From NCBI RefSeq assembly GCF_035621135.1, contig NZ_CP141728.1, positions 2,356,001-2,420,000 of the forward strand: a stretch of 64,000 bases of DNA, written 5' to 3'. The notes below the pieces were generated by a model, which worked only from the letters and a program-made list of their open reading frames with translations, did no database searches and was not told the origin of the DNA. A program made the translations under genes and the position numbers. Source of the stretch: Sinanaerobacter sp. ZZT-01. Its GTDB lineage: Bacteria > Bacillota > Clostridia > Peptostreptococcales > Anaerovoracaceae. How positions within the stretch are numbered: the stretch's first letter is position 1; each line of letters opens with the position of its first letter. Positions 1 through 64,000 of this stretch are shown in pieces.

Positions 1-1977
1 ATTATTACCATTGAAGAGCGAAGCTCAGATCTGCTGGGAGTTGATGTCGTTGCCGAATCAGTCCGCTATTATCCGAATGAAAATACAGCGTCGCATTTAA
101 TCGGATATTTGGGGCAAATATCTGAAAGTGAAAAAGAAAGCTACATGGAAAAAGGATACAGTCTCAGTGATATGGTTGGAAAAGACGGTATAGAGAAAAA
201 ATATGAAGAGGATCTAAAAGGTGTAGACGGAGTTAAGAGTGTAGAAGTAAATGTGCATGGTGAACAAACCCGTGTAATTAACGATACAAAAACGGAAAAA
301 GGAAAAGATGTTTATCTCACAATTGATTTAGATATTCAGAAAACAGCAGAGAATGCTTTGGAGCAAGCTTTACTTGCGATTCAAAGGGGCGGTTCATTTC
401 AAAGCAAATGGGGTAACTATAAATACGGAACCGCATATCCGAATGCAAATGTAGGTGCCGTGGTTGCATTGGATTTAAAAACCGGTAATGTATTGGCGAT
501 GGCAAGTTATCCTGACTTTAATCCAAATTTATTTGCGACAGGAATTTCAAAGGAAGACTGGCAATCTTTGCAGGGAAAGAATTTACGTGATCCGCTTTCT
601 CCGGTACCCTTATTTAATGTAGCGGCAAGAACTGCAGTTCAGCCTGGTTCAACTTTTAAGCTGGTCACAGCAACTGCTGCATTGGAAAGTGGTTTAGACC
701 CGCAAAGAAAACTTCGTGATGGCGGATATATTGCATTAGGAAAGAGTACTTACGGGTGCCTTTTATGGAACCGCTATAAAAGAACTCACGGGCTTGTAAA
801 CTTGTATGAGGCGATTGAGGTATCTTGCAATTATTATTTTTATGACTTGGTATCCAATAAGGACTATACAAAGGGAACTTCACTGGGCTTAGATCGTTCT
901 ATGGGTATTGAAAAAATTATGGAATATGCACAGCAGTACGGACTGGGACTGCCGACCGGCATTGAAATATCAGAGACGGTTGCTTCGGTGCCCACGGCAG
1001 AAGGGAAAATGAAAAACACCAAAAGATCATTACACAATATATTGTTTAGCCGAGCCGAACTGTATTTTACAAAAGAAACGATTTCGAATAAAGAACTGTT
1101 GAATACTTATATAGATGAAATTGTAAGTTGGACAGAGGAAAATCCGACTTATTCTGAAACTCTAAAAAGAATGAAAAAGATGGGCTTAAAAGAAGAAATG
1201 CAAGATACTGTTGCTCAGTTGTGTAAGTTTGATTATTATAATATGGCGACGTTTACAACCGGCGATGAATTAATTATTTCCATTGGGCAGGGGGAAAATT
1301 CATATACTCCTCTTCAAATGGCAAATTATATTGCAACTCTTGGGAATAAAGGTGTCTTAAATCAGGTGAGTGTCGTAAAAGGAGTGGAAGGTACTGGAAC
1401 AGTTGAAAAAGCATCTGGGACAAAGATGAATGTTACAGATGATTCCATTTTTGATGATATGATTGAAGGAATGCGGCGTGTTGCAGTGGGTTCACAGGGA
1501 AGTGCAAGAGCTGTTTTTTCTAACTTTCCGGTAAGTGTTGCAGCTAAGACTGGTACTGCGGAAAGGGGCGGAAAGATTAATCCACCGGATGAAGTTGAAT
1601 ATATAAAGAAGTATCTTCCAAGAATATCCAGTCGGTTACAGTGGAGTGATGTAGAAAAAGAAATGTACCGTCTGATGGATGAATATCCCGACTTATATCA
1701 AACAAAAAATTATGCTGTTCGTCAAGCAGTTATGCTTTTAAGTGATGGAAAAGTGACTGAAGAAAGAATTGACGCATACAAGGCGGATTATGATAACTTT
1801 GCATGGTTTGTATGTCTTGCGCCGGTTGAAGATCCGCAGATAGCGATTTCCGTTTTACTTTTCCAAGGTGGGTCCGGAGGATATGCTGCACCGATAGCAA
1901 GGGAAATCATTGCACAGTATATGGGGTTAAACCAAACTTATACAGATTATGATTTGAGCACCAAGATAACACAGTAA
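1..1977 (+). CDS. mrdA: Penicillin-binding protein 2, transpeptidase (5' end outside window)
   Basis: This is the transpeptidase that crosslinks peptidoglycan during cell elongation, acting outside the membrane with RodA. The frame is open from base 1, so the N-terminal membrane anchor and part of the dimerisation domain lie upstream. The visible 658 residues carry the three penicillin-binding motifs: STFK near residue 217, SCN near 275 and KTGTA near 516. Between the last two is a long charged insertion (roughly residues 330-400), as found in the elongation PBPs of many Clostridia. minD follows after 14 bp, which suggests one operon. A TTG at 109 could be mistaken for a start, but the reading frame and the homology-like sequence continue to its left. 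Family assignment is firm. Confidence 0.93.
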   Translation: MITIEERSSDLLGVDVVAESVRYYPNENTASHLIGYLGQISESEKESYMEKGYSLSDMVGKDGIEKKYEEDLKGVDGVKSVEVNVHGEQTRVINDTKTEKGKDVYLTIDLDIQKTAENALEQALLAIQRGGSFQSKWGNYKYGTAYPNANVGAVVALDLKTGNVLAMASYPDFNPNLFATGISKEDWQSLQGKNLRDPLSPVPLFNVAARTAVQPGSTFKLVTATAALESGLDPQRKLRDGGYIALGKSTYGCLLWNRYKRTHGLVNLYEAIEVSCNYYFYDLVSNKDYTKGTSLGLDRSMGIEKIMEYAQQYGLGLPTGIEISETVASVPTAEGKMKNTKRSLHNILFSRAELYFTKETISNKELLNTYIDEIVSWTEENPTYSETLKRMKKMGLKEEMQDTVAQLCKFDYYNMATFTTGDELIISIGQGENSYTPLQMANYIATLGNKGVLNQVSVVKGVEGTGTVEKASGTKMNVTDDSIFDDMIEGMRRVAVGSQGSARAVFSNFPVSVAAKTGTAERGGKINPPDEVEYIKKYLPRISSRLQWSDVEKEMYRLMDEYPDLYQTKNYAVRQAVMLLSDGKVTEERIDAYKADYDNFAWFVCLAPVEDPQIAISVLLFQGGSGGYAAPIAREIIAQYMGLNQTYTDYDLSTKITQ

Positions 1978-1991
1978 GGAGTAAAGAGAGT

Positions 1992-2711
1992 ATGAACGAA
2001 GTCATAGTAATCGCCTCAGGAAAAGGAGGCGTAGGCAAAACAGTTTTTGCAGCAAATATGGGAGCTGTATTGGCTCAGCGTGATGCAAAAGTGTTGCTTT
2101 TAGATATGAATATGGGTTTACGAAATCTTGATCTCTGCTTAGGAATGGAGAGTCGTGTTGTATATGATGTTGCAGATGTATTATCTGGAGTATGTCGTTT
2201 GAAGCAAGCGTTGATAAGAGATCGGCGTTTTTCAGAGCTTTATCTCATGTCAGCCGCACAAGGCAAAGAGACTACCGGAGTGGAAATAGAGAAGGTAACA
2301 GCTCTTTATGAAAAACTAAAAGAGATGTTTGACTATATCATTGTGGATGCACCGACGGGGATCGGGAGAGGATTACAGCTCGCAGCAGCAGCAGCAGATC
2401 GAGCTGTAATTGTGGCGATTCCGGAATATGCATCCTTGCGGGATGCCGATATGGTCGACCGTATCTTAACAGATTACGGGATTACAAAGAGAAAATATGT
2501 GGTCAATAAAGTAAAAGCGGATTTGTTTGGACAGGGGAGTTTTCCCAGTCTGGAAGAAATGTCAGAGGTTCTGCGCATGGAGATGGCTGGAGTCATTCAA
2601 TATGATGAAAACATACATATTGCCGCAAATAATGGCGTTCCGATTGTATATAAGAAGGGTACATACGTTTCCGATAATTTTAATCATATTGTAGACCGTA
2701 TTCTGCGATAA
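1992..2711 (+). CDS. minD: Septum-site determining ATPase MinD
   Basis: MinD is a membrane-bound ATPase that places the division inhibitor MinC so that septa form at mid-cell. The protein has the deviant Walker A motif GKGGVGKT at residues 10-17, the DMNMGLRNLDL switch region and the IIVDAPTGIGRG Walker B region. Its C-terminus (DNFNHIVDRILR) fits the short amphipathic membrane-targeting helix. At 239 residues it is slightly shorter than typical MinD (about 260-270). It follows mrdA closely, an arrangement also seen in other Clostridia, where rodA usually comes next. Here rodA has moved to 24.4 kb, and only an inverted fragment lies nearby. The last 47 bases of minD are duplicated at 6540. 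Confidence 0.93.
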   Translation: MNEVIVIASGKGGVGKTVFAANMGAVLAQRDAKVLLLDMNMGLRNLDLCLGMESRVVYDVADVLSGVCRLKQALIRDRRFSELYLMSAAQGKETTGVEIEKVTALYEKLKEMFDYIIVDAPTGIGRGLQLAAAAADRAVIVAIPEYASLRDADMVDRILTDYGITKRKYVVNKVKADLFGQGSFPSLEEMSEVLRMEMAGVIQYDENIHIAANNGVPIVYKKGTYVSDNFNHIVDRILR

Positions 2712-2771
2712 GATATAGTATGAATGCTCAGTGCATTATTATAAATTTATAATAATGCACTGAGCATTTTT
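2665..2771 (+). repeat. 107-bp direct repeat, copy 1 (minD 3' end plus terminator)
   Basis: These 107 bases, the last 47 of minD with its terminator, recur exactly at 6540-6646 in the same orientation. The two copies enclose 3.8 kb of foreign-looking DNA. Copy 1 is the original because it is in frame with minD. Confidence 0.92.
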
Positions 2772-2772
2772 T
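2723..2772. terminator. Rho-independent terminator after minD
   Basis: A 21-bp perfect inverted repeat with a 3-base loop (arms start AATGCTCAGTGC and end GCACTGAGCATT) is followed by six T. It closes the mrdA-minD operon. An identical hairpin occurs at 6598. Confidence 0.9.
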
Positions 2773-2824
2773 GTATAAAGAAAACCATGCGTTATGGACT
2801 GAACCCCAAATGTTAGACAGTTTA

Positions 2825-3637
2825 TTATGCAATCTTTAGGGACTGAATCCTGTACTGTACAGGACTTAGTCCTTTTAATTTACTTTTAATCCGTCTGTTA
2901 TTGTAATAGTATATGTAACTTTCAAGCTCTAAAATAAAATGTTCTGTGCTTTCAAATTTATGTTTGTAAAACATTTCTGTCTTTAATATGCCAAAGAAAT
3001 TCTCCATGACTGAATTATCCAGACAATTTCCTTTTCTGGACATACTTTGCTTAATGCCTTTTTCTTTTAATCTAAATTGATATTTTTTCATCTGATATTG
3101 CCAACCTTGGTCAGAATGCAGAAGAAGGTCTATATTATTAGGTATTTTTTTAAACGCTTTATCTAGCATATCCATTGTTTGACTAAAATTAGGGCTTCTA
3201 GATATGTTGTAACTAATGATTTCACCATTGTATAAATCTAGAATTGGTGATAAATATACTTTCTCTCCATGTAACGAAAATTCTGTTACATCTGTTACCC
3301 ACTTTTGATTTGGCTTATTAGCTTTAAAGTTTCGCTGTAGAAGGTTTGGTGCTACTTCTCCAACTTCACCTTTGTAGGAGCGATATTTTACTTTTCTTAT
3401 TTTACATTTAATACCATTTCTATTCATTAGTTTTAAAACTGTTTTATGATTAATGTTATACCCTTGATTTTTCATCTCAAGTGTAATTCGTCGGTAACCG
3501 TATCTTCCTTTATTATCATGAAAAATTCGCTTAATACATTCTTCTACCTCAGCATATTTGTTCTGTTGTTTCATACGCTTTAGATAATAGTAAAATGTAC
3601 TCCTTGGCATTTTTGCGAATGTCAACAAATCCGTCAA
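2825..3637 (-). CDS. IS3-family transposase OrfB (DDE integrase catalytic part)
   Basis: This is the catalytic half of the IS3-family transposase, with the retroviral-integrase (rve) fold. The DDE residues can be placed: D in KWVTDVTEFS, D in LLLHSDQGWQYQ, and E in LDNSVMENFFGILKTEMF. The C-terminus (YYNNRRIKSKLKGLSPVQYR) is typical. The TTG at 3637 is the first possible start, but the minus-strand frame is open back past the A7 slippery site in orfA, so the working product is probably an OrfAB fusion made by -1 frameshifting. No internal stop or truncation is seen. Confidence 0.92.
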   Translation of the reverse strand: MTDLLTFAKMPRSTFYYYLKRMKQQNKYAEVEECIKRIFHDNKGRYGYRRITLEMKNQGYNINHKTVLKLMNRNGIKCKIRKVKYRSYKGEVGEVAPNLLQRNFKANKPNQKWVTDVTEFSLHGEKVYLSPILDLYNGEIISYNISRSPNFSQTMDMLDKAFKKIPNNIDLLLHSDQGWQYQMKKYQFRLKEKGIKQSMSRKGNCLDNSVMENFFGILKTEMFYKHKFESTEHFILELESYIYYYNNRRIKSKLKGLSPVQYRIQSLKIA

Positions 3638-3672
3638 TTTGTGTATCCGCCTTAATTCATCAATGACGGTAG

Positions 3673-4191
3673 CTATTTCCCATTCTCTCGGGCAATTCTT
3701 TCCTGAACTAAGGCATTTAATTTTTTTAGGTAATCATTCTCCATACGTAAACGCTGAACTTCTGCAATAAGATCTTCTTTTGTCTGCTCATTCATCTGTT
3801 TTGGTTTTGCTTGTTTTTTAGTATCCATGTTTTTACAACGACCTCTACGCTCTTGGCTAAGAGCAGCAGGTCCCTCCTCGTAATATATACGTTCCCATTT
3901 GCTAACAGTAGGATGTTGCGGGATGTTGAACTTTCTAGCTGTTTGTCTTATTGAAAGACCGTTTTCATGCATATATTCTATAACCTTAACCTTAAAATTT
4001 CCATCATAATATTGGGCTTTTGAAACAATTCCTTCAATTCCTAAGGCTTCATAATAGCTAACCCACCTTTTAATGACAGATACATCTGTATTATATAGTA
4101 GTGCTACTTCTTTCTTTGACAGATGTTGCTCAATAACCATGGTTACTGCTTTCATGCGATCCTCATCAGAGAACTTCCTTCTTCTAGACAT
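3673..4191 (-). CDS. IS3-family transposase OrfA (helix-turn-helix protein)
   Basis: OrfA supplies DNA binding for IS3-type transposition and is also the N-terminal part of the OrfAB transposase. The 172 residues contain two helix-turn-helix segments (near residues 20-50, LSKKEVALLYNTDVSVIKRW, and 78-108) and a C-terminal leucine-zipper-like helix (EVQRLRMENDYLKKLNALVQ). An A7 run encoded near residue 156 is a frameshift signal into orfB. Length and architecture match the IS150 group. It looks intact. Confidence 0.92.
   Translation of the reverse strand: MSRRRKFSDEDRMKAVTMVIEQHLSKKEVALLYNTDVSVIKRWVSYYEALGIEGIVSKAQYYDGNFKVKVIEYMHENGLSIRQTARKFNIPQHPTVSKWERIYYEEGPAALSQERRGRCKNMDTKKQAKPKQMNEQTKEDLIAEVQRLRMENDYLKKLNALVQERIARENGK
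3721..3727 (-). other. Programmed -1 frameshift site A7 of the IS3 element
   Basis: On the minus strand the OrfA codons read CTA AAA AAA TTA, giving the slippery heptamer A_AAA_AAA. Slipping back one base enters a frame open through CLSSGKNCPREWEIATVIDE into OrfB. This is the usual way IS3 elements make OrfAB. Confidence 0.8.
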
Positions 4192-4247
4192 AAATAATGC
4201 ACCTCCAAAAATTAGATTTTAATGTCTAACATTTGGGGTGCACTTCA

Positions 4248-4655
4248 TTAGACGCGTGGGTGGTTTTTGAAATTAAGTAAGTTAATAACCAAATTGAAAG
4301 GACATGGGAATGGAGCTAAAGTATAAAAGAGTATTAGGAACCCTTTTATTTTTACTGATATAAAACCCTTCTAATTGTAATGAATTGATTGTTATAATTC
4401 AATAAAATAAATTTTATCTATGATTTTATTTATAATGTAATAAACTACTTATTTTTTTTATTATGAAATATAATCTAATATTATTTATAATATAAAAATT
4501 TTGAATTTATCGCCTTGTTTCGACATATAAAAATAGAAAATTTTGATATACTTTATATGCGCGCGCATAAAAGAGAGTTTTTTATCATCAATTTTAGGAC
4601 TGCATCAATTTCTAAAATTTAAAATGACAGGAGAACTGTTAAAAAGGAGAAAAAA
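4248..4655. other. AT-rich non-coding stretch with one GC palindrome upstream of the secreted-protein gene
   Basis: I see no gene in these 408 bases. They are very AT-rich, with runs such as AATAAAATAAATTTT. The notable feature is the perfect 14-bp palindrome TATGCGCGCGCATA at 4556-4569, immediately after a possible -10 box TATACT at 4547-4552. It could be an operator or a Z-DNA-forming tract, but no convincing -35 box is present. A strong ribosome binding site (AAAAGGAG) precedes the gene at 4656. Confidence 0.45.
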
Positions 4656-5279
4656 ATGTTAAAATCAAAATTATCTTTATTGAAGAGTCTTGCAATTGGT
4701 CTAGTATTTGTATTTTCAATGAGTACAGTTGCATTTGGAATGACAACTGATATTTCTGCGAGTGTTCAAGATTACAGCCAATATACAAGAGTAGTAAAAG
4801 GAACGGCCCCAAATCCTAATGATACTCCAGCAGATGTAGGAGGAACTGTTGTTGAAATTACAGATGAAAGTAGTATACCTATTGATAAAAGTGAAATAAA
4901 AAGAATAAAAATACAGCAGAATGATAGCCTAAATATAAGTCCGTTATCATATGTGTTTATTAGTGACCGCCAATCGAAAGTGAGTTGGAGTGGACAGTGG
5001 CTTTATGTCAACTATTCTTTTTCATCTAATCCATATAAACTCAGTAATGTATATTGGGATATGAATGTTAGAAAACCCTCTGGCTCTAAAATTGCAAATA
5101 CTGTAACACTAGACATAACTCCTGAAACTCCAGATGTAGCGATAAATAAAACATTTGCAATATATACAGGCAATAATAATGATGTAAATGTACATAATTG
5201 GGATCACAATTTTTATTTCCAAAGTTACAACGGAAACTACGGTTTTAACGGTGATTACGTGTTGTCTTTCAGCCGATAG
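4656..5279 (+). CDS. Small secreted protein of unknown function
   Basis: I do not recognise this 207-residue protein. It has a clear Sec signal peptide: a Lys-rich start (MLKSKLSLLKS), a hydrophobic core (LAIGLVFVFSMSTVAFG) and probable cleavage near residue 28-35. The mature part is rich in Asn, Ser and aromatic residues in alternating patterns (QWLYVNYSFSS, NHNFYFQSYNGNYGF), which suggests an extracellular beta-sandwich, with no cysteines or known catalytic motif. The ribosome binding site AAAAGGAG is strong. The gene lies in the rearranged patch between IS remnants. The same frame stays open after its TAG for 76 further codons. Confidence 0.75.
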   Translation: MLKSKLSLLKSLAIGLVFVFSMSTVAFGMTTDISASVQDYSQYTRVVKGTAPNPNDTPADVGGTVVEITDESSIPIDKSEIKRIKIQQNDSLNISPLSYVFISDRQSKVSWSGQWLYVNYSFSSNPYKLSNVYWDMNVRKPSGSKIANTVTLDITPETPDVAINKTFAIYTGNNNDVNVHNWDHNFYFQSYNGNYGFNGDYVLSFSR

Positions 5280-5510
5280 TATTTAGTAAGTTTCATCTTA
5301 AGAGCAGTTGTAATTGATTCACTAGTTGTAAATAAACTTGCCAAAGTTTCAAAAATACCTCATCCTTATGATGATTCTAAAGATGTCGGGAGTTATGTAT
5401 TAGATGTCTCAGAAGTTGATGAGGGATTAATTAAAGCACTGCCTGACGAAACGATAAGTCAAACTAAATACCACACTGGAAGATTTGAAATAGGTAGTGC
5501 TACAGAATAG
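5280..5510 (+). pseudogene. Fragment resembling the neighbouring secreted protein
   Basis: After the TAG of the upstream gene the same frame continues open for 76 codons to TAG at 5508. The stretch KVSKIPHPYDDSKDVGSYVL resembles residues 45-70 of the upstream protein (VVKGTAPNPNDTPADVGGTV) in composition and spacing: a basic start, then P-x-P/Y-D, then DVG, then hydrophobics. There is no in-frame ATG and no ribosome binding site, so it is probably the remnant of a paralogue or a second repeat. The similarity was judged by eye. Confidence 0.4.
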
Positions 5511-5760
5511 CTAATTCTCTATTAAAGCTTAAAAGCAAATAAAAAGCACTTAGATACAGCGTGGTAAATCAATCGGCTTTAAGTCCTGTTGAGCTCGCAA
5601 AGTGTGCGAAACAATAAACTACCCGCTATGTTGAAGTTGTAAAATGAAAGTAGACAAGGAATATAAACACCTTGCCTACTTTTTGTTTTTTAATTTAAAG
5701 GGGTGTGATATTATAGAACTTCCCAAAGGAACCAAAAGAAGAAATTGGAGTTATGAATAA
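5511..5760. other. Non-coding stretch with a terminator and a possible coding remnant
   Basis: An imperfect hairpin at 5648-5682 (AAGTAG-x-CAAGG / CCTTG-x-CTACTT) followed by T-rich sequence looks like a Rho-independent terminator. Upstream, 5565-5615 can be read as a short peptide ending SALSPVELAKCAKQ, which might be another transposase tail, but this is too short to support. Confidence 0.4.
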
Positions 5761-5841
5761 AAAATTCAACAATGAGCCTCCTGCATATGCCTTAGGATAT
5801 TTAAGCGCTGTTCAATATAAAGCCGAACAGGGCTTTCCTTA
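5761..5841 (+). pseudogene. Remnant of the C-terminus of a second IS3-family OrfB
   Basis: One frame reads NNEPPAYALGYLSAVQYKAE followed by QGFP and a stop, which matches the usual IS3 OrfB C-terminal pattern (YNN-x-RP-x-x-AL-x-Y-x-(S/T)P-x-QY). The rest of the transposase is absent, so only a scar remains. It differs from the intact IS at 2795 and so comes from another element. Confidence 0.5.
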
Positions 5842-5923
5842 AGGTGGTTTTTAAAACTGTTTACATTGGATTGATAATTTCACTGAGCCGGCGATTATGA
5901 TTTAAATTTGCAAAAGAAATAAT

Positions 5924-6549
5924 TTAGAAATTAATTAATTTACTTCTCATTCCAATATTTAAAATAAGTCCAAGTGCAACCATGTTCGTGACGATAGAAC
6001 TGCCACCATAGCTGATAAACGGAAGCGTGATGCCTGTTACCGGCATGAGCCCCATTGTCATACCGATGTTTTCAAAAATCTGAAAGGTAAACATCGCGAA
6101 CATTCCGGTTACGACAAGCGCACCATACAAATTTTTTGCATTATCAATAATCCGCATAATGCGATAGAGAAACATAGTGTAGAGTCCAATTACAATTCCT
6201 CCACCCAGCATGCCTAATTCTTCAACAATTACTGAGAAAATAAAGTTTGATTTTTGAACCGGTAAGAATTTCAATTCTTTCTGCGTGCCTTGAAACAAGC
6301 CTTTTCCAAAAAAGCCTCCCGAGCCAACCGCAATTTTAGATTGTAAGACTTGATAATTTCCAGGCAGGGAAGTGTCAGAAGGATTTAAGAATGCATCAAT
6401 TCTTATTTTTTGATGATAATCCATTAAAAAGTAAGCAATTGGCATACAAGCCGCAATGCCACCCAAGACCTTGGCATATAGTTTGCCATCAACACCTGCA
6501 GCGAATATCATAATTGCTGCGATGACGCAAAAGACTAGAACGTTTCCGA
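5924..6549 (-). pseudogene. Truncated, inverted duplicate of rodA
   Basis: About 205 codons here are nearly identical at DNA level to the 3' two-thirds of the full rodA at 24406-25515, with only a few substitutions (for example Asn for Asp in NAKNLYG and QKSNF). The homology stops at 6549 within the 10-base string ACGTTTCCGA, which occurs in both rodA (25022-25031) and minD (2665-2674). Beyond it the sequence is the minD 3' end read backwards. An apparent start (MIKIIGN) is accidental minD antisense. The fragment lacks the first half of the membrane domains and is not expected to function. Confidence 0.88.
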
Positions 6550-6646
6550 TAATTTTAATCATATTGTAGACCGTATTCTGCGATAAGATATAGTATGAAT
6601 GCTCAGTGCATTATTATAAATTTATAATAATGCACTGAGCATTTTT
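6540..6646 (+). repeat. 107-bp direct repeat, copy 2 (minD 3' end plus terminator)
   Basis: This copy is identical to 2665-2771 but fused to the inverted rodA fragment instead of the rest of minD. Recombination between the copies would delete the IS, the secreted-protein gene and the rodA fragment. Confidence 0.92.
6598..6646. terminator. Duplicated minD terminator
   Basis: This is the same 21-bp-arm hairpin as at 2723, followed by five T. It would now insulate the sensor gene at 6784 from transcription coming from the left. Confidence 0.85.
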
Positions 6647-6698
6647 AATAAATTTTTATAATAGACAAAAATTTACTCTTTACGAGAGTTTTTATACA

Positions 6699-6726
6699 TT
6701 GTAGTATGATATTTTTTTGTTATAAT
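6699..6726 (+). promoter_or_regulatory. Candidate sigma-A promoter for the PocR sensor/regulator pair
   Basis: TTGTAG at 6699-6704 and a perfect TATAAT at 6721-6726 are separated by 16 bp, about 55 bp before the start codon at 6784. Confidence 0.45.
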
Positions 6727-6783
6727 TAATTAAGCGAAAAATCCAACTATTTCATAAAAGGTAAAAGTGAAGAGAGGTAAGAT

Positions 6784-8022
6784 ATGGAGGCAATTAAATC
6801 TATTCACGACATGATTGATATAGAAGAGCTGCAACGAATTCAAGATAATTTTGCTGAATCAGTGGGGATGGCATTTATAACAGTGGATTATAAAGGAAAT
6901 CCAGTAACAAAACAGAGCGGATTTACGGCATTTTGTGCAAAAGGTCGAAAGAATTCAAATTTTAAAGACCTATGCTACCAATGCGATGCCCATGGTGGAT
7001 TACATGCGGCAATTACAGGAAAACCACATGTCTATATTTGCCACGCAGGCTTGATTGATTTTGCAGTGCCGCTAATTTATGAAGGAAATTATTACGGAGC
7101 GATTATGGGAGGGCAAATTGGTACTAATTATGAAAATCTTAAGGATTCCATTCAGCTGGAAAAGGTAATTGAGAGAAAATCGAATTGGGAGAATACACCT
7201 GAAATGATTGAAGCATCCCATAGCGTAAATAAAATTTCTATAGATCGAATCAATGCAGTAGTTCATTTAATGTTTGACTATATGCAGAATCTAATGGAAA
7301 AAGGGGATATCCAATTTACAAGGGATGAATTGGAGATAAAGCAATTAGAAATTCTAGAAGAGAAAAAAATCAGACTTGATTTGGAGAAAAGAATAGAGGA
7401 AAGCAAATTTTTATCTTTAACAGGTATGAAATATTCTTCCTTATTTTCTATACTAAGCGTAATCTCAAGGCTGGCTTACCTGGAAAGTGCAAAGAAAACA
7501 GAAAGTTCAATTTACATATTGGCTAATATGCTTCGCTATACTGCCGAAAATATGAACAATCAAATAAGTACATTAGGAGAAGAGATTACCTTTGTTGAAA
7601 ATTACTTAAAGTTGCAGAGCATACGGTTAGAAAGCAAACTAAAATTTGAAATAAGTGTGGATGAGCAGTATTATAATGTAAATTGTCCCCTTATGATGAT
7701 TCAGCCGATTGTTGCATACGTAATCGAGTTTGCGATAGAGCCAAAAAAACAAGGAGGGGAAATAAAGATACATTGCATCCAAAAAGAAAATGACATAATT
7801 ATTTCAATTGAAGACAATGGGATTGGGATGCCTGCAGATACGATTGAGAGTATTATGAATGAAGATTCAATCATGAATTTAGAAACGGATCGCTTTGAGC
7901 TACATAAAATCAATAAGTGCTTAATCGGGTTATTTGGTAAGAAATATAAACTAGTGATTAAAAAATTGACTGACGAAGTAGGCACTGTGGTGAATTTAAA
8001 ATTACCTATCAATAGTATATAG
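6784..8022 (+). CDS. PocR-domain sensor with degenerate LytS-type histidine kinase module
   Basis: The N-terminal part (residues 10-165) is a PocR sensory domain with its cysteine-rich signature (FCAKGR, LCYQCDAHGG, YICHAGL), expected to bind a small diol-like ligand. A helical linker follows, then a LytS-like region (LANMLRYTAE, ENYLKLQSIRLESKL) and an ATPase domain with a good G1 box (IEDNGIGMP, about 342-350). The phosphate-accepting His of the PHFLFN motif is replaced (YSSLFS, residues 217-222), and the N box reads AYVIEFA instead of ENAIKHG. It therefore probably does not autophosphorylate. No membrane segment is present, so it is cytoplasmic. A REC/AraC partner follows after 38 bp, and the pdu operon lies downstream. 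Probable inducer-sensing control of that operon. Confidence 0.82.
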   Translation: MEAIKSIHDMIDIEELQRIQDNFAESVGMAFITVDYKGNPVTKQSGFTAFCAKGRKNSNFKDLCYQCDAHGGLHAAITGKPHVYICHAGLIDFAVPLIYEGNYYGAIMGGQIGTNYENLKDSIQLEKVIERKSNWENTPEMIEASHSVNKISIDRINAVVHLMFDYMQNLMEKGDIQFTRDELEIKQLEILEEKKIRLDLEKRIEESKFLSLTGMKYSSLFSILSVISRLAYLESAKKTESSIYILANMLRYTAENMNNQISTLGEEITFVENYLKLQSIRLESKLKFEISVDEQYYNVNCPLMMIQPIVAYVIEFAIEPKKQGGEIKIHCIQKENDIIISIEDNGIGMPADTIESIMNEDSIMNLETDRFELHKINKCLIGLFGKKYKLVIKKLTDEVGTVVNLKLPINSI

Positions 8023-8060
8023 TAAAATGATTTACGGAATAAACTTTTGGAGGGAGCAGA

Positions 8061-9113
8061 ATGTGTAATGTGCTTATTGTAGACAATGATAAAATTGAAA
8101 GATATGTCACCAAAGATATTTTGAAACATCATTTTAATAATGTAAAAGATGTCTTTGAAGCAGAAAACAATGAAGAGGCTTATAAATTATTAGATGCGAG
8201 CGTCATTGATCTGCTGATTTCTAATTTTTCAAATACAGGTTTAAACCTAATGAGTCTTGTCAAATTTACAAAAATAAAAAATCCGGATGTATCTGTTATT
8301 TTGACGACAACAAGGAGTGAGAAGGAAGTAGCTCACGCTGCGATGAAATTAAAAGCCAATAGTTATTTGTTAAAACCGTTTAGTCCGGATTTATTATTAT
8401 CTACTGCAAAGCCCTATATTGAAAAAGAAAAAATAGTAGATAGGGACGTTCCGTTTACTAAGATTGAAGAGGCTTTAAAACAATTAAGAGCGGGCATCAG
8501 AGAGCATCTTTATAAAAAGTGCATCGTTTATGCAAAATCGTATTTGAATGACATATATAATGAAGAGATGGATACGAATCAAAGATGTGATATGGTCGTA
8601 GGATACCTGCAGGGCATTACAAAAATCGCGGAAGAATACAGCTTAGATAATATCGATATTTTTAAAACGGTAACAAAAGAAGTCAAACTTAGATTCGATA
8701 AATATGGCATGAGGTATCATTCTTATTTATTAGTTACAGATATGCTTACACAAATGTTTGATGAATTAGATAAAGATTATCATTATTCCGATGAAATTAC
8801 TAAAGTCTTAAATTACATTGACAAAAATATTAAATTTGGGATTACATTAGAAGAAGCTGCGAATTATATAAATATGAGCGCTTGCTATTTTAGTAAACGA
8901 TTTAAAAAAGTGACGAAGAATAACTTTATTACATATATTACAAACAGTAAAATCGAGCTGGCAAAAGAGATGCTGCGTTATACAGAAATGCCGATTCTTA
9001 ATATCGCGTATGAACTATCCTATAACGAAACCAATTATTTTAGCAAGGCCTTTAAAAAGAATGTGGGTATAACCCCTTCGGAGTATAGGGATAAATGTTT
9101 AAAAGCAAATTAA
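8061..9113 (+). CDS. Response regulator, REC domain plus AraC-type DNA-binding domain, atypical receiver
   Basis: The first 115 residues form a receiver domain (LIVDND at 5-10, TTT at 82-84, LLKPF at 104-107), but the phosphorylated Asp is replaced by Asn55 (DLLISNF where DLxLLDI is expected). A helical middle region follows. The last 100 residues are an AraC-type double helix-turn-helix ending NYFSKAFKKNVGITPSEYRD. Start at 8061 with GGAGGGAGCAG upstream. Co-transcription with the preceding PocR sensor is likely. The context suggests it activates the pdu operon that starts 470 bp downstream. Regulation without phosphoryl transfer is my inference from the paired loss of key residues. Confidence 0.85.
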   Translation: MCNVLIVDNDKIERYVTKDILKHHFNNVKDVFEAENNEEAYKLLDASVIDLLISNFSNTGLNLMSLVKFTKIKNPDVSVILTTTRSEKEVAHAAMKLKANSYLLKPFSPDLLLSTAKPYIEKEKIVDRDVPFTKIEEALKQLRAGIREHLYKKCIVYAKSYLNDIYNEEMDTNQRCDMVVGYLQGITKIAEEYSLDNIDIFKTVTKEVKLRFDKYGMRYHSYLLVTDMLTQMFDELDKDYHYSDEITKVLNYIDKNIKFGITLEEAANYINMSACYFSKRFKKVTKNNFITYITNSKIELAKEMLRYTEMPILNIAYELSYNETNYFSKAFKKNVGITPSEYRDKCLKAN

Positions 9114-9129
9114 AAATGAAAGATATAAA

Positions 9130-9176
9130 ACTCTGCTTGAAGTGAAAAAAATTACACTTTAAGCAGAGTTTTTATT
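9130..9176 (+). terminator. Terminator after the regulator gene
   Basis: The inverted repeat CTCTGCTTgAAGTG / ACTTtAAGCAGAG is followed by TTTTTATTTTT. It separates the regulatory pair from the pdu operon. Confidence 0.8.
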
Positions 9177-9583
9177 TTTAGGATTTTATAGGATAAGTAA
9201 TTATTTGGCTTTTAAAAGAGCTCCATTTATAGGAGATGGATCGTTCAAATAAATTTATTCCATTTTTTTAGTTTCTATTTTTGTCTTCTTCCTATAAAAA
9301 ATTGATTTGAAATCCTTTTAATGAAACTTTCATACATTAAAAAGCAAAAATTCACATTACAAATCATTGCATGACAAAAAAATTCCTTATTAAAATGAAG
9401 ATTTTTTAGGCAATTTAATGCATGATATCACCAAGAAAATTCATCGTGATCTTTATTTCGCTTCTATATAATACCCTACATAAAACGATTTAGCAAAAAT
9501 TCAGAAAAAGGAGGTTCCATTACCAGAAAACTTAAACGGTATTCAATGAGTCAAATAAAGAATCGAGTATGGAGGTATTTTAG
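9177..9583 (+). promoter_or_regulatory. Leader and control region of the pdu operon
   Basis: No gene is seen in this 407-bp stretch. The best sigma-A promoter is TTGCAT at 9367-9372 and TAAAAT at 9391-9396 (18-bp spacing). Two direct copies of TTTATAGGA (9185-9193 and 9226-9234), 41 bp or about four helical turns apart, lie upstream and are possible AraC-type binding sites. A strong ribosome-binding-like AAAGGAGG near 9508 has no good start codon after it. No B12-box-like sequence was seen. Confidence 0.4.
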
Positions 9584-10387
9584 ATGAAAGATGAATTGAT
9601 GAGCAAAATTGTAGAAGAAGTGATGAAGAAGGTTGACCGCAATGAGCAAGTAAAAGAACAGCCTGCATCACAAGCTTGTGCGGTTGGCTGTTGCGGATTA
9701 ACTGAATTTGTCGGGACTGCTGTTGGAAATACGATTGGGTTAGTCATTGCAAATGTAGACCACCAAATCCATGAAAAGATGGGCATTGACAAAAAATATC
9801 GGTCAATCGGTATTATAGGCGGAAGAACAGGGGCGGGGCCTCAGATTTTTGCGGCAGATGAGGCGGTAAAAGCTACGAATAGCGATATTTTATCCATTGA
9901 ACTGCCAAGAGATACGGAAGGTGGAGCAGGACATGGTTCCTTGATTATCTTCGGTGCAGAGGATGTATCCGATGTACGAAGAGCCGTTGAAGTGTGCTTG
10001 AAAGATTTGGACAGAACTTTCGGGGATGTATACGGGACTTCGGCAGGGCACCTTGAATTTCAATATACAGCAAGAGCAAGCTTTGCCTTGAATAAAGCAT
10101 TTGGTGCACCAATCGGAAAGTCATTTGGTATCACAGTAGGCGCACCGGCAGCAATCGGGGTTGTACTTGCAGATACAGCAGTGAAAGCTGCGACTGTAGA
10201 TGTGCTTGCGTATTCCAGCCCGGCAAATGGCGGAACGAGTTATTCAAACGAAGTTATTTTAGCATTCTCCGGTGATTCCGGAGCCGTTAAACAAGCGATT
10301 GTAGCAGCGAGAGATGTTGGTAAGCAGTTACTTGGCGCATTAGGCGGTGGTCCGCTTGAATCAACAACTACGCCTTATATACTATAG
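9584..10387 (+). CDS. pduB: Microcompartment shell protein PduB (tandem BMC-T)
   Basis: PduB is a trimeric shell protein with two fused BMC domains, which paves the facets of the propanediol-utilisation microcompartment and helps link the shell to its cargo. The 267 residues begin with an amphipathic helix (LMSKIVEEVMKKV) of the type that contacts cargo, followed by a Cys-containing linker and the two BMC domains (about 45-150 and 155-260, the second around SFGITVGAPAAIG). Length matches PduB (about 270). It is the first gene of the operon. In Salmonella pduA precedes it, whereas here the pduA/J-like genes come later. Start follows TATGGAGG. Confidence 0.93.
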   Translation: MKDELMSKIVEEVMKKVDRNEQVKEQPASQACAVGCCGLTEFVGTAVGNTIGLVIANVDHQIHEKMGIDKKYRSIGIIGGRTGAGPQIFAADEAVKATNSDILSIELPRDTEGGAGHGSLIIFGAEDVSDVRRAVEVCLKDLDRTFGDVYGTSAGHLEFQYTARASFALNKAFGAPIGKSFGITVGAPAAIGVVLADTAVKAATVDVLAYSSPANGGTSYSNEVILAFSGDSGAVKQAIVAARDVGKQLLGALGGGPLESTTTPYIL

Positions 10388-10407
10388 ATTTTGAAAGGAG
10401 CAAGAGG

Positions 10408-12075
10408 ATGAAAAGATCAAAACGTTTTGAAGTATTAGCAAACAGACCAGTAAATCAAGATGGCTTTGTAACGGAATGGCCGGAGGTAGGTTTGATTGCA
10501 ATGAATAGTCCCTTCGATCCGAAACCAAGCATTAAACTAAAAGATGGAAAAATTATAGAATTAGATGGCAAAGCAAGAGATGAGTTCGACATGTTGGATA
10601 CCTACATTGCAGATTATGCAATCAGGCTTGATAATGCTGAAAAAGTGATGGCAATGGATTCGCTGGAAATCGCACACAAAATGTGTGATATCAATGTTCC
10701 GAGAAAAGAGATTTTAGACTTAACTTTATCCATGACTCCTGCAAAGATTGCTGAAGTTGTCGGTAAGATGAATGTTTTGGAAATGATGATGGCTGTGACA
10801 AAAATGAGAGCCAGACTGATTCCAAGCAACCAGTGCCATGTAACAAATGTAAAAGACTCTTTTGTTCAAATTGCCGCTGATGCGGCGGAGGCTGCTCTAA
10901 GAGGATTTGATGAACAGGAAACGACCGTTGGAGTAGCAAGACTTGCTCCATTTAATGCAATGGGGATATTCATCGGGGCGCAAGTCGGAAGACCGGGAAT
11001 TCTTACCCAATGTGCGGTTGAAGAAGCAACTGAATTAATTATGGGTATGAGAGGATTTACCACTTATGCAGAAACGGTGTCTGTTTATGGAACAGAATCC
11101 GTGTTTATGGACGGAGACGATACACCGTATTCTAAGACATTTTTAGCTTCCTGTTATGCTTCAAGAGGGCTGAAAATGCGTTTCACTTCAGGTACCGGTT
11201 CCGAAGTGCAGATGGGATATGCAGAAGGAAAATCAATGCTGTATTTGGAAGCGCGCTGTTTATATGTGACAAAAGGGGCAGGCGTACAAGGGATACAGAA
11301 TGGTTCTGTAAGCTGTGTTGGAGTACCTGGTGGAGTTCCCGGAGGCATACGTGCAATATTGGCAGAAAATTTAATTGCTATGGCGCTGGATTTGGAATGC
11401 GCTTCATCCAACGACCAAACTTTTACACATTCTGATTTACGAAGATGTGCACGTTCGCTAATGCAGATGGTTCCCGGTACTGATTTTATTTGTTCTGGCT
11501 ATAGCTCTACGCCAAACTACGATAATATGTTTGCCGGATCCAATTGGGATGCTGAGGACTATGATGATTGGAATATCATTCAAAGGGATTTAAAAATTGA
11601 TGGCGGATTGCAGCCGGTTGATGAAGAAGCTGTAATTTCAGCAAGAAATAAGGCAGCGAGAGTGATGCAGGGTCTGTTTAAGGAGCTGGGGCTGCCTGAA
11701 GTCACGGATGAAGAAGTGGAATGCGCTACTTATGCTCATGGAAGCAAGGATATGCCAGATAGAGATCAAGCGGCAGATATCAAAGCAATTGAAGAAATGA
11801 TGGCAAAGAAAATAACCGGCGTGGATTTTGTTAAAGCGTTGAACAGTGCAGGATTCCCGGATGTTGCCGACAGCATCTTTAAAATGCTTAAACAAAGAAT
11901 TGCCGGAGATTATTTACATACTTCTGCAATTCTTGATGAGAATTTCCATGTAATTAGTGCTGTGAACTATCCTAATAATTATCACGGTCCACAAACCGGA
12001 TATCAAATGAGTGAAGATAGATGGGAACAGATTAAAAACATACGTAATGCTGTTAGCCCGGAAGATGTGAAATAG
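10408..12075 (+). CDS. pduC: B12-dependent diol/glycerol dehydratase, large subunit
   Basis: This is the catalytic alpha subunit that dehydrates 1,2-propanediol to propionaldehyde, or glycerol to 3-hydroxypropionaldehyde, using adenosylcobalamin. The 555-residue length is exactly that of the family. The opening ([20 protein letters not shown]) and the blocks [40 protein letters not shown] and [17 protein letters not shown] are highly characteristic. It lies between pduB and pduD with a good ribosome binding site. The sequence alone does not tell diol from glycerol preference; the microcompartment context and PduP/PduL favour propanediol, with glycerol possible. Confidence 0.96.
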
Positions 12076-12086
12076 GAGGTGGAATT

Positions 12087-12755
12087 ATGGCACTTGATGA
12101 AAAAATTTTAAAAGATATCATCGAAGATGTCTTAAAAGAAATGAATTTAGACTCAATGTCACCGCAGGAAGACAAACCAGTGGTGTCAGAGGCTGTAAAT
12201 CCTGACAGTAAACTGGTTATTACTGAAGTGGGAGATGCTGAAAAAGGAAGTGTTCCAAATGAAGTCGTAATTGGTGTTGCAGCAGCTTTTGGAAAACACC
12301 AGACGAAAACAATTATAGGCATTCCACACGATAAAGTGCTGAAAGAAGTCATTGCAGGTATTGAAGAGGAAGGCGTAAAGTATCGAGTTGTAAAAGTATA
12401 TCGGACGTCTGATGTGTCGTTCGTAGCTCATGACTCTGCAAAAATCAGCGGCTCCGGAATCGGTATTGGCATTCAGTCGAAGGGTACAACGGTGATTCAT
12501 CAAAAATATTTATTCCCGCTTGCCAATCTTGAGCTCTTTTCTCAGGCGCCGCTGATCGATCTTGATACCTATAGAAAAATAGGAAAAAATGCAGCTAAAT
12601 ATGCAAAAGGAGAGTCACCTGCGCCAGTTCCTGTTAGAAATGACCAAATGGCAAGACCGAAATATCAAGCAATTGCTGCACTGCTTCATATTAAAGAAAC
12701 AGAGTATGTTGACATGAATAAAAAGCCGCAGCTGCTAAAAGTAGACTTCAAATAG
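12087..12755 (+). CDS. pduD: Diol dehydratase medium subunit
   Basis: This is the beta subunit of the (alpha-beta-gamma)2 dehydratase, which helps bind cobalamin. The first 20 residues ([19 protein letters not shown]) form an amphipathic helix of the kind that targets PduD to the compartment lumen. The rest shows the dehydratase fold with [20 protein letters not shown] and [18 protein letters not shown]. Length (222) matches. It lies 11 bp after pduC with an AGGAGGTGG ribosome binding site. Confidence 0.95.
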
Positions 12756-12766
12756 GAGGGTGAACG

Positions 12767-13276
12767 ATGAATCAGGAACTATTGATGAAACAAATAGTAG
12801 AGGAAGTTATGAAAGCGATGTCAGGCAATGCAGCAGCCGTGAAAGGGGATGACTGCGTATCAGAAAAGATTACTGCTGATCATTACCCGCTCGGCGATAA
12901 AATGTCAGATAAAATTTTTTCACCGACGGGGAAAAAGCTTTCAGATATGACGATTGAGCAAGTACTAAATGGCAAATTAACCTCAGAAGATATGAGAATT
13001 GCGCCTGAAACATTAGAGCTGCAGGCGCAGGTTGCAGAATCTGTGGGCAGGGACGCATTTGCTGCGAATCTCAGAAGAGCGTCGGAATTGATTACGGTAC
13101 CGGATGATAGACTCCTTGAAATTTACAATGCACTTAGACCGTATCGTTCGACGAAAGAAGAGCTTTACGAGATTGCAGAGGAATTAGAAAAAACGTATGG
13201 CTGCTTCATTAATGCGACATTAGTAAAGGAAGCAGCAGAAGTATACAGCAAACGAGGAAGATTAAGAAGAGATTAA
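12767..13276 (+). CDS. pduE: Diol dehydratase small subunit
   Basis: This is the gamma subunit of the B12-dependent diol dehydratase. The 169 residues begin with a targeting-type helix (QELLMKQIVEEVMKAM), then a linker, then the conserved core DMTIEQVLNGKLTSEDMRIA, RRASELITVPDDRLLEIYNA and LRPYRSTKEELYEIAEELE. Size and order (C-D-E) are standard. Spacing to pduD is 11 bp. Confidence 0.95.
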   Translation: MNQELLMKQIVEEVMKAMSGNAAAVKGDDCVSEKITADHYPLGDKMSDKIFSPTGKKLSDMTIEQVLNGKLTSEDMRIAPETLELQAQVAESVGRDAFAANLRRASELITVPDDRLLEIYNALRPYRSTKEELYEIAEELEKTYGCFINATLVKEAAEVYSKRGRLRRD

Positions 13277-13299
13277 GTAGTCGATGGATGGAGGACCTT

Positions 13300-15117
13300 A
13301 TGAAATTTATTGCGGGCATAGATATCGGTAATGCTACTACAGAAACAGCAATCGGAAAAATCACAGAGAATAAAGTTGAATTTCTTGGCAGTAGTATTGT
13401 TTCTACAACCGGAATAAAAGGAACCTCAGCTAATATTGGTGGATTGTTTAAATCACTTACAAATGCTTTGGAGCAATCAGGGCTGCGTTTGGATGATCTG
13501 GATGAAATAAGAGTGAATGAAGCAGCTCCGGTCATCGGAGATGTCGCAATGGAAACCATTACGGAAACGATCATTACAGAATCGACTATGATTGGTCACA
13601 ATCCTAAAACACCGGGAGGCATTGGCATAGGAGTTGGCGAGACGATATTGCTGACCGATTTAAACAATGAAAAAGAAGAGAAAAACTATATAGTTGTGAT
13701 TCCGACTTCTGTAGATTTTGAGATTGCGGCGGAAACAATAAACAAATTGTCCGAAAAGAAAAATATTACAGCGGCGATTGTTAAAAAAGACGACGGAGTT
13801 TTAATTAACAATCGATTAAAGAAAAAAATACCGATTGTCGATGAGGTCGAACTCATTGATAAAGTTCCACTTGAAATGCTATGTGCAGTTGAAGTCGCCA
13901 GCGTAGGCGGCGTTGTGGAAGTTCTGTCAAACCCATATGGAATAGCAACGATGTTTGGCTTAAGCTCTGAGGAAACAAAACAAGTCGTACCGATTGCAAG
14001 AGCATTGATTGGAAATCGATCTGCTGTAGTGATTAAGACACCCGAAGGAGACATAAAGGAAAAGAAAATCCCGGCAGGCGCGATAGAGATCATGAGCGCT
14101 TCCAAATCATTTAAAGTAAATGTAGATGAAGGTTCTGAGAGAATTATGGAGATGGTAAATGCAGCACTGGATATTGAGGATGTGAAAGGCGAGGCTGGTA
14201 CAAATGCAGGCGGGATGCTTGAAAGAGTTCGTCAGGTCATGTCTAAATTAACCGGACAGCATCCAAAAGAAATAAAGATTCGTGATTTGCTTGCTGTTGA
14301 TACGTATATACCTCAAAAAGTGCAGGGCGGCTTAGCAAATGAATTTTCTCAGGAAAGTGCGGTAGGGATTGCAGCAATGGTAAAAGCCAACAAATTACAG
14401 ATGGAGCTCATAGCAGCTGAATTGACAGAAAAGATTGATGTACCTGTAATCGTAGGCGGTGTTGAGGCGGATATGGCAATTTTGGGTGCGCTTACAACTC
14501 CAGGTACCAATAAGCCACTTGCGATACTAGATATGGGAGCCGGTTCAACCGATGCTTCTATTATCACCTCAAGCGGTGTAATAAAATCCATTCATTTAGC
14601 GGGAGCCGGAAATATGGTAACCATGTTAATTCAGTCTGAGCTAGGACTAAAGGATTTTAATTTAGCTGAGGACATCAAAAAATACCCTCTTGCAAAAGTT
14701 GAGAGTCTATTTCATATCAGACATGAAAATGGAACCGTGGAATTTTTTGAAAAGCCTTTGGATGCAAGTGCATTTGCAAAGGTGGTTATTTTAAAAGAAG
14801 GTGAAATGATACCGCTTGAAGGAGATTACTCCATTGAGAAAATTAAACGAATAAGAAAAACTGCAAAAGAAAAGGTTTTTGTAACAAATGCAATCAGAGC
14901 ACTCAGAAAAGTCAGTCCTACAAGTAATGTAAGAGATATACAATTTGTAGTTCTTGTTGGAGGTTCTGCTTTGGATTTTGAAATACCTCAGCTTGTAACC
15001 AATGCGCTTGCACAGTATAGGGTTGTTTCAGGACGTGCAAATATCAGAGGTGTTGAGGGACCAAGAAATGCAGTTGCTACAGGCTTGGTTTTGTCTGCAG
15101 CAGAGAAAGATGGTTAA
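13300..15117 (+). CDS. pduG: Diol dehydratase reactivase, large subunit
   Basis: This is an actin/Hsp70-like ATPase that exchanges damaged cobalamin from inactivated dehydratase. The N-terminus (MKFIAGIDIGNATTETAIG) and LAILDMGAGSTDASII are nucleotide-binding phosphate loops of this fold. Length is 605 residues (family about 610). I chose ATG at 13300 over ATG at 13288 because GGAGG at 13290-13294 sits 5 bases before it and would be inside the gene otherwise. pduH starts 2 bp after the stop. Confidence 0.95.
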   Translation: MKFIAGIDIGNATTETAIGKITENKVEFLGSSIVSTTGIKGTSANIGGLFKSLTNALEQSGLRLDDLDEIRVNEAAPVIGDVAMETITETIITESTMIGHNPKTPGGIGIGVGETILLTDLNNEKEEKNYIVVIPTSVDFEIAAETINKLSEKKNITAAIVKKDDGVLINNRLKKKIPIVDEVELIDKVPLEMLCAVEVASVGGVVEVLSNPYGIATMFGLSSEETKQVVPIARALIGNRSAVVIKTPEGDIKEKKIPAGAIEIMSASKSFKVNVDEGSERIMEMVNAALDIEDVKGEAGTNAGGMLERVRQVMSKLTGQHPKEIKIRDLLAVDTYIPQKVQGGLANEFSQESAVGIAAMVKANKLQMELIAAELTEKIDVPVIVGGVEADMAILGALTTPGTNKPLAILDMGAGSTDASIITSSGVIKSIHLAGAGNMVTMLIQSELGLKDFNLAEDIKKYPLAKVESLFHIRHENGTVEFFEKPLDASAFAKVVILKEGEMIPLEGDYSIEKIKRIRKTAKEKVFVTNAIRALRKVSPTSNVRDIQFVVLVGGSALDFEIPQLVTNALAQYRVVSGRANIRGVEGPRNAVATGLVLSAAEKDG

Positions 15118-15119
15118 TT

Positions 15120-15482
15120 ATGTTGTTAAATGAAGAGTCAAGACCGACAATCATTATTCATGCAAATAAGGCTTTAAGCGGTAAGAACATTCTGAATCAA
15201 ATATGCTATGGCATTGAAGAGGAAGGAATCCCTTATGAAGTAATATTAGTGGAAAAATGCAGCGATTATATTCAGATGGCATACGACGCCTGTCAGCAAT
15301 CAAGGCTTGGAGTTGGGATCGGCGTATCGGATGGATCTGTGGCTTTGCATTATGAAAAATTAAGAAAGGATTCACCACTATTTAATATTTCAGTAAATGA
15401 TGGGATGGAAAAAGTCAGAGCGATTGGACAAAACAGTGCCCGCCTGGTAAAAAGAATGCCATTTAATACATTCCGTGAATAA
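15120..15482 (+). CDS. pduH: Diol dehydratase reactivase, small subunit
   Basis: PduH (120 residues) pairs with PduG and resembles the dehydratase medium subunit, which it displaces during reactivation. The segments RPTIIIHANKALSG, ICYGIEEEGIPYEVI and GVGIGVSDGSVALHYEKL match this family. It starts 2 bp after pduG, which implies translational coupling. Confidence 0.92.
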   Translation: MLLNEESRPTIIIHANKALSGKNILNQICYGIEEEGIPYEVILVEKCSDYIQMAYDACQQSRLGVGIGVSDGSVALHYEKLRKDSPLFNISVNDGMEKVRAIGQNSARLVKRMPFNTFRE

Positions 15483-15518
15483 GTAAGCGACAGGTTTGCA
15501 TGAGGAGGTGAGTTTGTA

Positions 15519-16133
15519 ATGCTGAAAAGCCTTGGTCTAATTGAAACGATTGGTTTAGCAGCAGCGATTACAGCAGCTGATGCAGCAGTAAAATCTGCCA
15601 ACGTTACATTGGTAGGATATGAGTTGGTAAAAGGCTCTGGAAGAACTGTAATTAAGGTAGAAGGCGATGTCGGTGCTGTAAAAGCAGCTATAGAAGCTGC
15701 CAGTGCAGCTGCGTTAAAGGTAGGAAGAGTAGCGGGGACGAAAGTGATCGCCAGACCGTCTGATGATCTTGAGTCTATGATAAGAAATTACCAGACAGTT
15801 GGCTGCCCGATCTCTGAAGTTTCTCTAGACGAACAGATTGTCTTAAATGATACGCTCAAAAACGAAGAGCAGATGGAAGCAGAGATGCAGCCGGATATGA
15901 AATCAGATTTGAAAGCGGATTTCATAGAAGAATCTGATCCGCTCAGTAAAGATTCAGAGGAAAGAAAAAGATTGGATTCTGATGCACATTTAAGAGAAAA
16001 TCAAGAGATAAGGGACGAAGAAAAAAAATCAAAAAAAAATGTTTCTGAAATAAAAAAAGAAAAATCAGAAGTAAAACCAAAAAATTCACAAAGAAAGTCC
16101 GCTAAAAAAAGTGGAGAAAAAACGAAAAAATAA
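15519..16133 (+). CDS. BMC-H shell protein with long charged C-terminal tail (PduK-like)
   Basis: Residues 1-90 are a hexameric BMC domain ([33 protein letters not shown], ending VIARPSDDLESMI). After it comes a tail of about 110 residues, first acidic and Met/Asp-rich, then very Lys/Ser-rich (KKSKKNVSEIKKEKSEVK, ending KKSGEKTKK). PduK of enteric bacteria also has a C-terminal extension, but with a metal-binding Cys motif that is missing here. The tail is probably disordered and could face the cytoplasm or bind nucleic acid or acidic partners; that is inference. Start at 15519 follows GAGGAGGTGAG. Confidence 0.85.
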   Translation: MLKSLGLIETIGLAAAITAADAAVKSANVTLVGYELVKGSGRTVIKVEGDVGAVKAAIEAASAAALKVGRVAGTKVIARPSDDLESMIRNYQTVGCPISEVSLDEQIVLNDTLKNEEQMEAEMQPDMKSDLKADFIEESDPLSKDSEERKRLDSDAHLRENQEIRDEEKKSKKNVSEIKKEKSEVKPKNSQRKSAKKSGEKTKK

Positions 16134-16182
16134 ATTAAAAACGAACACTTGTATTAAAAATGATTAATAGGAGGACATTATC

Positions 16183-16458
16183 ATGAACGAAGCATTAGGA
16201 ATGATTGAAACAAAAGGATTGGTTGGTGCAATTGAAGCAGCAGATGCTATGACAAAGTCTGCTAACGTTAAATTGATCGGATATGAAAAGATTGGATCCG
16301 GATTGGTTACTGTCATGGTTCGAGGCGATGTAGGTGCTGTAAAGGCTGCGGTTGATGCAGGCGCATGTGCTGCGGATAAAGTTGGAGAGATCGTATCTCA
16401 GCACGTTATTCCAAGACCTCATACAGATGTTGAAAACCTTCTTCCTAAGGCACTTTAA
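16183..16458 (+). CDS. pduJ: Major BMC-H shell protein PduA/PduJ
   Basis: This is a 91-residue canonical hexameric BMC shell protein, the main facet tile with the central pore that admits the substrate. The sequence [20 protein letters not shown], the [19 protein letters not shown] pore-flanking region and the ending [18 protein letters not shown] are characteristic. PduA and PduJ cannot be separated by sequence alone; the position before pduL suggests pduJ, and no other canonical pduA is in the window, so it may do both jobs. Confidence 0.93.
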
Positions 16459-16474
16459 GTAATTGGAGTTCGTT

Positions 16475-17125
16475 ATGAGTACCTTGAATATAACCAATGA
16501 AGAAGAATTAATAAAAATCATTACAAAATTGGTCATTGAGGCACTCTCTAACAAGAATCTGGTCATACCAATAGGAGTATCCAATCGGCATGTACATCTT
16601 TGCAGAAGTGATATGGATCTTTTATTTGGAACCGATTCACAGCTTACTAAAATGAAAGCTTTGAAGCAGCCTGGCCAGTTTGCAGCTGAAGAGGTAGTCA
16701 CCTTAATGGGTCCGAAAGGTCAAATTGAAAAAGTTAGAGTTTTAGGACCTTTAAGAGAACAAACGCAGATAGAAATATCATTAAGTGATACCTATGTTCT
16801 TGGTGTGAAGGCACCAATCAGAGAATCTGGGAAGTTAGAGGGTACGCCTGGCATTGAGATGATTGGCCCGAAAGGCGGAATCATTAAATCTCAAGGGACA
16901 ATTGTAGCATCAAGACATATTCATATGCCTCCCAATATAGCATTGAAGCTTGGATTAAAGGATGGAGAGCTGGTCGATGTTGAGCTGGGAAAGGAAAGGG
17001 GAGCTGTTTTGAAAAATGTTCTCCTTAGAATTTCTGATAAAGATGCCTTAGAGATGCATATTGATATGGACGAGGCCAATGCTGTCAATGTAAAAAATAA
17101 TGAAAGCGTCAGGATTATAAAATAG
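16475..17125 (+). CDS. pduL: Phosphate propanoyltransferase PduL
   Basis: PduL converts propionyl-CoA plus phosphate into propionyl-phosphate and recycles CoA inside the compartment. It has the two metal-binding blocks PIGVSNRHVHLC and IVASRHIHMPP, whose His residues bind zinc, and the PGQFAAEEVVTL region. The N-terminal helix (NEEELIKIITKLVIEALSNK) is a likely encapsulation peptide. I place the start at ATG 16475, preceded by TTGGAG; the TTG at 16463 overlaps that ribosome binding site. Length 216 fits. Confidence 0.94.
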   Translation: MSTLNITNEEELIKIITKLVIEALSNKNLVIPIGVSNRHVHLCRSDMDLLFGTDSQLTKMKALKQPGQFAAEEVVTLMGPKGQIEKVRVLGPLREQTQIEISLSDTYVLGVKAPIRESGKLEGTPGIEMIGPKGGIIKSQGTIVASRHIHMPPNIALKLGLKDGELVDVELGKERGAVLKNVLLRISDKDALEMHIDMDEANAVNVKNNESVRIIK

Positions 17126-17133
17126 GTGATACT

Positions 17134-17961
17134 GTGGAATATGATTTGTTAAAATGCAACGAATTGTTAAGTGAATTTGCGAGGCTTGTCCGCAATAAAA
17201 CGTTCAATGCTTACGAAGGAAAGTTGAAATGTGGTGTTGATTTAGGTACAGCAAATATTGTGTTGTCAGTAGTGGATGAACACAATAGGCCCGTTGCAGG
17301 AGCAACGTATCATTCCACAGTTGTAAGAGATGGGATCGTCGTCGACTATATCGGGGCATGTAAAGCTGTAGAAATTTTAAAACACCAGATTGAACAAATG
17401 CTTGGTGTTACGTTACAAAAAGCAGCTACAGCAATCCCGCCCGGAATTATTGATGGCAATAGAAAAGCAATTGCTAATGTGGTAGAGGCTGCGGGTTTTC
17501 AGGTGACAAATGTTGTCGATGAGCCCACCGCAGCAGCTACTGTCATTGGACTACAGGATGGTGCAGTAGTCGATGTGGGAGGCGGAACGACCGGTATCAG
17601 TATTTTGAAAAAAGGTAAAGTCATTTATACAAATGATGAAGCAACCGGAGGAACGCATATGACTCTAGTGCTTGCCGGATTTAATAAAAGTACGATTGAA
17701 GAAGCGGAAGCTTTAAAAAAGGATTTAGTTCAAGAGGGAGATATTTTTCCGGTTGTAAAGCCTGTCGTCGAGAAAATGGCATCTATAATAAAGAACTACT
17801 TAAGTGGATTTCATGTAAACCGCATTTACGTAGTCGGTGGTGCCAGCTGTTTCAGCGATTTTGAAAAGGTATTTGAGAATTTCATTGGCATTCCAACGGT
17901 AAAGCCAGTAGAACCACTATTGGTAACACCGCTTGGAATTGCGATGAACAGTATCATTTAG
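17134..17961 (+). CDS. eutJ: EutJ-like actin/Hsp70-family protein
   Basis: This 275-residue ATPase of the Hsp70/actin fold is usually called EutJ and accompanies microcompartment operons as a presumed chaperone for shell or enzymes. The phosphate-1 loop (CGVDLGTANIVLSVVDE), connect motif (VVDEPTAAATV), phosphate-2 loop (GAVVDVGGGTTGISI) and adenosine motif (IYVVGGASCFSDF) are all visible. The start codon is GTG at 17134 after TAGGTGA. It lies 8 bp after pduL. Exact client unknown. Confidence 0.88.
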   Translation: MEYDLLKCNELLSEFARLVRNKTFNAYEGKLKCGVDLGTANIVLSVVDEHNRPVAGATYHSTVVRDGIVVDYIGACKAVEILKHQIEQMLGVTLQKAATAIPPGIIDGNRKAIANVVEAAGFQVTNVVDEPTAAATVIGLQDGAVVDVGGGTTGISILKKGKVIYTNDEATGGTHMTLVLAGFNKSTIEEAEALKKDLVQEGDIFPVVKPVVEKMASIIKNYLSGFHVNRIYVVGGASCFSDFEKVFENFIGIPTVKPVEPLLVTPLGIAMNSII

Positions 17962-17972
17962 ATGGTGACAAT

Positions 17973-18779
17973 ATGTTGAAAGAAAATTTGGAAAAAATGA
18001 TTGAAGAGGTTCTTATTACATATATAGCCGAAAGAGTAATGGAAAAAATAGCGAATCGAGATAAAAAAATACTGCTTATTTTTACAGGTTCACCTGTGAA
18101 CTTAGACGAAGCTTTGACTCAATTATCTAAGCTAGGAGAAAAAGGATTCACCTTTCATGTATTCCTATCAGAAAGTGCCAAGCTTCTCTTAGATTACGCA
18201 AAGATAGAACAGAGACTGCATCCGATTTTTGTTGATGAAAAGGATTGTAAAATACCAGAACTTTTCCTAAGAGAGTTTGATGCAGTAATCGTTCCAACCA
18301 TGACTAGAAACACAGCGGCCAAAATAGCCTGCGGAATTGCAGACAATCCAGCGTCTCGATTCCTGTCAAATGCATTGCTGAAGGGAAAAAAAGTAGTGAT
18401 TGCGATAGACGGCTGCTGCCCGGATCATAAAAAAAATGCGGAAAATGGGTATCAAATGAAAGAAGCATTCAAGGTACAGTTAAGAGACAATATGAAGAAA
18501 TTGGCCTCTTTTGGAGCTTATTTGACAACCGCAGAGTGTTTGTATGAGAGTGCTGTTTTAAAAATAGTTCAAAGACAGGCAATTGATGAAAAAGAGTACG
18601 AAAAGACTGTAGACGATAAAAGGGCAGAGTGTAAAGTGCTTTCCAATAAGGTGGTTGGAAACGTAGATATTGTAATCAATTCAGGCTATCAAAAGATTAT
18701 TATAGGCAGAAATTCACTTGTAACCAGATTAGCAGAGGATACCGCTAAAAAAAATAAGATACAGTTAATTAGAGAGTGA
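17973..18779 (+). CDS. Microcompartment-associated flavoprotein
   Basis: This 268-residue protein looks like a flavoprotein of the FMN-binding cysteine-decarboxylase fold (ILLIFTGSPVNLDEALTQL, TRNTAAKIACGIADNPASR, KKVVIAIDGCCPDH). It starts with a long amphipathic helix (LEKMIEEVLITYIAERVMEK) that could target it to the lumen. Similar genes occur in Clostridial propanediol and glycyl-radical microcompartment loci, but their reaction is not established. A role in cobalamin or flavin reduction is possible given pduO and pduS nearby. Spacing to eutJ is 11 bp. Confidence 0.7.
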   Translation: MLKENLEKMIEEVLITYIAERVMEKIANRDKKILLIFTGSPVNLDEALTQLSKLGEKGFTFHVFLSESAKLLLDYAKIEQRLHPIFVDEKDCKIPELFLREFDAVIVPTMTRNTAAKIACGIADNPASRFLSNALLKGKKVVIAIDGCCPDHKKNAENGYQMKEAFKVQLRDNMKKLASFGAYLTTAECLYESAVLKIVQRQAIDEKEYEKTVDDKRAECKVLSNKVVGNVDIVINSGYQKIIIGRNSLVTRLAEDTAKKNKIQLIRE

Positions 18780-18792
18780 ATAGGTGGTTCAT

Positions 18793-19062
18793 ATGTATTT
18801 GGCAAAAGTAGTTGGAACAGTCGTTTCAACACGGAAGGACGATAATTTAATCGGAAACAAGATGCTGCTTGTAAAAAAATTAACCGACGATATGGAAGTA
18901 GTTGGAAGAACCGAGATTGCAGTCGATACCGTTGGAGCAGGCACTGGTGAAATTGTTATTATTTCGATGGGAAGTTCCGCAAAGTATGCTCTAGGAAATA
19001 CCAAGTCACCGGTAGATGCAACGATTGTAGGTATTGTAGATTCTGTAGAATTAAATATATAG
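18793..19062 (+). CDS. pduN: Microcompartment vertex protein PduN (BMC-P)
   Basis: This 89-residue pentameric shell protein of the EutN/CcmL family caps the vertices of the compartment. The hallmark start (MYLAKVVGTVVSTRKDDNLI), GNKMLLVKKL and GAGTGEIVIISMGSSAK are present. ATG at 18793 is preferred to GTG at 18784, because the latter is part of the TAGGTGG ribosome binding site. Confidence 0.94.
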   Translation: MYLAKVVGTVVSTRKDDNLIGNKMLLVKKLTDDMEVVGRTEIAVDTVGAGTGEIVIISMGSSAKYALGNTKSPVDATIVGIVDSVELNI

Positions 19063-19073
19063 GATGTGATGTA

Positions 19074-20093
19074 TTGGCAAATTTATATACGAAAACAGGT
19101 GACAAAGGTCAAACTGGTTTGGTTGGGGGCTCAAGAGTTTCAAAGGATAGTCTGAAGGTAAACTGTTACGGAAGCATTGATGAAGTAAATTCTATGCTGG
19201 GATTTGCTTACTCATTAACGAAGCATCCTTACATAAAAGAAAGCATCCGTTGTATACAGAAAAAACTTTTTATACTCGGTGCAGAGCTTGCCAGTGATGA
19301 AAAAGGGCTGACCCTTTTGAAAACTAAAATTACTGCAGATGATGTAAGTGATTTAGAAAAGATCGTCGATTCGTGTACGGAGAAGACTGGAAAACAGACG
19401 CAGTTTGTGGTACCTGGTGTCAACAGTGCATCGGCAGCAATGCACGTTGCAAGGACAATGATTCGAAGAAGTGAGAGAACGGTCGTCACAGCAGCACGTG
19501 AAGAAAAAATAAGCGAAGTATTGATGCAGTATGTAAATCGATTATCCGATGCAGTCTATGCGTTGGCTAGGCTCGAAGAAACATATGAAGAAGAGATCGA
19601 GATGAGGTCAAAGGTGGAGCAGACCGTAAAGGAGGCAATGAAGAAAGCAGGGATTTTTAAGGAGAGCGAAGCGCATAAGGTTTTTAATCTGCAAGCTGTA
19701 AAAAATATGGCACAGCATGCAGAGGAAAAGGCAAAAGAAATGGGTCTTTCCATTGTATTTTCTGCAGTTGATTCTGGAGGCAATTTAATTTTACTTCACA
19801 GGATGGAGGAGTCTTTACTAATTAGTATTCAGGTTTCGATCAATAAAGCATACACGGCAAATGCATTAAAGATGCCAACCAATGAATTGGCAGAATTAAC
19901 GATACCAGGCGCAGAATTTTACGGGCTTCAAAATCTCGATCATGGAAAAATTATTACATTTGGTGGAGGACTTCCCTGCATTATCGGTGACAGATTAGTG
20001 GGTGCCATCGGTGTCAGCGGCGGAAGTGCGCAAGATGATACACAAATTGCACATTTTGCTTTAAACCAAGTCTTAGGAGGTCAGCAAAAATGA
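19074..20093 (+). CDS. pduO: PduO: ATP:cob(I)alamin adenosyltransferase fused to a GlcG/HbpS-type domain
   Basis: PduO makes adenosylcobalamin for the dehydratase. Residues 1-185 are the PduO-type adenosyltransferase (LYTKTGDKGQTGLVGGSRV binds ATP; RTMIRRSERTV and the C-terminal YVNRLSDAVYALAR follow). Residues 200-339 are the second domain of the GlcG/HbpS family (ending GGLPCIIGDRLVGAIGVSGG). The two-domain form and 339-residue length match enteric PduO. Start codon is TTG at 19074 after GGATGTGATG. The stop overlaps the pduP start by 4 bp. Confidence 0.94.
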   Translation: MANLYTKTGDKGQTGLVGGSRVSKDSLKVNCYGSIDEVNSMLGFAYSLTKHPYIKESIRCIQKKLFILGAELASDEKGLTLLKTKITADDVSDLEKIVDSCTEKTGKQTQFVVPGVNSASAAMHVARTMIRRSERTVVTAAREEKISEVLMQYVNRLSDAVYALARLEETYEEEIEMRSKVEQTVKEAMKKAGIFKESEAHKVFNLQAVKNMAQHAEEKAKEMGLSIVFSAVDSGGNLILLHRMEESLLISIQVSINKAYTANALKMPTNELAELTIPGAEFYGLQNLDHGKIITFGGGLPCIIGDRLVGAIGVSGGSAQDDTQIAHFALNQVLGGQQK

Positions 20094-21496
20094 ATATAGA
20101 TGTAAAAATGATAGAGGAATTAGTAAAAAAAGTAATTGAGAGCGTAGGCGAAGAGGCTTCTATGCAAAATGAAGATTATAACTACGGGATCTTTGATCAT
20201 ATGGGTGATGCGGTAGAAGCCGCAGCGACTGCTCAAAAAAAATATTTAAATTGCAGCATGTCAAACCGAGCAGAATATGTGGAAGTCATTCGCAATGTTG
20301 TGCTGAAAAAAGAGAATTTAGAATTTATTTCACAGATGACGGTAGAAGAAACCGGAATGGGAATGTATGAGCACAAACTGATTAAGAATACATTGGCAGC
20401 AAAGAAATCACCGGGAATTGAAGATTTAACGACGGAAGCCATGTCGGGTGATGATGGATTGACAATTGTAGAATATTCTCCGTTTGGAGTCATCGGTGCA
20501 ATTGCCCCGACCACGAATCCAACCGAAACGATTATCTGCAATTCAATTGGCATGCTAGCAGCAGGGAATGCGGTAGTATTCAGCCCACATCCCAGAGCAA
20601 AAAACGTATCTTTGGCTTTGATTAAGTTAATCAATAAAGGGCTGGAAGAAGCCGGCGCACCGAAAAATTTGATCGTTACGGTAAGAGAGCCATCGATTGA
20701 AAACACAACTTTAATGATGGAAAACCCTAAAGTCAGAATGCTTGTAGCTACTGGCGGACCGGCGATTGTAAAAACAGTATTGTCAAGCGGTAAAAAAGCA
20801 ATTGGTGCTGGTGCAGGCAATCCGCCGGTTGTAGTAGATGAGACAGCTGACATTGAAAAAGCGGCAGACGATATTGTAAAAGGCTGCAGCTTTGATAACA
20901 ACCTTCCTTGCATTGCAGAAAAAGAAATACTTGCGGTTGATTCGATTGCTGATTATCTGATTTTCAATATGAAAAAGTTTGGTGCGTATGAAGTGAAAGA
21001 CCAGACGCTTATCAAGCAGTTGGAAGAACTGGTTATCAATGAAAAGGGAGGACCGAAAACTAGCTTTGTAGGAAAGAGTGCACCGTATATTCTTTCTAAG
21101 CTTGGAATCGAAGTTGGTTCTGAAATAAAAGTGATACTGATGGAAACTTCTGTTGCGCACCCTTTTGTACAAACCGAACTGATGATGCCGATTTTACCGC
21201 TTGTGCGTGTAAAAGACGTAGATGAGGCGATTGATCTTGCGATTGAAGTGGAACACGGAAACAGGCATACTGCAATGATGCATTCAAAGAATGTAGATAA
21301 GCTGACAAAGATGGCAAAATTGATACAAACTACTATTTTTGTGAAAAATGGACCTTCGTATGCCGGCATTGGTGTAGGCGGAGAGGGGCATACCACATTT
21401 ACCATTGCAGGCCCTACCGGAGAAGGCCTTACCTCTGCGAAATCTTTCGCAAGAAAGCGAAAGTGTGTCCTTGTCGGCGGATTGGATGTAAGGTAA
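20090..21496 (+). CDS. pduP: CoA-acylating propionaldehyde dehydrogenase PduP
   Basis: PduP oxidises the toxic aldehyde to acyl-CoA with NAD+ inside the compartment. The first 18 residues (NIDVKMIEELVKKVIESV) are the classic PduP encapsulation peptide. The aldehyde dehydrogenase fold follows, with GAIAPTTNPTETIICN and the catalytic Cys in FDNNLPCIAEKE. Length 468 matches PduP (464). It overlaps pduO by 4 bp (ATGA). No PduQ alcohol dehydrogenase accompanies it here. Confidence 0.95.
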   Translation: MNIDVKMIEELVKKVIESVGEEASMQNEDYNYGIFDHMGDAVEAAATAQKKYLNCSMSNRAEYVEVIRNVVLKKENLEFISQMTVEETGMGMYEHKLIKNTLAAKKSPGIEDLTTEAMSGDDGLTIVEYSPFGVIGAIAPTTNPTETIICNSIGMLAAGNAVVFSPHPRAKNVSLALIKLINKGLEEAGAPKNLIVTVREPSIENTTLMMENPKVRMLVATGGPAIVKTVLSSGKKAIGAGAGNPPVVVDETADIEKAADDIVKGCSFDNNLPCIAEKEILAVDSIADYLIFNMKKFGAYEVKDQTLIKQLEELVINEKGGPKTSFVGKSAPYILSKLGIEVGSEIKVILMETSVAHPFVQTELMMPILPLVRVKDVDEAIDLAIEVEHGNRHTAMMHSKNVDKLTKMAKLIQTTIFVKNGPSYAGIGVGGEGHTTFTIAGPTGEGLTSAKSFARKRKCVLVGGLDVR

Positions 21497-21509
21497 ATGA
21501 GGTGGCAGT

Positions 21510-22835
21510 ATGGAAAAAAGTTTAACAACTTTAGTAGAAGAAGCAGGAATTGTAGGCGCAGGGGGTGCTGGATTTCCCAGCCATGTAAAATATAATGCAA
21601 AGGCCGAATATGTCATTATAAATGGTGCGGAATGCGAGCCTCTTTTAAGAGTGGATCAGCAATTGATGGCTAGTGAAGCTGATAAAATTTTACAAGCGCT
21701 GCAGCTGATTGTCGAACATGTAGGTGCGAAGGCAGGATATATCGCTTTAAAAAGGAAATACCACCGTGCTGAAGAGGCTTTGAGCGAGCGTATAAGCAGT
21801 TATCCAAGCTGTAAAATTCACTTTTTAGATAATTTTTACCCCGCCGGTGATGAACAAGTCATTGTTTATGAAGTGACAAAGAGAATTGTTCCGGAAGGCG
21901 GGCTGCCGTTAAATGTCGGAGTCATTGTGACAAATGTTGAAACTGCGCTGAATGTGTATGAAGCATACACAAATCAGAAACCGGTAACGGAGAAGTATTT
22001 AACGGTGACCGGTGAAGTGGCGAGTCAAATCACCGTAAAAGTGCCGCTAGGAATAACGGTAAAAGAAGCAATTGACTTAGCCGGAGGTGTCACTGTAAAA
22101 GATTTTAAAGTTATAAATGGCGGTCCGATGATGGGAAAATTAATTTCCGTTGATGAAGTGATCACAAAGACGGTAAAAGGGCTGATTGTATTACCTGCGA
22201 ATCATTCTTTAATAACGAGTTTAACAAAAGAGGTTTCCAGTATGATGCGAGAGGCGAGAACTGCATGTATGCATTGTAGTCTATGTACAGAAGTGTGTCC
22301 GAGAGGTCTGCTAGGACATCGGCTCGAACCACATAAATTAATTCGAATTCCAAGTTACGGGAAAATGTGTGATTCCAATACAACTGCAGTACATGCTTTT
22401 TTGTGTTGTGGATGCCGATTGTGCGAATATGCATGCGTCCAAGATCTGCAGCCTTGGAAAATGAATGCCATTCTCAAAAGTGAATTATTGAATCAAGGAA
22501 TACGAAACAATTTGAACTTACAACCGGATAAAGCAGCCATGTTTCGAGAGTATAAAAAGTATCCTGTGAATAAACTGATTTCTAAACTGGGGTTGGCGAA
22601 GTATGATAAGCCTGCTCCTATCATTGTATCAGAAAAGGCTTTTCAAACGGTAACAATTCCTTTCAGACAGCACGTTGGCGCTCCGTCGGAGCCGGTTGTC
22701 AAGGTAGGTGTCACCGTGCAAAAAGGAGATTTAGTTGCAAAGATTTCTGAGGGGAAATTGGGAAGTAATATCCATGCTAGTATTTCCGGTGTTGTTACAG
22801 CAGTAACAAACGAAAATATTAGAATTCAAATGTAG
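21510..22835 (+). CDS. pduS: PduS: flavin and iron-sulphur cobalamin reductase
   Basis: PduS is an RnfC-like flavoprotein that reduces cobalamin for PduO and may pass electrons across the shell. It has the Gly-rich Rnf-type start (VGAGGAGFPSHVKYNA), the SLBB-type region (VPLGITVKEAIDLAGG), two 4Fe-4S motifs (CMHCSLCTEVCP near 251 and CCGCRLCEYAC near 296) and a C-terminal barrel-sandwich segment (HVGAPSEPVVKVGVTVQKGD). Length is 441. Start at 21510 after GAGGTGG. Confidence 0.93.
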   Translation: MEKSLTTLVEEAGIVGAGGAGFPSHVKYNAKAEYVIINGAECEPLLRVDQQLMASEADKILQALQLIVEHVGAKAGYIALKRKYHRAEEALSERISSYPSCKIHFLDNFYPAGDEQVIVYEVTKRIVPEGGLPLNVGVIVTNVETALNVYEAYTNQKPVTEKYLTVTGEVASQITVKVPLGITVKEAIDLAGGVTVKDFKVINGGPMMGKLISVDEVITKTVKGLIVLPANHSLITSLTKEVSSMMREARTACMHCSLCTEVCPRGLLGHRLEPHKLIRIPSYGKMCDSNTTAVHAFLCCGCRLCEYACVQDLQPWKMNAILKSELLNQGIRNNLNLQPDKAAMFREYKKYPVNKLISKLGLAKYDKPAPIIVSEKAFQTVTIPFRQHVGAPSEPVVKVGVTVQKGDLVAKISEGKLGSNIHASISGVVTAVTNENIRIQM

Positions 22836-22868
22836 TGAAAGAAATTTGAGAGAAAGAAGGAACAGCTT

Positions 22869-23741
22869 ATGGATAATTTACAATGGTTACTGGTGATAGC
22901 GGCTTTTGGAGGTGGAATAATCGGTGCATATATCGGAGCACTTCCGGCATTTATTTTAACAGGTATCATTGCAATTGCGGGAGGAACTGCAGCATTGGCA
23001 GGAACAGTCGATTTAGCAGTTGGATACATCGCATTTGGAGCCTATCTGGGACCTCATGTTGCATTTGCAGGCGGTGTTGCAGCAGCAGGATACGCATATA
23101 AGACAAAGCAATTAGAGAATGGAACGGATATTTTGTCTTCTTTATATGGAACGGGAGATCCGGTTACTTTGCTGGTAGGTGGCTTCTTCGGGCTGGCCGG
23201 CATGATTATTTTTCAGCTGCTGGCCGCAGTCAATTTTCCGTCAGATTTACCGGGAACGACCGTTGTTATTCTTGCAGTTGCAACGAGATTGCTGTTTGGA
23301 AAAAGCGGAATCATAGGGAAATGTGAAGAGGGAGACAAACGGCAATTTTATACGGGCGGAAAAGGGTTTTTCTGCAATGCAGTACTAGGCCTGGGCATTG
23401 GAGTAACGATTTCTTTTATAGCGCAGCAAATGCTTCAAGCCGGTGTAGACCCTGCGCTTATGAATGCCTTTCCGGTTATTTGTTTCGGAATTGCCGCAAC
23501 CTCTTTGATCTTTACACAAACAGGATTTGCCTGCCCGGCAACGCACCACATTGCTTACCCGGCAGCCTGTGCTGCTGTATGGTCAGGAAATCCACTTATG
23601 GGAATTATTTTTGGAGTGCTAGGATCCATTCTTGGTGATTTTATTGCAAAGACCTTTAATTGCCATTGTGATACGCACATAGACCCTCCTGCAACGACAA
23701 TCATGATTCTATTATTTGTCATTACAATATTATTTGTTTAA
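22869..23741 (+). CDS. Polytopic membrane protein of unknown function inside the pdu operon
   Basis: This 290-residue protein is almost entirely hydrophobic, with about eight predicted membrane segments rich in Gly and Ala (FGGGIIGAYIGALPAFILTG, GVAAAGYAY, FGLAGMIIFQLL). Two conserved-looking polar patches stand out: GFACPATHHIAYPAACAA and FNCHCDTHIDPPATT, which hold Cys, His and Asp residues. Its place between pduS and pduT suggests either uptake of the diol (there is no PduF here) or membrane electron or metal handling. I do not recognise the family with certainty. Confidence 0.75.
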   Translation: MDNLQWLLVIAAFGGGIIGAYIGALPAFILTGIIAIAGGTAALAGTVDLAVGYIAFGAYLGPHVAFAGGVAAAGYAYKTKQLENGTDILSSLYGTGDPVTLLVGGFFGLAGMIIFQLLAAVNFPSDLPGTTVVILAVATRLLFGKSGIIGKCEEGDKRQFYTGGKGFFCNAVLGLGIGVTISFIAQQMLQAGVDPALMNAFPVICFGIAATSLIFTQTGFACPATHHIAYPAACAAVWSGNPLMGIIFGVLGSILGDFIAKTFNCHCDTHIDPPATTIMILLFVITILFV

Positions 23742-23765
23742 ACGTTATGAAAGTAGAGGTGGCTC

Positions 23766-24314
23766 ATGGGGCAATCATTAGGATTATTGGAATTAAAGAG
23801 CATTCCCGTAGGGATCGAGACGGCTGATGAAATGCTGAAAGCTGCAAATGTTGATTTACTGCTTGCTACACCGATCTGCCCCGGGAAGTACGTCATTATT
23901 ATATCCGGTAATGTAGGTGCTGTAAAAAGCTCGATGAATGCAGGTATTCATAAAGCAGATATTTTTTTGGTAGGGAGTCATATTATAAATAATATAAACG
24001 AATCACTGCCAGCTGCAATTTTAGGAACGTCCGAAGTAACATCGGTTTCAGCGCTTGGCATTATTGAAACGATTTCCGCATTGACTGCGGTAAAAGCGGG
24101 AGATATTGCAGTGAAGGCTTCCAATATTCAATTGATCGAAGTCAGAATTGCAAGAGGTTTGGGAGGAAAGGGTTTTCTTATTTTTACAGGCGAAGTGTCT
24201 TCCGTAAATTCTGCGGTAAATTCTTGTTTGAATGAACTGAAAGAGACCGGAGAGATCACCAGCTATAGTGTAATCTCTTCACCTCATAAAGACTTAATAA
24301 AAAGTGTTTTGTGA
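23766..24314 (+). CDS. pduT: Shell protein PduT (tandem BMC-T with iron-sulphur site)
   Basis: PduT is a trimeric shell protein with two BMC domains that carries a 4Fe-4S cluster at its pore and is thought to conduct electrons between PduS and the cytoplasm. The 182 residues contain both domains (SLGLLELKSIPVGIETADEM and ALGIIETISALTAVKAGDI). A Cys falls at residue 38 in TPICPGKY, the position that ligates the cluster in characterised PduT. It is the last gene of the operon. Confidence 0.93.
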   Translation: MGQSLGLLELKSIPVGIETADEMLKAANVDLLLATPICPGKYVIIISGNVGAVKSSMNAGIHKADIFLVGSHIINNINESLPAAILGTSEVTSVSALGIIETISALTAVKAGDIAVKASNIQLIEVRIARGLGGKGFLIFTGEVSSVNSAVNSCLNELKETGEITSYSVISSPHKDLIKSVL

Positions 24315-24336
24315 TAGAAAGAAATAGAAAAGAGCA

Positions 24337-24377
24337 AAAAACGCCGTTTCTTTTAAATTAAAGAACGGCGTTTTTTA
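24337..24377. terminator. Terminator of the pdu operon
   Basis: AAAACGCCGTTcTTTaa-type arms (AAACGCCGTTtCTTT / AAAGaACGGCGTTT) are followed by TTTTT. It serves pduT and, from the other side, may also end rodA. Confidence 0.85.
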
Positions 24378-24405
24378 TATATTGTATTTTAAATAAAGAG
24401 AATAC

Positions 24406-25515
24406 TTAAAAATTAATCAGCTTGCTTCGCATTCCAATATTTAAAATAAGTCCAAGTGCGACCATGTTCGTGACGATAGAACTGCCACCATAGCTGATAA
24501 ACGGAAGCGTGATGCCTGTTACCGGCATGAGCCCCATTGTCATACCGATGTTTTCAAAAATCTGAAAGGTAAACATCGCGAACATTCCGGTTACGACAAG
24601 CGCACCATACAAATCTTTTGCATTATCAATAATCCGCATAATGCGATAGAGAAACATAGTGTAGAGTCCAATTACAATTCCTCCACCCAGCATGCCTAAT
24701 TCTTCAACAATTACTGAGAAAATAAAGTCTGATTTTTGAACCGGTAAGAATTTCAATTCTTTCTGCGTGCCTTGAAACAAGCCTTTTCCAAAAAAGCCTC
24801 CCGAGCCAACCGCAATTTTAGATTGTAAGACTTGATAATTTCCAGGCAGGGAAGTGTCAGAAGGATTTAAGAATGCATCAATTCTTATTTTTTGATGATA
24901 ATCCATTAAAAAGTAAGCAATTGGCATACAAGCCGCAATGCCACCCAAGACCTTGGCATATAGTTTGCCATCAACACCTGCAGCGAATATCATAATTGCT
25001 GCGATGACGCAAAAGACTAGAACGTTTCCGAGGTCTGGCTGAATTAAGATCAAGAATAAGAACGGAGCAGCATAGATTCCACATCGGACAATTCCTTTAA
25101 AAGTGCATAAGTCCTCTTTATGACGACATAGAAAATGAGCAAACATCAGTATAAAAGTAATTTTAACAAGTTCAGCAGGCTGTACGTTAATCGGTCCAAA
25201 GTTCAGCCAGCCGCGTGCTCCTTTCTGAGAGCTGCCAAGACCTGGAATATAGACACAAAGAAGTAATAGGATTGATGTAACGTAGAACACTTTCTCCAAC
25301 TTTTTGAATATGTTATAATCAAAAAGTAGGATGACTGCAATGGCAAAAATGCCGATTACATAAGCAATCAACTGTATCTGCATATCCCGGTTAAAGACAA
25401 AGTGTTCTGCATAGGCAGTACTTCCTATCATAGTAACGCTGATTGCTGCAAAAAAAACTGTAAGAATCAGCAGTGTTTTATCAATATTTTTAAGCAAATT
25501 TACAAAATAGTTCAT
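24406..25515 (-). CDS. rodA: RodA, SEDS peptidoglycan polymerase (full length)
   Basis: RodA polymerises glycan strands for cell elongation together with PBP2. The 369 residues contain about ten membrane segments and SEDS hallmarks: QKGARGWLNFGPINVQPAELVKI (split here: GARGWLNFGP, QPAELVK), PDLGNVLVF with the catalytic Asp, and GITLPFISYGGSS near the end. It is on the opposite strand to its usual partners mrdA and minD at 1-2.7 kb. A partial copy of it lies at 5924. This is the functional copy. Confidence 0.95.
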   Translation of the reverse strand: MNYFVNLLKNIDKTLLILTVFFAAISVTMIGSTAYAEHFVFNRDMQIQLIAYVIGIFAIAVILLFDYNIFKKLEKVFYVTSILLLLCVYIPGLGSSQKGARGWLNFGPINVQPAELVKITFILMFAHFLCRHKEDLCTFKGIVRCGIYAAPFLFLILIQPDLGNVLVFCVIAAIMIFAAGVDGKLYAKVLGGIAACMPIAYFLMDYHQKIRIDAFLNPSDTSLPGNYQVLQSKIAVGSGGFFGKGLFQGTQKELKFLPVQKSDFIFSVIVEELGMLGGGIVIGLYTMFLYRIMRIIDNAKDLYGALVVTGMFAMFTFQIFENIGMTMGLMPVTGITLPFISYGGSSIVTNMVALGLILNIGMRSKLINF

Positions 25516-25546
25516 GGATTAAAGCCCTCGTTTTCTTGACATTTTC

Positions 25547-25574
25547 TTGACATTCGTATACAAAACATTATAAT
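25547..25574 (+). promoter_or_regulatory. Sigma-A promoter upstream of rny
   Basis: A consensus TTGACA at 25547-25552 and TATAAT at 25569-25574 are spaced 16 bp apart, about 105 bp before the rny start. A second TTGACA lies just upstream (about 25536-25541). Confidence 0.7.
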
Positions 25575-25680
25575 ATATATAGTGTGATTATATCAATATT
25601 TAATTATGTAATGCGGAATATTTAGTAAAATAACAATGGAAAAAAATGCATAAGCGCGATGTATTTTTGAATGAAAAGTA

Positions 25681-27249
25681 ATGCGCAGAAAGATGAGGTG
25701 CATGATTATTAACCCAATTATTGCAGTGATAATTGGAATCTTTGCCTTAGCTTTCGGACTTTTAGCCGGATATATATTCAGAAAAAATGTTGGTGAGCGA
25801 GCCATTGGCAGTGCCGAACAAAAAGCAAGGAATATGATCCTCGATGCGGAAAACAAATCGGAAACGATTAAAAAAGAAATTACGTTGGAAGCAAAAGAAG
25901 AAGCTCATCGCATGAGAAGCGAGGTAGAGCGTGAGGTTCGAGAGAGAAGAGCAGAAATCCAAAGATCCGAAAAAAGATTGATCCAAAAAGAAGAATCTAT
26001 AGATCGTAAAGTCGAAAATATTGAAAGAAAAGAAGAAAGCATTACACGCAAAGAGCAAATATTAATAGACAAAGAGCATGAACTGGATGGCTTTATTTCA
26101 AAGCAGATTGAAGAGTTGGAGCGGATTTCAGGTTATACGGTGGAAGAAGCAAAGCAATTATTATTATCTAATGTTGAAAAAGAAGTTCGTTATGAAGCGT
26201 CACTTTTGATTAAAGATATTGAATCGAAAGCAAAAGAAGAAGGTGAAAAACGAGCAAAGGAAATTATTACCGGAGCAATTCAACGATGTGCTGCTGATCA
26301 TGTGGCAGAGACAACGGTTTCTGTCGTACCGCTTCCGAATGATGAAATGAAAGGAAGAATTATAGGAAGAGAAGGGCGAAACATTCGTGCAATTGAAACG
26401 CTGACTGGAATTGATTTAATTATTGATGATACGCCGGAGGCGGTTATCCTTTCTGGGTTTGATCCGGTCAGACGTGAAATAGCCCGCTTATCATTAGAAA
26501 AATTAATTGTAGATGGACGTATTCATCCTGCAAGAATTGAAGAGATGGTTGAAAAAGCGGAACGTGAAGTCAACAATATTATAAAGGAAGAGGGCGAAGC
26601 CGCTACCTTTGAAGTAGGGATTCACAATCTTCATCCAGAACTGATTAAGCTTTTAGGACGATTGAAATATCGCACAAGTTATGGACAAAATGTATTAAAG
26701 CATTCGATTGAAGTAGCACACTTAGCTGGACTTATGGCAGGTGAACTGGGGATGGATGTAAAACTGGCAAAGCGTGCTGGATTACTTCATGATATTGGTA
26801 AAGCAGTCGACCATGAAGTAGAAGGAACACACGTTGACATCGGTATTGATTTACTGAAGAAATACAAAGAATCCGAAGCTGTTATCAATGGTATGGCAGC
26901 ACATCATGGAGATTACGAACCGAAGAGCATGGAAGCTGTACTGATTGCAGCAGCAGATGCACTCTCCGCAGCAAGACCGGGTGCGAGAAGAGAAACGCTC
27001 GATACATATATCAAGCGTTTGCAAAAGCTAGAAGAGATTGCAAATACCACTCCAGGTGTAGATAAATCCTTTGCAATTCAAGCTGGACGTGAAATTCGTA
27101 TTATCGCAAAGCCAGATGAGATGTCAGATGATTCGATTGTGTTCCTAGCTAGAGAAATCAGTAAAAAGATTGAAAGTGAACTGGAATATCCTGGACAGAT
27201 TAAAGTAAATGTAATTCGGGAGACTAGAGCAATTGATTACGCGAAATAA
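25681..27249 (+). CDS. rny: Ribonuclease Y
   Basis: RNase Y is a membrane-anchored endoribonuclease that starts decay of most mRNAs in Gram-positive bacteria. Domains in order: one N-terminal membrane segment ([21 protein letters not shown]), a long charged coiled coil (about 35-200), a KH RNA-binding domain ([21 protein letters not shown]) and an HD domain ([24 protein letters not shown]). Length 522 matches. In-frame ATGs at 25681, 25693 and 25702 are all possible. The third gives an N-terminus like that of B. subtilis RNase Y, but its GAGGTG is only 1 base away, so I keep the longest frame. Confidence 0.95.
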
Positions 27250-27264
27250 TTAATTTAATAATGA

Positions 27265-27301
27265 AAATTAAGTCCACTGCTAGACAGTGGACTTTTTTAA
27301 T
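27265..27301 (+). terminator. Terminator after rny
   Basis: AAGTCCACTG / CAGTGGACTT stem with a CTAGA loop, followed by TTTTTT. Confidence 0.88.
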
Positions 27302-27312
27302 GTTAATGAAAT

Positions 27313-27365
27313 CCGCCTGCTATGCAGGTGAGTTCAAAAAGCTTTAGCTATAAGTAGGAAATAAA
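27313..27365. repeat. Hairpin sequence resembling an IS200/IS605-type end relic
   Basis: The stem CGCCTGC-TAT-GCAGGTG (27314-27330) is followed by GAGTTCAAAAAGC and a second weak stem AGCTTTAGCT. It resembles the subterminal hairpins of IS200/IS605-family elements in Clostridia. No transposase is nearby. The resemblance is from memory of such ends, so confidence is low. Confidence 0.3.
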
Positions 27366-27427
27366 ACAATATTTCTATATCAATACAATGAAAGATATAA
27401 AGTTTACTATATTTAATATGTATTAAA

Positions 27428-27470
27428 ATAAGAAGACCGCAGACAATGCCCGCGGTCTTCTTATTTTAAT
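27428..27470. terminator. Bidirectional terminator at the 3' end of the 3-hydroxybutyrate cluster
   Basis: AAAATAAGAAGACCGC / GCGGTCTTCTTATTTT arms around a 10-base loop, with A-rich and T-rich flanks. It serves the leftward gene ending at 27479. Confidence 0.88.
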
Positions 27471-27478
27471 TGATAAAC

Positions 27479-28414
27479 TTATTTTTCATATAGGCATTTC
27501 GATAACTTCGTGAACATCATATCTCGGTATTTAATCGCTTCTTCATCTTTGCCATCGGAGTAGTCATAAAAACCTGCTCCGTTCTTTACTCCGAACTGAT
27601 TGTTTTCAAAGCATCCCTTTAACAGACCGAAGCTGTCATCTGCATTGCACAGGTCTGCAAACAAATAAGATGAAATGTTATGGAAGATATCAAGGCCTCC
27701 CAAATCGGCTACTTGGAATGGTCCCAGGCAAGCATAGCGAAGTCCCAGGCCATATTTCATAACATCATCAATCCCTTCAGTAGATGCAATTCCTTGCTCC
27801 GCAATGTGCAGACATTCTCTCATGATCGCAAATTGAATTCGATTTAATACAAACCCAGGAGCATCTTTTACGATTACGGGTTTCTTTTTAACCTTGATTG
27901 CTAGATCATATACCACTTTTGCGTTATCTTCTGTTGTTTTTTCACCTTTAATGACTTCAATTAACGGAATAATGTGTGGAGGATTGATCCAGTGCATACC
28001 GGCAAATCTTTCAGGATTTTTTACGACTTCAGCAATTTTTGTAATACTTAAACCTGAAGTATTACTGCAAAGAACAGCATCTTCTGGTACAATTGAAGAA
28101 GCTTCTCCCCAAAATTTATGCTTAATATCCAGCTTTTCAAGGATCGCTTCGACAACAAAATCGGCATTACTAAAACAGTTGACATCCGATGAATATTGAA
28201 TTCTGGATAAAAGCTTTTCAGATTCTTCTTGTGTCACGATCCCTTCAGAGACTTCCGTTTGTTGATTTAAAGCGATAAGATTTTTTGCTTTTTCTAATGC
28301 TTGCGGAAAGATATCGTAAAGAACAACATCATATCCATATTTTGCAAAGGTTTCTCCCATAGAAGAGCCCATGGTTCCGGCACCTGCAATCATTATATTT
28401 TTAATTTCTCGCAT
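27479..28414 (-). CDS. 3-hydroxyacyl-CoA dehydrogenase family protein
   Basis: This NAD-dependent enzyme has an N-terminal Rossmann domain (IMIAGAGTMGSSMGETFAKYG) and a C-terminal helical domain (KDAPGFVLNRIQFAIMREC, GLGLRYACLGPFQVADLGGLD). The catalytic-His segment reads GMHWINPPHIIPLIEVIKGE, closer to the carnitine-dehydrogenase/lambda-crystallin branch than to classic Hbd, which has HFFNP. In this cluster (3-hydroxybutyrate dehydrogenase, CoA-transferase) a 3-hydroxybutyryl-CoA dehydrogenase role is likely but not certain. It is the last gene of a leftward operon. Length is 311 (Hbd about 282). Confidence 0.8.
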   Translation of the reverse strand: MREIKNIMIAGAGTMGSSMGETFAKYGYDVVLYDIFPQALEKAKNLIALNQQTEVSEGIVTQEESEKLLSRIQYSSDVNCFSNADFVVEAILEKLDIKHKFWGEASSIVPEDAVLCSNTSGLSITKIAEVVKNPERFAGMHWINPPHIIPLIEVIKGEKTTEDNAKVVYDLAIKVKKKPVIVKDAPGFVLNRIQFAIMRECLHIAEQGIASTEGIDDVMKYGLGLRYACLGPFQVADLGGLDIFHNISSYLFADLCNADDSFGLLKGCFENNQFGVKNGAGFYDYSDGKDEEAIKYRDMMFTKLSKCLYEK

Positions 28415-28437
28415 GTTTTCCTCCTTGCCAATTTATA

Positions 28438-29091
28438 TTAATCTTCCATTTTTTTAAGGTTTGGACTAATAGCTAATTCTGCCTCTGTTACTGCTTGAAT
28501 CTGCTCGATGGTATAATCAGGATGAAGCTCGGTTAATAGAAGTCCTTCCGGTGTAACTTCGATTACACCCATTTCAGTTACAATTTCATTGACGACGCCA
28601 ACAGCGGTCAATGGAAGTGTGCATTTTTTCAGTATTTTAGGAGCTCCCTTTGCAGTATGTGTCATTGCAATGATAACTCTTTTTGCACCGACCACAAGAT
28701 CCATCGCACCACCCATACCAGGTACCATCTTTCCAGGAACAATCCAGTTTGCGAGATTTCCTTTTTCATCAACCTCTAAAGCGCCAAGAATAGAAGCATC
28801 TACATGTTTTCCACGAATGATACCGAAAGATGTTGCGCTATCAAAGAACATGCCGCCAGGTAAAATTGAGACATATTGTCCGCCGGCATTGACCAAATAG
28901 GTATCTTCTTTTCCTGCGTCTGGCGCTGGGCCGAGACCGAGGAACCCATTTTCGGAATGTACGGTCACATCAACTCCTTCTGGAAGATAGTTTGCAACCA
29001 GTGTTGGAAGGCCGATTCCTAAGTTAAGGACATAGCCATCTTTAATTTCTTTTGCAACTCTTTTTGCAATGCGCTCTTTTATATCTCCCAT
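28438..29091 (-). CDS. atoA: Acetate/acetoacetate CoA-transferase, subunit B (beta)
   Basis: This is the catalytic subunit of a two-subunit family I CoA-transferase, which moves CoA between an acyl-CoA and acetoacetate or a similar acid. The active-site Glu lies in [32 protein letters not shown] is also typical. Length 217 matches AtoA/ScoB. Its start overlaps the end of subunit A by 13 bp. It would activate acetoacetate formed by the dehydrogenase at 31228. Confidence 0.92.
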
Positions 29092-29747
29092 GGTTTTTCA
29101 CCTCCTACAATGTAATCTACAAAGATACCAGGTGTCACCACGTCATCAGGATCGATGTCACCAATCTTTACAATTTCTTCCGTTCCTACAATGACATGCT
29201 CTGCAGCAGAAGCCATCAGAGGATTAAAGTTCCTTGTTGTTTTTGTATATATACTATTTCCAAATTCATCGCATTTAAAAGCACGAATAAGTGCAAAGTC
29301 TGCTTTTAGAGGAACTTCAAGAAGATATTCAACACCATTAACGGTCAAAGTTTCTTTACCCTCAGCAACCATAGTACCAACACCGGTTGGTGTTAAGATT
29401 CCACCAAGACCGAATCCGCCTGCACGTACTTTTTCTGCTAAAGAACCTTGTGGGACCAATTCTAATTCAAGCGCACCTGAATTTTTTTGTTCCGCAACGA
29501 TTTTGGTCATTCCGACATGAGATGCAATTAACTTTTTTACCATATTTGCTTCGAGCAATTTACAGATTCCACGTCCGGGCAGACCGCCGTCATTTCCGAT
29601 TATGGTTAAATCTTTTACTCCTTTTGCTACCAAGGCGTCAATTAAATTTTCTGGAGTTCCCGTTCCGAGAAATCCGCCTATCATGATGACAGCACCATCT
29701 TGAATGGCATCAACGGCTTGGGTAGCAGTTGTGATTTTTTGTTTCAT
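29079..29747 (-). CDS. atoD: Acetate/acetoacetate CoA-transferase, subunit A (alpha)
   Basis: This is the partner subunit of the CoA-transferase. It has the Gly-rich [19 protein letters not shown] near the N-terminus, [19 protein letters not shown] and [19 protein letters not shown], typical of AtoD/ScoA. Length is 222. The gene is coupled by overlap to subunit B and follows the permease gene by 18 bp. Confidence 0.92.
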
Positions 29748-29765
29748 GAAAATACCTCTTTTCTT

Positions 29766-31157
29766 TTAAACAATGCCCATAGAACCAAGAATAATAATAG
29801 CAACGCAGGAGATTGCCGGGATAACTACGGTACACATACCAATGTTTCCATAGCATTCCTTGTGAGTCATACCAGTTACGTTTAATAAAGTAATTACTGC
29901 ACCATTGTGAGGCAGTGTATCAAGTCCTCCGCATGCAACGGAAGCTACACGGTGAAGAACTTCAGGGCTAATACCCAGTTCGCTTGCCCGTGCTATAAAT
30001 TGTTCAGAGAATGTTGCCAAAGCGATACTTAAACCACCGGAAGCAGATCCTGTAATGCCGGCAAGCACGGAGGAAGAAATTGCTTCACCAATTAACGGGT
30101 TGTCTGAAATACTCAACATACCAGCGGCAACTAAGCTGAACCCTGCTAATGTTTTAATTACATTACCGTAACCCACCTCAGAAGCGGTATTCATAACTGC
30201 TAGGAAAGAGCCTTGCACACCATCTTTCAGACATTCAACAACACCTTTATCAAACCTCTTATAGTTAAAGAGGATAACAAGTGCTACGCCTAAAATAAGA
30301 GCAAGAATCAGACTCCATGTACCGGAAACGGCCTTAAAGCTTGTATCGTAATCTGTTTCCAAATAAGAAGAGTCAAAGCTTGGTAGAATCCATTTTGAAA
30401 AAGCGAAGTTTGCTACAATGACAACGATAATAGGAGTAATAGAAGTAACAAACGAAGGTAAATATTGTGGATCCATTATTTGCAGATTTTCATTTTTATG
30501 ATCGCCATATCCTTCTCCGGCTGCTTTTGCTTTTTTCTCAACATGTGTTAACCAGAACATGCCTCCGAAAAGCATGATGAGTGCTGCCACGATACCGAGG
30601 ATAGGAGCAGCAAATGCATCCGTACCAAAGAAAGTCATAGGAATTGCATTTTGAATTTGCGGAGTACCTGGGATGGCTGTCATCGTAAAGGTAAATGCGC
30701 CAAGTGCAATCGCCGGTGGTAATATTCTCTTTGGAATATCAGCTTCTCTAAATAATGCAGCACCGATTGGATAAATTGCGAATGCAGCAACGAACAAAGA
30801 AACGCCACCGTAGGTAATAACAGCACAGGATAGTACGACTGCCCAGATTTCTTTACCTTTTCCGATTTTTGTGGTAATGAATTCAGCAATCGCATTTGCA
30901 GAGCCGGAAACGTCCATTACTTTTCCGAAAACTGCACCGAGTAAAAACATAGGGAAGTACGCCTTAATATAGCCTGCCAAAGCCGGCATAAATTTTTCTG
31001 TATACGTTGCAAGCATGTGGAAGCTGCCGCCATCAAAAATTGCAAATGACGCAGCTAAGCAAGCCAATACAGGGGCGATTAAGATTACAGACCAACCTCT
31101 ATAAGCGAGGTACATCAATAAGAAGAGAGAAATAATAATACCAATAACACCTATCAT
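29766..31157 (-). CDS. GntP-family permease, probable 3-hydroxybutyrate/short-chain acid transporter
   Basis: This 463-residue integral membrane protein has about 12 predicted segments and GntP-family features (KAYFPMFLLGAVFGKVMDVS, CAVITYGGVSLFVAAFAIYP, GITGSASGGLSIALATF, and DTLPHNGAVITLLNVTGMTH near the end). Members near hydroxybutyrate dehydrogenase and CoA-transferase genes are usually taken to import 3-hydroxybutyrate or acetoacetate. The substrate is inferred from context. It lies between the dehydrogenase and the transferase in a leftward operon. Confidence 0.87.
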   Translation of the reverse strand: MIGVIGIIISLFLLMYLAYRGWSVILIAPVLACLAASFAIFDGGSFHMLATYTEKFMPALAGYIKAYFPMFLLGAVFGKVMDVSGSANAIAEFITTKIGKGKEIWAVVLSCAVITYGGVSLFVAAFAIYPIGAALFREADIPKRILPPAIALGAFTFTMTAIPGTPQIQNAIPMTFFGTDAFAAPILGIVAALIMLFGGMFWLTHVEKKAKAAGEGYGDHKNENLQIMDPQYLPSFVTSITPIIVVIVANFAFSKWILPSFDSSYLETDYDTSFKAVSGTWSLILALILGVALVILFNYKRFDKGVVECLKDGVQGSFLAVMNTASEVGYGNVIKTLAGFSLVAAGMLSISDNPLIGEAISSSVLAGITGSASGGLSIALATFSEQFIARASELGISPEVLHRVASVACGGLDTLPHNGAVITLLNVTGMTHKECYGNIGMCTVVIPAISCVAIIILGSMGIV

Positions 31158-31227
31158 ACAATACGCCTCCTTAAAAAACTCAATGAAATTTGTTAACTAT
31201 AGCAAATTTGTTTCATTGTAGGGGGGA

Positions 31228-31989
31228 TCAACCAGCTGTCCAGCCACCATCAATTGTCAATGCGGAGCCAGTAATATTATTTCCTGCATCTGAGCAGAGG
31301 AATTTTACAACTTCTGCGACGGTTGAAGGTTCAAGAAGTGTTTTGACTGCTGCTTTTTGAAGCATAATTTTGCTTACAACTTCATCTTTAGAAATGCCGT
31401 GATTTTCTGCTTGCGCGGCAATTTGATTATCAACTAAAGGGGTGCGGACATAAGCCGGACAAATAGAATTAACTGTGATTCCATAAGCACCGCCTTCTAA
31501 AGCTGCTGTTTTTGTTAAACCGGTCAATCCATGTTTCGCTGAAACATAGGCCGATTTAAATTCAGAAGCGACTAAGCCGTGGATTGAATTTAGATTAATG
31601 ATGCGCCCCCAATTCTGTTCCTTCATGGAAGGCCATACATACTTTGTAAGTAAGAAAGGAGCTGTCAGCATAAGGGAAATCATAAAGTCCCATTTATCTT
31701 CTGGAAATTCTTCAATTGGAGAAACGGTCTGGATTCCAGCTACATTGATCAAAATATCAACCTTTCCATGTTTTTCAAGGGCAAAATCCACTAAAGATTT
31801 GCAGGATTCTCGCTTACTTAAATCTGCACAATAGTAGCTTTGACCGAATTGATCTGCTGATTCTTTTAATTTTTCCTCATTGACGTCTGCCATAATAACC
31901 TTAGCACCGGATTGCGCCAGCATTTCTGATACAGAAAATCCGATTCCACTGGCAGCGCCTGTAACGATAGCAACTTTTTTGTTTAACAT
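31228..31989 (-). CDS. bdhA: 3-hydroxybutyrate dehydrogenase (short-chain dehydrogenase)
   Basis: This NAD-dependent SDR enzyme interconverts (R)-3-hydroxybutyrate and acetoacetate. It has the cofactor motif TGAASGIG (residues 9-16), the NVAGIQ segment, catalytic Ser in NLNSIHGL and the YVSAKHG Tyr-x-x-x-Lys pair, and ends SALTIDGGWTAG as BdhA proteins do. Length is 253. First gene after the sigma-54 promoter at 32057. The paralogous SDR family is large, so substrate identity rests mainly on the cluster. Confidence 0.88.
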   Translation of the reverse strand: MLNKKVAIVTGAASGIGFSVSEMLAQSGAKVIMADVNEEKLKESADQFGQSYYCADLSKRESCKSLVDFALEKHGKVDILINVAGIQTVSPIEEFPEDKWDFMISLMLTAPFLLTKYVWPSMKEQNWGRIINLNSIHGLVASEFKSAYVSAKHGLTGLTKTAALEGGAYGITVNSICPAYVRTPLVDNQIAAQAENHGISKDEVVSKIMLQKAAVKTLLEPSTVAEVVKFLCSDAGNNITGSALTIDGGWTAG

Positions 31990-32056
31990 ATCTCATACAC
32001 TCCTTTTCCTTTATGAAAAATAAGAAAATTATATAAGGCCTTATAAGATTAAGTAT

Positions 32057-32072
32057 TGCAAAGTGCATGCCA
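32057..32072 (-). promoter_or_regulatory. Sigma-54 (-24/-12) promoter of the 3-hydroxybutyrate operon
   Basis: The minus strand reads TGGCATGCACTTTGCA, matching the consensus TGGCAcg-N4-TTGCA with correct GG-to-GC spacing. It lies 68-83 bp before bdhA. The neighbouring gene encodes a sigma-54 activator. Confidence 0.85.
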
Positions 32073-32134
32073 TTTTAAACATAAAAAATCCAAACCCAGT
32101 GGTTGCAATGGGTTTGGATTTTTTATGTTTAAAA
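32073..32134. terminator. 26-bp perfect inverted repeat (terminator of the regulator gene)
   Basis: Perfect 26-bp arms (32073-32098 and 32109-32134) with a 10-base loop and the core CCAAACCCA/TGGGTTTGG flanked by A6/T6. It directly abuts the -24 box. It most likely stops transcripts of the regulator gene before the sigma-54 promoter. Confidence 0.8.
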
Positions 32135-32222
32135 CAAGTTGTCTAAAAACGATCTAACTGTAGGAAACAATTGTATTTTGTAAACATTTCCGTACGAATC
32201 AAATAATAGCGATTGAAATATG

Positions 32223-32268
32223 TTCGGAAATACGTACAAAACTTAAAAATGATGTACATATTTCCGGA
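32223..32268. promoter_or_regulatory. Candidate upstream activator sites for the sigma-54 regulator
   Basis: Two inverted copies of a 15-mer, TTCGGAAATACGTAC (32223-32237) and GTACATATTTCCGGA (32254-32268), are separated by 16 bp. A weaker related string (ACATTTCCGTACG) lies at 32184-32196. They sit about 150-210 bp upstream of the -24/-12 promoter, the usual distance for enhancer-type sites. The rest of 31990-32310 holds no gene. Confidence 0.6.
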
Positions 32269-32310
32269 TTATCTTTATATTATTTCCATAAAACTCTTTA
32301 AAAAAATTTT

Positions 32311-33696
32311 TTATGATTCAAAGTTAATATTATATTTTTCCAACTTTTCATAAAGACTGGTGCGGCTGATTCCCAGCTTCTTGGCAACAACAGATTTTTT
32401 ACTATTATTCTGCATCATGGCATTCACGATTGTTAAACGTTCCGTTTCTTCCAAGATGTTTTTAAGTGTTTTGCTGATTTCGTCGCACGGGATACCGGTT
32501 AATTTATTATGCAGGTGCTTTGTTTTTATAATTAAATCATCATCGATAAAGTTAATTGCTCGTTCTAAAATGTTTTCCAGTTCACGGACATTACCTGGCC
32601 AGTCGTAACGCTTTAGATATTCCATTGCACGGCTTGAGATGCCCTGAACGGGGACACCTTCCTTTTGAGAAAGCTTCTCAATTAAAGAATTGACCAAAAG
32701 TGGGATATCTTCTCTTCGCTCTCGTAACGGAGGAATCGTAATGCTGATAACATTTAAACGGTAAAATAAGTCAGAGCGAAATTGCTCCTGATCGATCAGC
32801 TCATAAAGATTTTTATTGGTTGCAGCAAGAATACGAACGTCGATCTTCTCTTTTACATGTGATCCGATTTTTTGAATTTCTTTATCTTGAAGAACACGAA
32901 GAAGTTTCACCTGCATTTGCATAGGAAGGTCGCCGATTTCATCTAAAAACAAAGTTCCTTTATTGGCAGCGTGAAACAGACCGGAGCGACCTCCTTTTTG
33001 AGCTCCCGTAAAAGATCCTTCTTCATATCCAAAAAGTTCAGATTCTAGAAGATTTTCCGGTATTGATGCACAGTTCAGACAAATTAGTGGGTGTTGGCTT
33101 CGTTTGCTTGCATTGTGAATTGCATGTGCAAAGAGTTCTTTTCCCGTTCCGCTTTCTCCGAAAATCAAGACGTTGGAATTGTTCTTAGCAATTCGGCGGA
33201 TGGTTTCTTTTAAGGCAGTCATTGTTTCACCATCCCCAATTAAATCGTCTATCACATATTTAGCGGCATTGATTTTACCAAATTTGTTTTTATATAAAGA
33301 AAGCTCTTGTTCTATTTCGTTAATCCGCGTGTATAATCCATGAAGTTCTTTTAAATTTTTAAATAATACTCTTCCGAAAACGCCAATAATTTTGCCGCCC
33401 TTCATAATAGGCATACGAGTAGCAATCATGTTTTGGCCGTTAATATGCTGCATTTGTGCGATTTCTGGCTTACGCGTTTTTAAAACAATGTGAAGTCTCG
33501 TATTTTCAATGACATCACATACATGTTTTCCGATGGCATCTTCTTTTCTTATTTTTAAATAATCAGCGTAGGCATCACTGAGAATTTCTATGATACCGTT
33601 CTTATTTATGACTACAATGGCTTCATTGGTGGCATTTAGCATTAAATCCAGCAAAATACTTTCATTCATTTCTCTAAAACTGCTTTTTTCAATCAT
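32311..33696 (-). CDS. Sigma-54-dependent transcriptional activator (PAS-AAA-HTH)
   Basis: This is a bacterial enhancer-binding protein. Residues 12-125 form a PAS sensory domain, 155-380 the AAA+ ATPase with Walker A (GESGTGKE), the sigma-54-contact loop as ELFGYEEGSFTGAQKGG (GSFTGA instead of GAFTGA), Walker B (GTLFLDEIGDLP) and the arginine-finger region. A Fis-type helix-turn-helix ends the protein (SVVAKKLGISRTSLYEKLEK). It faces the same way as the 3-hydroxybutyrate operon and very probably activates its -24/-12 promoter. The PAS domain probably senses a pathway metabolite or redox state. Confidence 0.92.
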   Translation of the reverse strand: MIEKSSFREMNESILLDLMLNATNEAIVVINKNGIIEILSDAYADYLKIRKEDAIGKHVCDVIENTRLHIVLKTRKPEIAQMQHINGQNMIATRMPIMKGGKIIGVFGRVLFKNLKELHGLYTRINEIEQELSLYKNKFGKINAAKYVIDDLIGDGETMTALKETIRRIAKNNSNVLIFGESGTGKELFAHAIHNASKRSQHPLICLNCASIPENLLESELFGYEEGSFTGAQKGGRSGLFHAANKGTLFLDEIGDLPMQMQVKLLRVLQDKEIQKIGSHVKEKIDVRILAATNKNLYELIDQEQFRSDLFYRLNVISITIPPLRERREDIPLLVNSLIEKLSQKEGVPVQGISSRAMEYLKRYDWPGNVRELENILERAINFIDDDLIIKTKHLHNKLTGIPCDEISKTLKNILEETERLTIVNAMMQNNSKKSVVAKKLGISRTSLYEKLEKYNINFES

Positions 33697-34010
33697 GATA
33701 GCCCTCTCACCGTCAACATTGATATAAATTTTAAAGTTTGCTTATCGCTCGTCGGTTTATTGACGTCTTTTAATGGTTCTTTCATTTTAATTGAAATAAA
33801 ATGCAATGTCAATTTTTCATCTTGCCTTGCAGTTGCAATAAAAATCAGGGTATAATAAGTACACATAAGCAATAAAATTCTAAAATTTTGACTTGGATGT
33901 ATTTATTGTAGCAGTGTGAATGAACCTGATTTATGGGTTGTCATATGACATAATAAAAATTATGATAAAAGAAATAAATACGGATTGATCCAACATGAAA
34001 GGCTATAAGG
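33697..34010 (+). promoter_or_regulatory. Divergent intergenic region with promoter for nifS
   Basis: These 314 bases separate divergent genes. TTGCAG at 33827-33832 and a perfect TATAAT at 33851-33856 (18-bp spacing) form a plausible promoter for nifS-thiI. No terminator, riboswitch or gene was seen. Confidence 0.5.
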
Positions 34011-35177
34011 ATGATTGTATATTTAGATAACAGTGCAACAACGAAACAATATGATAAAGTGACAGAAGACATGACCCGATGTATGAAAGAGAATTTTGGA
34101 AATCCCTCTTCACTGCATCGGTTAGGTATTGAGGCAGAAAGAGAAGTTAAGGCTGTAAGAAAGGCTGTTTCAAATATATTGCACGCAAAAGAAGAAGAAA
34201 TTTATTTTACCTCAGGAGGAACGGAAAGTGATAATACAGCAATCTTTGGTGCAGCGCAGGCAGGAAAGCGAAAAGGGAAAAAAATAATTACATCGAAGAT
34301 TGAGCATCCGGCTGTTTTAGAGATGTGTCGCTATTTAGAGCAAAAAGAAGGTTTCCAAGTCGTCTATATTGATGTAGACAAGAAGGGAAAAATTAATTTA
34401 GAACAATTGGAAGAAGAAATAGACGAGCAGACTATTTTGATTACTATCATGCATGTAAACAATGAGCTTGGTACCATTCAGCCAATTTCAGAAGTTGGAA
34501 GAATGAAGAAGGAATCAACTTTATTTCATACAGATGCTGTGCAGTCGTTTGGGAAAGAAAAAATTAATTTAGACAGCAGTTCGGTGGACTTGCTCTCCAT
34601 TAGCGGGCACAAAATTCATGGACCGAAAGGAATTGGAGCACTGTATATAAAGCGAGGAATACACATTCCGGCTTTTTTTTACGGAGGAGGTCAGGAAAGA
34701 GGTTTTCGTTCAGGCACAGAAAATGTTCCTGCAATTGTTGGACTTGGAAGTGCGGCACAAATACTGTTTAACGATTTTGAAGAGAAACAAACACATGTGA
34801 CACAAGTTCGAAAGCATTTACTTGAAGGAATCAAAGCGTCCATTTCAGATATTCAAGTCAACAGCCCAGAGGATGAGAGCTGCAGTCCTTATATTTTAAA
34901 TGTGAGTTTTTTAGGATGTCGAGCGGAAGTGCTGTTGCATTCATTAGAGCAAAAGGGGATTTATGTGTCAACCGGCTCTGCTTGTTCTTCAAAAAAGAAA
35001 GGAAGCCATGTCTTAAAAGCTGCGGGATTGTCAGATGAAGCGATGGAAGGTGCTGTTCGATTTAGTTTTAGTGAAGAGAATACAACAGAAGAAATGGACT
35101 ATGTATTGATAGAAATAAAAAAAGCCGTGGAGACAATGCGTAAGCTTCGCGGTTCAATTGGAAAAAAACGAAGATAA
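34011..35177 (+). CDS. nifS: Cysteine desulfurase (NifS/IscS family)
   Basis: This PLP enzyme takes sulphur from cysteine. It has the N-terminal YLDNSATTK, the PLP-Lys in SGHKIHGPKGIGALY and the active-site Cys in STGSACSSKKKGSH. Length 388. The next gene is thiI lacking a rhodanese domain; in B. subtilis the analogous pair (nifZ-thiI) makes 4-thiouridine in tRNA, and this NifS probably supplies ThiI. The thiI gene overlaps its 3' end or follows closely. Confidence 0.92.
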   Translation: MIVYLDNSATTKQYDKVTEDMTRCMKENFGNPSSLHRLGIEAEREVKAVRKAVSNILHAKEEEIYFTSGGTESDNTAIFGAAQAGKRKGKKIITSKIEHPAVLEMCRYLEQKEGFQVVYIDVDKKGKINLEQLEEEIDEQTILITIMHVNNELGTIQPISEVGRMKKESTLFHTDAVQSFGKEKINLDSSSVDLLSISGHKIHGPKGIGALYIKRGIHIPAFFYGGGQERGFRSGTENVPAIVGLGSAAQILFNDFEEKQTHVTQVRKHLLEGIKASISDIQVNSPEDESCSPYILNVSFLGCRAEVLLHSLEQKGIYVSTGSACSSKKKGSHVLKAAGLSDEAMEGAVRFSFSEENTTEEMDYVLIEIKKAVETMRKLRGSIGKKRR

Positions 35178-35196
35178 GAAGGTAATAGGAGGAATT

Positions 35197-36408
35197 ATGT
35201 CAGATAAAAGAAATACTTACATCGTACGCTGCGGTGAAGTCGCATTAAAAGGAATGAACAAACCATATTTTGAACGGATGCTGGTAGACCGTATCCGTAA
35301 AATAATGAAAAAATTTCAGGATATAGAGGTACGAAGAGAAGAAGGCCTTATCTTTGTAAAAACACCAGATAGTTTGAATAAAGATATTGTTACCGGAGAA
35401 ATCTCCAGGGTTTTTGGTGTAGCTTCTATCAGCCCTGCCGTAGAAATTGATATTTCTGAAGGAGATGCAGAAGAGATACTGGATAAGATAGGACAAGAAG
35501 CAGTTTCCTATATGCTTGGCTTAATTAAAGAAAAGGGAATTCAGACGTTTAAAGTGGATGCCAAAAGAGCCAATAAAGCGTTCCCGATAGAGTCGCCGCA
35601 GATTGGACGAATTATTGGAGCAAAGATTTTGATTGGGTGTAAAGTATTGAAGGTAGACGTTCATAAACCTGATTGTAAACTATTTATTTCGGTTAGAAGA
35701 GAAAAAGCATATGTGTTTGAACAAAAGGTATCCGGTTTCGGAGGACTGCCCCTTGGAACAAATGGAAAAGGAATGGTTCTGCTCTCTGGCGGGATTGACA
35801 GTCCGGTAGCTGCGTTTATGATGGCAAAGCGAGGTATGATGATTGAAGCAGTCCACTTTCATTCCTATCCATATACCAGTGAGCGGGCATGGGATAAGGT
35901 ACAGGATTTAGCACGTATAGTAGCCGGATACTGTGGAAGAATTCGGATTCACAGCATAAATTTATTGCCGATTCAAGAGGAAATTGTGCAAAATTGCCCT
36001 GAAGAAGAAATTACAATTTTGGTACGGCGATTTATGATGCGTTTGGCTGAATTGGTGGCAAAAGATACAGGAAGTCTGATGCTGATAACCGGAGAAAATA
36101 TTGGACAAGTTGCAAGTCAGACTGCTGAGGCTTTGGTTGTAACGGATGCATCGGTTCAAATGCCGGTTATGCGACCTTTGATTGCGATGGATAAAGTCGA
36201 TATTATGGATTTGGCAAAACAAATTGGCACGTATGATACCTCTATTTTACCATATGAGGATTGCTGTACGGTATTTTTACCAAAGCACCCATCAACAAAA
36301 CCTAAATTAAATCAAATTTTGGAATCAGAAAGCCATTTAAATGTAGAAGAGTTGATTCGGGCTGCGTTTGAAAGCAGAGAATCGGTTATGATTTATGGGA
36401 AAGAGTAA
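35197..36408 (+). CDS. thiI: tRNA 4-thiouridine synthase ThiI (no rhodanese domain)
   Basis: ThiI adenylates tRNA uridine-8 and inserts sulphur. Domains: ferredoxin-like NFLD and THUMP (about 5-165) and a PP-loop pyrophosphatase domain with SGGIDSPVAAFMM (near 190). The 403-residue length and the absence of a C-terminal rhodanese domain match the Bacillus-type enzyme, which depends on a partner desulfurase. I place the start at ATG 35197, 6 bases after AGGAGG; the frame is open further left without a better signal. Confidence 0.93.
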   Translation: MSDKRNTYIVRCGEVALKGMNKPYFERMLVDRIRKIMKKFQDIEVRREEGLIFVKTPDSLNKDIVTGEISRVFGVASISPAVEIDISEGDAEEILDKIGQEAVSYMLGLIKEKGIQTFKVDAKRANKAFPIESPQIGRIIGAKILIGCKVLKVDVHKPDCKLFISVRREKAYVFEQKVSGFGGLPLGTNGKGMVLLSGGIDSPVAAFMMAKRGMMIEAVHFHSYPYTSERAWDKVQDLARIVAGYCGRIRIHSINLLPIQEEIVQNCPEEEITILVRRFMMRLAELVAKDTGSLMLITGENIGQVASQTAEALVVTDASVQMPVMRPLIAMDKVDIMDLAKQIGTYDTSILPYEDCCTVFLPKHPSTKPKLNQILESESHLNVEELIRAAFESRESVMIYGKE

Positions 36409-36441
36409 GACATTAAATCAAATAGAAAGGAAGAAGGATCA

Positions 36442-38532
36442 TTGAAGCTTGTAATTGCAGAAAAGCCTAGTGTGGCAAAAGAGATCGCAAGAGTCATTGG
36501 AGCCTCTAAGAAGGAAAACGGTTTTTTTTCAGGCGGAGAATATTTGGTTTCATGGTGTGTGGGTCATTTGGTTGAGACGGTTATGCCAGAAGCTTATAAT
36601 GCAGAGTACCGGAAATGGAATATTTTTGATTTACCGATCATTCCAAATGAATGGAAGTATAAGGTAACGGAAGCGACACAAAGTCAGTTCCAAATCCTGA
36701 AAAATTTAATGGATTTAGAAAAGGTAACAGAGATTATCTGTGCAACAGATGCAGGACGTGAAGGGGAGTTGATTTTTCGTCTTGTTTATTATCAGGCTGC
36801 TTGCAGAAAGCCATTTCAAAGGCTGTGGATTAGTTCAATGGAGACAAAAGCGATCAAAGAAGGGTTTGAGAAATTAAAAGAGGGAACAAAGTATGACCGT
36901 CTATATCAAGCAGCCTTGGCAAGAATGCAGGCAGATTGGCTGGTGGGCATCAACTTTTCGAGACTGTTTGGTTGCCTTTCTTATACGAATCTGAATGTAG
37001 GCAGGGTACAGACGCCTACCATTAATCTTATGGTAGAACGTCAAAGAGCGATTGATCAATTTGATGCAAAACCGTATTATATATTAACTGCAGATTGCAA
37101 AGAGTTTACTGCGACAAATCGTGTGGAAACCGAGCAGGAAAGCAAGCGGATTTTAGAAAAGTGCAATGGAAGAGATGCGTTCGTGTCCTCATTGACAAAG
37201 TCGCCGGTGAAAGAGAATCCTCCGGCTTTGTATGACTTGACAACTTTGCAGAGAGATGCGAATAAGTTATTGGGATTTTCAGCGCAAAAAACCTTAGATT
37301 ATACCCAAAATCTTTATGAAAAAAAGTTAGTAACCTATCCGAGAACCGATAGCCGATATCTTACCTCGGATATGGGGGATACAACGATGCAAATTCTACG
37401 AGGCATTCTAAGTGCTTCTTATTTGAAGGAAGAAACGAGAGCGCTGTATAAGGATCAGGTTTTGGAGCTAGATCGCTTGATTAATGATAAAAAAGTAACG
37501 GATCATCATGCAATTTTACCAACAATAGAAGCCTCCAAAGTCAAAGTGAAAATGACACCGGAGGAAGGAAGTGTTTTCCTTTTAATTGTATACCGTTTGC
37601 TGGAAGCGGCCTATCTTCCTCATGAATATATTAAAACAGAGATCGCATTATCTATCGAAGGAGAAGCATTTAAAGCATCTGGCCGACAGATTACAGAGGA
37701 TGGATTTAAGCAGATTCACAGACAATTAGCGGAAACATTGCAAGAAAGAACAAAAAAGAAAAAGAAGAAAAGTGAAAAGGAAGATCAAATTTTACCTCAA
37801 TTGTCGGAAGGAGATTGCATTCCTAAAGTAAAGATTACCTCTAAAGAAAACAAGACAAGTCCTCCAAAACCTTATACAGAGGATACACTTCTTTCTGCAA
37901 TGGAAAATGCAATGAAAACATTAGAAGATGAAAAATTGAAAAAAGAAGTTTCCGGTGCAGGACTTGGAACTCCGGCTACCAGAGCAGGGATTATTGAAAA
38001 GATTATAAAGACACAATTTATTGAACGAAAAGGGAAAAAATTGATTCCGACTGAAAAAGCTTACCGTCTGGTCGAGACTGTACCCGAAAAAGTAAAAAGC
38101 GCACAGCTCACTGCAGAATGGGAGCAGAAATTAGAATGGATTTACAAAGGTGAATTGCAGGCAGAAGTATTTCTTTCAGAGATCGAATCCTTTGTCGAGG
38201 AAATCATACATACCTACCAAGCAAAGGTAGATGAGAGAGGGCGTGAAATCATTGGGTGCTGTCCTCGATGCGGAAAAAATATCTACGAAGGGAAAGTCAA
38301 TTATTATTGTGAGACCGGAAGAGAGTGCAATTTTGTAATTTGGAAAAAAGATCGCTTCTTCGAAGAAAGAAGAAAGCCGTTAACGAAGCCAATGGTCGAA
38401 GCTTTCTTAAAGAAAGGCCGCATTAAGGCAGCGAATCTTTACTCGAAAAAGAAAGATTGCTATTACACAGCATACATCATTATGGTTGATACAGGGGAGT
38501 ATGTGAATTTTCGTTTATACTTTCCGTCCTGA
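36442..38532 (+). CDS. topB: DNA topoisomerase III
   Basis: This is a type IA topoisomerase that decatenates DNA. It starts with the Toprim domain (MKLVIAEKPSVAKEIARVIG, ATDAGREGELIFR), with catalytic Tyr in LVTYPRTDSRYL, and ends with a zinc-ribbon-like segment (GCCPRCGKNIYEG, YYCETGREC). Length 696 matches TopB. Start codon TTG at 36442 after AGGAAGAAGG. Between about 435 and 475 is a Lys-rich linker (TKKKKKKSEKED). Confidence 0.94.
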   Translation: MKLVIAEKPSVAKEIARVIGASKKENGFFSGGEYLVSWCVGHLVETVMPEAYNAEYRKWNIFDLPIIPNEWKYKVTEATQSQFQILKNLMDLEKVTEIICATDAGREGELIFRLVYYQAACRKPFQRLWISSMETKAIKEGFEKLKEGTKYDRLYQAALARMQADWLVGINFSRLFGCLSYTNLNVGRVQTPTINLMVERQRAIDQFDAKPYYILTADCKEFTATNRVETEQESKRILEKCNGRDAFVSSLTKSPVKENPPALYDLTTLQRDANKLLGFSAQKTLDYTQNLYEKKLVTYPRTDSRYLTSDMGDTTMQILRGILSASYLKEETRALYKDQVLELDRLINDKKVTDHHAILPTIEASKVKVKMTPEEGSVFLLIVYRLLEAAYLPHEYIKTEIALSIEGEAFKASGRQITEDGFKQIHRQLAETLQERTKKKKKKSEKEDQILPQLSEGDCIPKVKITSKENKTSPPKPYTEDTLLSAMENAMKTLEDEKLKKEVSGAGLGTPATRAGIIEKIIKTQFIERKGKKLIPTEKAYRLVETVPEKVKSAQLTAEWEQKLEWIYKGELQAEVFLSEIESFVEEIIHTYQAKVDERGREIIGCCPRCGKNIYEGKVNYYCETGRECNFVIWKKDRFFEERRKPLTKPMVEAFLKKGRIKAANLYSKKKDCYYTAYIIMVDTGEYVNFRLYFPS

Positions 38533-38622
38533 TTCGACAAAAATACAAGGCAACCCCTATTTTCTCTTAAGGACAAGCTGAAAAATCAGAGGTATACTCT
38601 AGAAGGGAGGGGGTTTTTTATT

Positions 38623-38982
38623 ATGAAATTAACATCAGAGATAACGGAAAGCAGTTTGATTGTTCGACTAGAAGGCGAACTCGATCATCATTCTGCCGCT
38701 GAAGTCAGAGCAAAAATTGACCAAATGATTGACACCTCAGAAAGAAAGAACCTCATTTTTTCTTTTCAGGGTGTCACCTTTATGGATAGCGCAGGCATTG
38801 GAGTAGTTATGGGTCGGTATAACAAAATGAAAGAAATAGGCGGAAAAGTTATGGTTTCGGAATGTAATGACTATGCAAAGCGTATATTAGAAATGTCGGG
38901 GCTTTTTACCATTGCACCTTACTGCGGAACGGTGGAACAAGCTATAAAAACTTGCGGTGAAATGCAATCTCATATGGAGTAG
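38623..38982 (+). CDS. spoIIAA: Anti-sigma F factor antagonist SpoIIAA
   Basis: This STAS-domain protein frees sigma F from SpoIIAB in the forespore. The phosphorylation-site Ser lies in VTFMDSAGIGVVMGRY. Length 119 matches. It is the first gene of the classical spoIIAA-spoIIAB-sigF operon, preceded by GAAGGGAGGGGG. Confidence 0.95.
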   Translation: MKLTSEITESSLIVRLEGELDHHSAAEVRAKIDQMIDTSERKNLIFSFQGVTFMDSAGIGVVMGRYNKMKEIGGKVMVSECNDYAKRILEMSGLFTIAPYCGTVEQAIKTCGEMQSHME

Positions 38983-38999
38983 AAAGGAGTGATGAACGG

Positions 39000-39437
39000 A
39001 TGAAATATAAAAATGAAGTGAAATTGCAATTTCCAAGCCATTCGGAGAATGAGGCTTTTTCTCGAGCTGCAGTAGCTGCTTTTGCAGTGCAGCTGGATCC
39101 TACGGTTGAGGAATTAACGGAGATAAAAACAGCTATTTCAGAAGCGGTAAGCAATGCAATTATTCATGCATATGATGAAGCCGAAGACGGTTTAGTTACC
39201 GTTGAGGTGAAATATACAGAAGATCGTAGATTAATCATGATTGTTTCAGATGACGGTGTTGGAATTGGAGACATCGAGAAAGCGAAGGAACCACTCTACA
39301 CGTCGAAGGGGGGAGAAGAACGCTCCGGTATGGGCTTTACCGTAATGGAAAGCTTTACAGACCGTTTGGAAATAACATCGAAGCCGGGAGAGGGGACAAA
39401 GGTAACGATGATGAAACAATTGGATTCATTACTATGA
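39000..39437 (+). CDS. spoIIAB: Anti-sigma F factor and kinase SpoIIAB
   Basis: This GHKL-fold Ser kinase holds sigma F inactive and phosphorylates SpoIIAA. N box TAISEAVSNAIIHAYDE, G1 box IVSDDGVGIGD and G2 region GEERSGMGFTVM are present. Length is 145. Its stop overlaps the sigF start by 4 bp. Confidence 0.95.
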   Translation: MKYKNEVKLQFPSHSENEAFSRAAVAAFAVQLDPTVEELTEIKTAISEAVSNAIIHAYDEAEDGLVTVEVKYTEDRRLIMIVSDDGVGIGDIEKAKEPLYTSKGGEERSGMGFTVMESFTDRLEITSKPGEGTKVTMMKQLDSLL

Positions 39438-40168
39438 TTGGCAATAACGCCTATTCCTGCAAAGAAGATACATATGAATTGATCGCGCGGGCTCAACGTG
39501 GTGAGGAAGACGCAAAAGAAGATCTCATTTATCAGAATACGGGACTGGTAAAAAGCATTGCATTAAAATTTATTGGGTCAGGCTATGAGCTGGATGATTT
39601 GCTCCAGCTGGGATATATTGGTCTGTTAAAGGCAGTGGAGCGTTTTGATACCAGTTATGGTGTCATGTTTTCCACCTATGCAGTGCCGATGATATTGGGA
39701 GAAATTAAGAGATATTTGCGTGATGACGGCCGTATTAAGGTGGGACGTCAAATAAAGCTGGATATTAAGCGCATGAAAAAAATTCAAGAAGAATTCTGCC
39801 AAAAAACAAGCCGATACCCCAAGGTAAGTGAGCTGGCAGAAGAAATGGAAATGGATACGGAACAAATTCTCTCTCTTATGGAAGCAAGAGATGCGATGAC
39901 AAGTTTAGAAAGCTTGGATGATCCGGAACGTTGCCAGCAGGAATACTCGGACGATTTTCGAGATGTAGAAGAAAAACAAGTAAACATGATACAGTTAAAG
40001 GGTATTATTTGTCATTTAGCCGAGCAAGAAAGGCAAGTTGTTGTATTGCGCTATTTTAAGGATATGACGCAACAGCAAATTGCAACAAAGCTTGGAATTT
40101 CACAGGTTCAAGTTTCACGTATTGAGAAGCGGGTGCTTGCATTTCTACGGAAAGAAATGCAGTTTTAG
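39434..40168 (+). CDS. sigF: RNA polymerase sigma-F factor
   Basis: This is the first forespore-specific sigma factor. Region 2 (DLIYQNTGLVKSIALKF, DLLQLGYIGLLKAVERFD), region 3 and region 4 (VVVLRYFKDMTQQQIATKLG, SQVQVSRIEKRVLAFLR) are all visible. Length 244 matches SigF. Translational coupling to spoIIAB by ATGA overlap. It confirms an endospore-forming host. Confidence 0.95.
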   Translation: MIGNNAYSCKEDTYELIARAQRGEEDAKEDLIYQNTGLVKSIALKFIGSGYELDDLLQLGYIGLLKAVERFDTSYGVMFSTYAVPMILGEIKRYLRDDGRIKVGRQIKLDIKRMKKIQEEFCQKTSRYPKVSELAEEMEMDTEQILSLMEARDAMTSLESLDDPERCQQEYSDDFRDVEEKQVNMIQLKGIICHLAEQERQVVVLRYFKDMTQQQIATKLGISQVQVSRIEKRVLAFLRKEMQF

Positions 40169-40365
40169 GAAAATATCGACGGCATTTTAGGAAAAGTGGC
40201 AAAAAATTTGATAAAAATATTGACAAAAATAAAACAAAGAGTTGCAAATTGGTGAGAAATGTAGTTTACTAGTATTGTACGCTGTTAATTATGTAACAAT
40301 AGACGAAACAGCATATGAACCTGCAAAAAGGTGGACCTGTTAAATAATAATAAGGAGGCATAGAC

Positions 40366-41508
40366 ATGAACTTTCAATTAACGAAAGAACAAGAGTTTGT
40401 AAGAAAAATGGTAAGAGAGTTTGCTGTTAATGAAGTGGAACCGCTTGCTGCTGAAATTGATGCAGAGCATAGATTTCCTGTTGAAACAGTAAAAAAAATG
40501 GCTGACTACGGTTTGCTGGGAGTACCATTCCCAAGAGAATACGGTGGTGCAGGAAGCGATCATATTGCTTATGCGATCACAGTTGAAGAACTTTCCAGAG
40601 TATGCGGTTCAACAGGCGTTATCTGTTCTGCTCATACTTCCCTTTGTGGATGGCCGATCTGGAACTACGGTACAGAAGAGCAGAAACAAAAATATTTAGT
40701 ACCTCTTGCTAAGGGTGAAGCTCTTGGTGCATTTGGTTTAACAGAACCAAACGCTGGTACAGATGCTGCTGGACAGCAGACAAAAGCTGTTGACATGGGC
40801 GACCACTGGTTACTAAATGGAAGTAAAGTATTTATTACAAATGGTGGATTTGCTGATACTTTTATCGTAATGGCTATGACAGATAAGTCAAAAGGAACCA
40901 GAGGCGGTATCTCTGCATTCATCGTAGAAAAAGGATTTAAAGGATTCTCTATCGGAAAAACAGAAGATAAACTAGGTATCTGTGCTTCTTCTACAACAGA
41001 GTTAATTTTTGAAGATTGCGTTGTTCCGAAGGAAAATTTGCTTGGTGAAATTGGTGACGGATTTAAAATTGCGATGTCAACATTAGATGGTGGTCGTATC
41101 GGTATTGCCTCTCAGGCTCTTGGCATTGCGCAGGGAGCATTTGATGTAACCGTTGAATATATGAAAGCTAGAAAGCAGTTTGGAAAGAGCCTTTCCAAAA
41201 TGCAGGCACTTCAGTTTGAAATGGCTGATATGAAGACAAGAATCGAAGCTTCAAGACTTCTGATTTATGAAGCAGCAAACAAGAAAGATAAGCATATGAA
41301 GTATAGTGTAAATGCTGCTATGGCTAAATTATTTGCAGCAGAAACTGCTATGTATGTAACAACTAAGTGCGTACAGTTCCATGGTGGTTATGGATATACA
41401 AAGGATTATCCGGTAGAACGTATGATGAGAGATGCTAAGATTACTGAGATCTATGAAGGTACTTCTGAAGTACAGAAGATGGTAATCGCTGGCGAAGTCT
41501 TTAAGTAA
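40366..41508 (+). CDS. bcd: Butyryl-CoA dehydrogenase
   Basis: This FAD enzyme reduces crotonyl-CoA to butyryl-CoA and, with EtfAB, can bifurcate electrons to ferredoxin. Acyl-CoA dehydrogenase signatures are clear: [30 protein letters not shown], and the catalytic Glu in [17 protein letters not shown]. Length 380. It heads the bcd-etfB-etfA operon with an AAGGAGG ribosome binding site. Base composition suggests high expression (many CTT/TCT/GCT codons). Confidence 0.95.
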
Positions 41509-41533
41509 ATAAATCAGAGGGAGGAAATATACA

Positions 41534-42334
41534 ATGAGAATTATTGTTTGTGCAAAGCAAGTTCCGGATACGAGTGAAGTAAGAATCGACCCGGTTAAGA
41601 AAACTATCATAAGAGATGGCGTTCCAAGCATTTTGAATCCAGATGATGCAAATGCATTGGAAGAGGCTTTAAGAATTAAGGACAACAACCCGGATGTTAC
41701 AGTATCTGTAGTAACAATGGGACCACCACAGGCTAAAGACATGCTGATTGAATGCTTAGCAATGGGTGCAGATGAAGGGGTATTGATCAGTGACAGAGCA
41801 GTAGGTGGTTCTGATACTTGGGCAACTTCCAACGCATTATCTGCTACAATTGCAAAGATGGGTCCTTTCGATATGATTTTTGCTGGACGTCAGGCAATTG
41901 ACGGAGATACCGCTCAGGTAGGACCGCAGATTGCTGAAAAACTAGATTTACCTCAGGTTACTTATGTAACTGAGTTCGAAATTGCAAAAAATTTAAAGGA
42001 CATTAAAGTTAAGAGACAGTTAGAAGATGGATATGAAGAAATTGAAATCCAGACTCCTTGCATGTTGACGGCAATTAAAGAATTAAACTCTCCTAGATAC
42101 ATGTCAATTGGCGGTATTGTAGATGCTTGCAGCGCAGATGCAGACATCAAAGTTTGGAATGCAAAAGACATTGAGGTAGACTTAAAAACTGTAGGTCTTG
42201 AAGCATCTCCAACAAATGTATACCGTTCCTTTACACCGGCGCCAAAGGGAAAAGGTATTATGATTGAAGGCGACAGTGTAAAAGAACAGGCAAAAGTGCT
42301 TTTAACTCATTTAAAGGCGAAGCATCTTATCTAA
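41534..42334 (+). CDS. etfB: Electron transfer flavoprotein, beta subunit
   Basis: EtfB passes electrons between NADH, ferredoxin and butyryl-CoA dehydrogenase. IVCAKQVPDTSEVRIDP, DDANALEEALRI and the AMP/FAD-binding GRQAIDGDTAQVGPQIAE are characteristic. Length 266. It lies between bcd and etfA. Confidence 0.94.
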   Translation: MRIIVCAKQVPDTSEVRIDPVKKTIIRDGVPSILNPDDANALEEALRIKDNNPDVTVSVVTMGPPQAKDMLIECLAMGADEGVLISDRAVGGSDTWATSNALSATIAKMGPFDMIFAGRQAIDGDTAQVGPQIAEKLDLPQVTYVTEFEIAKNLKDIKVKRQLEDGYEEIEIQTPCMLTAIKELNSPRYMSIGGIVDACSADADIKVWNAKDIEVDLKTVGLEASPTNVYRSFTPAPKGKGIMIEGDSVKEQAKVLLTHLKAKHLI

Positions 42335-42356
42335 TTAAAGAAGGAGGAAATATAAA

Positions 42357-43619
42357 ATGGCAATTAAAGTTATAAAGGACCTTTGCAGAGGATGCAAAAT
42401 GTGTATCAAAGCATGTCCGTTCCAAGCAATTGATATGGATGGAAAAATTGCTGTCATCAATGAAAAATGTACAGCTTGCGGCGCTTGTGTCAGTGCATGC
42501 CCATTCAAGGCAATTGAAAAGACTGTAGATGAAGAAGTAGTAGACTTATCTGCATATAAGCATATTTGGGTATACGCTGAACAAAGACAAGGCGAATTGA
42601 TGGGCGTTGCTCGTGAATTACTTGGTGAAGGTCATAGACTTTCCAGAGAGATCAGCGATGATACACAGGTTTGTGCAGTTTTAGTGGGTAACAAAGTTGA
42701 GCATTTAGCAAAAGAGTGCTACGAATATGGTGCTGACAAAGTTTATTTATTAGAAGATGCTAAATTAGAGAACTTTACAACCGATGCTTATACGAAGGTT
42801 ATCGTTGATGCAATCAATGAGTACAAGCCGGAAATCGTTCTTTACGGTGCAACTCATATTGGTAGAGACTTAGCTCCACGTGTAGCAGCTAGATTAAACA
42901 CTGGTTTAACTGCTGACTGTACAAAGCTTGATGTAAAGGTTTCTAGCTATATTGACTATTGCAATAAAAATACAACTTTAGATACTTCTTCTTTAGACCC
43001 TAACGATACGGATACAGGCTTAAAGCAGACTCGTCCTGCATTCGGCGGTAACTTGATGGCTACCATCATCTGCCCTAAGACAAGACCTCAGATGTCAACT
43101 GTAAGACCTGGAGTAATGTCTAAGAGAGAAAGAGATCCAAAGGCTAACGGAGAACTGGTTAAGGTTGATGTAAAGATTGCAGATTCCGATATCAGAACAA
43201 AGGTGATTAACATTGTTAAGGAAGCAAAAGAAAAAGTATCTTTAGTTGATGCTGAATTCATTTGTTCCGGCGGGCGTGGTCTTTGCGGTCCAGAAGGTTT
43301 TGATTTAATTAAGAAGTTTGCTGATAAGGTTGGCGGAGTTGTTGGTTCTTCCCGTGCTTGCGTAGACAATGGCTGGATTGATCACTCTCATCAGGTAGGA
43401 CAGACTGGTACGACTGTAAAACCTGTAGTCTACTTTGCTTGTGGTATTTCCGGAGCCATTCAGCATTTAGCTGGTATGCAGTCTTCTGATATTATTATTG
43501 CAATTAACAAAGATCCAGATGCTCCTATTTTCAGCGTAGCTGATTATGGTATTGTGGGTGACCTTTATAAGGTAATTCCTCAGATTATGGAAGAGTGGGA
43601 TAATATAGAAGCATTATAA
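42357..43619 (+). CDS. etfA: Electron transfer flavoprotein alpha subunit with N-terminal ferredoxin domain
   Basis: Residues 1-60 form a bacterial ferredoxin-like domain with two 4Fe-4S motifs ([12 protein letters not shown] and [12 protein letters not shown]). The rest is EtfA, with the FAD-binding segments [20 protein letters not shown] and [16 protein letters not shown]. Length 420 versus about 340 for plain EtfA. Fusions of this kind are known in some anaerobes and suggest an extra electron entry or exit point. Last gene of the operon. Confidence 0.94.
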
Positions 43620-43655
43620 TGCTTCCCAAAATAAGATTAGATTTAAAATCTGATA

Positions 43656-43686
43656 AAAAACAGAGCGCATAGCGCTCTGTTTTTGT
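43656..43686. terminator. Bidirectional terminator between etfA and buk
   Basis: AAAAACAGAGCGC / GCGCTCTGTTTTT arms around ATA, between two convergent genes. Confidence 0.9.
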
Positions 43687-43699
43687 GTTATCTATTCTA

Positions 43700-44779
43700 T
43701 TATTTATTTTGCGGTTCTATATATTCTGCGGCTGTCTCTTCACCCTTCAGAATGCGAAGCGTTCCAAGGGCGAGCGATTCCATTTCATCTTCGCCGGGAA
43801 CAATTTCCACCGGAGCCATAAATTTAACACGTTTTGCAATCAATCCGGTTAGAAGTTTTGAATAGGCGGCTCCGCCAGTGAGAATAATAAAATCGATGTT
43901 GCCTTCTAATACAGTAGACATTTCTCCGATACTCTTAGCAGCTTGATAAGCCATTGCATGATAGACTAATTCAGCATATTGATCTCCATCCGCAATCATC
44001 TTTTCAACTTCACGACAGTCCTTTGTATTTAAAAGAGCTTGCAGGCCTCCCATTCCCCGAATTTTTCGAGTCATTTCTCGCTTTGTGTATTTACCGGAGT
44101 AACACATATCAATTACGTATAAAAGCGGAACGCTGCCGGAACGTTCTGGTGAGAAAGCACCGGCATCATCACGAACACAATCGACAATTCGTCCTTTTTC
44201 ATGTGCACCGACAGAAAAGCCGCCGCCGAGATGTGCGACGATTACATTCAAATCACTGTACTTTTTCCCATGTTTTTCTGCAACCTTCCGCCCGATTGCT
44301 TTTTGGTTTAATACGTGGCAAAGACTTTCTCTTTTAATATCGGGAACACCGGTTACACGGGCTATGTCCTTAAATTCATCTGACCCGACACAATCATAGA
44401 TGTAAGCGGGAATATTTAATGGAGAAGCGATTGCTTCAGCAATGATTGCACCTAAATTGGATGCGTGTTCGGAGATCGGGCCGTCTATGATTCGCTTTTT
44501 CATTGTTTCATTGACCAGATAGCCTCCAGCGTGTACAAAGGGAAGAAGGCCGCCTCTGCCAACAATTGCATTTAATTCTTTTAAATTCAGATTATGTTTT
44601 TTTATCATGTCTAAAACGATTTGAGTACGAAAGCCGAGTTGATCGGGAATCTCATCAAAATCAGCTAAATCATTTGCTGAATGATTTAGAGATTCCACGA
44701 ACAAGCAGGTTTTTTCTTCAAAGAATGCTACTTTTGTTGAAGTTGAGCCAGGATTAATAACCAGAATTTTATATCCCAT
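43700..44779 (-). CDS. buk: Butyrate kinase
   Basis: Butyrate kinase makes butyrate and ATP from butyryl-phosphate. The ASKHA-fold start (YKILVINPGSTSTKVAFFE) and NVIVAHLGGGFSVGAHEKGR and FIILTGGAAYSKLL are characteristic. ATG at 44779 is chosen because AAGGAGA lies 8 bases before it and the resulting 359 residues match the family; the frame is open further upstream inside ptb's end. It follows ptb by 17 bp. Confidence 0.94.
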   Translation of the reverse strand: MGYKILVINPGSTSTKVAFFEEKTCLFVESLNHSANDLADFDEIPDQLGFRTQIVLDMIKKHNLNLKELNAIVGRGGLLPFVHAGGYLVNETMKKRIIDGPISEHASNLGAIIAEAIASPLNIPAYIYDCVGSDEFKDIARVTGVPDIKRESLCHVLNQKAIGRKVAEKHGKKYSDLNVIVAHLGGGFSVGAHEKGRIVDCVRDDAGAFSPERSGSVPLLYVIDMCYSGKYTKREMTRKIRGMGGLQALLNTKDCREVEKMIADGDQYAELVYHAMAYQAAKSIGEMSTVLEGNIDFIILTGGAAYSKLLTGLIAKRVKFMAPVEIVPGEDEMESLALGTLRILKGEETAAEYIEPQNK

Positions 44780-44796
44780 TGTATTTTGTCTCCTTC

Positions 44797-45696
44797 TTAT
44801 TTTTTTTGCATGATGCATGCAAGTGCCAGCGAATTTAGTTTTCCCTCTGCATTTTCAGCACGAGAAGTCATTACAATTGGATTAGCGGCGCCAAGTACGA
44901 CACCTGCCATCTTTGCCCCAGCACAATACATAAGTGCCTTTCCCACCATATTTCCAGCCTCAATATTGGGAACAAGAAATAGGTCTACTTCTCCGGAAAC
45001 GGCACTTTTAATTTTTTTATGCAGTGCCGCTTCTTTCGAAAGGGCAACATCTAGCGCAATTGGGCCTTCAATGACTGACTTTGGGAGATTTCCTTCCTTA
45101 GAAAGTGCCACTAGTTTTGCAGCATCTACCGTTGCAGGCATTTTGGGATTTACCATTTCATTTGCTGTTAAAAGGGCGACATTTGGGCACGGAGTCCCTA
45201 ATGCGTGGAGTGCTTCAATTCCATTACTGAGGATTTGTATTTTGGCATTCAGATCTGGAAATGTATTCATGCCGCCATCTGTATAATAAGCTAATTTTTT
45301 AAATCCAGGAATTTCAAAAACAGCTAAATGCGATAAGAGTTTACCGGTTCTGAGTCCGACTTCCTCATTTAAAACGGCTTTCAGAAAAATACTGCTGTTA
45401 ACGAGACCTTTCATAAGAATGTCAGCTTTTCCGTCATGTACACATTTTGTTGCAGAAAGGGCAGCTTCTTTTTCATCTTTTACATCGATAATTTCTACCT
45501 CTTGGGAAAATCCAATTTCATTCTTGATTGCTTTAATTTTTGTTTTGTCGCCGATTAAAATGGCTTCTGCAATCTGCAGCTCATAAGCTTGTTTTATTGT
45601 TTCTAAGACTTCCTTGTCCTCCGCGGCGGCAACAGCAATCTTTGCGCAGGCACCCGCTTTTAAAGCATCGCGAATTTCAGAATATCGATAATACAT
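44797..45696 (-). CDS. ptb: Phosphate butyryltransferase
   Basis: Ptb converts butyryl-CoA to butyryl-phosphate. The 299-residue protein has the PTA_PTB fold, with DILMKGLVNSSIFLKAVLN, LLSHLAVFEIPGF, TDGGMNTFPDLNAKIQI and GPIALDVALSKEAALHK. ATG at 45696 follows GAAAGGAGTTTTTTT; the frame extends 20 codons further without a ribosome binding site. It forms an operon with buk, opposite to bcd-etf but in the same pathway. Confidence 0.93.
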   Translation of the reverse strand: MYYRYSEIRDALKAGACAKIAVAAAEDKEVLETIKQAYELQIAEAILIGDKTKIKAIKNEIGFSQEVEIIDVKDEKEAALSATKCVHDGKADILMKGLVNSSIFLKAVLNEEVGLRTGKLLSHLAVFEIPGFKKLAYYTDGGMNTFPDLNAKIQILSNGIEALHALGTPCPNVALLTANEMVNPKMPATVDAAKLVALSKEGNLPKSVIEGPIALDVALSKEAALHKKIKSAVSGEVDLFLVPNIEAGNMVGKALMYCAGAKMAGVVLGAANPIVMTSRAENAEGKLNSLALACIMQKK

Positions 45697-45868
45697 AAAA
45701 AAACTCCTTTCAAAGAAATATATTCTTATTATTTCATAGAATGAACTTGTTTTCAATAAAAAGCATGGATCAATTGTACATAAAATTGGAAATATTATTT
45801 TTCAAAAATGTATGTTTATTTTTTCTTTAAAGGAAAGAATAAACAGAAAGGAAGGAGTGTTTTTTAAA

Positions 45869-46345
45869 TTGGGGAATAAAAATGAAAATCAAAAAAAGGA
45901 AGCAAAAAAAAGACAGGCAAAGGAATACGAAAAATATGTAAAGCAGTTTACTCCAAAACCAAAATACTTTATGAATTCATTAAAAGCGTTTATTGTCGGA
46001 GGAATGATATGTATCGCAGCATTTTATGTGCAGTCCTTGCTGATGAAGCGTGGATATTCCGAAAAAGACTCTGGGACATTTGTAACTGTATTTTTAATTT
46101 GCAGTGCACAGCTTTTGACAGGATTGGGTGTATATGATACGATCGGAAAGTTTGCAGGAGCAGGCTCTATTGTGCCGATCACAGGTTTTGCAAATTCTAT
46201 GGTAGCACCTGCTATTGAATATAAAAAAGAGGGCATTGTACTGGGTGTAGGGGCAAAATTATTCAGTCTTGCAGGTCCAGTTTTGGTTTGCGGAATTTCT
46301 ACATCCGTCGTGATCGGATTGATTTATTATATGATCAATCTATGA
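45869..46345 (+). CDS. spoVAC: Stage V sporulation protein AC
   Basis: SpoVAC is a membrane channel protein for calcium-dipicolinate uptake into the forespore. The cytosolic Lys-rich start (NENQKKEAKKRQAKEYEKYV) is followed by four membrane segments, with ITGFANSMVAPAIEYKKEG typical. TTG at 45869, 11 bases after GAAGGAG, gives 158 residues, close to the usual length; the frame is open further upstream. First of spoVAC-D-E. Confidence 0.92.
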   Translation: MGNKNENQKKEAKKRQAKEYEKYVKQFTPKPKYFMNSLKAFIVGGMICIAAFYVQSLLMKRGYSEKDSGTFVTVFLICSAQLLTGLGVYDTIGKFAGAGSIVPITGFANSMVAPAIEYKKEGIVLGVGAKLFSLAGPVLVCGISTSVVIGLIYYMINL

Positions 46346-46363
46346 TAGAAAGGAAGAAGTGAG

Positions 46364-47410
46364 ATGCAGGAAAATAAAATTGGTAAGCAAACCTTTGTTT
46401 TTCACAATGAACCAAATATTATTGGAGCAGCAGCTGTAGTGGGAAAAAAAGAAGGACAAGGTCCAATGAGCAAATGGTTTGATGTGATTTTAAAAGAAGA
46501 TACTTACGGAGAAAAAACATGGGAAAAATCAGAAAGTAAGATATTAAAAAAAGCGATACTATTAGCGTTACAAAATTCAGGAAAAACAAAAGAGGAATTA
46601 GATACAATATTAAGCGGAGATTTAATTAATCAACTGATGTCTTCCTCATTTATGGCTAGAGATTTACAAATTCCTTTTTTAGGGCTTTACGGAGCCTGTT
46701 CCACCATGACAGAATCCCTTATTTTAGGGGCTGTTTTAATAGATGGAGGCTATGCAAAGAATATCGTTGCAGCAGCCTCCAGTCATTATTGTACTGCGGA
46801 GCGCCAGTTCCGAATGCCTTTAGAGCATGGGAATCAAAGGCCTCCTTCTGCACAGTGGACCGTAACTGGAGCAGGAAGCATGATTCTTTCTAATCAAATA
46901 AGAGATGGCGAGCAGATGATAGGCGGAGAACCTGCGAAGAATTTGGTTGTTACTCATGCAACTGTTGGAAAAATCGTGGATGCGGGGATAAAAGATGCGA
47001 ATCAAATGGGAGCAGCGATGGCGCCGGCAACCGTGGATACCATCTTTCAGCATTTAAAGGATACAGGGAGAGAAGCTTCTTATTATGATGTAATATTGAG
47101 CGGTGATTTAGGAATTGTCGGAAAACAAATTGTAATTGATTTGCTAAAGAAAGAAAATATTAATTTAGATGCAGTTTATGATGACTGTGGCGTAATGATA
47201 TTTAATAAAGATCAGGATGTACACAGTGGAGGCAGCGGGTGCGGATGCTCCGCTTCGATTTTTTCAGGTCATATTTTCAAAGAAATGCGACAGGGTAAAA
47301 TTAAAAAAGCGTTGCTGATTTCCACTGGTGCTTTGCTTTCTACAATTAGCTCACAACAGGGAGAGTCTATTCCTGGAATTGCACATGCTGTTGCGGTAGA
47401 AGGAAGATAG
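46364..47410 (+). CDS. spoVAD: Stage V sporulation protein AD
   Basis: SpoVAD is a thiolase-fold protein that binds dipicolinic acid and delivers it to the SpoVA channel. The start (KIGKQTFVFHNEPNIIGAAA) and LPFLGLYGACSTMTESL-type region (IPFLGLYGACSTMTESLILG), DCGVMIFNKDQDVHSGGSGC are highly conserved. Length 348. Last residues overlap nothing; spoVAE follows 12 bp later. Confidence 0.95.
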   Translation: MQENKIGKQTFVFHNEPNIIGAAAVVGKKEGQGPMSKWFDVILKEDTYGEKTWEKSESKILKKAILLALQNSGKTKEELDTILSGDLINQLMSSSFMARDLQIPFLGLYGACSTMTESLILGAVLIDGGYAKNIVAAASSHYCTAERQFRMPLEHGNQRPPSAQWTVTGAGSMILSNQIRDGEQMIGGEPAKNLVVTHATVGKIVDAGIKDANQMGAAMAPATVDTIFQHLKDTGREASYYDVILSGDLGIVGKQIVIDLLKKENINLDAVYDDCGVMIFNKDQDVHSGGSGCGCSASIFSGHIFKEMRQGKIKKALLISTGALLSTISSQQGESIPGIAHAVAVEGR

Positions 47411-47422
47411 CAGGAGGGAAAA

Positions 47423-47779
47423 ATGGAGTATTTGAATGTTTTTATTACCGGGGGAATTATATGTGTTATTGGACAGATATTGATGGATACTACAAAATTA
47501 ACGGCACCGAGAATTTTAGTTATTTTTGTGGTAGGCGGTGCGATATTAACCGGATTGGGTTGGTACCAGCCTATCGTTGATTTTGGGAAAAGTGGAGCTA
47601 CGGTTCCGTTGCCGGGATTTGGATATGCATTAGCAAAAGGAGCAATTGAGGCGGTAGAAACAGGTGGATTAATGGGAGCCTTGACAGGAGGAGTCATAGC
47701 TACTGCTGCAGGTGTTGCGGCGGCTATCTGCTTTGGCTATTTGATTGCTGTTATTTTTTCTCCGAAATCGATACGTTAA
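47423..47779 (+). CDS. spoVAE: Stage V sporulation protein AE
   Basis: SpoVAE (118 residues) is the third component of the minimal Clostridial SpoVA channel. Three hydrophobic segments and PLPGFGYALAKGAIEAVETG are characteristic. Preceded by AGGAGGG. No other spoVA genes are here, as is common in Clostridia. Confidence 0.94.
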   Translation: MEYLNVFITGGIICVIGQILMDTTKLTAPRILVIFVVGGAILTGLGWYQPIVDFGKSGATVPLPGFGYALAKGAIEAVETGGLMGALTGGVIATAAGVAAAICFGYLIAVIFSPKSIR

Positions 47780-47785
47780 TAGAAG

Positions 47786-47828
47786 CCTGCAGGTGGTTAT
47801 TCAGACAAGCCTGCAGGTATTTTCTTTG
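47786..47828 (+). terminator. Terminator after spoVAE
   Basis: Two copies of the palindromic string CCTGCAGG (47786-47793 and 47810-47817) can pair; TATTTTCTTTG follows. Confidence 0.65.
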
Positions 47829-47906
47829 TTTATATCTATAATTACAACTTGAAATTTATGTAAATTGTGATAAAATGGTAAATAATGTAAAATTGGAGGT
47901 CGGTTC

Positions 47907-48248
47907 ATGAAGCTTGGGAAATGGGGAGAAGAGACAGCAGCTTCTTACTTATTAAAAAATGGGTATAGGATATTAGATAAAAATTATACATGCAGATTTG
48001 GAGAATTGGATTTGATCGTTCAAAAAGAAAAACAGATCTGTTTTGTTGAGGTAAAGACGAGGAGAAGTCTTCAATTTGGAGAACCCTGTGAATCGATTAC
48101 AAAGAAAAAGCAAAAACACATACATAAATCTATTCAAGTTTATTTGATGAATCGAAAATTAAATAACTATGAACTTCGAATTGATGTTATCGAGTTATTA
48201 CTTCTAGATAAAAAAATTTATTTACGTCACATTAAGAATGCTTTTTAA
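47907..48248 (+). CDS. yraN: YraN family protein (UPF0102, endonuclease-like)
   Basis: This small protein has the restriction-endonuclease-like fold, with conserved GELDLIVQKEKQICFVEVKTR (acidic and Lys residues of the nuclease motif). Its cellular role is unknown, but it is commonly found next to comM, as here. Length 113. Preceded by GGAGGTCGGTTC. Confidence 0.9.
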   Translation: MKLGKWGEETAASYLLKNGYRILDKNYTCRFGELDLIVQKEKQICFVEVKTRRSLQFGEPCESITKKKQKHIHKSIQVYLMNRKLNNYELRIDVIELLLLDKKIYLRHIKNAF

Positions 48249-48259
48249 GGAGGAAATTA

Positions 48260-48940
48260 ATGTATTCTAAGATAAAAACAGCATCTCTTTACGGGTTACA
48301 GCCGGATTTAATTTATGTAGAAACGGATATTTCATTGGGACTGCCTGTATGGAATATAGTTGGCTTGCCTGATCTTTCGGTAAGAGAAGCAAAAGATCGA
48401 ATACGTGCTGCCATTTCAAATATTGGATGCACTTTTCCGGCCAAACGTATCATAGTTAATTTATCTCCCGCTGGTATTAGAAAAGAAGGAACACATTTTG
48501 ATCTGCCCATTGCTGTTGGTGTATTAAGTGCGTTAGATGTAATAAAAAAAGAAAATGCACAAAAGTTTGCCTTTCTGGGAGAGCTCTCTTTGGATGGAAG
48601 CATTCATGCGATACAGGGAGCCCTGCCGCTAGCAATTGGCTTACGAGAACAAGGCGTTAAAAAAATTATTCTTCCGATAAAGAATGCTGATGAAATCTCT
48701 TTGGTAGATCATTTAACCATTTATCCGGTAAAACATTTAAAAGAGGTGCTGGAGCTTTTATCTGATTTTAAATTGGTTCAGCCGTATTGCAGCAACAAAG
48801 ATATAAAGAGAAGGGATAAACACAGTAATTCTGCTGATTTTTCAGATGTTTCAGGACAGGAGGCAGCAAAACGCATTTTTCAAATAGCAGCCGCAGCAGC
48901 ACATGACTTTCTTATGTTGTTTAGCTTGCTCATGGTTTAG
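48260..48940 (+). pseudogene. comM: comM, truncated by insertion of the mobile element
   Basis: ComM (YifB family) is a Mg-chelatase-like AAA+ protein linked to DNA uptake and branch migration, normally about 500 residues. The first roughly 218 residues are normal (NIVGLPDLSVREAKDRIRAA, NLSPAGIRKEGTHFDLPIAV, DVSGQEAAKRIFQIAAAAAH). The sequence breaks off after HDFLML, exactly where the Walker A motif GPPGSGKT is expected. The last eight residues (FSLLMV and preceding) come from the element. The remainder of comM is presumably beyond the right end of the window. Confidence 0.9.
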
Positions 48941-48945
48941 GAATC
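48900..48945. other. Left attachment junction (attL) of the element in comM
   Basis: The change from conserved comM sequence to unrelated DNA occurs just after CTTATGTTG at about 48918. The exact core dinucleotide cannot be fixed without the right end or an empty site. Insertion at the codons before the P-loop fits a serine recombinase using comM as attB. Confidence 0.7.
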
Positions 48946-49124
48946 CTTTGATTTCAAGGGGTTTTTGCCTGTTGTGAAAACTTTAAATTGACCTGTCAAA
49001 AGATAGTATAACACAAAAAATCTAAGATTTGAAAAATTTACAATGTTTTTTATAGCGCATAAATATGTAAAAATAGGATGTTGTATCTGAGGATACTTAA
49101 ACTTATAAAATGTTAGTTGACTGA

Positions 49125-49164
49125 GAGAAAAGAGATTAAGGATTTATCCTTAATCTCTTTTCTC
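49125..49164 (-). terminator. Hairpin overlapping the recombinase stop codon
   Basis: A perfect 19-bp inverted repeat with a 2-base loop (GAGAAAAGAGATTAAGGAT / ATCCTTAATCTCTTTTCTC) contains part of the TGA stop at 49163-49165. It can act as a terminator facing comM. Confidence 0.75.
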
Positions 49165-51253
49165 AATAATTGTTTTGTTCCTTTACTTGTAAGAACTCGT
49201 CATACAATTTCTGAGCATAGTCCTTGATTTGTTGCATAATTGATATGTTCTCAAAACCTAATTCAGAAACATAACCTAACTCCCCTGTTTGAGTATAAAA
49301 AGCATTACTGTTCAAAATATATTTTGATTGACCTGTTGGCCATTGACTCTTAGTAGTTTTATCAAGCAAGTCATATCGTTCAGCTTCTGATAAATTAGGG
49401 TCATCAAAAGGATGTATAGGTGATGATTCTTGTTTTATGACTTTACCATGTCTGATTTTTTCAGTGTAAGTTTCAGGTGCAAAGTAATCAGGTAGTTTGT
49501 TTCTAAACTTATAAGCAAACTCACTATACCCTGCTAAGATAAGTCCTTGTGCCATCTCTGTTGTTTGTATGATAGGTATTAAGATAACATCAGGGGTTTT
49601 ACCTCCGAGCATGTTTTCAGTTTTACCAAACACTTGAATTTGTGATAAAAGGTTTAAAACTTCTTCCTTAGTGTACTTTTCTTTTTTATTTTCAACAATT
49701 TTAAATTCGGAGAAAATACAATTAAACAACTCGTTTAGTTTTTCAATCATATCTGATGTAGGGGTTTCTAATTGAGAGATACCAAACTTCAAAGCTTTTA
49801 TTTCAGAGTCAACACTTTTTATCCGAATATCAAAATCTTTCTCTTGTTCAGGGTCGTATTCACCTGAACTTAATAAATCTAATAATTTATTTCGACCTGC
49901 CAGCTTGCTTTGAAGTTTTAAATTGAGTTCTTGTAGTTCTGCATTATCTAAAGCAGAAGGGTTCTTTAGACGGTTTAAATAACCCTCACACAGGGTTATT
50001 AAAGAGATAATGGTATTTTCATAGTCTGTGATTATAAGTCCGTGTAAATCTTCGTTCATAAGTCTTTCAAGGAAAGCATCCAGTTGATATTGAAACAGAT
50101 TATTGCAATTACAAACAGATGCCCCTTTGGTTGCTTTTGTTGAGCACTTAAAAAACCCACGACCATTATTGTTATCATAAACAAAATGATTACCACAGGT
50201 GCCACACCTAAGTAAATCTTTAAAAGGATGAGATGGGAGATTTAAACCTATTTTAGATTCAGGTGTAGTACGTCTTTTTTCCATTGCTTTTTGTGCTTTA
50301 TCCCATAATTCGGGTGTGACAATAGCAGGTAGGTCAGCAGTTTCTTTTAACCTCTCTTTATAATCTTTTCTGATAGTTGCAGAATTTAGCTTTTCAAAAA
50401 GAGGTCCAGTAGTATATTTACCAGAGATATTAAATCCTTTATATTTTTCATTATGTAGAATTTTACTTATAGAAGAAGTGTTAAAAGGTTCGCCTGTTTT
50501 AGGTGCAAATATCTTCCTCTTAGCTAATTCATTACTTATGCTTTGATAACCTAAACCATCAACACACCATTGAAATATTTTTTGTACAGCAGGTCCTTCT
50601 ATAGGGTCGATAGTGTAGTAAGGTAATCTATCTTCTTCTTTTTTGTGATAAATATAACCGTAAGTTTTCCCTCGTACTCTGTTTTCATCTATATATTGAA
50701 GTAGTGCAATTTCCTGTGTACGTGAGACTTGTTCTGAATAGGCCATATCCTCATTTAGTCTATTACGAATTAAAGGTAGATGACTAATGTTCCTACTGGT
50801 TAATTTTTGGTCTGAAAAAAAGACATACACTTGAGCAAGTCTTAGTGTACATATAATATCATAAGCATTAATATTTCTAGCCCATCGACTTGTGGTTTTA
50901 CACCAAATTTCCTCAAATTTTGGTTTTTTATTGGGGTCAACATAGGTTGTGTAAGTATTTTGTTTAATCTTTCTATCAGGGTATAAAGGGTGAGGTATTA
51001 TAGCTCCCTCGTCTATTTTAACAACTAAACCTGCATCTTCAAGCATTTTATTAAAACCATCACGATTTAGTTTTGTACCAGATAAACCGTAGTCACAATA
51101 TAATTTTTCAACTGCTTTGTGGGTTTTTTTATACTCAGGTGTACCAAGTAAAAGTTTGAAGAACTTTGGTTGGTTTTTGAAAGATTCTTCTTGTGCTTCT
51201 GCTGTTGTAGAAACACGATAATATAGTGTAACTTTAATTGGCTTCACACTCAT
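49163..51253 (-). CDS. Large serine recombinase (integrase)
   Basis: This is a site-specific recombinase of the large serine family that integrates and excises the element. The resolvase domain begins VTLYYRVSTTAEAQEESFKN with catalytic Ser15. SRWARN (about 120) and the recombinase domain (YGYIYHKKEEDRLPYYTIDP, GYQSISNELAKRKI) follow, then the zinc-ribbon region (LRCGTCGNHFVYDN, with CNCNN) near 350-385 and a C-terminal coiled coil (about 395-480). Length 696 is large but in range. Its gene points toward the comM junction, the usual place for such integrases. Confidence 0.94.
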   Translation of the reverse strand: MSVKPIKVTLYYRVSTTAEAQEESFKNQPKFFKLLLGTPEYKKTHKAVEKLYCDYGLSGTKLNRDGFNKMLEDAGLVVKIDEGAIIPHPLYPDRKIKQNTYTTYVDPNKKPKFEEIWCKTTSRWARNINAYDIICTLRLAQVYVFFSDQKLTSRNISHLPLIRNRLNEDMAYSEQVSRTQEIALLQYIDENRVRGKTYGYIYHKKEEDRLPYYTIDPIEGPAVQKIFQWCVDGLGYQSISNELAKRKIFAPKTGEPFNTSSISKILHNEKYKGFNISGKYTTGPLFEKLNSATIRKDYKERLKETADLPAIVTPELWDKAQKAMEKRRTTPESKIGLNLPSHPFKDLLRCGTCGNHFVYDNNNGRGFFKCSTKATKGASVCNCNNLFQYQLDAFLERLMNEDLHGLIITDYENTIISLITLCEGYLNRLKNPSALDNAELQELNLKLQSKLAGRNKLLDLLSSGEYDPEQEKDFDIRIKSVDSEIKALKFGISQLETPTSDMIEKLNELFNCIFSEFKIVENKKEKYTKEEVLNLLSQIQVFGKTENMLGGKTPDVILIPIIQTTEMAQGLILAGYSEFAYKFRNKLPDYFAPETYTEKIRHGKVIKQESSPIHPFDDPNLSEAERYDLLDKTTKSQWPTGQSKYILNSNAFYTQTGELGYVSELGFENISIMQQIKDYAQKLYDEFLQVKEQNNY

Positions 51254-51335
51254 TGATAAGTCCTCCTCAGTTTATTGTGCTTGATATACACAATAAGCAT
51301 ATATAATTATATAAAAATTAAACCTATCAGTCAAT

Positions 51336-51376
51336 AAAAAGAAGGGGATAACGTTTTATCTCCCCTTCTTTTTATT
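51336..51376 (-). terminator. Terminator after the XRE-type regulator gene
   Basis: AAAAAGAAGGGGATA / TATCTCCCCTTCTTTTT arms with T-rich sequence on the minus-strand 3' side. Lies between the regulator and recombinase genes. Confidence 0.85.
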
Positions 51377-51415
51377 TCTACAAGTGAACTGTTTAATATA
51401 ACCACTATGTTAAAA

Positions 51416-52816
51416 CTAATTTGAGGTGTTGATATCATCGTCATATGTAAGCTGTTGGACAAGGTAGTCAACATTAAAACTTTGATTTAATTCCTTTTGT
51501 CTTTCTTTTAGTGTATTCTTCAACTGTTGAAATATAGAATCTAAAAGAATGGAGGAAACATCCTCTCTTTCTTCTTCTGTATTTTGTGTTGTGTAAATGC
51601 TTTGAAGTAAATCACTTATAATTGTTTCAAATGAAGATAAAGGTATATCTTCTTTGTTCTCTACCTGTAACAAATCTTGTAAGTTATTTAAGTATTCATT
51701 ATCGACAATGGTTACAGTGCCTTGTTCCCTTGATGTTGATAGATGTTCATACAGAAATCTCCCAATTAAATACAGAATGGAGTTGGGGTTTAAAAATGCC
51801 TCTAATTCTTCTTCTGTATTACGGAAGGTGAGGGTGTCTTTAATTAATAAATTTAGTGTTGTAAGAATTAAATCAGCTTTTTTAAAATCAGGTTTAGAAC
51901 CCCAAAAATCTTTGCTCTTTAATAATGTTAATAAGTATAAACTTCTTTCATCTAAACCGATGGATTTGAATGGGTTTGATGTTGTGAATGATTTAAGTTC
52001 AACCTTAGGGTTTACTAAAGAATCAGCTGTAACTCCAAGTTCGTCTGCTATAATCAATAAATACTCAGTTGATGGTAGTTTTTTACCTATAAAAAAATCA
52101 CTAACTGTTGATTTATTCAAACCAAGTTTGTTTCGCAAAGAAGTTTGAGTGATTTGAGGTATATTTGTACCTTTCTTAGAATTTGAGTAGGTAATTTCTT
52201 TTCTTTTCTTTTCTAAAAGATAATTTGCACGTATTGCAAAAGTCAATTTTAGTATGTCTGTTTTATATGTTTGTGCAAATATATTCAATGTTATAATGTA
52301 GGATTTTTCTTTTTCTGCATCTTCAGTGTGTAAAGGGGAAAGTTTTTCAAACCATTTCATTATACGTTTCTCATTTTTAGTAGGGTTTACTATATCTATT
52401 ATATAAGAAGATAAAAAAGAAACTGTATTATCTACATACATACTTAATGTTTGAAATAATGATATATACTCTATATCTTTTTTGAAGTCAAATGTTTGAC
52501 TGATTTCTTTGTATGAATAGTTATCATTAGAGTTTTCTGTTGAAGTTGATTTTTCTTTATGAGCAAACTTTAGTTTTCGATAAGTGGAAAGTAGTTCGCT
52601 TTTTTCTTGAAAAAACAATTCTAATTCTTTTAATTGATTACCTAAATTGGCAAAAAGGTGTGCATGGTTTATAAAGGAGTCTATAACTTCTGCAGGGGTT
52701 ACGGGCAATCTTTTCTTTTTATTTACTAAATTTGATTGTAAGTCATTGTATTTTTTTAAAAATCGAATAATTTCAGACATCTTACTGATACTGATTGGTT
52801 CTTTTAATTGTTTCAT
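51416..52816 (-). CDS. XRE-type helix-turn-helix protein, 466 residues
   Basis: I do not recognise the full protein. Residues 222-270 form a helix-turn-helix of the XRE/Cro type (TQTSLRNKLGLNKSTVSDFF, then LPSTEYLLIIADELGVTADS). The rest is helical and charged, with 200 residues on each side of the DNA-binding domain, unusual for a repressor. It is divergent from the gene at 53234 across a 417-bp region with dyad repeats, so it may be the element's lysogeny or excision switch. Function inferred from position only. Confidence 0.72.
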   Translation of the reverse strand: MKQLKEPISISKMSEIIRFLKKYNDLQSNLVNKKKRLPVTPAEVIDSFINHAHLFANLGNQLKELELFFQEKSELLSTYRKLKFAHKEKSTSTENSNDNYSYKEISQTFDFKKDIEYISLFQTLSMYVDNTVSFLSSYIIDIVNPTKNEKRIMKWFEKLSPLHTEDAEKEKSYIITLNIFAQTYKTDILKLTFAIRANYLLEKKRKEITYSNSKKGTNIPQITQTSLRNKLGLNKSTVSDFFIGKKLPSTEYLLIIADELGVTADSLVNPKVELKSFTTSNPFKSIGLDERSLYLLTLLKSKDFWGSKPDFKKADLILTTLNLLIKDTLTFRNTEEELEAFLNPNSILYLIGRFLYEHLSTSREQGTVTIVDNEYLNNLQDLLQVENKEDIPLSSFETIISDLLQSIYTTQNTEEEREDVSSILLDSIFQQLKNTLKERQKELNQSFNVDYLVQQLTYDDDINTSN

Positions 52817-53233
52817 ATCGACACCTTACTTTAGCAATTATTTTTTTACCAGTTTAACATAAAAGTAGCATCAATACAATAAAAAACGTAAATGGTCTAT
52901 ACCATATGCTTTCAACCGTAAAAAATAAGATAAAAAAACTTATAATACACAAAAAACAGTAAAATATAAATATTTACGAATATACACGTAAACAAACCTT
53001 GTTATTATTGGTCTAAAATAAAATAAGGCAAATTAAGATGCTGAATACCGTTGATTTTTACGGTATTCAGCATTTTTTCAAATTGATGTTTTTAATTTAT
53101 ACTGAATACATAAACAAAGAGAAAATAAAATTCAAAAAGAAAGGCAAAGAAAAACGATAAAAAGTAATAATGACAGAAAGAGTTATGGTTTAAACGATTA
53201 CAAATATGAAAAAAGAAAGCGAGGGGTTAATCA
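52817..53233. promoter_or_regulatory. Divergent control region of the element, with dyads and a leader terminator
   Basis: No gene is seen here. The palindrome TTTACG-N8-CGTAAA lies at 52973-52992, with further CGTAAA half-sites at 52887 and 52917 and a near-palindrome ATGGTCTATACCAT at about 52892. A strong hairpin with 14-bp arms (ATGCTGAATACCGT / ACGGTATTCAGCAT) and T6 at 53038-53078 lies upstream of the rightward gene at 53234. It could end a short leader transcript or attenuate the operon. Confidence 0.55.
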
Positions 53234-53827
53234 ATGAGAAGTGCATTAGTAAATTATGTAGGAACTGAAAATAAGTTTGAGGGTGTAATACAAAGATGGA
53301 GTCATTACTTTGAACCAAATTCGGGCAAGACAATAGCAACTGTTGTAATTGAAGACGTAAGAGATTCAGAGGGTACACCTATCACTAATCATGCTTGGTT
53401 AAAGGTGAATAAGAACCTTTTGAAAATCCGTAAAGATTCTAATATTGGGGATAAAATCAAGTTTGAAGCTTATGTAACTGATTATTCCAAAAAGGGTGGT
53501 TTTAGAGATTATGGCTTTATGGATGTAAAGGACGTGGTTAGAGTTAGAGAAGATTTAATTATAGAGGATGATTTAGAACAGTCTGTCATTAACCTATATA
53601 AAGCAAATTGTACTTATAAAGAGATAGAAAGAATGTTGGGGGTTTATACAGATAAAATCAAGAGAATTGTTAGACAAAATGATGATATGGGGTTTGAGCA
53701 GAAAGCATTGCTGACTACTGTGATGAACCTAAGCAATAGAGGTTTTAAGGTAAAAGATATTTCAGAGATAACAGGGTTGTCCGTAGCAACAGTTTATACT
53801 TACCTACCGATAAAAAAGAGTGCATAG
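53234..53827 (+). CDS. Putative regulator: beta-rich N-terminal domain plus two helix-turn-helix motifs
   Basis: This 197-residue protein is first in the rightward run. Residues 10-100 look like an OB-type beta-barrel (FEGVIQRWSHYF, IKFEAYVTDYSKKGGFRDYG). Residues 110-195 hold two similar HTH units (LYKANCTYKEIERMLGVYTDK and LSNRGFKVKDISEITGLSVA). The combination suggests a nucleic-acid-binding control protein. Start follows AGCGAGGGGTT. I do not recognise a named family. Confidence 0.68.
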   Translation: MRSALVNYVGTENKFEGVIQRWSHYFEPNSGKTIATVVIEDVRDSEGTPITNHAWLKVNKNLLKIRKDSNIGDKIKFEAYVTDYSKKGGFRDYGFMDVKDVVRVREDLIIEDDLEQSVINLYKANCTYKEIERMLGVYTDKIKRIVRQNDDMGFEQKALLTTVMNLSNRGFKVKDISEITGLSVATVYTYLPIKKSA

Positions 53828-53837
53828 GAGGATTTAC

Positions 53838-54053
53838 ATGAACAAGATTATTCAAATTAAAGGGGTTATTGATATGAACATTATTACAGAAGTATTGGAT
53901 TTATTGTTATCAAGGGTTGAAAAAGAACAGAATGGTGATTTTTGGAGGCAGGTTTGGCTTTGGCTTTCCTTAAATCCTAATGAGTCTGCATGTGAAGTTC
54001 TTAAATATTGTGTTTGGGAGAGTACTACTATGTCTTTAGTGGAGAGAGATTAG
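53838..54053 (+). CDS. Small unknown protein with nested start
   Basis: Seventy-one residues, or 59 if translation starts at the internal ATG 53874. The first start has AGGAGG 8 bases upstream; the second has AAAGGGG inside the coding leader (MNKIIQIKGVID). The mature part is Trp-rich (DFWRQVWLWLSLNPNES). Function unknown. Conserved layout of leader-SD-ATG recurs in three genes downstream. Confidence 0.55.
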   Translation: MNKIIQIKGVIDMNIITEVLDLLLSRVEKEQNGDFWRQVWLWLSLNPNESACEVLKYCVWESTTMSLVERD

Positions 54054-54069
54054 CTATAAGGATTTAACA

Positions 54070-54171
54070 ATGTACAAGAAGATGTTTGATATTTTATATG
54101 AGGAAACTTATGAAAGCAAGGTTTGGAGGTTGTATGAGAAATATATTCAGAAAGTAGTGATTATAAAGTGA
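54070..54171 (+). CDS. Possible 33-residue peptide
   Basis: ATG at 54070 opens a short frame (MYKKMFDILYEETYESKVWR and 13 more residues) ending at TGA 54169-54171. No clear ribosome binding site, so support is weak. The stop touches the first palindrome. Confidence 0.3.
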   Translation: MYKKMFDILYEETYESKVWRLYEKYIQKVVIIK

Positions 54172-54258
54172 AATTTCGGTGTTCACCGAAATTTCAAATT
54201 GAAGGTATTTGCTTTTTTAAGAATTAAATTTAACAACTTCGGTATTCACCGAGAGTTA
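54171..54258. repeat. Palindrome pair 1 of four TTCGGTG-type sites
   Basis: TTCGGTGTTCACCGAA at 54175-54190 (part of a 24-bp perfect inverted repeat, 54171-54194) and TTCGGTATTCACCGAG at 54238-54253 are 63 bp apart from start to start. They lie just upstream of the gene at 54339. Confidence 0.85.
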
Positions 54259-54338
54259 AGCGAGTGGGAAAACACCTATGCTAAGATTTAAGCATGATAA
54301 ACAATAAAATATATCAAAATTGAAAGGAAGATTTCAAA

Positions 54339-54710
54339 ATGAGTAAAGTATTTATTCCAAATAAAAGCAGTAAAGAGGTGATTGATGTTATTGTCCAAGA
54401 GTTAGAACAAAGTCAAACCTACATAGATGATAGAGAAAATGTTGTAAATAATTTTCTGTATGTGTTTGCAGATGCTTTGTCGGGTGAAGATGTACCTTTT
54501 GGTTCTCATTTTATAGATGATGTAGCTCGATACTTTTCAGACTCTATTCTAAATTTTGACGTTGAGATGTTAGATGGTGAATTTAGTAAAAAAGACATGT
54601 CAGACTGGAGTGAAATTCAGAAGTTAAGACCTGAGCTACATGAGTACCTTTTAGAAAACCATTATGATTTTATCTATGAAGTTTCTGATTGTTTCCTAAG
54701 GAATGTGTGA
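54339..54710 (+). CDS. Small acidic protein, family A (unknown function)
   Basis: Of 123 residues, about a quarter are Asp or Glu. The C-terminal 100 residues match those of the protein at 55353: LEQSQTYIDDRENVVNNFL versus LEETLDYMEDRDSLIEDFL, and ENHYDFIYEVSDCFLRNV versus REHEDFIYEAAENILRNN. Function unknown; it sits between two palindrome pairs. Ribosome binding site GAAAGGAAG. Confidence 0.65.
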   Translation: MSKVFIPNKSSKEVIDVIVQELEQSQTYIDDRENVVNNFLYVFADALSGEDVPFGSHFIDDVARYFSDSILNFDVEMLDGEFSKKDMSDWSEIQKLRPELHEYLLENHYDFIYEVSDCFLRNV

Positions 54711-54733
54711 TAGAGGTAAATGTAGGACGATTT

Positions 54734-54813
54734 TTCGGTGAACACCGAAGTTACAAATCTAAATTCATCTAGTGTTATAAAAATTGAGTTATAACATTTC
54801 GGTGAACACCGAG
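54734..54813. repeat. Palindrome pair 2 of four TTCGGTG-type sites
   Basis: TTCGGTGAACACCGAA at 54734-54749 and TTCGGTGAACACCGAG at 54798-54813, 64 bp apart start to start. Spacing matches pair 1 although the intervening sequences differ. Lies between the genes at 54339 and 54899. Confidence 0.85.
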
Positions 54814-54898
54814 AATAAAGAACCTGAAAATTAGATGGTGTTAAACTGAAAACATAACAAGAAAAAACCTTGAAATAAAAATGAAAGAGGTAAACAAA

Positions 54899-55336
54899 AT
54901 GAAAAATACAAGTAATGAAAAGGAGATTAAAGAAATGGGTAAGGTTGAGAAAAAATATCGTGTAATTCTGTTTTATATGTTGGATGAGCCTTATATCTAT
55001 TCAATACCTGTATCGAGTCTATATGAAGCAGTATTGGTGGGGGAAACAACAATATTCAGTAATACTTTAAAGGAAAGTCATGCAGGTGATAGTGATTGTA
55101 CTTTGGCTTATGCAGTAGAAAGATACAATGAAGAGCAAGAGACTTGGGAACCTTGGCTTGATGAAAAAGGCAGTGATGATATAACAGCTTATTTGAAGGT
55201 AAATGAACCAAATCAGTATAAGACCTTAAACACCTTAAGTAAACACATTGAAGTTGTTGTAGAAGCAGGGGTTGATGAGACCATTGATTATGACGAAGTT
55301 GTTGAAAATTGGTCCATGAATGTTTATGAAGATTAA
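54899..55336 (+). CDS. Small acidic protein with nested start (unknown)
   Basis: 145 residues from ATG 54899, or 133 from ATG 54935. The second ATG has AAGGAG (54920-54925) 9 bases upstream, encoded in the leader as Lys-Glu-Ile. The protein (KKYRVILFYMLDEPYIYSIP, AYAVERYNEEQETWEPWLDE) looks like a compact alpha/beta domain. No family recognised. The stop at 55336 is followed by AAAAAGGAG of the next gene. Confidence 0.62.
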   Translation: MKNTSNEKEIKEMGKVEKKYRVILFYMLDEPYIYSIPVSSLYEAVLVGETTIFSNTLKESHAGDSDCTLAYAVERYNEEQETWEPWLDEKGSDDITAYLKVNEPNQYKTLNTLSKHIEVVVEAGVDETIDYDEVVENWSMNVYED

Positions 55337-55352
55337 AAAGGAGCTTAAAGAA

Positions 55353-56123
55353 ATGAAAAACACTACTAATAACAGAAATTTAAATAATAAGGAGATTGAA
55401 AACATGAAAAAGGTTGATTTTGAAAAGGTAAAGAAGGAAATGGGTATGTATTTGGAGTTGTATAAAACAAAAGGTGAAGCCTACTTGAAAGAGTATGTAG
55501 AAACAAAAGAAGATAAGGATTTTACCGAGCAAGAAGCTATTATATTGGATTCTGCATTGAAATCTCTTTGTAAGAGAGGGTCTACGGAGTTCCTTGATGG
55601 GTTACTGCAGGTTGATGATGCCTTTGAGTTGCTTAATCTGTTTGACAAATTTAAACCTGTTCCCCCTGTAAGGGTGAAAAAAGAAGATATTTACACTGCC
55701 CTTGATATTTATGGTAGGCAGCAAGATGCACGTACAGAGGAAGTGTGGTTAGTACATACATGGATTCTTTACTCTTATGACTTCATTGAAACAATAGTGA
55801 GTGCTGCTATTGAAGATTTAGAAGAAACCCTTGATTATATGGAGGATAGGGATTCACTAATCGAAGATTTCTTGGATGCTTTGGCAGATGATATAGATGG
55901 TGGAACTATCTTTTCAGCTAACATTAAAGTGGACGTTTTGGAACACATTTCAAATTTAGTGGCAGATTTTGATATTTCTGATTTGGGTTTTGAACCAGAA
56001 GACTTTGAAGATTTAGTATGGTACAAGGTGAAAGACTCTCTTAGTTTGGTGGATTATATCTACAGAGAGCATGAGGATTTTATCTATGAAGCAGCAGAGA
56101 ACATTCTAAGGAATAACTATTAA
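55353..56123 (+). CDS. Acidic protein, family A long form, with nested start
   Basis: 256 residues from ATG 55353 (ribosome binding site AAAAAGGAG), or 239 from ATG 55404 (AAGGAG at 55389-55394, 9-base spacing). The N-terminal part is helical and charged; residues 150-256 are homologous by eye to the whole of the 123-residue protein at 54339. Strongly acidic. Function unknown; DNA-mimic or antirestriction activity is one speculative option for acidic proteins at the leading side of mobile elements. Confidence 0.62.
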   Translation: MKNTTNNRNLNNKEIENMKKVDFEKVKKEMGMYLELYKTKGEAYLKEYVETKEDKDFTEQEAIILDSALKSLCKRGSTEFLDGLLQVDDAFELLNLFDKFKPVPPVRVKKEDIYTALDIYGRQQDARTEEVWLVHTWILYSYDFIETIVSAAIEDLEETLDYMEDRDSLIEDFLDALADDIDGGTIFSANIKVDVLEHISNLVADFDISDLGFEPEDFEDLVWYKVKDSLSLVDYIYREHEDFIYEAAENILRNNY

Positions 56124-56146
56124 TTATAAGAAAGAAGGTTAATTAA

Positions 56147-56731
56147 ATGAAAAATATAAAGGAGATTAACAACATGAGAAAGATTAAAACCGTAGAGGAA
56201 AGAATTGCAGTAAAGCACAAAAGAGAGAAACGTGTTGCAAGGTTTAATAAAGAAGATATTGAAAGTTTTGCCAAGTATGCTTTTAATTGTAATACTTCTG
56301 AGTATTCTGATACAAATGCTAAGTTGCGAGAACTGCTTTTTGATGGGTTTAACTTTTGCGAAAAGGAATACTTTTGGGAGATTTATGACAGCTTGGTTGC
56401 TAAAGATATGGGTTCAGTTATAGACAATATTTTAGACCTTGTTGTAGAAGAAAGTATTGAACTTGAGGGGTTATACCTTGATAGTACCATGTCTGATTAT
56501 ATTGCTCTACAGGTAGAAGGTTGTTATAGTACCAGTTTAATAGAATTCCTTGTAGATAATTTGACAGATTCTATTATTGCAACTATTGAAGAAGAAGAGT
56601 TTGATACTTGTGGTTTTGAAACAGAACTTCTTAAAAAGTACTTTCAAGCCCCTTTTGGTTGTAATTACTTGAATTATCTTGTTAGAAACAGTGATAGCTT
56701 ACCTGAAATTATCAAATCACTTAGAGATTAG
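56147..56731 (+). CDS. Acidic protein with nested start (unknown)
   Basis: 194 residues from ATG 56147, or 185 from ATG 56174, which has AAAGGAG (56158-56164) 9 bases upstream. A basic N-terminus (KHKREKRVARFNKED) is followed by an acidic helical body (ILDLVVEESIELEGLYLD, SIIATIEEEEFDTCGF). Possibly distantly related to family A. No named family recognised. Confidence 0.6.
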   Translation: MKNIKEINNMRKIKTVEERIAVKHKREKRVARFNKEDIESFAKYAFNCNTSEYSDTNAKLRELLFDGFNFCEKEYFWEIYDSLVAKDMGSVIDNILDLVVEESIELEGLYLDSTMSDYIALQVEGCYSTSLIEFLVDNLTDSIIATIEEEEFDTCGFETELLKKYFQAPFGCNYLNYLVRNSDSLPEIIKSLRD

Positions 56732-56751
56732 TTATAGAAAGGAGAAGAATT

Positions 56752-57099
56752 ATGGAATTAGATAAAGTTTTTAGTTGTAAAAAGATTGAAGCTGAGGGTA
56801 AAGTTAAACTCTTGTCGTTGTGGCATACAGATTCAAATTGTTTGTTGGAAGATTCTGAAGATATACTTAAAAAGTATGGTGACGATTTCAAGGATTATTT
56901 TGATGATGCTTTGATAGATTTATGTGCTCATCGATTAGCTGAAGCAACTTTTAAAAAAGTAGTTGAGGACCTTATAGGAGAGTTGGGGGTTGAGGTTTAC
57001 ACTGTAAGAACATTTATAGTAGAAAACCACTGTTTCTTTGTATTAACCATTAATTATTTAAATATTGAAATAGAAAGGAAGTCAAACAATGAAGTTTAA
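56752..57099 (+). CDS. Small acidic protein (unknown)
   Basis: 115 residues, with an acidic helical stretch (LLEDSEDILKKYGDDFKDYF, DDALIDLC) reminiscent of family A, then a hydrophobic C-terminal half (FIVENHCFFVLTINYLNIEI). Start preceded by GAAAGGAGAAG. It overlaps the next gene by 11 bp, so the two are probably coupled. Confidence 0.58.
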   Translation: MELDKVFSCKKIEAEGKVKLLSLWHTDSNCLLEDSEDILKKYGDDFKDYFDDALIDLCAHRLAEATFKKVVEDLIGELGVEVYTVRTFIVENHCFFVLTINYLNIEIERKSNNEV

Positions 57100-57373
57100 A
57101 ATTAGTAAGATGTCAGAATTATTAGCAGTAATAGAGTTTATTTGTAACTATTATTCTTTAAAGGTTAAACCCATAGATTTATTCTTAGACCTGAGGTTAT
57201 ACATGAATACATATTGTCCAGATGGGGTCATATATGAAGCAGAGTTAAACAATGCTTTAATACAATTTTCTGTAACACCAATAGAACCTTTGGTAACAAT
57301 AGAAGATAAGCACACAATCAGTTTTGAAGTATCAGGAAATCAGTGGAGTTTTTCATCTTATCGTGTAGCATAA
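57089..57373 (+). CDS. Small unknown protein
   Basis: 94 residues with a mixed alpha/beta pattern (LLAVIEFICNYYSLKVKPID, NALIQFSVTPIEPLVTIEDK). Ribosome binding site AGAAAGGAAG lies inside the end of the previous gene. No similarity recognised. Confidence 0.55.
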   Translation: MKFKISKMSELLAVIEFICNYYSLKVKPIDLFLDLRLYMNTYCPDGVIYEAELNNALIQFSVTPIEPLVTIEDKHTISFEVSGNQWSFSSYRVA

Positions 57374-57631
57374 AATTTTGTGTGATTTGGATTATTCATT
57401 AAATTTGTAAGATGAATTGTTATTTTTCTGTTTTGAAAACAGACATGTAAGAATGAGTTAGACATCATGTATTTAAAATTTCTGGACAATCAAAAAAAAT
57501 ATTGGTCATAAAAAACTAAATTAAGTATAAGCAAAAACAATTAAACTTGAAAAACACTTACAGCATTTGAGAAATCTTGTGTTTTGTAGTTTACATAGAT
57601 TTTAAAACAAAAAAGAAAGAGGTAGATAAAA
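57374..57631 (+). promoter_or_regulatory. Upstream region with CATGTAT/TGGACAAT module
   Basis: No gene. ACATGTA at 57443-57449 and CATGTAT at 57466-57472, followed by TGGACAAT at 57483-57490, closely match a module at 63025-63070. TTTCTGTTTTGAAAACAGA at 57425-57443 is a dyad. Probably a promoter or activator region for the gene at 57632. Confidence 0.5.
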
Positions 57632-58087
57632 ATGAGAAAACAAGAGGTTCAAAAGATTTTTAAGAATTATGATATAACACTAACAGAATTGAAAGAGGTT
57701 TATAGTCGAGTAGTAAAACAAGCAAAGCAATTATGGAAAGAAGATTGTATTCAAGAAGATTCAGGTAGAGGGATTGGAAAATTATATGCACAAGTTGGTT
57801 TTAATTCAAATGAAGGTTTAATGGGTAGAGCAGATTGGCATTTTTCTGGTTGGAGTGGTGAAACTGAAGTGTGGTATTATGCTCTAAAAATAAATTTATT
57901 AGATGATGCTATGGATTATACAGCAGCAAATGCTTCTGATTACTTGTACGAGGACCCTTATTATAGAAGAACAGGTCAAATATCACAAAAAGCACTTCAA
58001 GAATGTTTTAAAGGATATCCTTTAGATTTTAAGACATTTGAAGAAGTAGCGGTAGAATTAGCAGAAGGTTTAGCAGATAAAGGGTAA
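57632..58087 (+). CDS. Unknown protein, 151 residues
   Basis: Helical N-terminus (VQKIFKNYDITLTELKEVYS) and a Trp/Tyr-rich centre (RADWHFSGWSGETEVWYYAL), then an Asp/Tyr-rich segment (ASDYLYEDPYYRRTG). Ribosome binding site AAAGAGG. No family recognised. Own upstream regulatory module suggests separate transcription. Confidence 0.58.
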   Translation: MRKQEVQKIFKNYDITLTELKEVYSRVVKQAKQLWKEDCIQEDSGRGIGKLYAQVGFNSNEGLMGRADWHFSGWSGETEVWYYALKINLLDDAMDYTAANASDYLYEDPYYRRTGQISQKALQECFKGYPLDFKTFEEVAVELAEGLADKG

Positions 58088-58139
58088 AAGCTAATTATGA
58101 AGGAAGTACAGAAATTATTGAAGTAAGAAAACAAAGATG

Positions 58140-58275
58140 ATAAGTGTACTGTTTTCATTGTGACTAAAGTCTATTCCCCTTTTTAAGGGGATGTTTCAAA
58201 CAATCTATTTGTATTGAACATATTTCCCCCACACCCAGATGGGGGTGAAATTTAGGGTAAAAATAAAATATTTAA
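58140..58275. other. Short hairpins before the zinc-ribbon gene
   Basis: CCCCTTTTTAAGGGG (58176-58190) and TTTCCCCC-N10-GGGGGTGAAA (58223-58250) are two small inverted repeats between genes. They may be weak terminators or mRNA structures. Confidence 0.35.
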
Positions 58276-58295
58276 ATATTTAGGAGGTATTAATT

Positions 58296-58937
58296 ATGAA
58301 GTACATATTAAAAACAGTAACAAATGAAAATGGTGCAATGGTTTTTGATAAGAAAAAAGAGGGTAAAAGCTATGTTTATTTAGCAAAATCCGAAGAAGGA
58401 CAAACAGGTGTTGTAGGTAAAGATTGGATTCTAAAACATAGAACTGATATTCTAAATTTAGGGGTTTCTGCAGATGAGAAATTGTATCCTATTAAGGTGG
58501 AGAATAGAGCAGTATGTGATGTTTGTGGTGGGAAACATAAGATTTCTACTATGTTACCCATTTATATTACAGGAAAAAACGGTCAAGCAGAAAAAACTAA
58601 TCGTATGATTTGTAAGGGTTGTTTAGAGGAATATAAGGATAAAGGGTTTGTACAGTGTGATGATTGTAAGAAGGTCTTTGATACATATAAAACAGGTTCA
58701 AAGGGTTATGATAGTGATTCTTATGGTTTTGGTATCTATCACTCAGCAAACACTGATTTAGGTGGAGTAGATAACCTTTGTACAGACTGTGAGGGTAAGA
58801 AGTACTCTGTTTGTAAAGGTTGTGAAAACCCATCCTTTGGGTATTGTATTATAAAGACAAAGGATTTTAGTGCTAAGTACCCTTGCCACAAGTCCTGTGT
58901 ATCTATGATAAAAGAAGCAGAAGCAAACCGAGAGTAA
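58296..58937 (+). CDS. Cysteine-rich zinc-ribbon protein (unknown)
   Basis: 213 residues. At least four Cys pairs can bind zinc: CDVCGGKH (73-80), CKGCLEEY (about 107), CDDCKKVF (about 118), CTDCEGKK and CKGCENPS (about 168-180), plus a final CHKSC. The N-terminal 60 residues are beta-like and lack Cys. Such multi-ribbon proteins often bind nucleic acid or act in assembly, but nothing specific can be said. Ribosome binding site TAGGAGG. Confidence 0.65.
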   Translation: MKYILKTVTNENGAMVFDKKKEGKSYVYLAKSEEGQTGVVGKDWILKHRTDILNLGVSADEKLYPIKVENRAVCDVCGGKHKISTMLPIYITGKNGQAEKTNRMICKGCLEEYKDKGFVQCDDCKKVFDTYKTGSKGYDSDSYGFGIYHSANTDLGGVDNLCTDCEGKKYSVCKGCENPSFGYCIIKTKDFSAKYPCHKSCVSMIKEAEANRE

Positions 58938-58951
58938 GTTAAAGCAGAAAT

Positions 58952-58984
58952 CAATAAAGTGGGTAGATAATCTACCCACTTTAT
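58952..58984. repeat. Near-perfect hairpin after the zinc-ribbon gene
   Basis: 16-bp arms (AATAAAGTGGGTAGAT / ATCTACCCACTTTATT) with a 1-base centre. There is no T-run after it, so it may be an mRNA 3' stabiliser or a binding site and not a standard terminator. Confidence 0.7.
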
Positions 58985-59019
58985 TCTAAAAGATTAGAAA
59001 GAACAGGAGGTTTCAAATA

Positions 59020-59406
59020 ATGAAAAGTGAAGATTTTCTTTATAGCAAACTGCAAGAAGTATGTAAAGATAAATATAGTGCTGCTGATATAGAAACGGTC
59101 TGTTCTTTTCTTATAGCAACACAAAATGAAGGAGAGTTGATAAAACTTGTTGATATTATAAAACAAAGTTCTGTAGAAGAGCAACAGGAATTAATACATG
59201 AGTGTGTTAGACTATTTTCACTTACTTATATAAAAACAGTAGAAGTTTTAAGTATAAAGGACAAGCGATTCATATTACCTAAAACAAATACAGGTAAATT
59301 TACACAAAAACATAAAGATATACTATATGATTTGGTAGAGCATGAAACTTTGGAGAATCCGGTATACTTATCTATTACAGACACCGGAATTCTTATTGTA
59401 GGATGA
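59020..59406 (+). CDS. Small helical protein (unknown)
   Basis: 128 residues, helical in the first 70 (FLYSKLQEVCKDKYSAADIE, ECVRLFSLTYIKTVEVLSIK), then a short beta tail. Strong ribosome binding site ACAGGAGG. No family recognised. Confidence 0.58.
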   Translation: MKSEDFLYSKLQEVCKDKYSAADIETVCSFLIATQNEGELIKLVDIIKQSSVEEQQELIHECVRLFSLTYIKTVEVLSIKDKRFILPKTNTGKFTQKHKDILYDLVEHETLENPVYLSITDTGILIVG

Positions 59407-59407
59407 A

Positions 59408-59444
59408 ATTGATGTTATAATAAAATAACATCAATTTTTTTTGT
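59408..59444 (+). terminator. Terminator after the gene at 59020
   Basis: AATTGATGTTAT / ATAACATCAATT arms around AATAAA, followed by T8. Confidence 0.85.
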
Positions 59445-59644
59445 GCTGACTTTTCAATGTTTTTATCACAGTTACACTTCTTGAGGATGCATATAAGAAG
59501 GCGGTGGACATAAATCTATACACTCTCACAGTATATAGATAGAGAGAAAATTAATAAAGAATTAAATAAAGATAAAACATTCAATAAGATTGATAATAAA
59601 GAGAAAATAAAAGAAGAGAGATTTGTTATAGTCTTCTTAGTCCT

Positions 59645-59752
59645 TTGATTATTATAGGTTATTTGGCTAATAATGTTTGTTTGTTCTTTATGTTAATTGG
59701 TATAGTCGTTGTGTTTATTGTCATGGTTATTAAAGATATAAAGGTTTTTTAA
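59645..59752 (+). CDS. Possible small membrane peptide
   Basis: A TTG-initiated frame of 35 residues is mostly hydrophobic (YLANNVCLFFMLIGIVVVFI) with a basic end (MVIKDIKVF). No convincing ribosome binding site, so it may be chance. Apart from it and the terminator at 59408, the 388-bp stretch 59407-59794 shows only AT-rich repeats such as AATAAAGA around 59550-59610. Confidence 0.3.
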   Translation: MIIIGYLANNVCLFFMLIGIVVVFIVMVIKDIKVF

Positions 59753-59794
59753 TTAATTTAGTAAGTTTCATCATTCTAAGAAAGAGGTGTCAGC

Positions 59795-60199
59795 ATGAAT
59801 TTAATAACAATTTTAGATATAGTAGCAAGCATAATAAATAAATCCCCCTCCCTACAGAGTGGAGATAACGAAATTATAGCCAAACTGGCGTCAGATATTA
59901 GTGTTTACACTTTAGATAATAGACTGATATTCACCAAGTTAAAACAATCTGAACCTATAACTAAGGAATTACTAGAGACCCCTTACCTACTTGCGCCATA
60001 TATCTTTTTTACTTACAAATCTAATCGTTGGTTTGCTGAGGAAGCAAACCACGTAGAGATGTGGAATAGGATGGTTGATTTTAAGGAATATGAGGATTCA
60101 ATCCGTATAGCCTTAGTAGGGTTTGATAGTGTATCAAACCCCAATTTCAAAGTTAATATAGAAACAAGAAAACAGACGTTAATTGTCAGAGTAGTATAA
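59795..60199 (+). CDS. Unknown protein, 134 residues
   Basis: A helical start (LITILDIVASIINKSPSLQS) and a central segment with aromatic residues (YIFFTYKSNRWFAEEANHVE). Ends beta-like (VNIETRKQTLIVRVV). Followed 18 bp later by the gene at 60218, so the pair is probably one transcription unit. No family recognised. Confidence 0.58.
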   Translation: MNLITILDIVASIINKSPSLQSGDNEIIAKLASDISVYTLDNRLIFTKLKQSEPITKELLETPYLLAPYIFFTYKSNRWFAEEANHVEMWNRMVDFKEYEDSIRIALVGFDSVSNPNFKVNIETRKQTLIVRVV

Positions 60200-60217
60200 T
60201 ATGAGGAAGGTGTTATT

Positions 60218-60814
60218 ATGGAACAGTATAGTAGTTTATCAGATATATTTGGTATCGTAGTTTTTGAAATGATAAGAAGATTGGGTACTAAGAATGAAAA
60301 GAAGGCTTATGAAATCATATTTCGTAATCTAGCAAGAGATATGAATCAAAATCGTAAATTATCTTGGTTTAAGATAGAGAGTGAAGATATAGAAGATAAG
60401 GGTATTTCGTTTATAATTGATTTTTATAAGAAAGTAATACCATCTGAGTTCTTAGTTATTACTTATGTAGATATATTGGGTAAATCTGGTATCACAATAG
60501 ATAGGTTTAAAACAGAGGAAGACGTGTTATCTTTCGTGGATACTCAATCACCAGAAGACCCCAAACCAATCATTGTCTCCAATAACACTTTGTTAGAGAT
60601 AGTAGATACAAACACACCGTTAGGTGTGAAAAGGGTATTAAGAGAAGCAGGGTATCCAGTAAGCAAAACCCTAAAAGACCTTTATCAGGATGATTTATAC
60701 ATGCAAGAGGATTATTGGGATATGATAAAAGAAGATAAAATCCTTATCCTTCAAACATCCTCAAAACAATTTACTAAAACTACTCAGGAAGACCTTGAGA
60801 GGTATCTTCTTTAA
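60218..60814 (+). CDS. Unknown protein, 198 residues
   Basis: Alpha/beta pattern with a hydrophobic helix near the start (LSDIFGIVVFEMIRRLG) and central strands (EFLVITYVDILGKSGITI). Ribosome binding site GAGGAAGG. No motif recognised. Followed by a long hairpin at 60836. Confidence 0.58.
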   Translation: MEQYSSLSDIFGIVVFEMIRRLGTKNEKKAYEIIFRNLARDMNQNRKLSWFKIESEDIEDKGISFIIDFYKKVIPSEFLVITYVDILGKSGITIDRFKTEEDVLSFVDTQSPEDPKPIIVSNNTLLEIVDTNTPLGVKRVLREAGYPVSKTLKDLYQDDLYMQEDYWDMIKEDKILILQTSSKQFTKTTQEDLERYLL

Positions 60815-60835
60815 ATTACATATATTTTTTGTACC

Positions 60836-60870
60836 GTAAGGGGGAGGTGTCTACGACACCTCCCCCTTAC
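60836..60870. repeat. Perfect 16-bp hairpin, GC-rich
   Basis: GTAAGGGGGAGGTGTC-TAC-GACACCTCCCCCTTAC. The most stable structure in this AT-rich element; no T-run follows. Possible terminator or RNA 3' end. Confidence 0.8.
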
Positions 60871-61355
60871 TCTGTAATTAGATTGATTTAGTGATTTAGG
60901 TTAATTAGGGTGTGTTAATAGAGGGTATAGCATAGCAGCACAGAAAGGGTTATAATGGTCGTAGGCAGGCTATAAGGACTTCATAGGGTAAAATTCCGTA
61001 GATAAGTATTAAAAGGGTATTCAGTGAGCTCGTAGAGCCTTCAATACCTGTAGGGTTTATTCAATATTATCGAGGGTAAATCAGAGGTAAGGTTTTTCTA
61101 AACATAATCACATCCTAAAGGTAAGATTACTTGTTTTTCAAGGTAAGATTTTTCTGACCAATATTTTCTTCAAGGGTAAGATTACTTGATAAAGTCCTTC
61201 TGTTTTCTTATTTAAGGGTATATTTAAGAACCTACTTTAACATACTCAAAGATAACTTACATAATAACATCTATGCTTTTTTCTTGTCGAAAACCTTTAT
61301 ACCCGTTATACTGTACAAGAGTATCTTTCACAAAAGATAAAGAGGGTAATAAAGT
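60871..61355 (+). promoter_or_regulatory. Long leader of the ART-HD gene with GGTAAG repeats and a promoter
   Basis: No gene in these 485 bases. A promoter with TTGTCG at 61284-61289 and TATACT at 61307-61312 (17-bp spacing) lies 44 bp before the ATG. Upstream, many copies of A/G-GGTAA occur, with a 56-bp unit repeated at 61085 and 61141. The start codon at 61356 follows AGAGGGTAAT. Confidence 0.55.
61085..61188 (+). repeat. Two imperfect 56-bp units built of GGTAAG motifs
   Basis: Unit 1 (from 61085): AGGTAAGGTTTTTCT, a 17-base spacer, then AAGGTAAGATTACTTG. Unit 2 (from 61141): AGGTAAGATTTTTCT, a 16-base spacer, then AAGGGTAAGATTACTTG. Spacers differ, so motifs are conserved, as expected for protein-binding sites. 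Confidence 0.7.
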
Positions 61356-62714
61356 ATGACTATAAGTGACCTGATTTTAAATGTCAAAGCCTTAGGTTTT
61401 GATTCCGTGATTTATCAATCAGATATAAAAACAGAAGAAGATATAAAGGATTATCAGGGAAAAGGGTATAATGTTTCTCTTACAGAAGAACAGTTTAAAA
61501 ACCAGTTTCCTATTGACCCTTCCTGTGTAGCCTATAGTCCTTCAATCTCAAACAGTTCTTTCTACTTTAATCGTAATACCTTAGCAGCCTTACCACTACA
61601 CCTAGAGTTATTGCAGTTGGGTATGGGAGATTATAAGGAGCAGTTGCCACAGGTTATTGAGAGTAGAGAGCAAGAAGTTCTCAATAATGATTATTTGGGG
61701 TCAATCTTGTCTTTGACTGATTCTATGAAAATAGAATATTTTAATATGTTGATAGAAAAGGGTACAGTAGAAGGTCTTTATACCCTATTCTTCTCTGTCT
61801 ATACTTCTGCTGATTTTGGTTTCAAGGGCATTTCTCCGGAGAATTTTGAATTAATCGTATCTACCAAAACAAAGTCAGATATGAAGAAAACTGAAAACCA
61901 GTTAAAAGACCTACCCGAAACCCTCACAATCTATCGTGGTGAGGGTAGTCAAAGTACTCCTACAAATAAGGCTTACTCTTGGACTTTAGATATAAATATG
62001 GCTAATTTCTTTGCTTGTCGTTTGAGTATGGATGAAGCTCAAATAATAACAGCAAGGGTGAATAAGGATAAAGTTGTAGATTGTTTTATCAAGGACAGTA
62101 ATGAAAAAGAAGTGATAGTAAGACCTTCCGATATTGAAATAGTAGATATGCAGACAATAAAGGGTATTGAAGATTTGGATGACATCTTCCCTGCTGTTAT
62201 AGATACTTATAAAGATTTTAGAGAGACCATGCTTACATTGAACTTTGCCCAGGACTCTTCTGTGCATGGAAAGGAACATACAGCGAGGGTGTTGCTCTTA
62301 TCCCTAATACTATCTGAATTGTTGAATCTACCTCAGTCAGATAGAAAAATACTGTCTACTGCTGCTATCTATCATGACACTAAACGGGTAAATGATAATA
62401 TTGATTTAGAGCATGGGTATTACAGCAGCCTTTATTATCAATCCAACGTAACCAAACCAGACCCCACAGTGTCTTTCTTAATAGAGTATCATTGTAGACC
62501 AGATGATGAGGGTTATGAGGAAATCAAGAGGAACAGGGTATTGAGTAAGAATAGGACTAAAACCCAGTTCTTGTTTAATCTTTTCAAGGATGCAGATGCC
62601 TTAGACAGGGTAAGGTTTGGTCTGCAGGACCTTGACGTGAATCAACTAAGATTACCAGAATCTAAGTCTTTACCTTTAATTGCTCGTATCTGTTTGGAAC
62701 AACTTAAAATCTAA
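61356..62714 (+). CDS. Putative ADP-ribosyltransferase-like domain fused to an HD phosphohydrolase domain
   Basis: 452 residues in three parts. Residues 1-165 are of unknown fold. Residues 185-262 look like an R-S-E class ADP-ribosyltransferase core: TIYRGEG with Arg194, then AYSWTLDINMANFFACR with Ser208-Trp-Thr210, then SNEKEVIVRPSDIEI with an ExE pair at 250 and 252. Residues 295-425 look like an HD hydrolase: SVHGKEHTARV (His304/308), AAIYHDTKR (His340-Asp341), IEYHC (His379) and LFKDADALDRVR (Asp414). The gene has its own promoter and a long leader. A modifying enzyme combined with a nucleotide or phosphoester hydrolase would suit a defence, counter-defence or host-takeover role; that is inference. 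Domain calls are by motif reading only. Confidence 0.62.
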   Translation: MTISDLILNVKALGFDSVIYQSDIKTEEDIKDYQGKGYNVSLTEEQFKNQFPIDPSCVAYSPSISNSSFYFNRNTLAALPLHLELLQLGMGDYKEQLPQVIESREQEVLNNDYLGSILSLTDSMKIEYFNMLIEKGTVEGLYTLFFSVYTSADFGFKGISPENFELIVSTKTKSDMKKTENQLKDLPETLTIYRGEGSQSTPTNKAYSWTLDINMANFFACRLSMDEAQIITARVNKDKVVDCFIKDSNEKEVIVRPSDIEIVDMQTIKGIEDLDDIFPAVIDTYKDFRETMLTLNFAQDSSVHGKEHTARVLLLSLILSELLNLPQSDRKILSTAAIYHDTKRVNDNIDLEHGYYSSLYYQSNVTKPDPTVSFLIEYHCRPDDEGYEEIKRNRVLSKNRTKTQFLFNLFKDADALDRVRFGLQDLDVNQLRLPESKSLPLIARICLEQLKI

Positions 62715-62746
62715 CCCACACAATCAATATAAATCATATTTCACGT

Positions 62747-62782
62747 AGAGAAGGGTGTGCTGCCGGCAGCACACCCTTCTCT
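62747..62782. repeat. Perfect 36-bp palindrome after the ART-HD gene
   Basis: Two 18-bp arms (AGAGAAGGGTGTGCTGCC and its complement) with no spacer, followed by TTTTAGA. Probably a terminator, though the absence of a loop is unusual. Confidence 0.8.
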
Positions 62783-62886
62783 TTTAGATTGAGGTAAATA
62801 GGTTGTATATTGATAATAAGTGTTTAGGGTATTAAGGAGAATCACATTTCACTCAAGGATATATCTTGAAAAAATATAAAATTTTG

Positions 62887-62920
62887 ATGTCTTTCTGAAA
62901 ACTTTCAGAAAGACATTTTT
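62887..62920. terminator. Terminator-like hairpin
   Basis: ATGTCTTTCTGAA / TTCAGAAAGACAT arms with a 4-base centre, followed by T5 and ATTAT. Confidence 0.75.
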
Positions 62921-63024
62921 ATTATACAAAACCATCTAAACTCACATATGTTGAAATTGCAACCTAAAAATAAGAGATTGGACAGTTATAAAAAAGATTT
63001 GTTTAGATATTTTTAGATTTTAAT

Positions 63025-63070
63025 ACATGTATGAAGATTTAATAACATGTATCAAATTTTTATGGACAAT
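63025..63070 (+). promoter_or_regulatory. CATGTAT/TGGACAAT module upstream of 63128
   Basis: ACATGTAT occurs twice (63025 and 63045, 20 bp apart) and is followed by TGGACAAT at 63063-63070. The same order and spacing occurs at 57443-57490. Confidence 0.5.
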
Positions 63071-63127
63071 AAGAAATAATTTAAGTAAAGGTCAAAGGAA
63101 AGATAGTTTTATAAGGGGGTTACAGAA

Positions 63128-63376
63128 ATGGAGAAGATAAAAAATCAGTTAAGTCAGTTGGCTTTGGAGTTGGAAAGAGTGCAATTGAGTAAAGAAAGGG
63201 TTTTGGAGATAAAAGAAATCACTTTATCAATAGCATCAAACATAGATAAAAATTATGATACAGGTTTTTTGGTTGGTGCTGTCAGTGAGTGTTATAAAAA
63301 AGAAACCCGTTATGTGAGAAGACAAGTCAAAAGAGCTATCAAACTGTTATTAGCTTTTACAAGTATTACATCGTAA
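63128..63376 (+). CDS. Small helical protein, 82 residues (unknown)
   Basis: Heptad-like N-terminus (IKNQLSQLALELERVQLSKE) suggests a coiled coil; a basic stretch follows (ETRYVRRQVKRAIKLLLAF). Ribosome binding site AAGGGGG. Followed by a similar small helical gene. Confidence 0.55.
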   Translation: MEKIKNQLSQLALELERVQLSKERVLEIKEITLSIASNIDKNYDTGFLVGAVSECYKKETRYVRRQVKRAIKLLLAFTSITS

Positions 63377-63406
63377 ATAAAGGGTCTTAGAAAGGGAGTA
63401 ATCATA

Positions 63407-63727
63407 ATGTTTGAAAAAGAATATAGAGATTTAGAGATTTGTGGTCAGAGGATTGAAAATGTGAAAAAACATATTGAAGAAGCAAAGATGTATGAGTTTG
63501 ACCTTATACACAGAGAAATCTATAAAATAGCCATGTTGATTGATTTAGTTGCAGAGCACAAGTATGGGACAACACTATATAAGTTAGAAAAGGCAAAACA
63601 ATTCAAATCAATCAAGACTTTGGAGTATTGTACGGAATATTTGGATGCCCTTTTAAGATTAGCAACAGAGCACCTTAGGGTAAAGGAAGCAGAAGAAGCC
63701 TTAAAGAATCAAGAAGTACCAGCATAA
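63407..63727 (+). CDS. Small helical protein, 106 residues (unknown)
   Basis: All-helical, charged (RIENVKKHIEEAKMYEFDLI, ATEHLRVKEAEEALKNQE). Ribosome binding site GAAAGGGAG. Probably in one operon with its neighbours on both sides. No family recognised. Confidence 0.55.
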   Translation: MFEKEYRDLEICGQRIENVKKHIEEAKMYEFDLIHREIYKIAMLIDLVAEHKYGTTLYKLEKAKQFKSIKTLEYCTEYLDALLRLATEHLRVKEAEEALKNQEVPA

Positions 63728-63739
63728 GGGGGTGTGGAT

Positions 63740-64000
63740 ATGAAGGTAGAGATATTTGGGTTGGAATTTGAAACAGATGAAATTGCTACCCCAGAGCAGT
63801 TAAGGGGTCAAATGGGTATTAGGTCAGCCACAGCCGGTTGTCAATTGAGACGTTTGGGTAGATTTAACACACCAGACTTTGATTTATTGGTAAATGAGGT
63901 GATTAGGGGTCGTTTGACTGTTGATTGTATAGAAGAAGTTTATACTACAGCAACTGTAATAGCTAATATTCTGGAAAAGGGTTTAAGTAGAAAAGATTTT
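63740..64000 (+). CDS. Unknown protein, 3' end outside window
   Basis: ATG at 63740, 12 bp after the previous stop and preceded by AAGGGGGTG, opens a frame that runs to the window edge (87 codons: MKVEIFGLEFETDEIATPEQ and onward). It contains RSATAGCQLRRLGRFNTPDF. No family recognised; shows that the element continues to the right. Confidence 0.6.
   Translation, partial: MKVEIFGLEFETDEIATPEQLRGQMGIRSATAGCQLRRLGRFNTPDFDLLVNEVIRGRLTVDCIEEVYTTATVIANILEKGLSRKDF

Follow-up and report, generated by a model that had tools for sequence, protein, structure and literature searches.

A mobile-element protein joining a predicted ADP-ribosyltransferase to an HD phosphohydrolase, and its HD relatives beside sirtuin and NAD-salvage genes

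The window, by which we mean the whole stretch of 64,000 nucleotides analysed here from Sinanaerobacter sp. ZZT-01, carries a gene whose product joins a likely ADP-ribosyltransferase (ART) domain to an HD-type phosphohydrolase domain. Because this domain order recurs in plasmids and in other contigs, it is more than a product of chance, and ART-HD proteins are a genuine family. Judging from predicted folds, conserved residues and the company of related genes, we regard it as rather probable that the window protein is a two-step enzyme leading from NAD+ to processed ADP-ribose. Its ART part would transfer ADP-ribose, and its HD part would then hydrolyse the pyrophosphate. If so, it would hint at a route of ADP-ribose processing in bacteria about which little is known.

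Table 1. Features of the ART-HD gene, its product and its surroundings (window positions)
Feature	Position	Strand	Remarks
comM, 5' part, cut by the element	48260..48940	+	ends at window 48940 (genome 2404940)
Serine recombinase of the element	49163..51253	-	PHROG integrase 3.3e-53; Pfam Recombinase 8e-19
Leader, 541 nt	60815..61355	+	weak two-copy direct repeats
Perfect 16-nt inverted repeat 3' of upstream gene	60836..60870	.	
ART-HD fusion protein ORF	61356..62714	+	452 aa, ATG start, probably monocistronic; terminator-like inverted repeats on both flanks
N-terminal region, residues 1-183	61356..61904	+	common to some phage ART-only proteins (HMM of region)
Predicted ADP-ribosyltransferase domain, residues ~185-270, R-S-E type	61908..62165	+	PHROG 4776; AlphaFold2 model, VIA-align
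Arg194 (YRG)	61935..61937	+	23/23 fusions
Ser208-Trp209-Thr210	61977..61985	+	S 20/23, W 23/23, T 22/23
Glu250-Lys-Glu252 (ExE)	62103..62111	+	E250 16/23, E252 23/23
HD phosphohydrolase domain, residues 280-452	62193..62711	+	Pfam HD; VIA-align Z 10-12 to HD enzymes
His304 and His308	62265..62279	+	23/23
His340-Asp341 (HD dyad)	62373..62378	+	23/23
His353	62412..62414	+	23/23
His379	62490..62492	+	23/23
Asp414 within D-x-D-x-x-D-R motif	62595..62597	+	22/22
Terminator-like palindrome 3' of gene, 16 pairs	62747..62782	+	

The gene, its element and the two predicted domains

An earlier note on this DNA had placed the gene on an integrative element, and this is what the genome contains: comM is split, and a serine recombinase adjoins its 5' part. 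The 3' part of comM resumes near genome position 2498606, so that the element measures about 93.7 kb, with approximate ends. From the comM junction at its integrase end, it is about 12 kb to the ART-HD gene. The same note had described a promoter of its own, a long repeat-bearing leader and a strong palindrome after the gene. The leader (with weak repeats) and the palindrome are there; the promoter-like sites at 61237-61265 and 61284-61312 prove little, as 17 such matches occur in 60700-62900 against 8.7 expected. Rfam gives three weak matches near the gene, none of them at gathering score. Among 93 proteins encoded next to fusions other than L126, L055 and L080, the commonest families reach 5 members each; of the 25 families listed, none is related to NAD and none is an enriched defence family. 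Since terminator-like repeats lie on both flanks and no conserved neighbour was found for the fusions, the gene probably acts alone.

AlphaFold2, run on alignment A4, predicts an ART fold, for which match scores are low, and after it an HD fold, at pLDDT 89.4 and pTM 0.82. This alignment holds 23 fusion rows, several of which are close kin, L125 and L126 being near-identical. An ART fold around Arg194, Ser208 and Glu252 had been expected, and the segment folded alone (residues 125-275) reaches pLDDT 89.9. In VIA-align, 48 of the 50 entries listed for this segment are named ART-superfamily enzymes, many of them PARP1/2, at low Z of 4.1-5.9; out of 998 chains, 4 reach Z 5 and none reaches 8. The top rows are Tpt1 (8tg3, Z 5.9, rmsd 3.2, 88 aligned) and diphtheria toxin (7k7e, 5.5, 3.8, 98); KptA (9ld4) follows at Z 5.3, with rmsd 3.1 and 78 aligned. 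Foldseek against the PDB, a check that had been proposed for ART and HD families, gave no significant match, the best E being 0.016 for the ART part (top rows Tre toxins and PARPs, 0.016-0.04) and 0.063 for the whole protein. When predicted structures of viral proteins are compared, an uncharacterised protein from Gordonia phage Octobien14 scores best (E 9e-6). At the level of sequence, residues 143-262 match PHROG 4776, a phage family of unknown function (E 3.2e-16), and residues 173-255 match PHROG 25265 (E 5.4e-6). The motif of R-S-E class ARTs consists of a conserved Arg, then S-x-T, then the glutamate of (E/Q)xE, and R194, S208 and E252 of the window protein follow this order. We consider an ART fold in the window protein likely.

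Tre toxins and Tpt1/KptA are thus the nearest ART folds by Foldseek and VIA-align, with weak scores, and a search of PDB sequences with the ART profile gives no match up to E 10. We considered identity with KptA/Tpt1 because Tpt1 tops the VIA-align rows. It was rejected: Z gaps below 1 count as ties, and the protein's conserved residues fit the R-S-E pattern. Searches of PDB sequences gave nothing significant (best E 0.39 for the protein and 0.063 for the fusion profile).

The second half is of HD type both by profile and by fold, as had been claimed. Pfam HD scores 21.9 bits over residues 307-392, against a cut-off of 22, and 8 of 10 other members scanned pass this cut-off, L120 and L124 having no HD match there. 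Matches to NCBIfam were weak and below cut-off for the fusions scanned, with none for L046. In VIA-align, residues ~280-452 match exopolyphosphatase 8jgx (Z 12.3, rmsd 3.4, 137 aligned), 2pq7 (Z 12.3, 3.8, 141) and phosphodiesterases (PDEs) of Legionella: 6b7p (Z 11.9, 3.1, 156), 6ryb (11.6, 3.0, 153), 5t8c (11.6, 2.6, 148) and 7ppo (11.3, 3.0, 156). The Legionella PDEs are tied in Z with the exopolyphosphatase and with HD-GYP proteins, and helical folds can give Z 10-12 without kinship.

Every residue named in the earlier note stands at its position, and their conservation among homologues is high (Table 1), E250 being the most variable. In A4, R344 and D383 are also found in 23 of 23 rows, and D412, like D414, in 22 of 22 (one row is truncated). 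A 35-row alignment, widened by the plasmid fusions and by six rows of greater divergence and lacking L055, keeps H304, H308, H340, D341, R344, H353, H379 and D383 invariant, with R194 and E252 at 90% or more. In L066, L082 and L088 the ART motifs are eroded, as judged by eye, and the HD set is full. The HD half therefore appears to be under firmer constraint. The H...HD...D motif of the HD superfamily is present in the window protein and in its family. A longer set, H...HD...H...H...D, is described as diagnostic for a dinuclear metal site (PMC8177086, in part), and H308, H340-D341, H353, H379 and D414 come in this order, with a spacing unlike that of YqeK. The spaced series was missed by pattern in 6 of 95 rows, namely L036, L039 and L040, which have long inserts, and the viral L128-L130.

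Occurrence and origin of the fusion

A search of 72,556 plasmid records gives 26 matches, 8 of which cover both domains. The eight plasmids measure 360-898 kb and belong to Pontibacillus, Brevibacillus, Alkaliphilus, Aneurinibacillus, Jeotgalibacillus and Paenibacillus; two of the records are, judging from their length, the same P. polymyxa plasmid. Single-query scans of viral and genome contigs yielded no match, and success came with an alignment of 8 rows (A3). Its profile found 259 relatives among 287 candidate stretches of genome contigs, and the best 80 of these comprise 27 ART-HD fusions and 53 loci without ART. In viral contigs it found 9 loci, 2 of them fusions and 7 viral HD loci. The resulting 29 fusion contigs (27 genomic, 2 viral) were classed by ORF length and motif; the Aneurinibacillus plasmid is counted both here and among the eight plasmid records. 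Within the order, 15 of 297 genomes match, the full fusion occurring solely in the host and in one further genome, G118 (34% over residues 110-447). Six further genomes match in the HD part at E 1e-14 or better, with open frames of 216-242 aa; another five show just a weak match to the HD region, while in G184 and G158 it is the ART part that matches. At class level, 12 of 391 genomes match alignment A4 at E 1e-12, the window's own genome counted. The family is not common.

The belief that no protein of this order had been described agrees with the open-access literature searched, where we found no description. Nor is such a fusion mentioned in the available parts of PMC9503650 and PMC7824862, which review the NAD+-ADPr systems of viruses and jumbo phages.

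The N-terminal 165 or so residues had been called unknown. That novelty is rejected, since the region matches phage ART-only proteins. An HMM of fusion residues 1-183 finds a protein of Lysinibacillus phage LysYB1 (E 1.2e-27), a Bacillus licheniformis plasmid protein (6e-19) and the viral contig protein L134 (9.2e-17), and more weakly L031 (9.6e-4), L135 (0.018) and L144 (5.8), where the best of 400 shuffled decoys reaches 0.098; L142 and L030 are not among the matches listed. The phage ARTs of PHROG 4776 (LysYB1 and mycobacteriophage proteins) share a homologous ART domain with the window protein, and in LysYB1 and two others the N-terminal region is homologous as well. They differ from it in extent: among those listed, the match is confined to the ART part. 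Indeed, 56 of 50,697 phage records match the window protein, all 40 matches listed fall in the ART region, and the HD region alone matches none of the 50,697 records. Because the N-terminal region is common to some phage ART-only proteins, the fusion appears to have arisen by adding an HD domain to an ART of phage type that already had its N-terminal region.

How often this happened was approached with trees. A quick HD tree of 95 rows (without L064, L080 and L133, which have no usable segment, and without L037, the same gene as L055) places the window fusion and L045-L049 together with SirTM-linked HDs on one side of a split supported at 98*, the other 29 fusion rows being on the opposite side. 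The fusion label needs 6 changes on this tree, at least 2 of them being forced by the starred branches. A single fusion clade is not rejected by the AU test (p 0.167), and an ART tree (27 fusions cut by pattern and 8 ART-only proteins) nests the window's group in the other fusions with 83/91 support. These data are compatible with a single origin followed by loss of the ART and also with several separate fusions.

HD relatives without ART and their neighbours

A survey of the genomic neighbourhood of homologues, as had been proposed, was thus without a conserved neighbour for the fusions and gave a company of NAD-related genes for many of the HD relatives without ART. Many stand-alone HD genes are immediately preceded by genes for one or two proteins of some 285 aa. 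Two of these, both from locus L074, match the SirTM sirtuin structure 5a3a (E 1.1e-43 and 4.5e-47). With the L074 sirtuins and downstream proteins as tblastn seeds (E 1e-6), SirTM was found within 6 kb in 32 of the 53 loci without ART, nicotinate phosphoribosyltransferase in 15, nicotinamidase in 11 and any of them in 33; these counts are inflated by the near-copies L099, L101 and L102, and 3 of the 11 nicotinamidases are fused domains (L109, L114, L124). The remaining 20 loci have none of the three partners by these seeds. Near the fusions the count is 0 of 29 loci, and near viral HD genes 0 of 7, in flanks of up to 10 kb, several contigs being shorter. No SirTM like those of L074 was found in the host genome, which is a weak negative.

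Pfam tallies point the same way. SIR2 is the commonest family upstream (11 of 58 neighbours tallied out of 62), and NAPRTase (14) and isochorismatase (9) occur among 58 of 63 downstream neighbours; the near-copies L101 and L102 and one protein of L121 were left out. In two annotated plasmids the order is Sir2, Sir2, HD, NAPRT, isochorismatase, with a small gene before the last in one of them. At the catalytic position of sirtuins His is usual. Of 58 neighbours, 22 passed a first pattern for this site; 14 of them have Glu and 4 have Gln, and 4 were unscored, that of L083 being no sirtuin as judged by eye.

The HD domain is also fused to members of this company. In L109, L114 and L124 it is joined to an isochorismatase (nicotinamidase)-type domain (the HD itself is unscored in L124), and in L120 to a SirTM-like domain, for which the deacylase profile gives 4.5e-7, below cut-off. 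Two stand-alone HD members had no match in NCBIfam. We found no description of a SirTM-HD operon in the open-access literature searched, and the terms "HD domain" and "nicotinamidase" are absent from PMC4518038 and PMC11490716. Based on the SirTM/NAD-salvage operons and on the nicotinamidase-type and SirTM-like fusions, the HD domain seems to process ADP-ribose for an NAD+-consuming transferase, either a separate sirtuin (in trans) or a fused ART (in cis). For the HD of the window protein, its place with the SirTM-linked HDs in the quick tree is a further argument. The company fits free or protein-bound ADP-ribose, O-acyl-ADP-ribose or NAD+ alike as the substrate.

In L162 an HD domain is fused to a different N-terminal domain, ART-like by eye only. 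The first reading of the window overlooked the link to sirtuins and NAD salvage, a link that suggests a probable class of substrate for the HD half.

Proposed activity and its alternatives

The two-step activity that we favour would proceed as follows. The R-S-E ART, to judge from its fold and conserved residues, would split NAD+ and place ADP-ribose on a target, probably a protein. The HD domain, to judge from its domain company, would then cut the pyrophosphate of this ADP-ribose. If it acts on the target, a phosphoribosyl mark and AMP would result; if it acts after release, the products would be AMP and ribose phosphate. Stand-alone HD proteins would perform the second step for SirTM sirtuins, whose by-product nicotinamide would be salvaged by the neighbouring nicotinamidase and nicotinate phosphoribosyltransferase.

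Such a protein possibly works like the mART-PDE pair of Legionella SidE. There, the mART puts ADP-ribose on Arg42 of ubiquitin and the PDE cuts the phosphoanhydride, leaving phosphoribose and releasing AMP (PMC10143409, in part). The PDE resembles classical HD domains and works with H277, E340 and H407 through a histidine-based intermediate (PMC6941232, in part). Like SidE, DupA and DupB, the window protein has a mono-ADP-ribosyltransferase and an HD-fold PDE in one chain, in its case as predicted folds, and the leading VIA-align rows for its HD part include SdeD (6b7p), DupA, lpg1496 and SdeA (Z 11.3-11.9, rmsd 2.6-3.1). There are also differences. The domain order of SidE is DUB, PDE, mART, CTD (PMC10143409, in part), whereas in the window protein the order is reversed, ART then HD, and a chain of 452 residues has no room for further SidE domains. 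Moreover, the fold matches are tied with ordinary HD enzymes, and no SidE chain is found up to E 10 among the PDB sequence matches to the window protein or the fusion profile. Because of the reverse order and the H...HD...H...H...D series, we propose a possible likeness in action to SidE and not membership in it.

A broader proposal, about which we are more doubtful than confident, is that bacterial or phage macromolecules receive a phosphoribosyl mark or cross-link from the fusion, which would be part of a wider, undescribed HD family. In Bacillota, Bacteroidota and other groups, members of this family would process ADP-ribose as partners of sirtuin and ART transferases. To our knowledge, phosphoribosylation chemistry is so far known from the ubiquitin ligases of one pathogen.

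The HD domain might instead clear free product, as a pyrophosphatase for ADP-ribose or O-acyl-ADP-ribose that substitutes for a Nudix enzyme, with the ART being chiefly an NADase or a conventional transferase. We see this as a possible course, clearly less probable than the two-step activity. Nicotinamidase and nicotinate phosphoribosyltransferase nearby make up a salvage pathway, in line with such a role, and HD enzymes that cut diphosphates are known, for example YqeK acting on Ap4A (PMC8177086, in part). Further, an HD phosphatase near ADP-ribosylglycohydrolase systems has been predicted to process released ADPr (PMC9503650, in part). It is the nearest printed precedent we have seen for the role of the HD domain; in the available part of that paper it is one of several optional phosphatases beside the glycohydrolase, and fusion to an ART or sirtuin is unmentioned. 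Fusion to the transferase itself, the ART or, in L120, a SirTM-like domain, suggests on the contrary a hand-over of bound product, and SirTM is described, in the part of PMC11490716 available, with ADP-ribosyltransferase activity only.

It is also conceivable that the pairing is fortuitous, with the HD domain acting on an unrelated nucleotide (an alarmone or a dNTP) and the ART being regulated by it or merely inherited along with it. Substrates of HD enzymes are very diverse (PMC8177086, in part), and the HD residues stay intact where the ART motifs erode, so the HD domain has a job without the ART. We nevertheless find this improbable, for the three fusion partners (ART, SirTM-like and nicotinamidase) and the operons all concern NAD+ or ADP-ribose. 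The least chance of all we give to a weapon that depletes NAD+ during phage attack or competition, where the HD domain would destroy ADP-ribose and so block the rebuilding of NAD+ by the phage, as NARP1 does. Restriction and TIR-type defence genes do occupy the far end of the element, but they lie at least about 65 kb from the ART-HD gene. Against such a weapon also speak the ART-only relatives carried by phages, the lack of any enriched defence family among the 25 listed for the 93 fusion neighbours, and the PADLOC anti-phage profiles, none of which matches the window protein up to E 0.1. Of six proteins scanned with PADLOC, one, L063, has a weak match to Cas3 (0.0024).

If the two-step activity is real, transfer and processing of ADP-ribose would be combined in one small protein outside the SidE effectors. 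It would offer a soluble, testable model of phosphoribosylation in ordinary bacteria, and would give both a large HD family and the HD genes beside SirTM sirtuins a suggested function. The published partners of SirTM are Zn-Macro, GcvH-L and LplA (PMC11490716, in part), and what our stand-alone HD relatives share with these SirTM/zinc-macrodomain systems is their place behind SirTM genes. The fate of ADP-ribose marks in bacteria that have SirTM and no detected macrodomain thereby becomes a testable question. Twelve genomes of unstated completeness, out of 32 SirTM-HD loci, were searched with Pfam Macro; six have hits somewhere in the genome, and six have no match, so that in these the HD protein could take the place of this published SirTM partner.

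HD proteins with sirtuin and ART-like partners

Among the HD loci devoid of ART (L069-L124) there is a gene set composed of SirTM (the ADP-ribosylating sirtuin type), a second sirtuin and HD, which in some of these loci is joined by nicotinamidase and nicotinate phosphoribosyltransferase. Judging from the residue pattern, the catalytic His of the second sirtuin is apparently replaced by Glu. This operon is seemingly an undescribed one.

At locus L162, the same HD family is joined to an N-terminal domain unlike that of the window fusion. Its 'LYHIT...IL.SGYLKPS' stretch is ART-like in appearance when inspected by eye; PDB sequence search with L162 gave no relevant match. If the ART-like domain is real, L162 would represent an independent ART-HD pairing.

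The scan of viral contigs revealed the ART-HD fusion on two of them (L125 and L126, ~153 kb each). A further viral contig, L127, encodes a protein of this same HD family, 402 aa in total, with a long C-terminal extension.

Gene clusters in the element and the window

The right end of the ART-HD element, outside the window, harbors a defence cluster (L154:3940-17043, from the same genome). Schlafen AlbA_2 and TPR-S domains were also matched within the element; from position, their carriers are probably the PDC-S50 protein and the next protein.

Within the window, two rodA/ftsW-like fragments, near-identical by eye, flank a diol-dehydratase/microcompartment-like gene cluster, one on each side, as if the cluster arose by insertion or duplication at rodA. 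An IS3-type transposase pair adjoins the first fragment.

Coordinates of the described features (C1, host genome contig)
Feature	Location	Remark
HD protein with different N-terminal domain	L162:547-2310	
HD protein with C-terminal extension	L127:6434-7639	viral contig
GmrSD-like protein	within C1:2483940-2497043	defence cluster
Type I RM: REase, MTase, specificity	within C1:2483940-2497043	defence cluster
PDC-S50 protein	within C1:2483940-2497043	PADLOC
Protein weakly matching TIR effector	within C1:2483940-2497043	defence cluster
ThsB-like TIR protein	within C1:2483940-2497043	defence cluster
IS3-type transposase pair	window 2825-4191 (-)	family name by eye
rodA/ftsW-like C-terminal fragment, copy 1	window 5924-6562 (-)	by eye
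rodA/ftsW-like C-terminal fragment, copy 2	window 24406-25515 (-)	by eye
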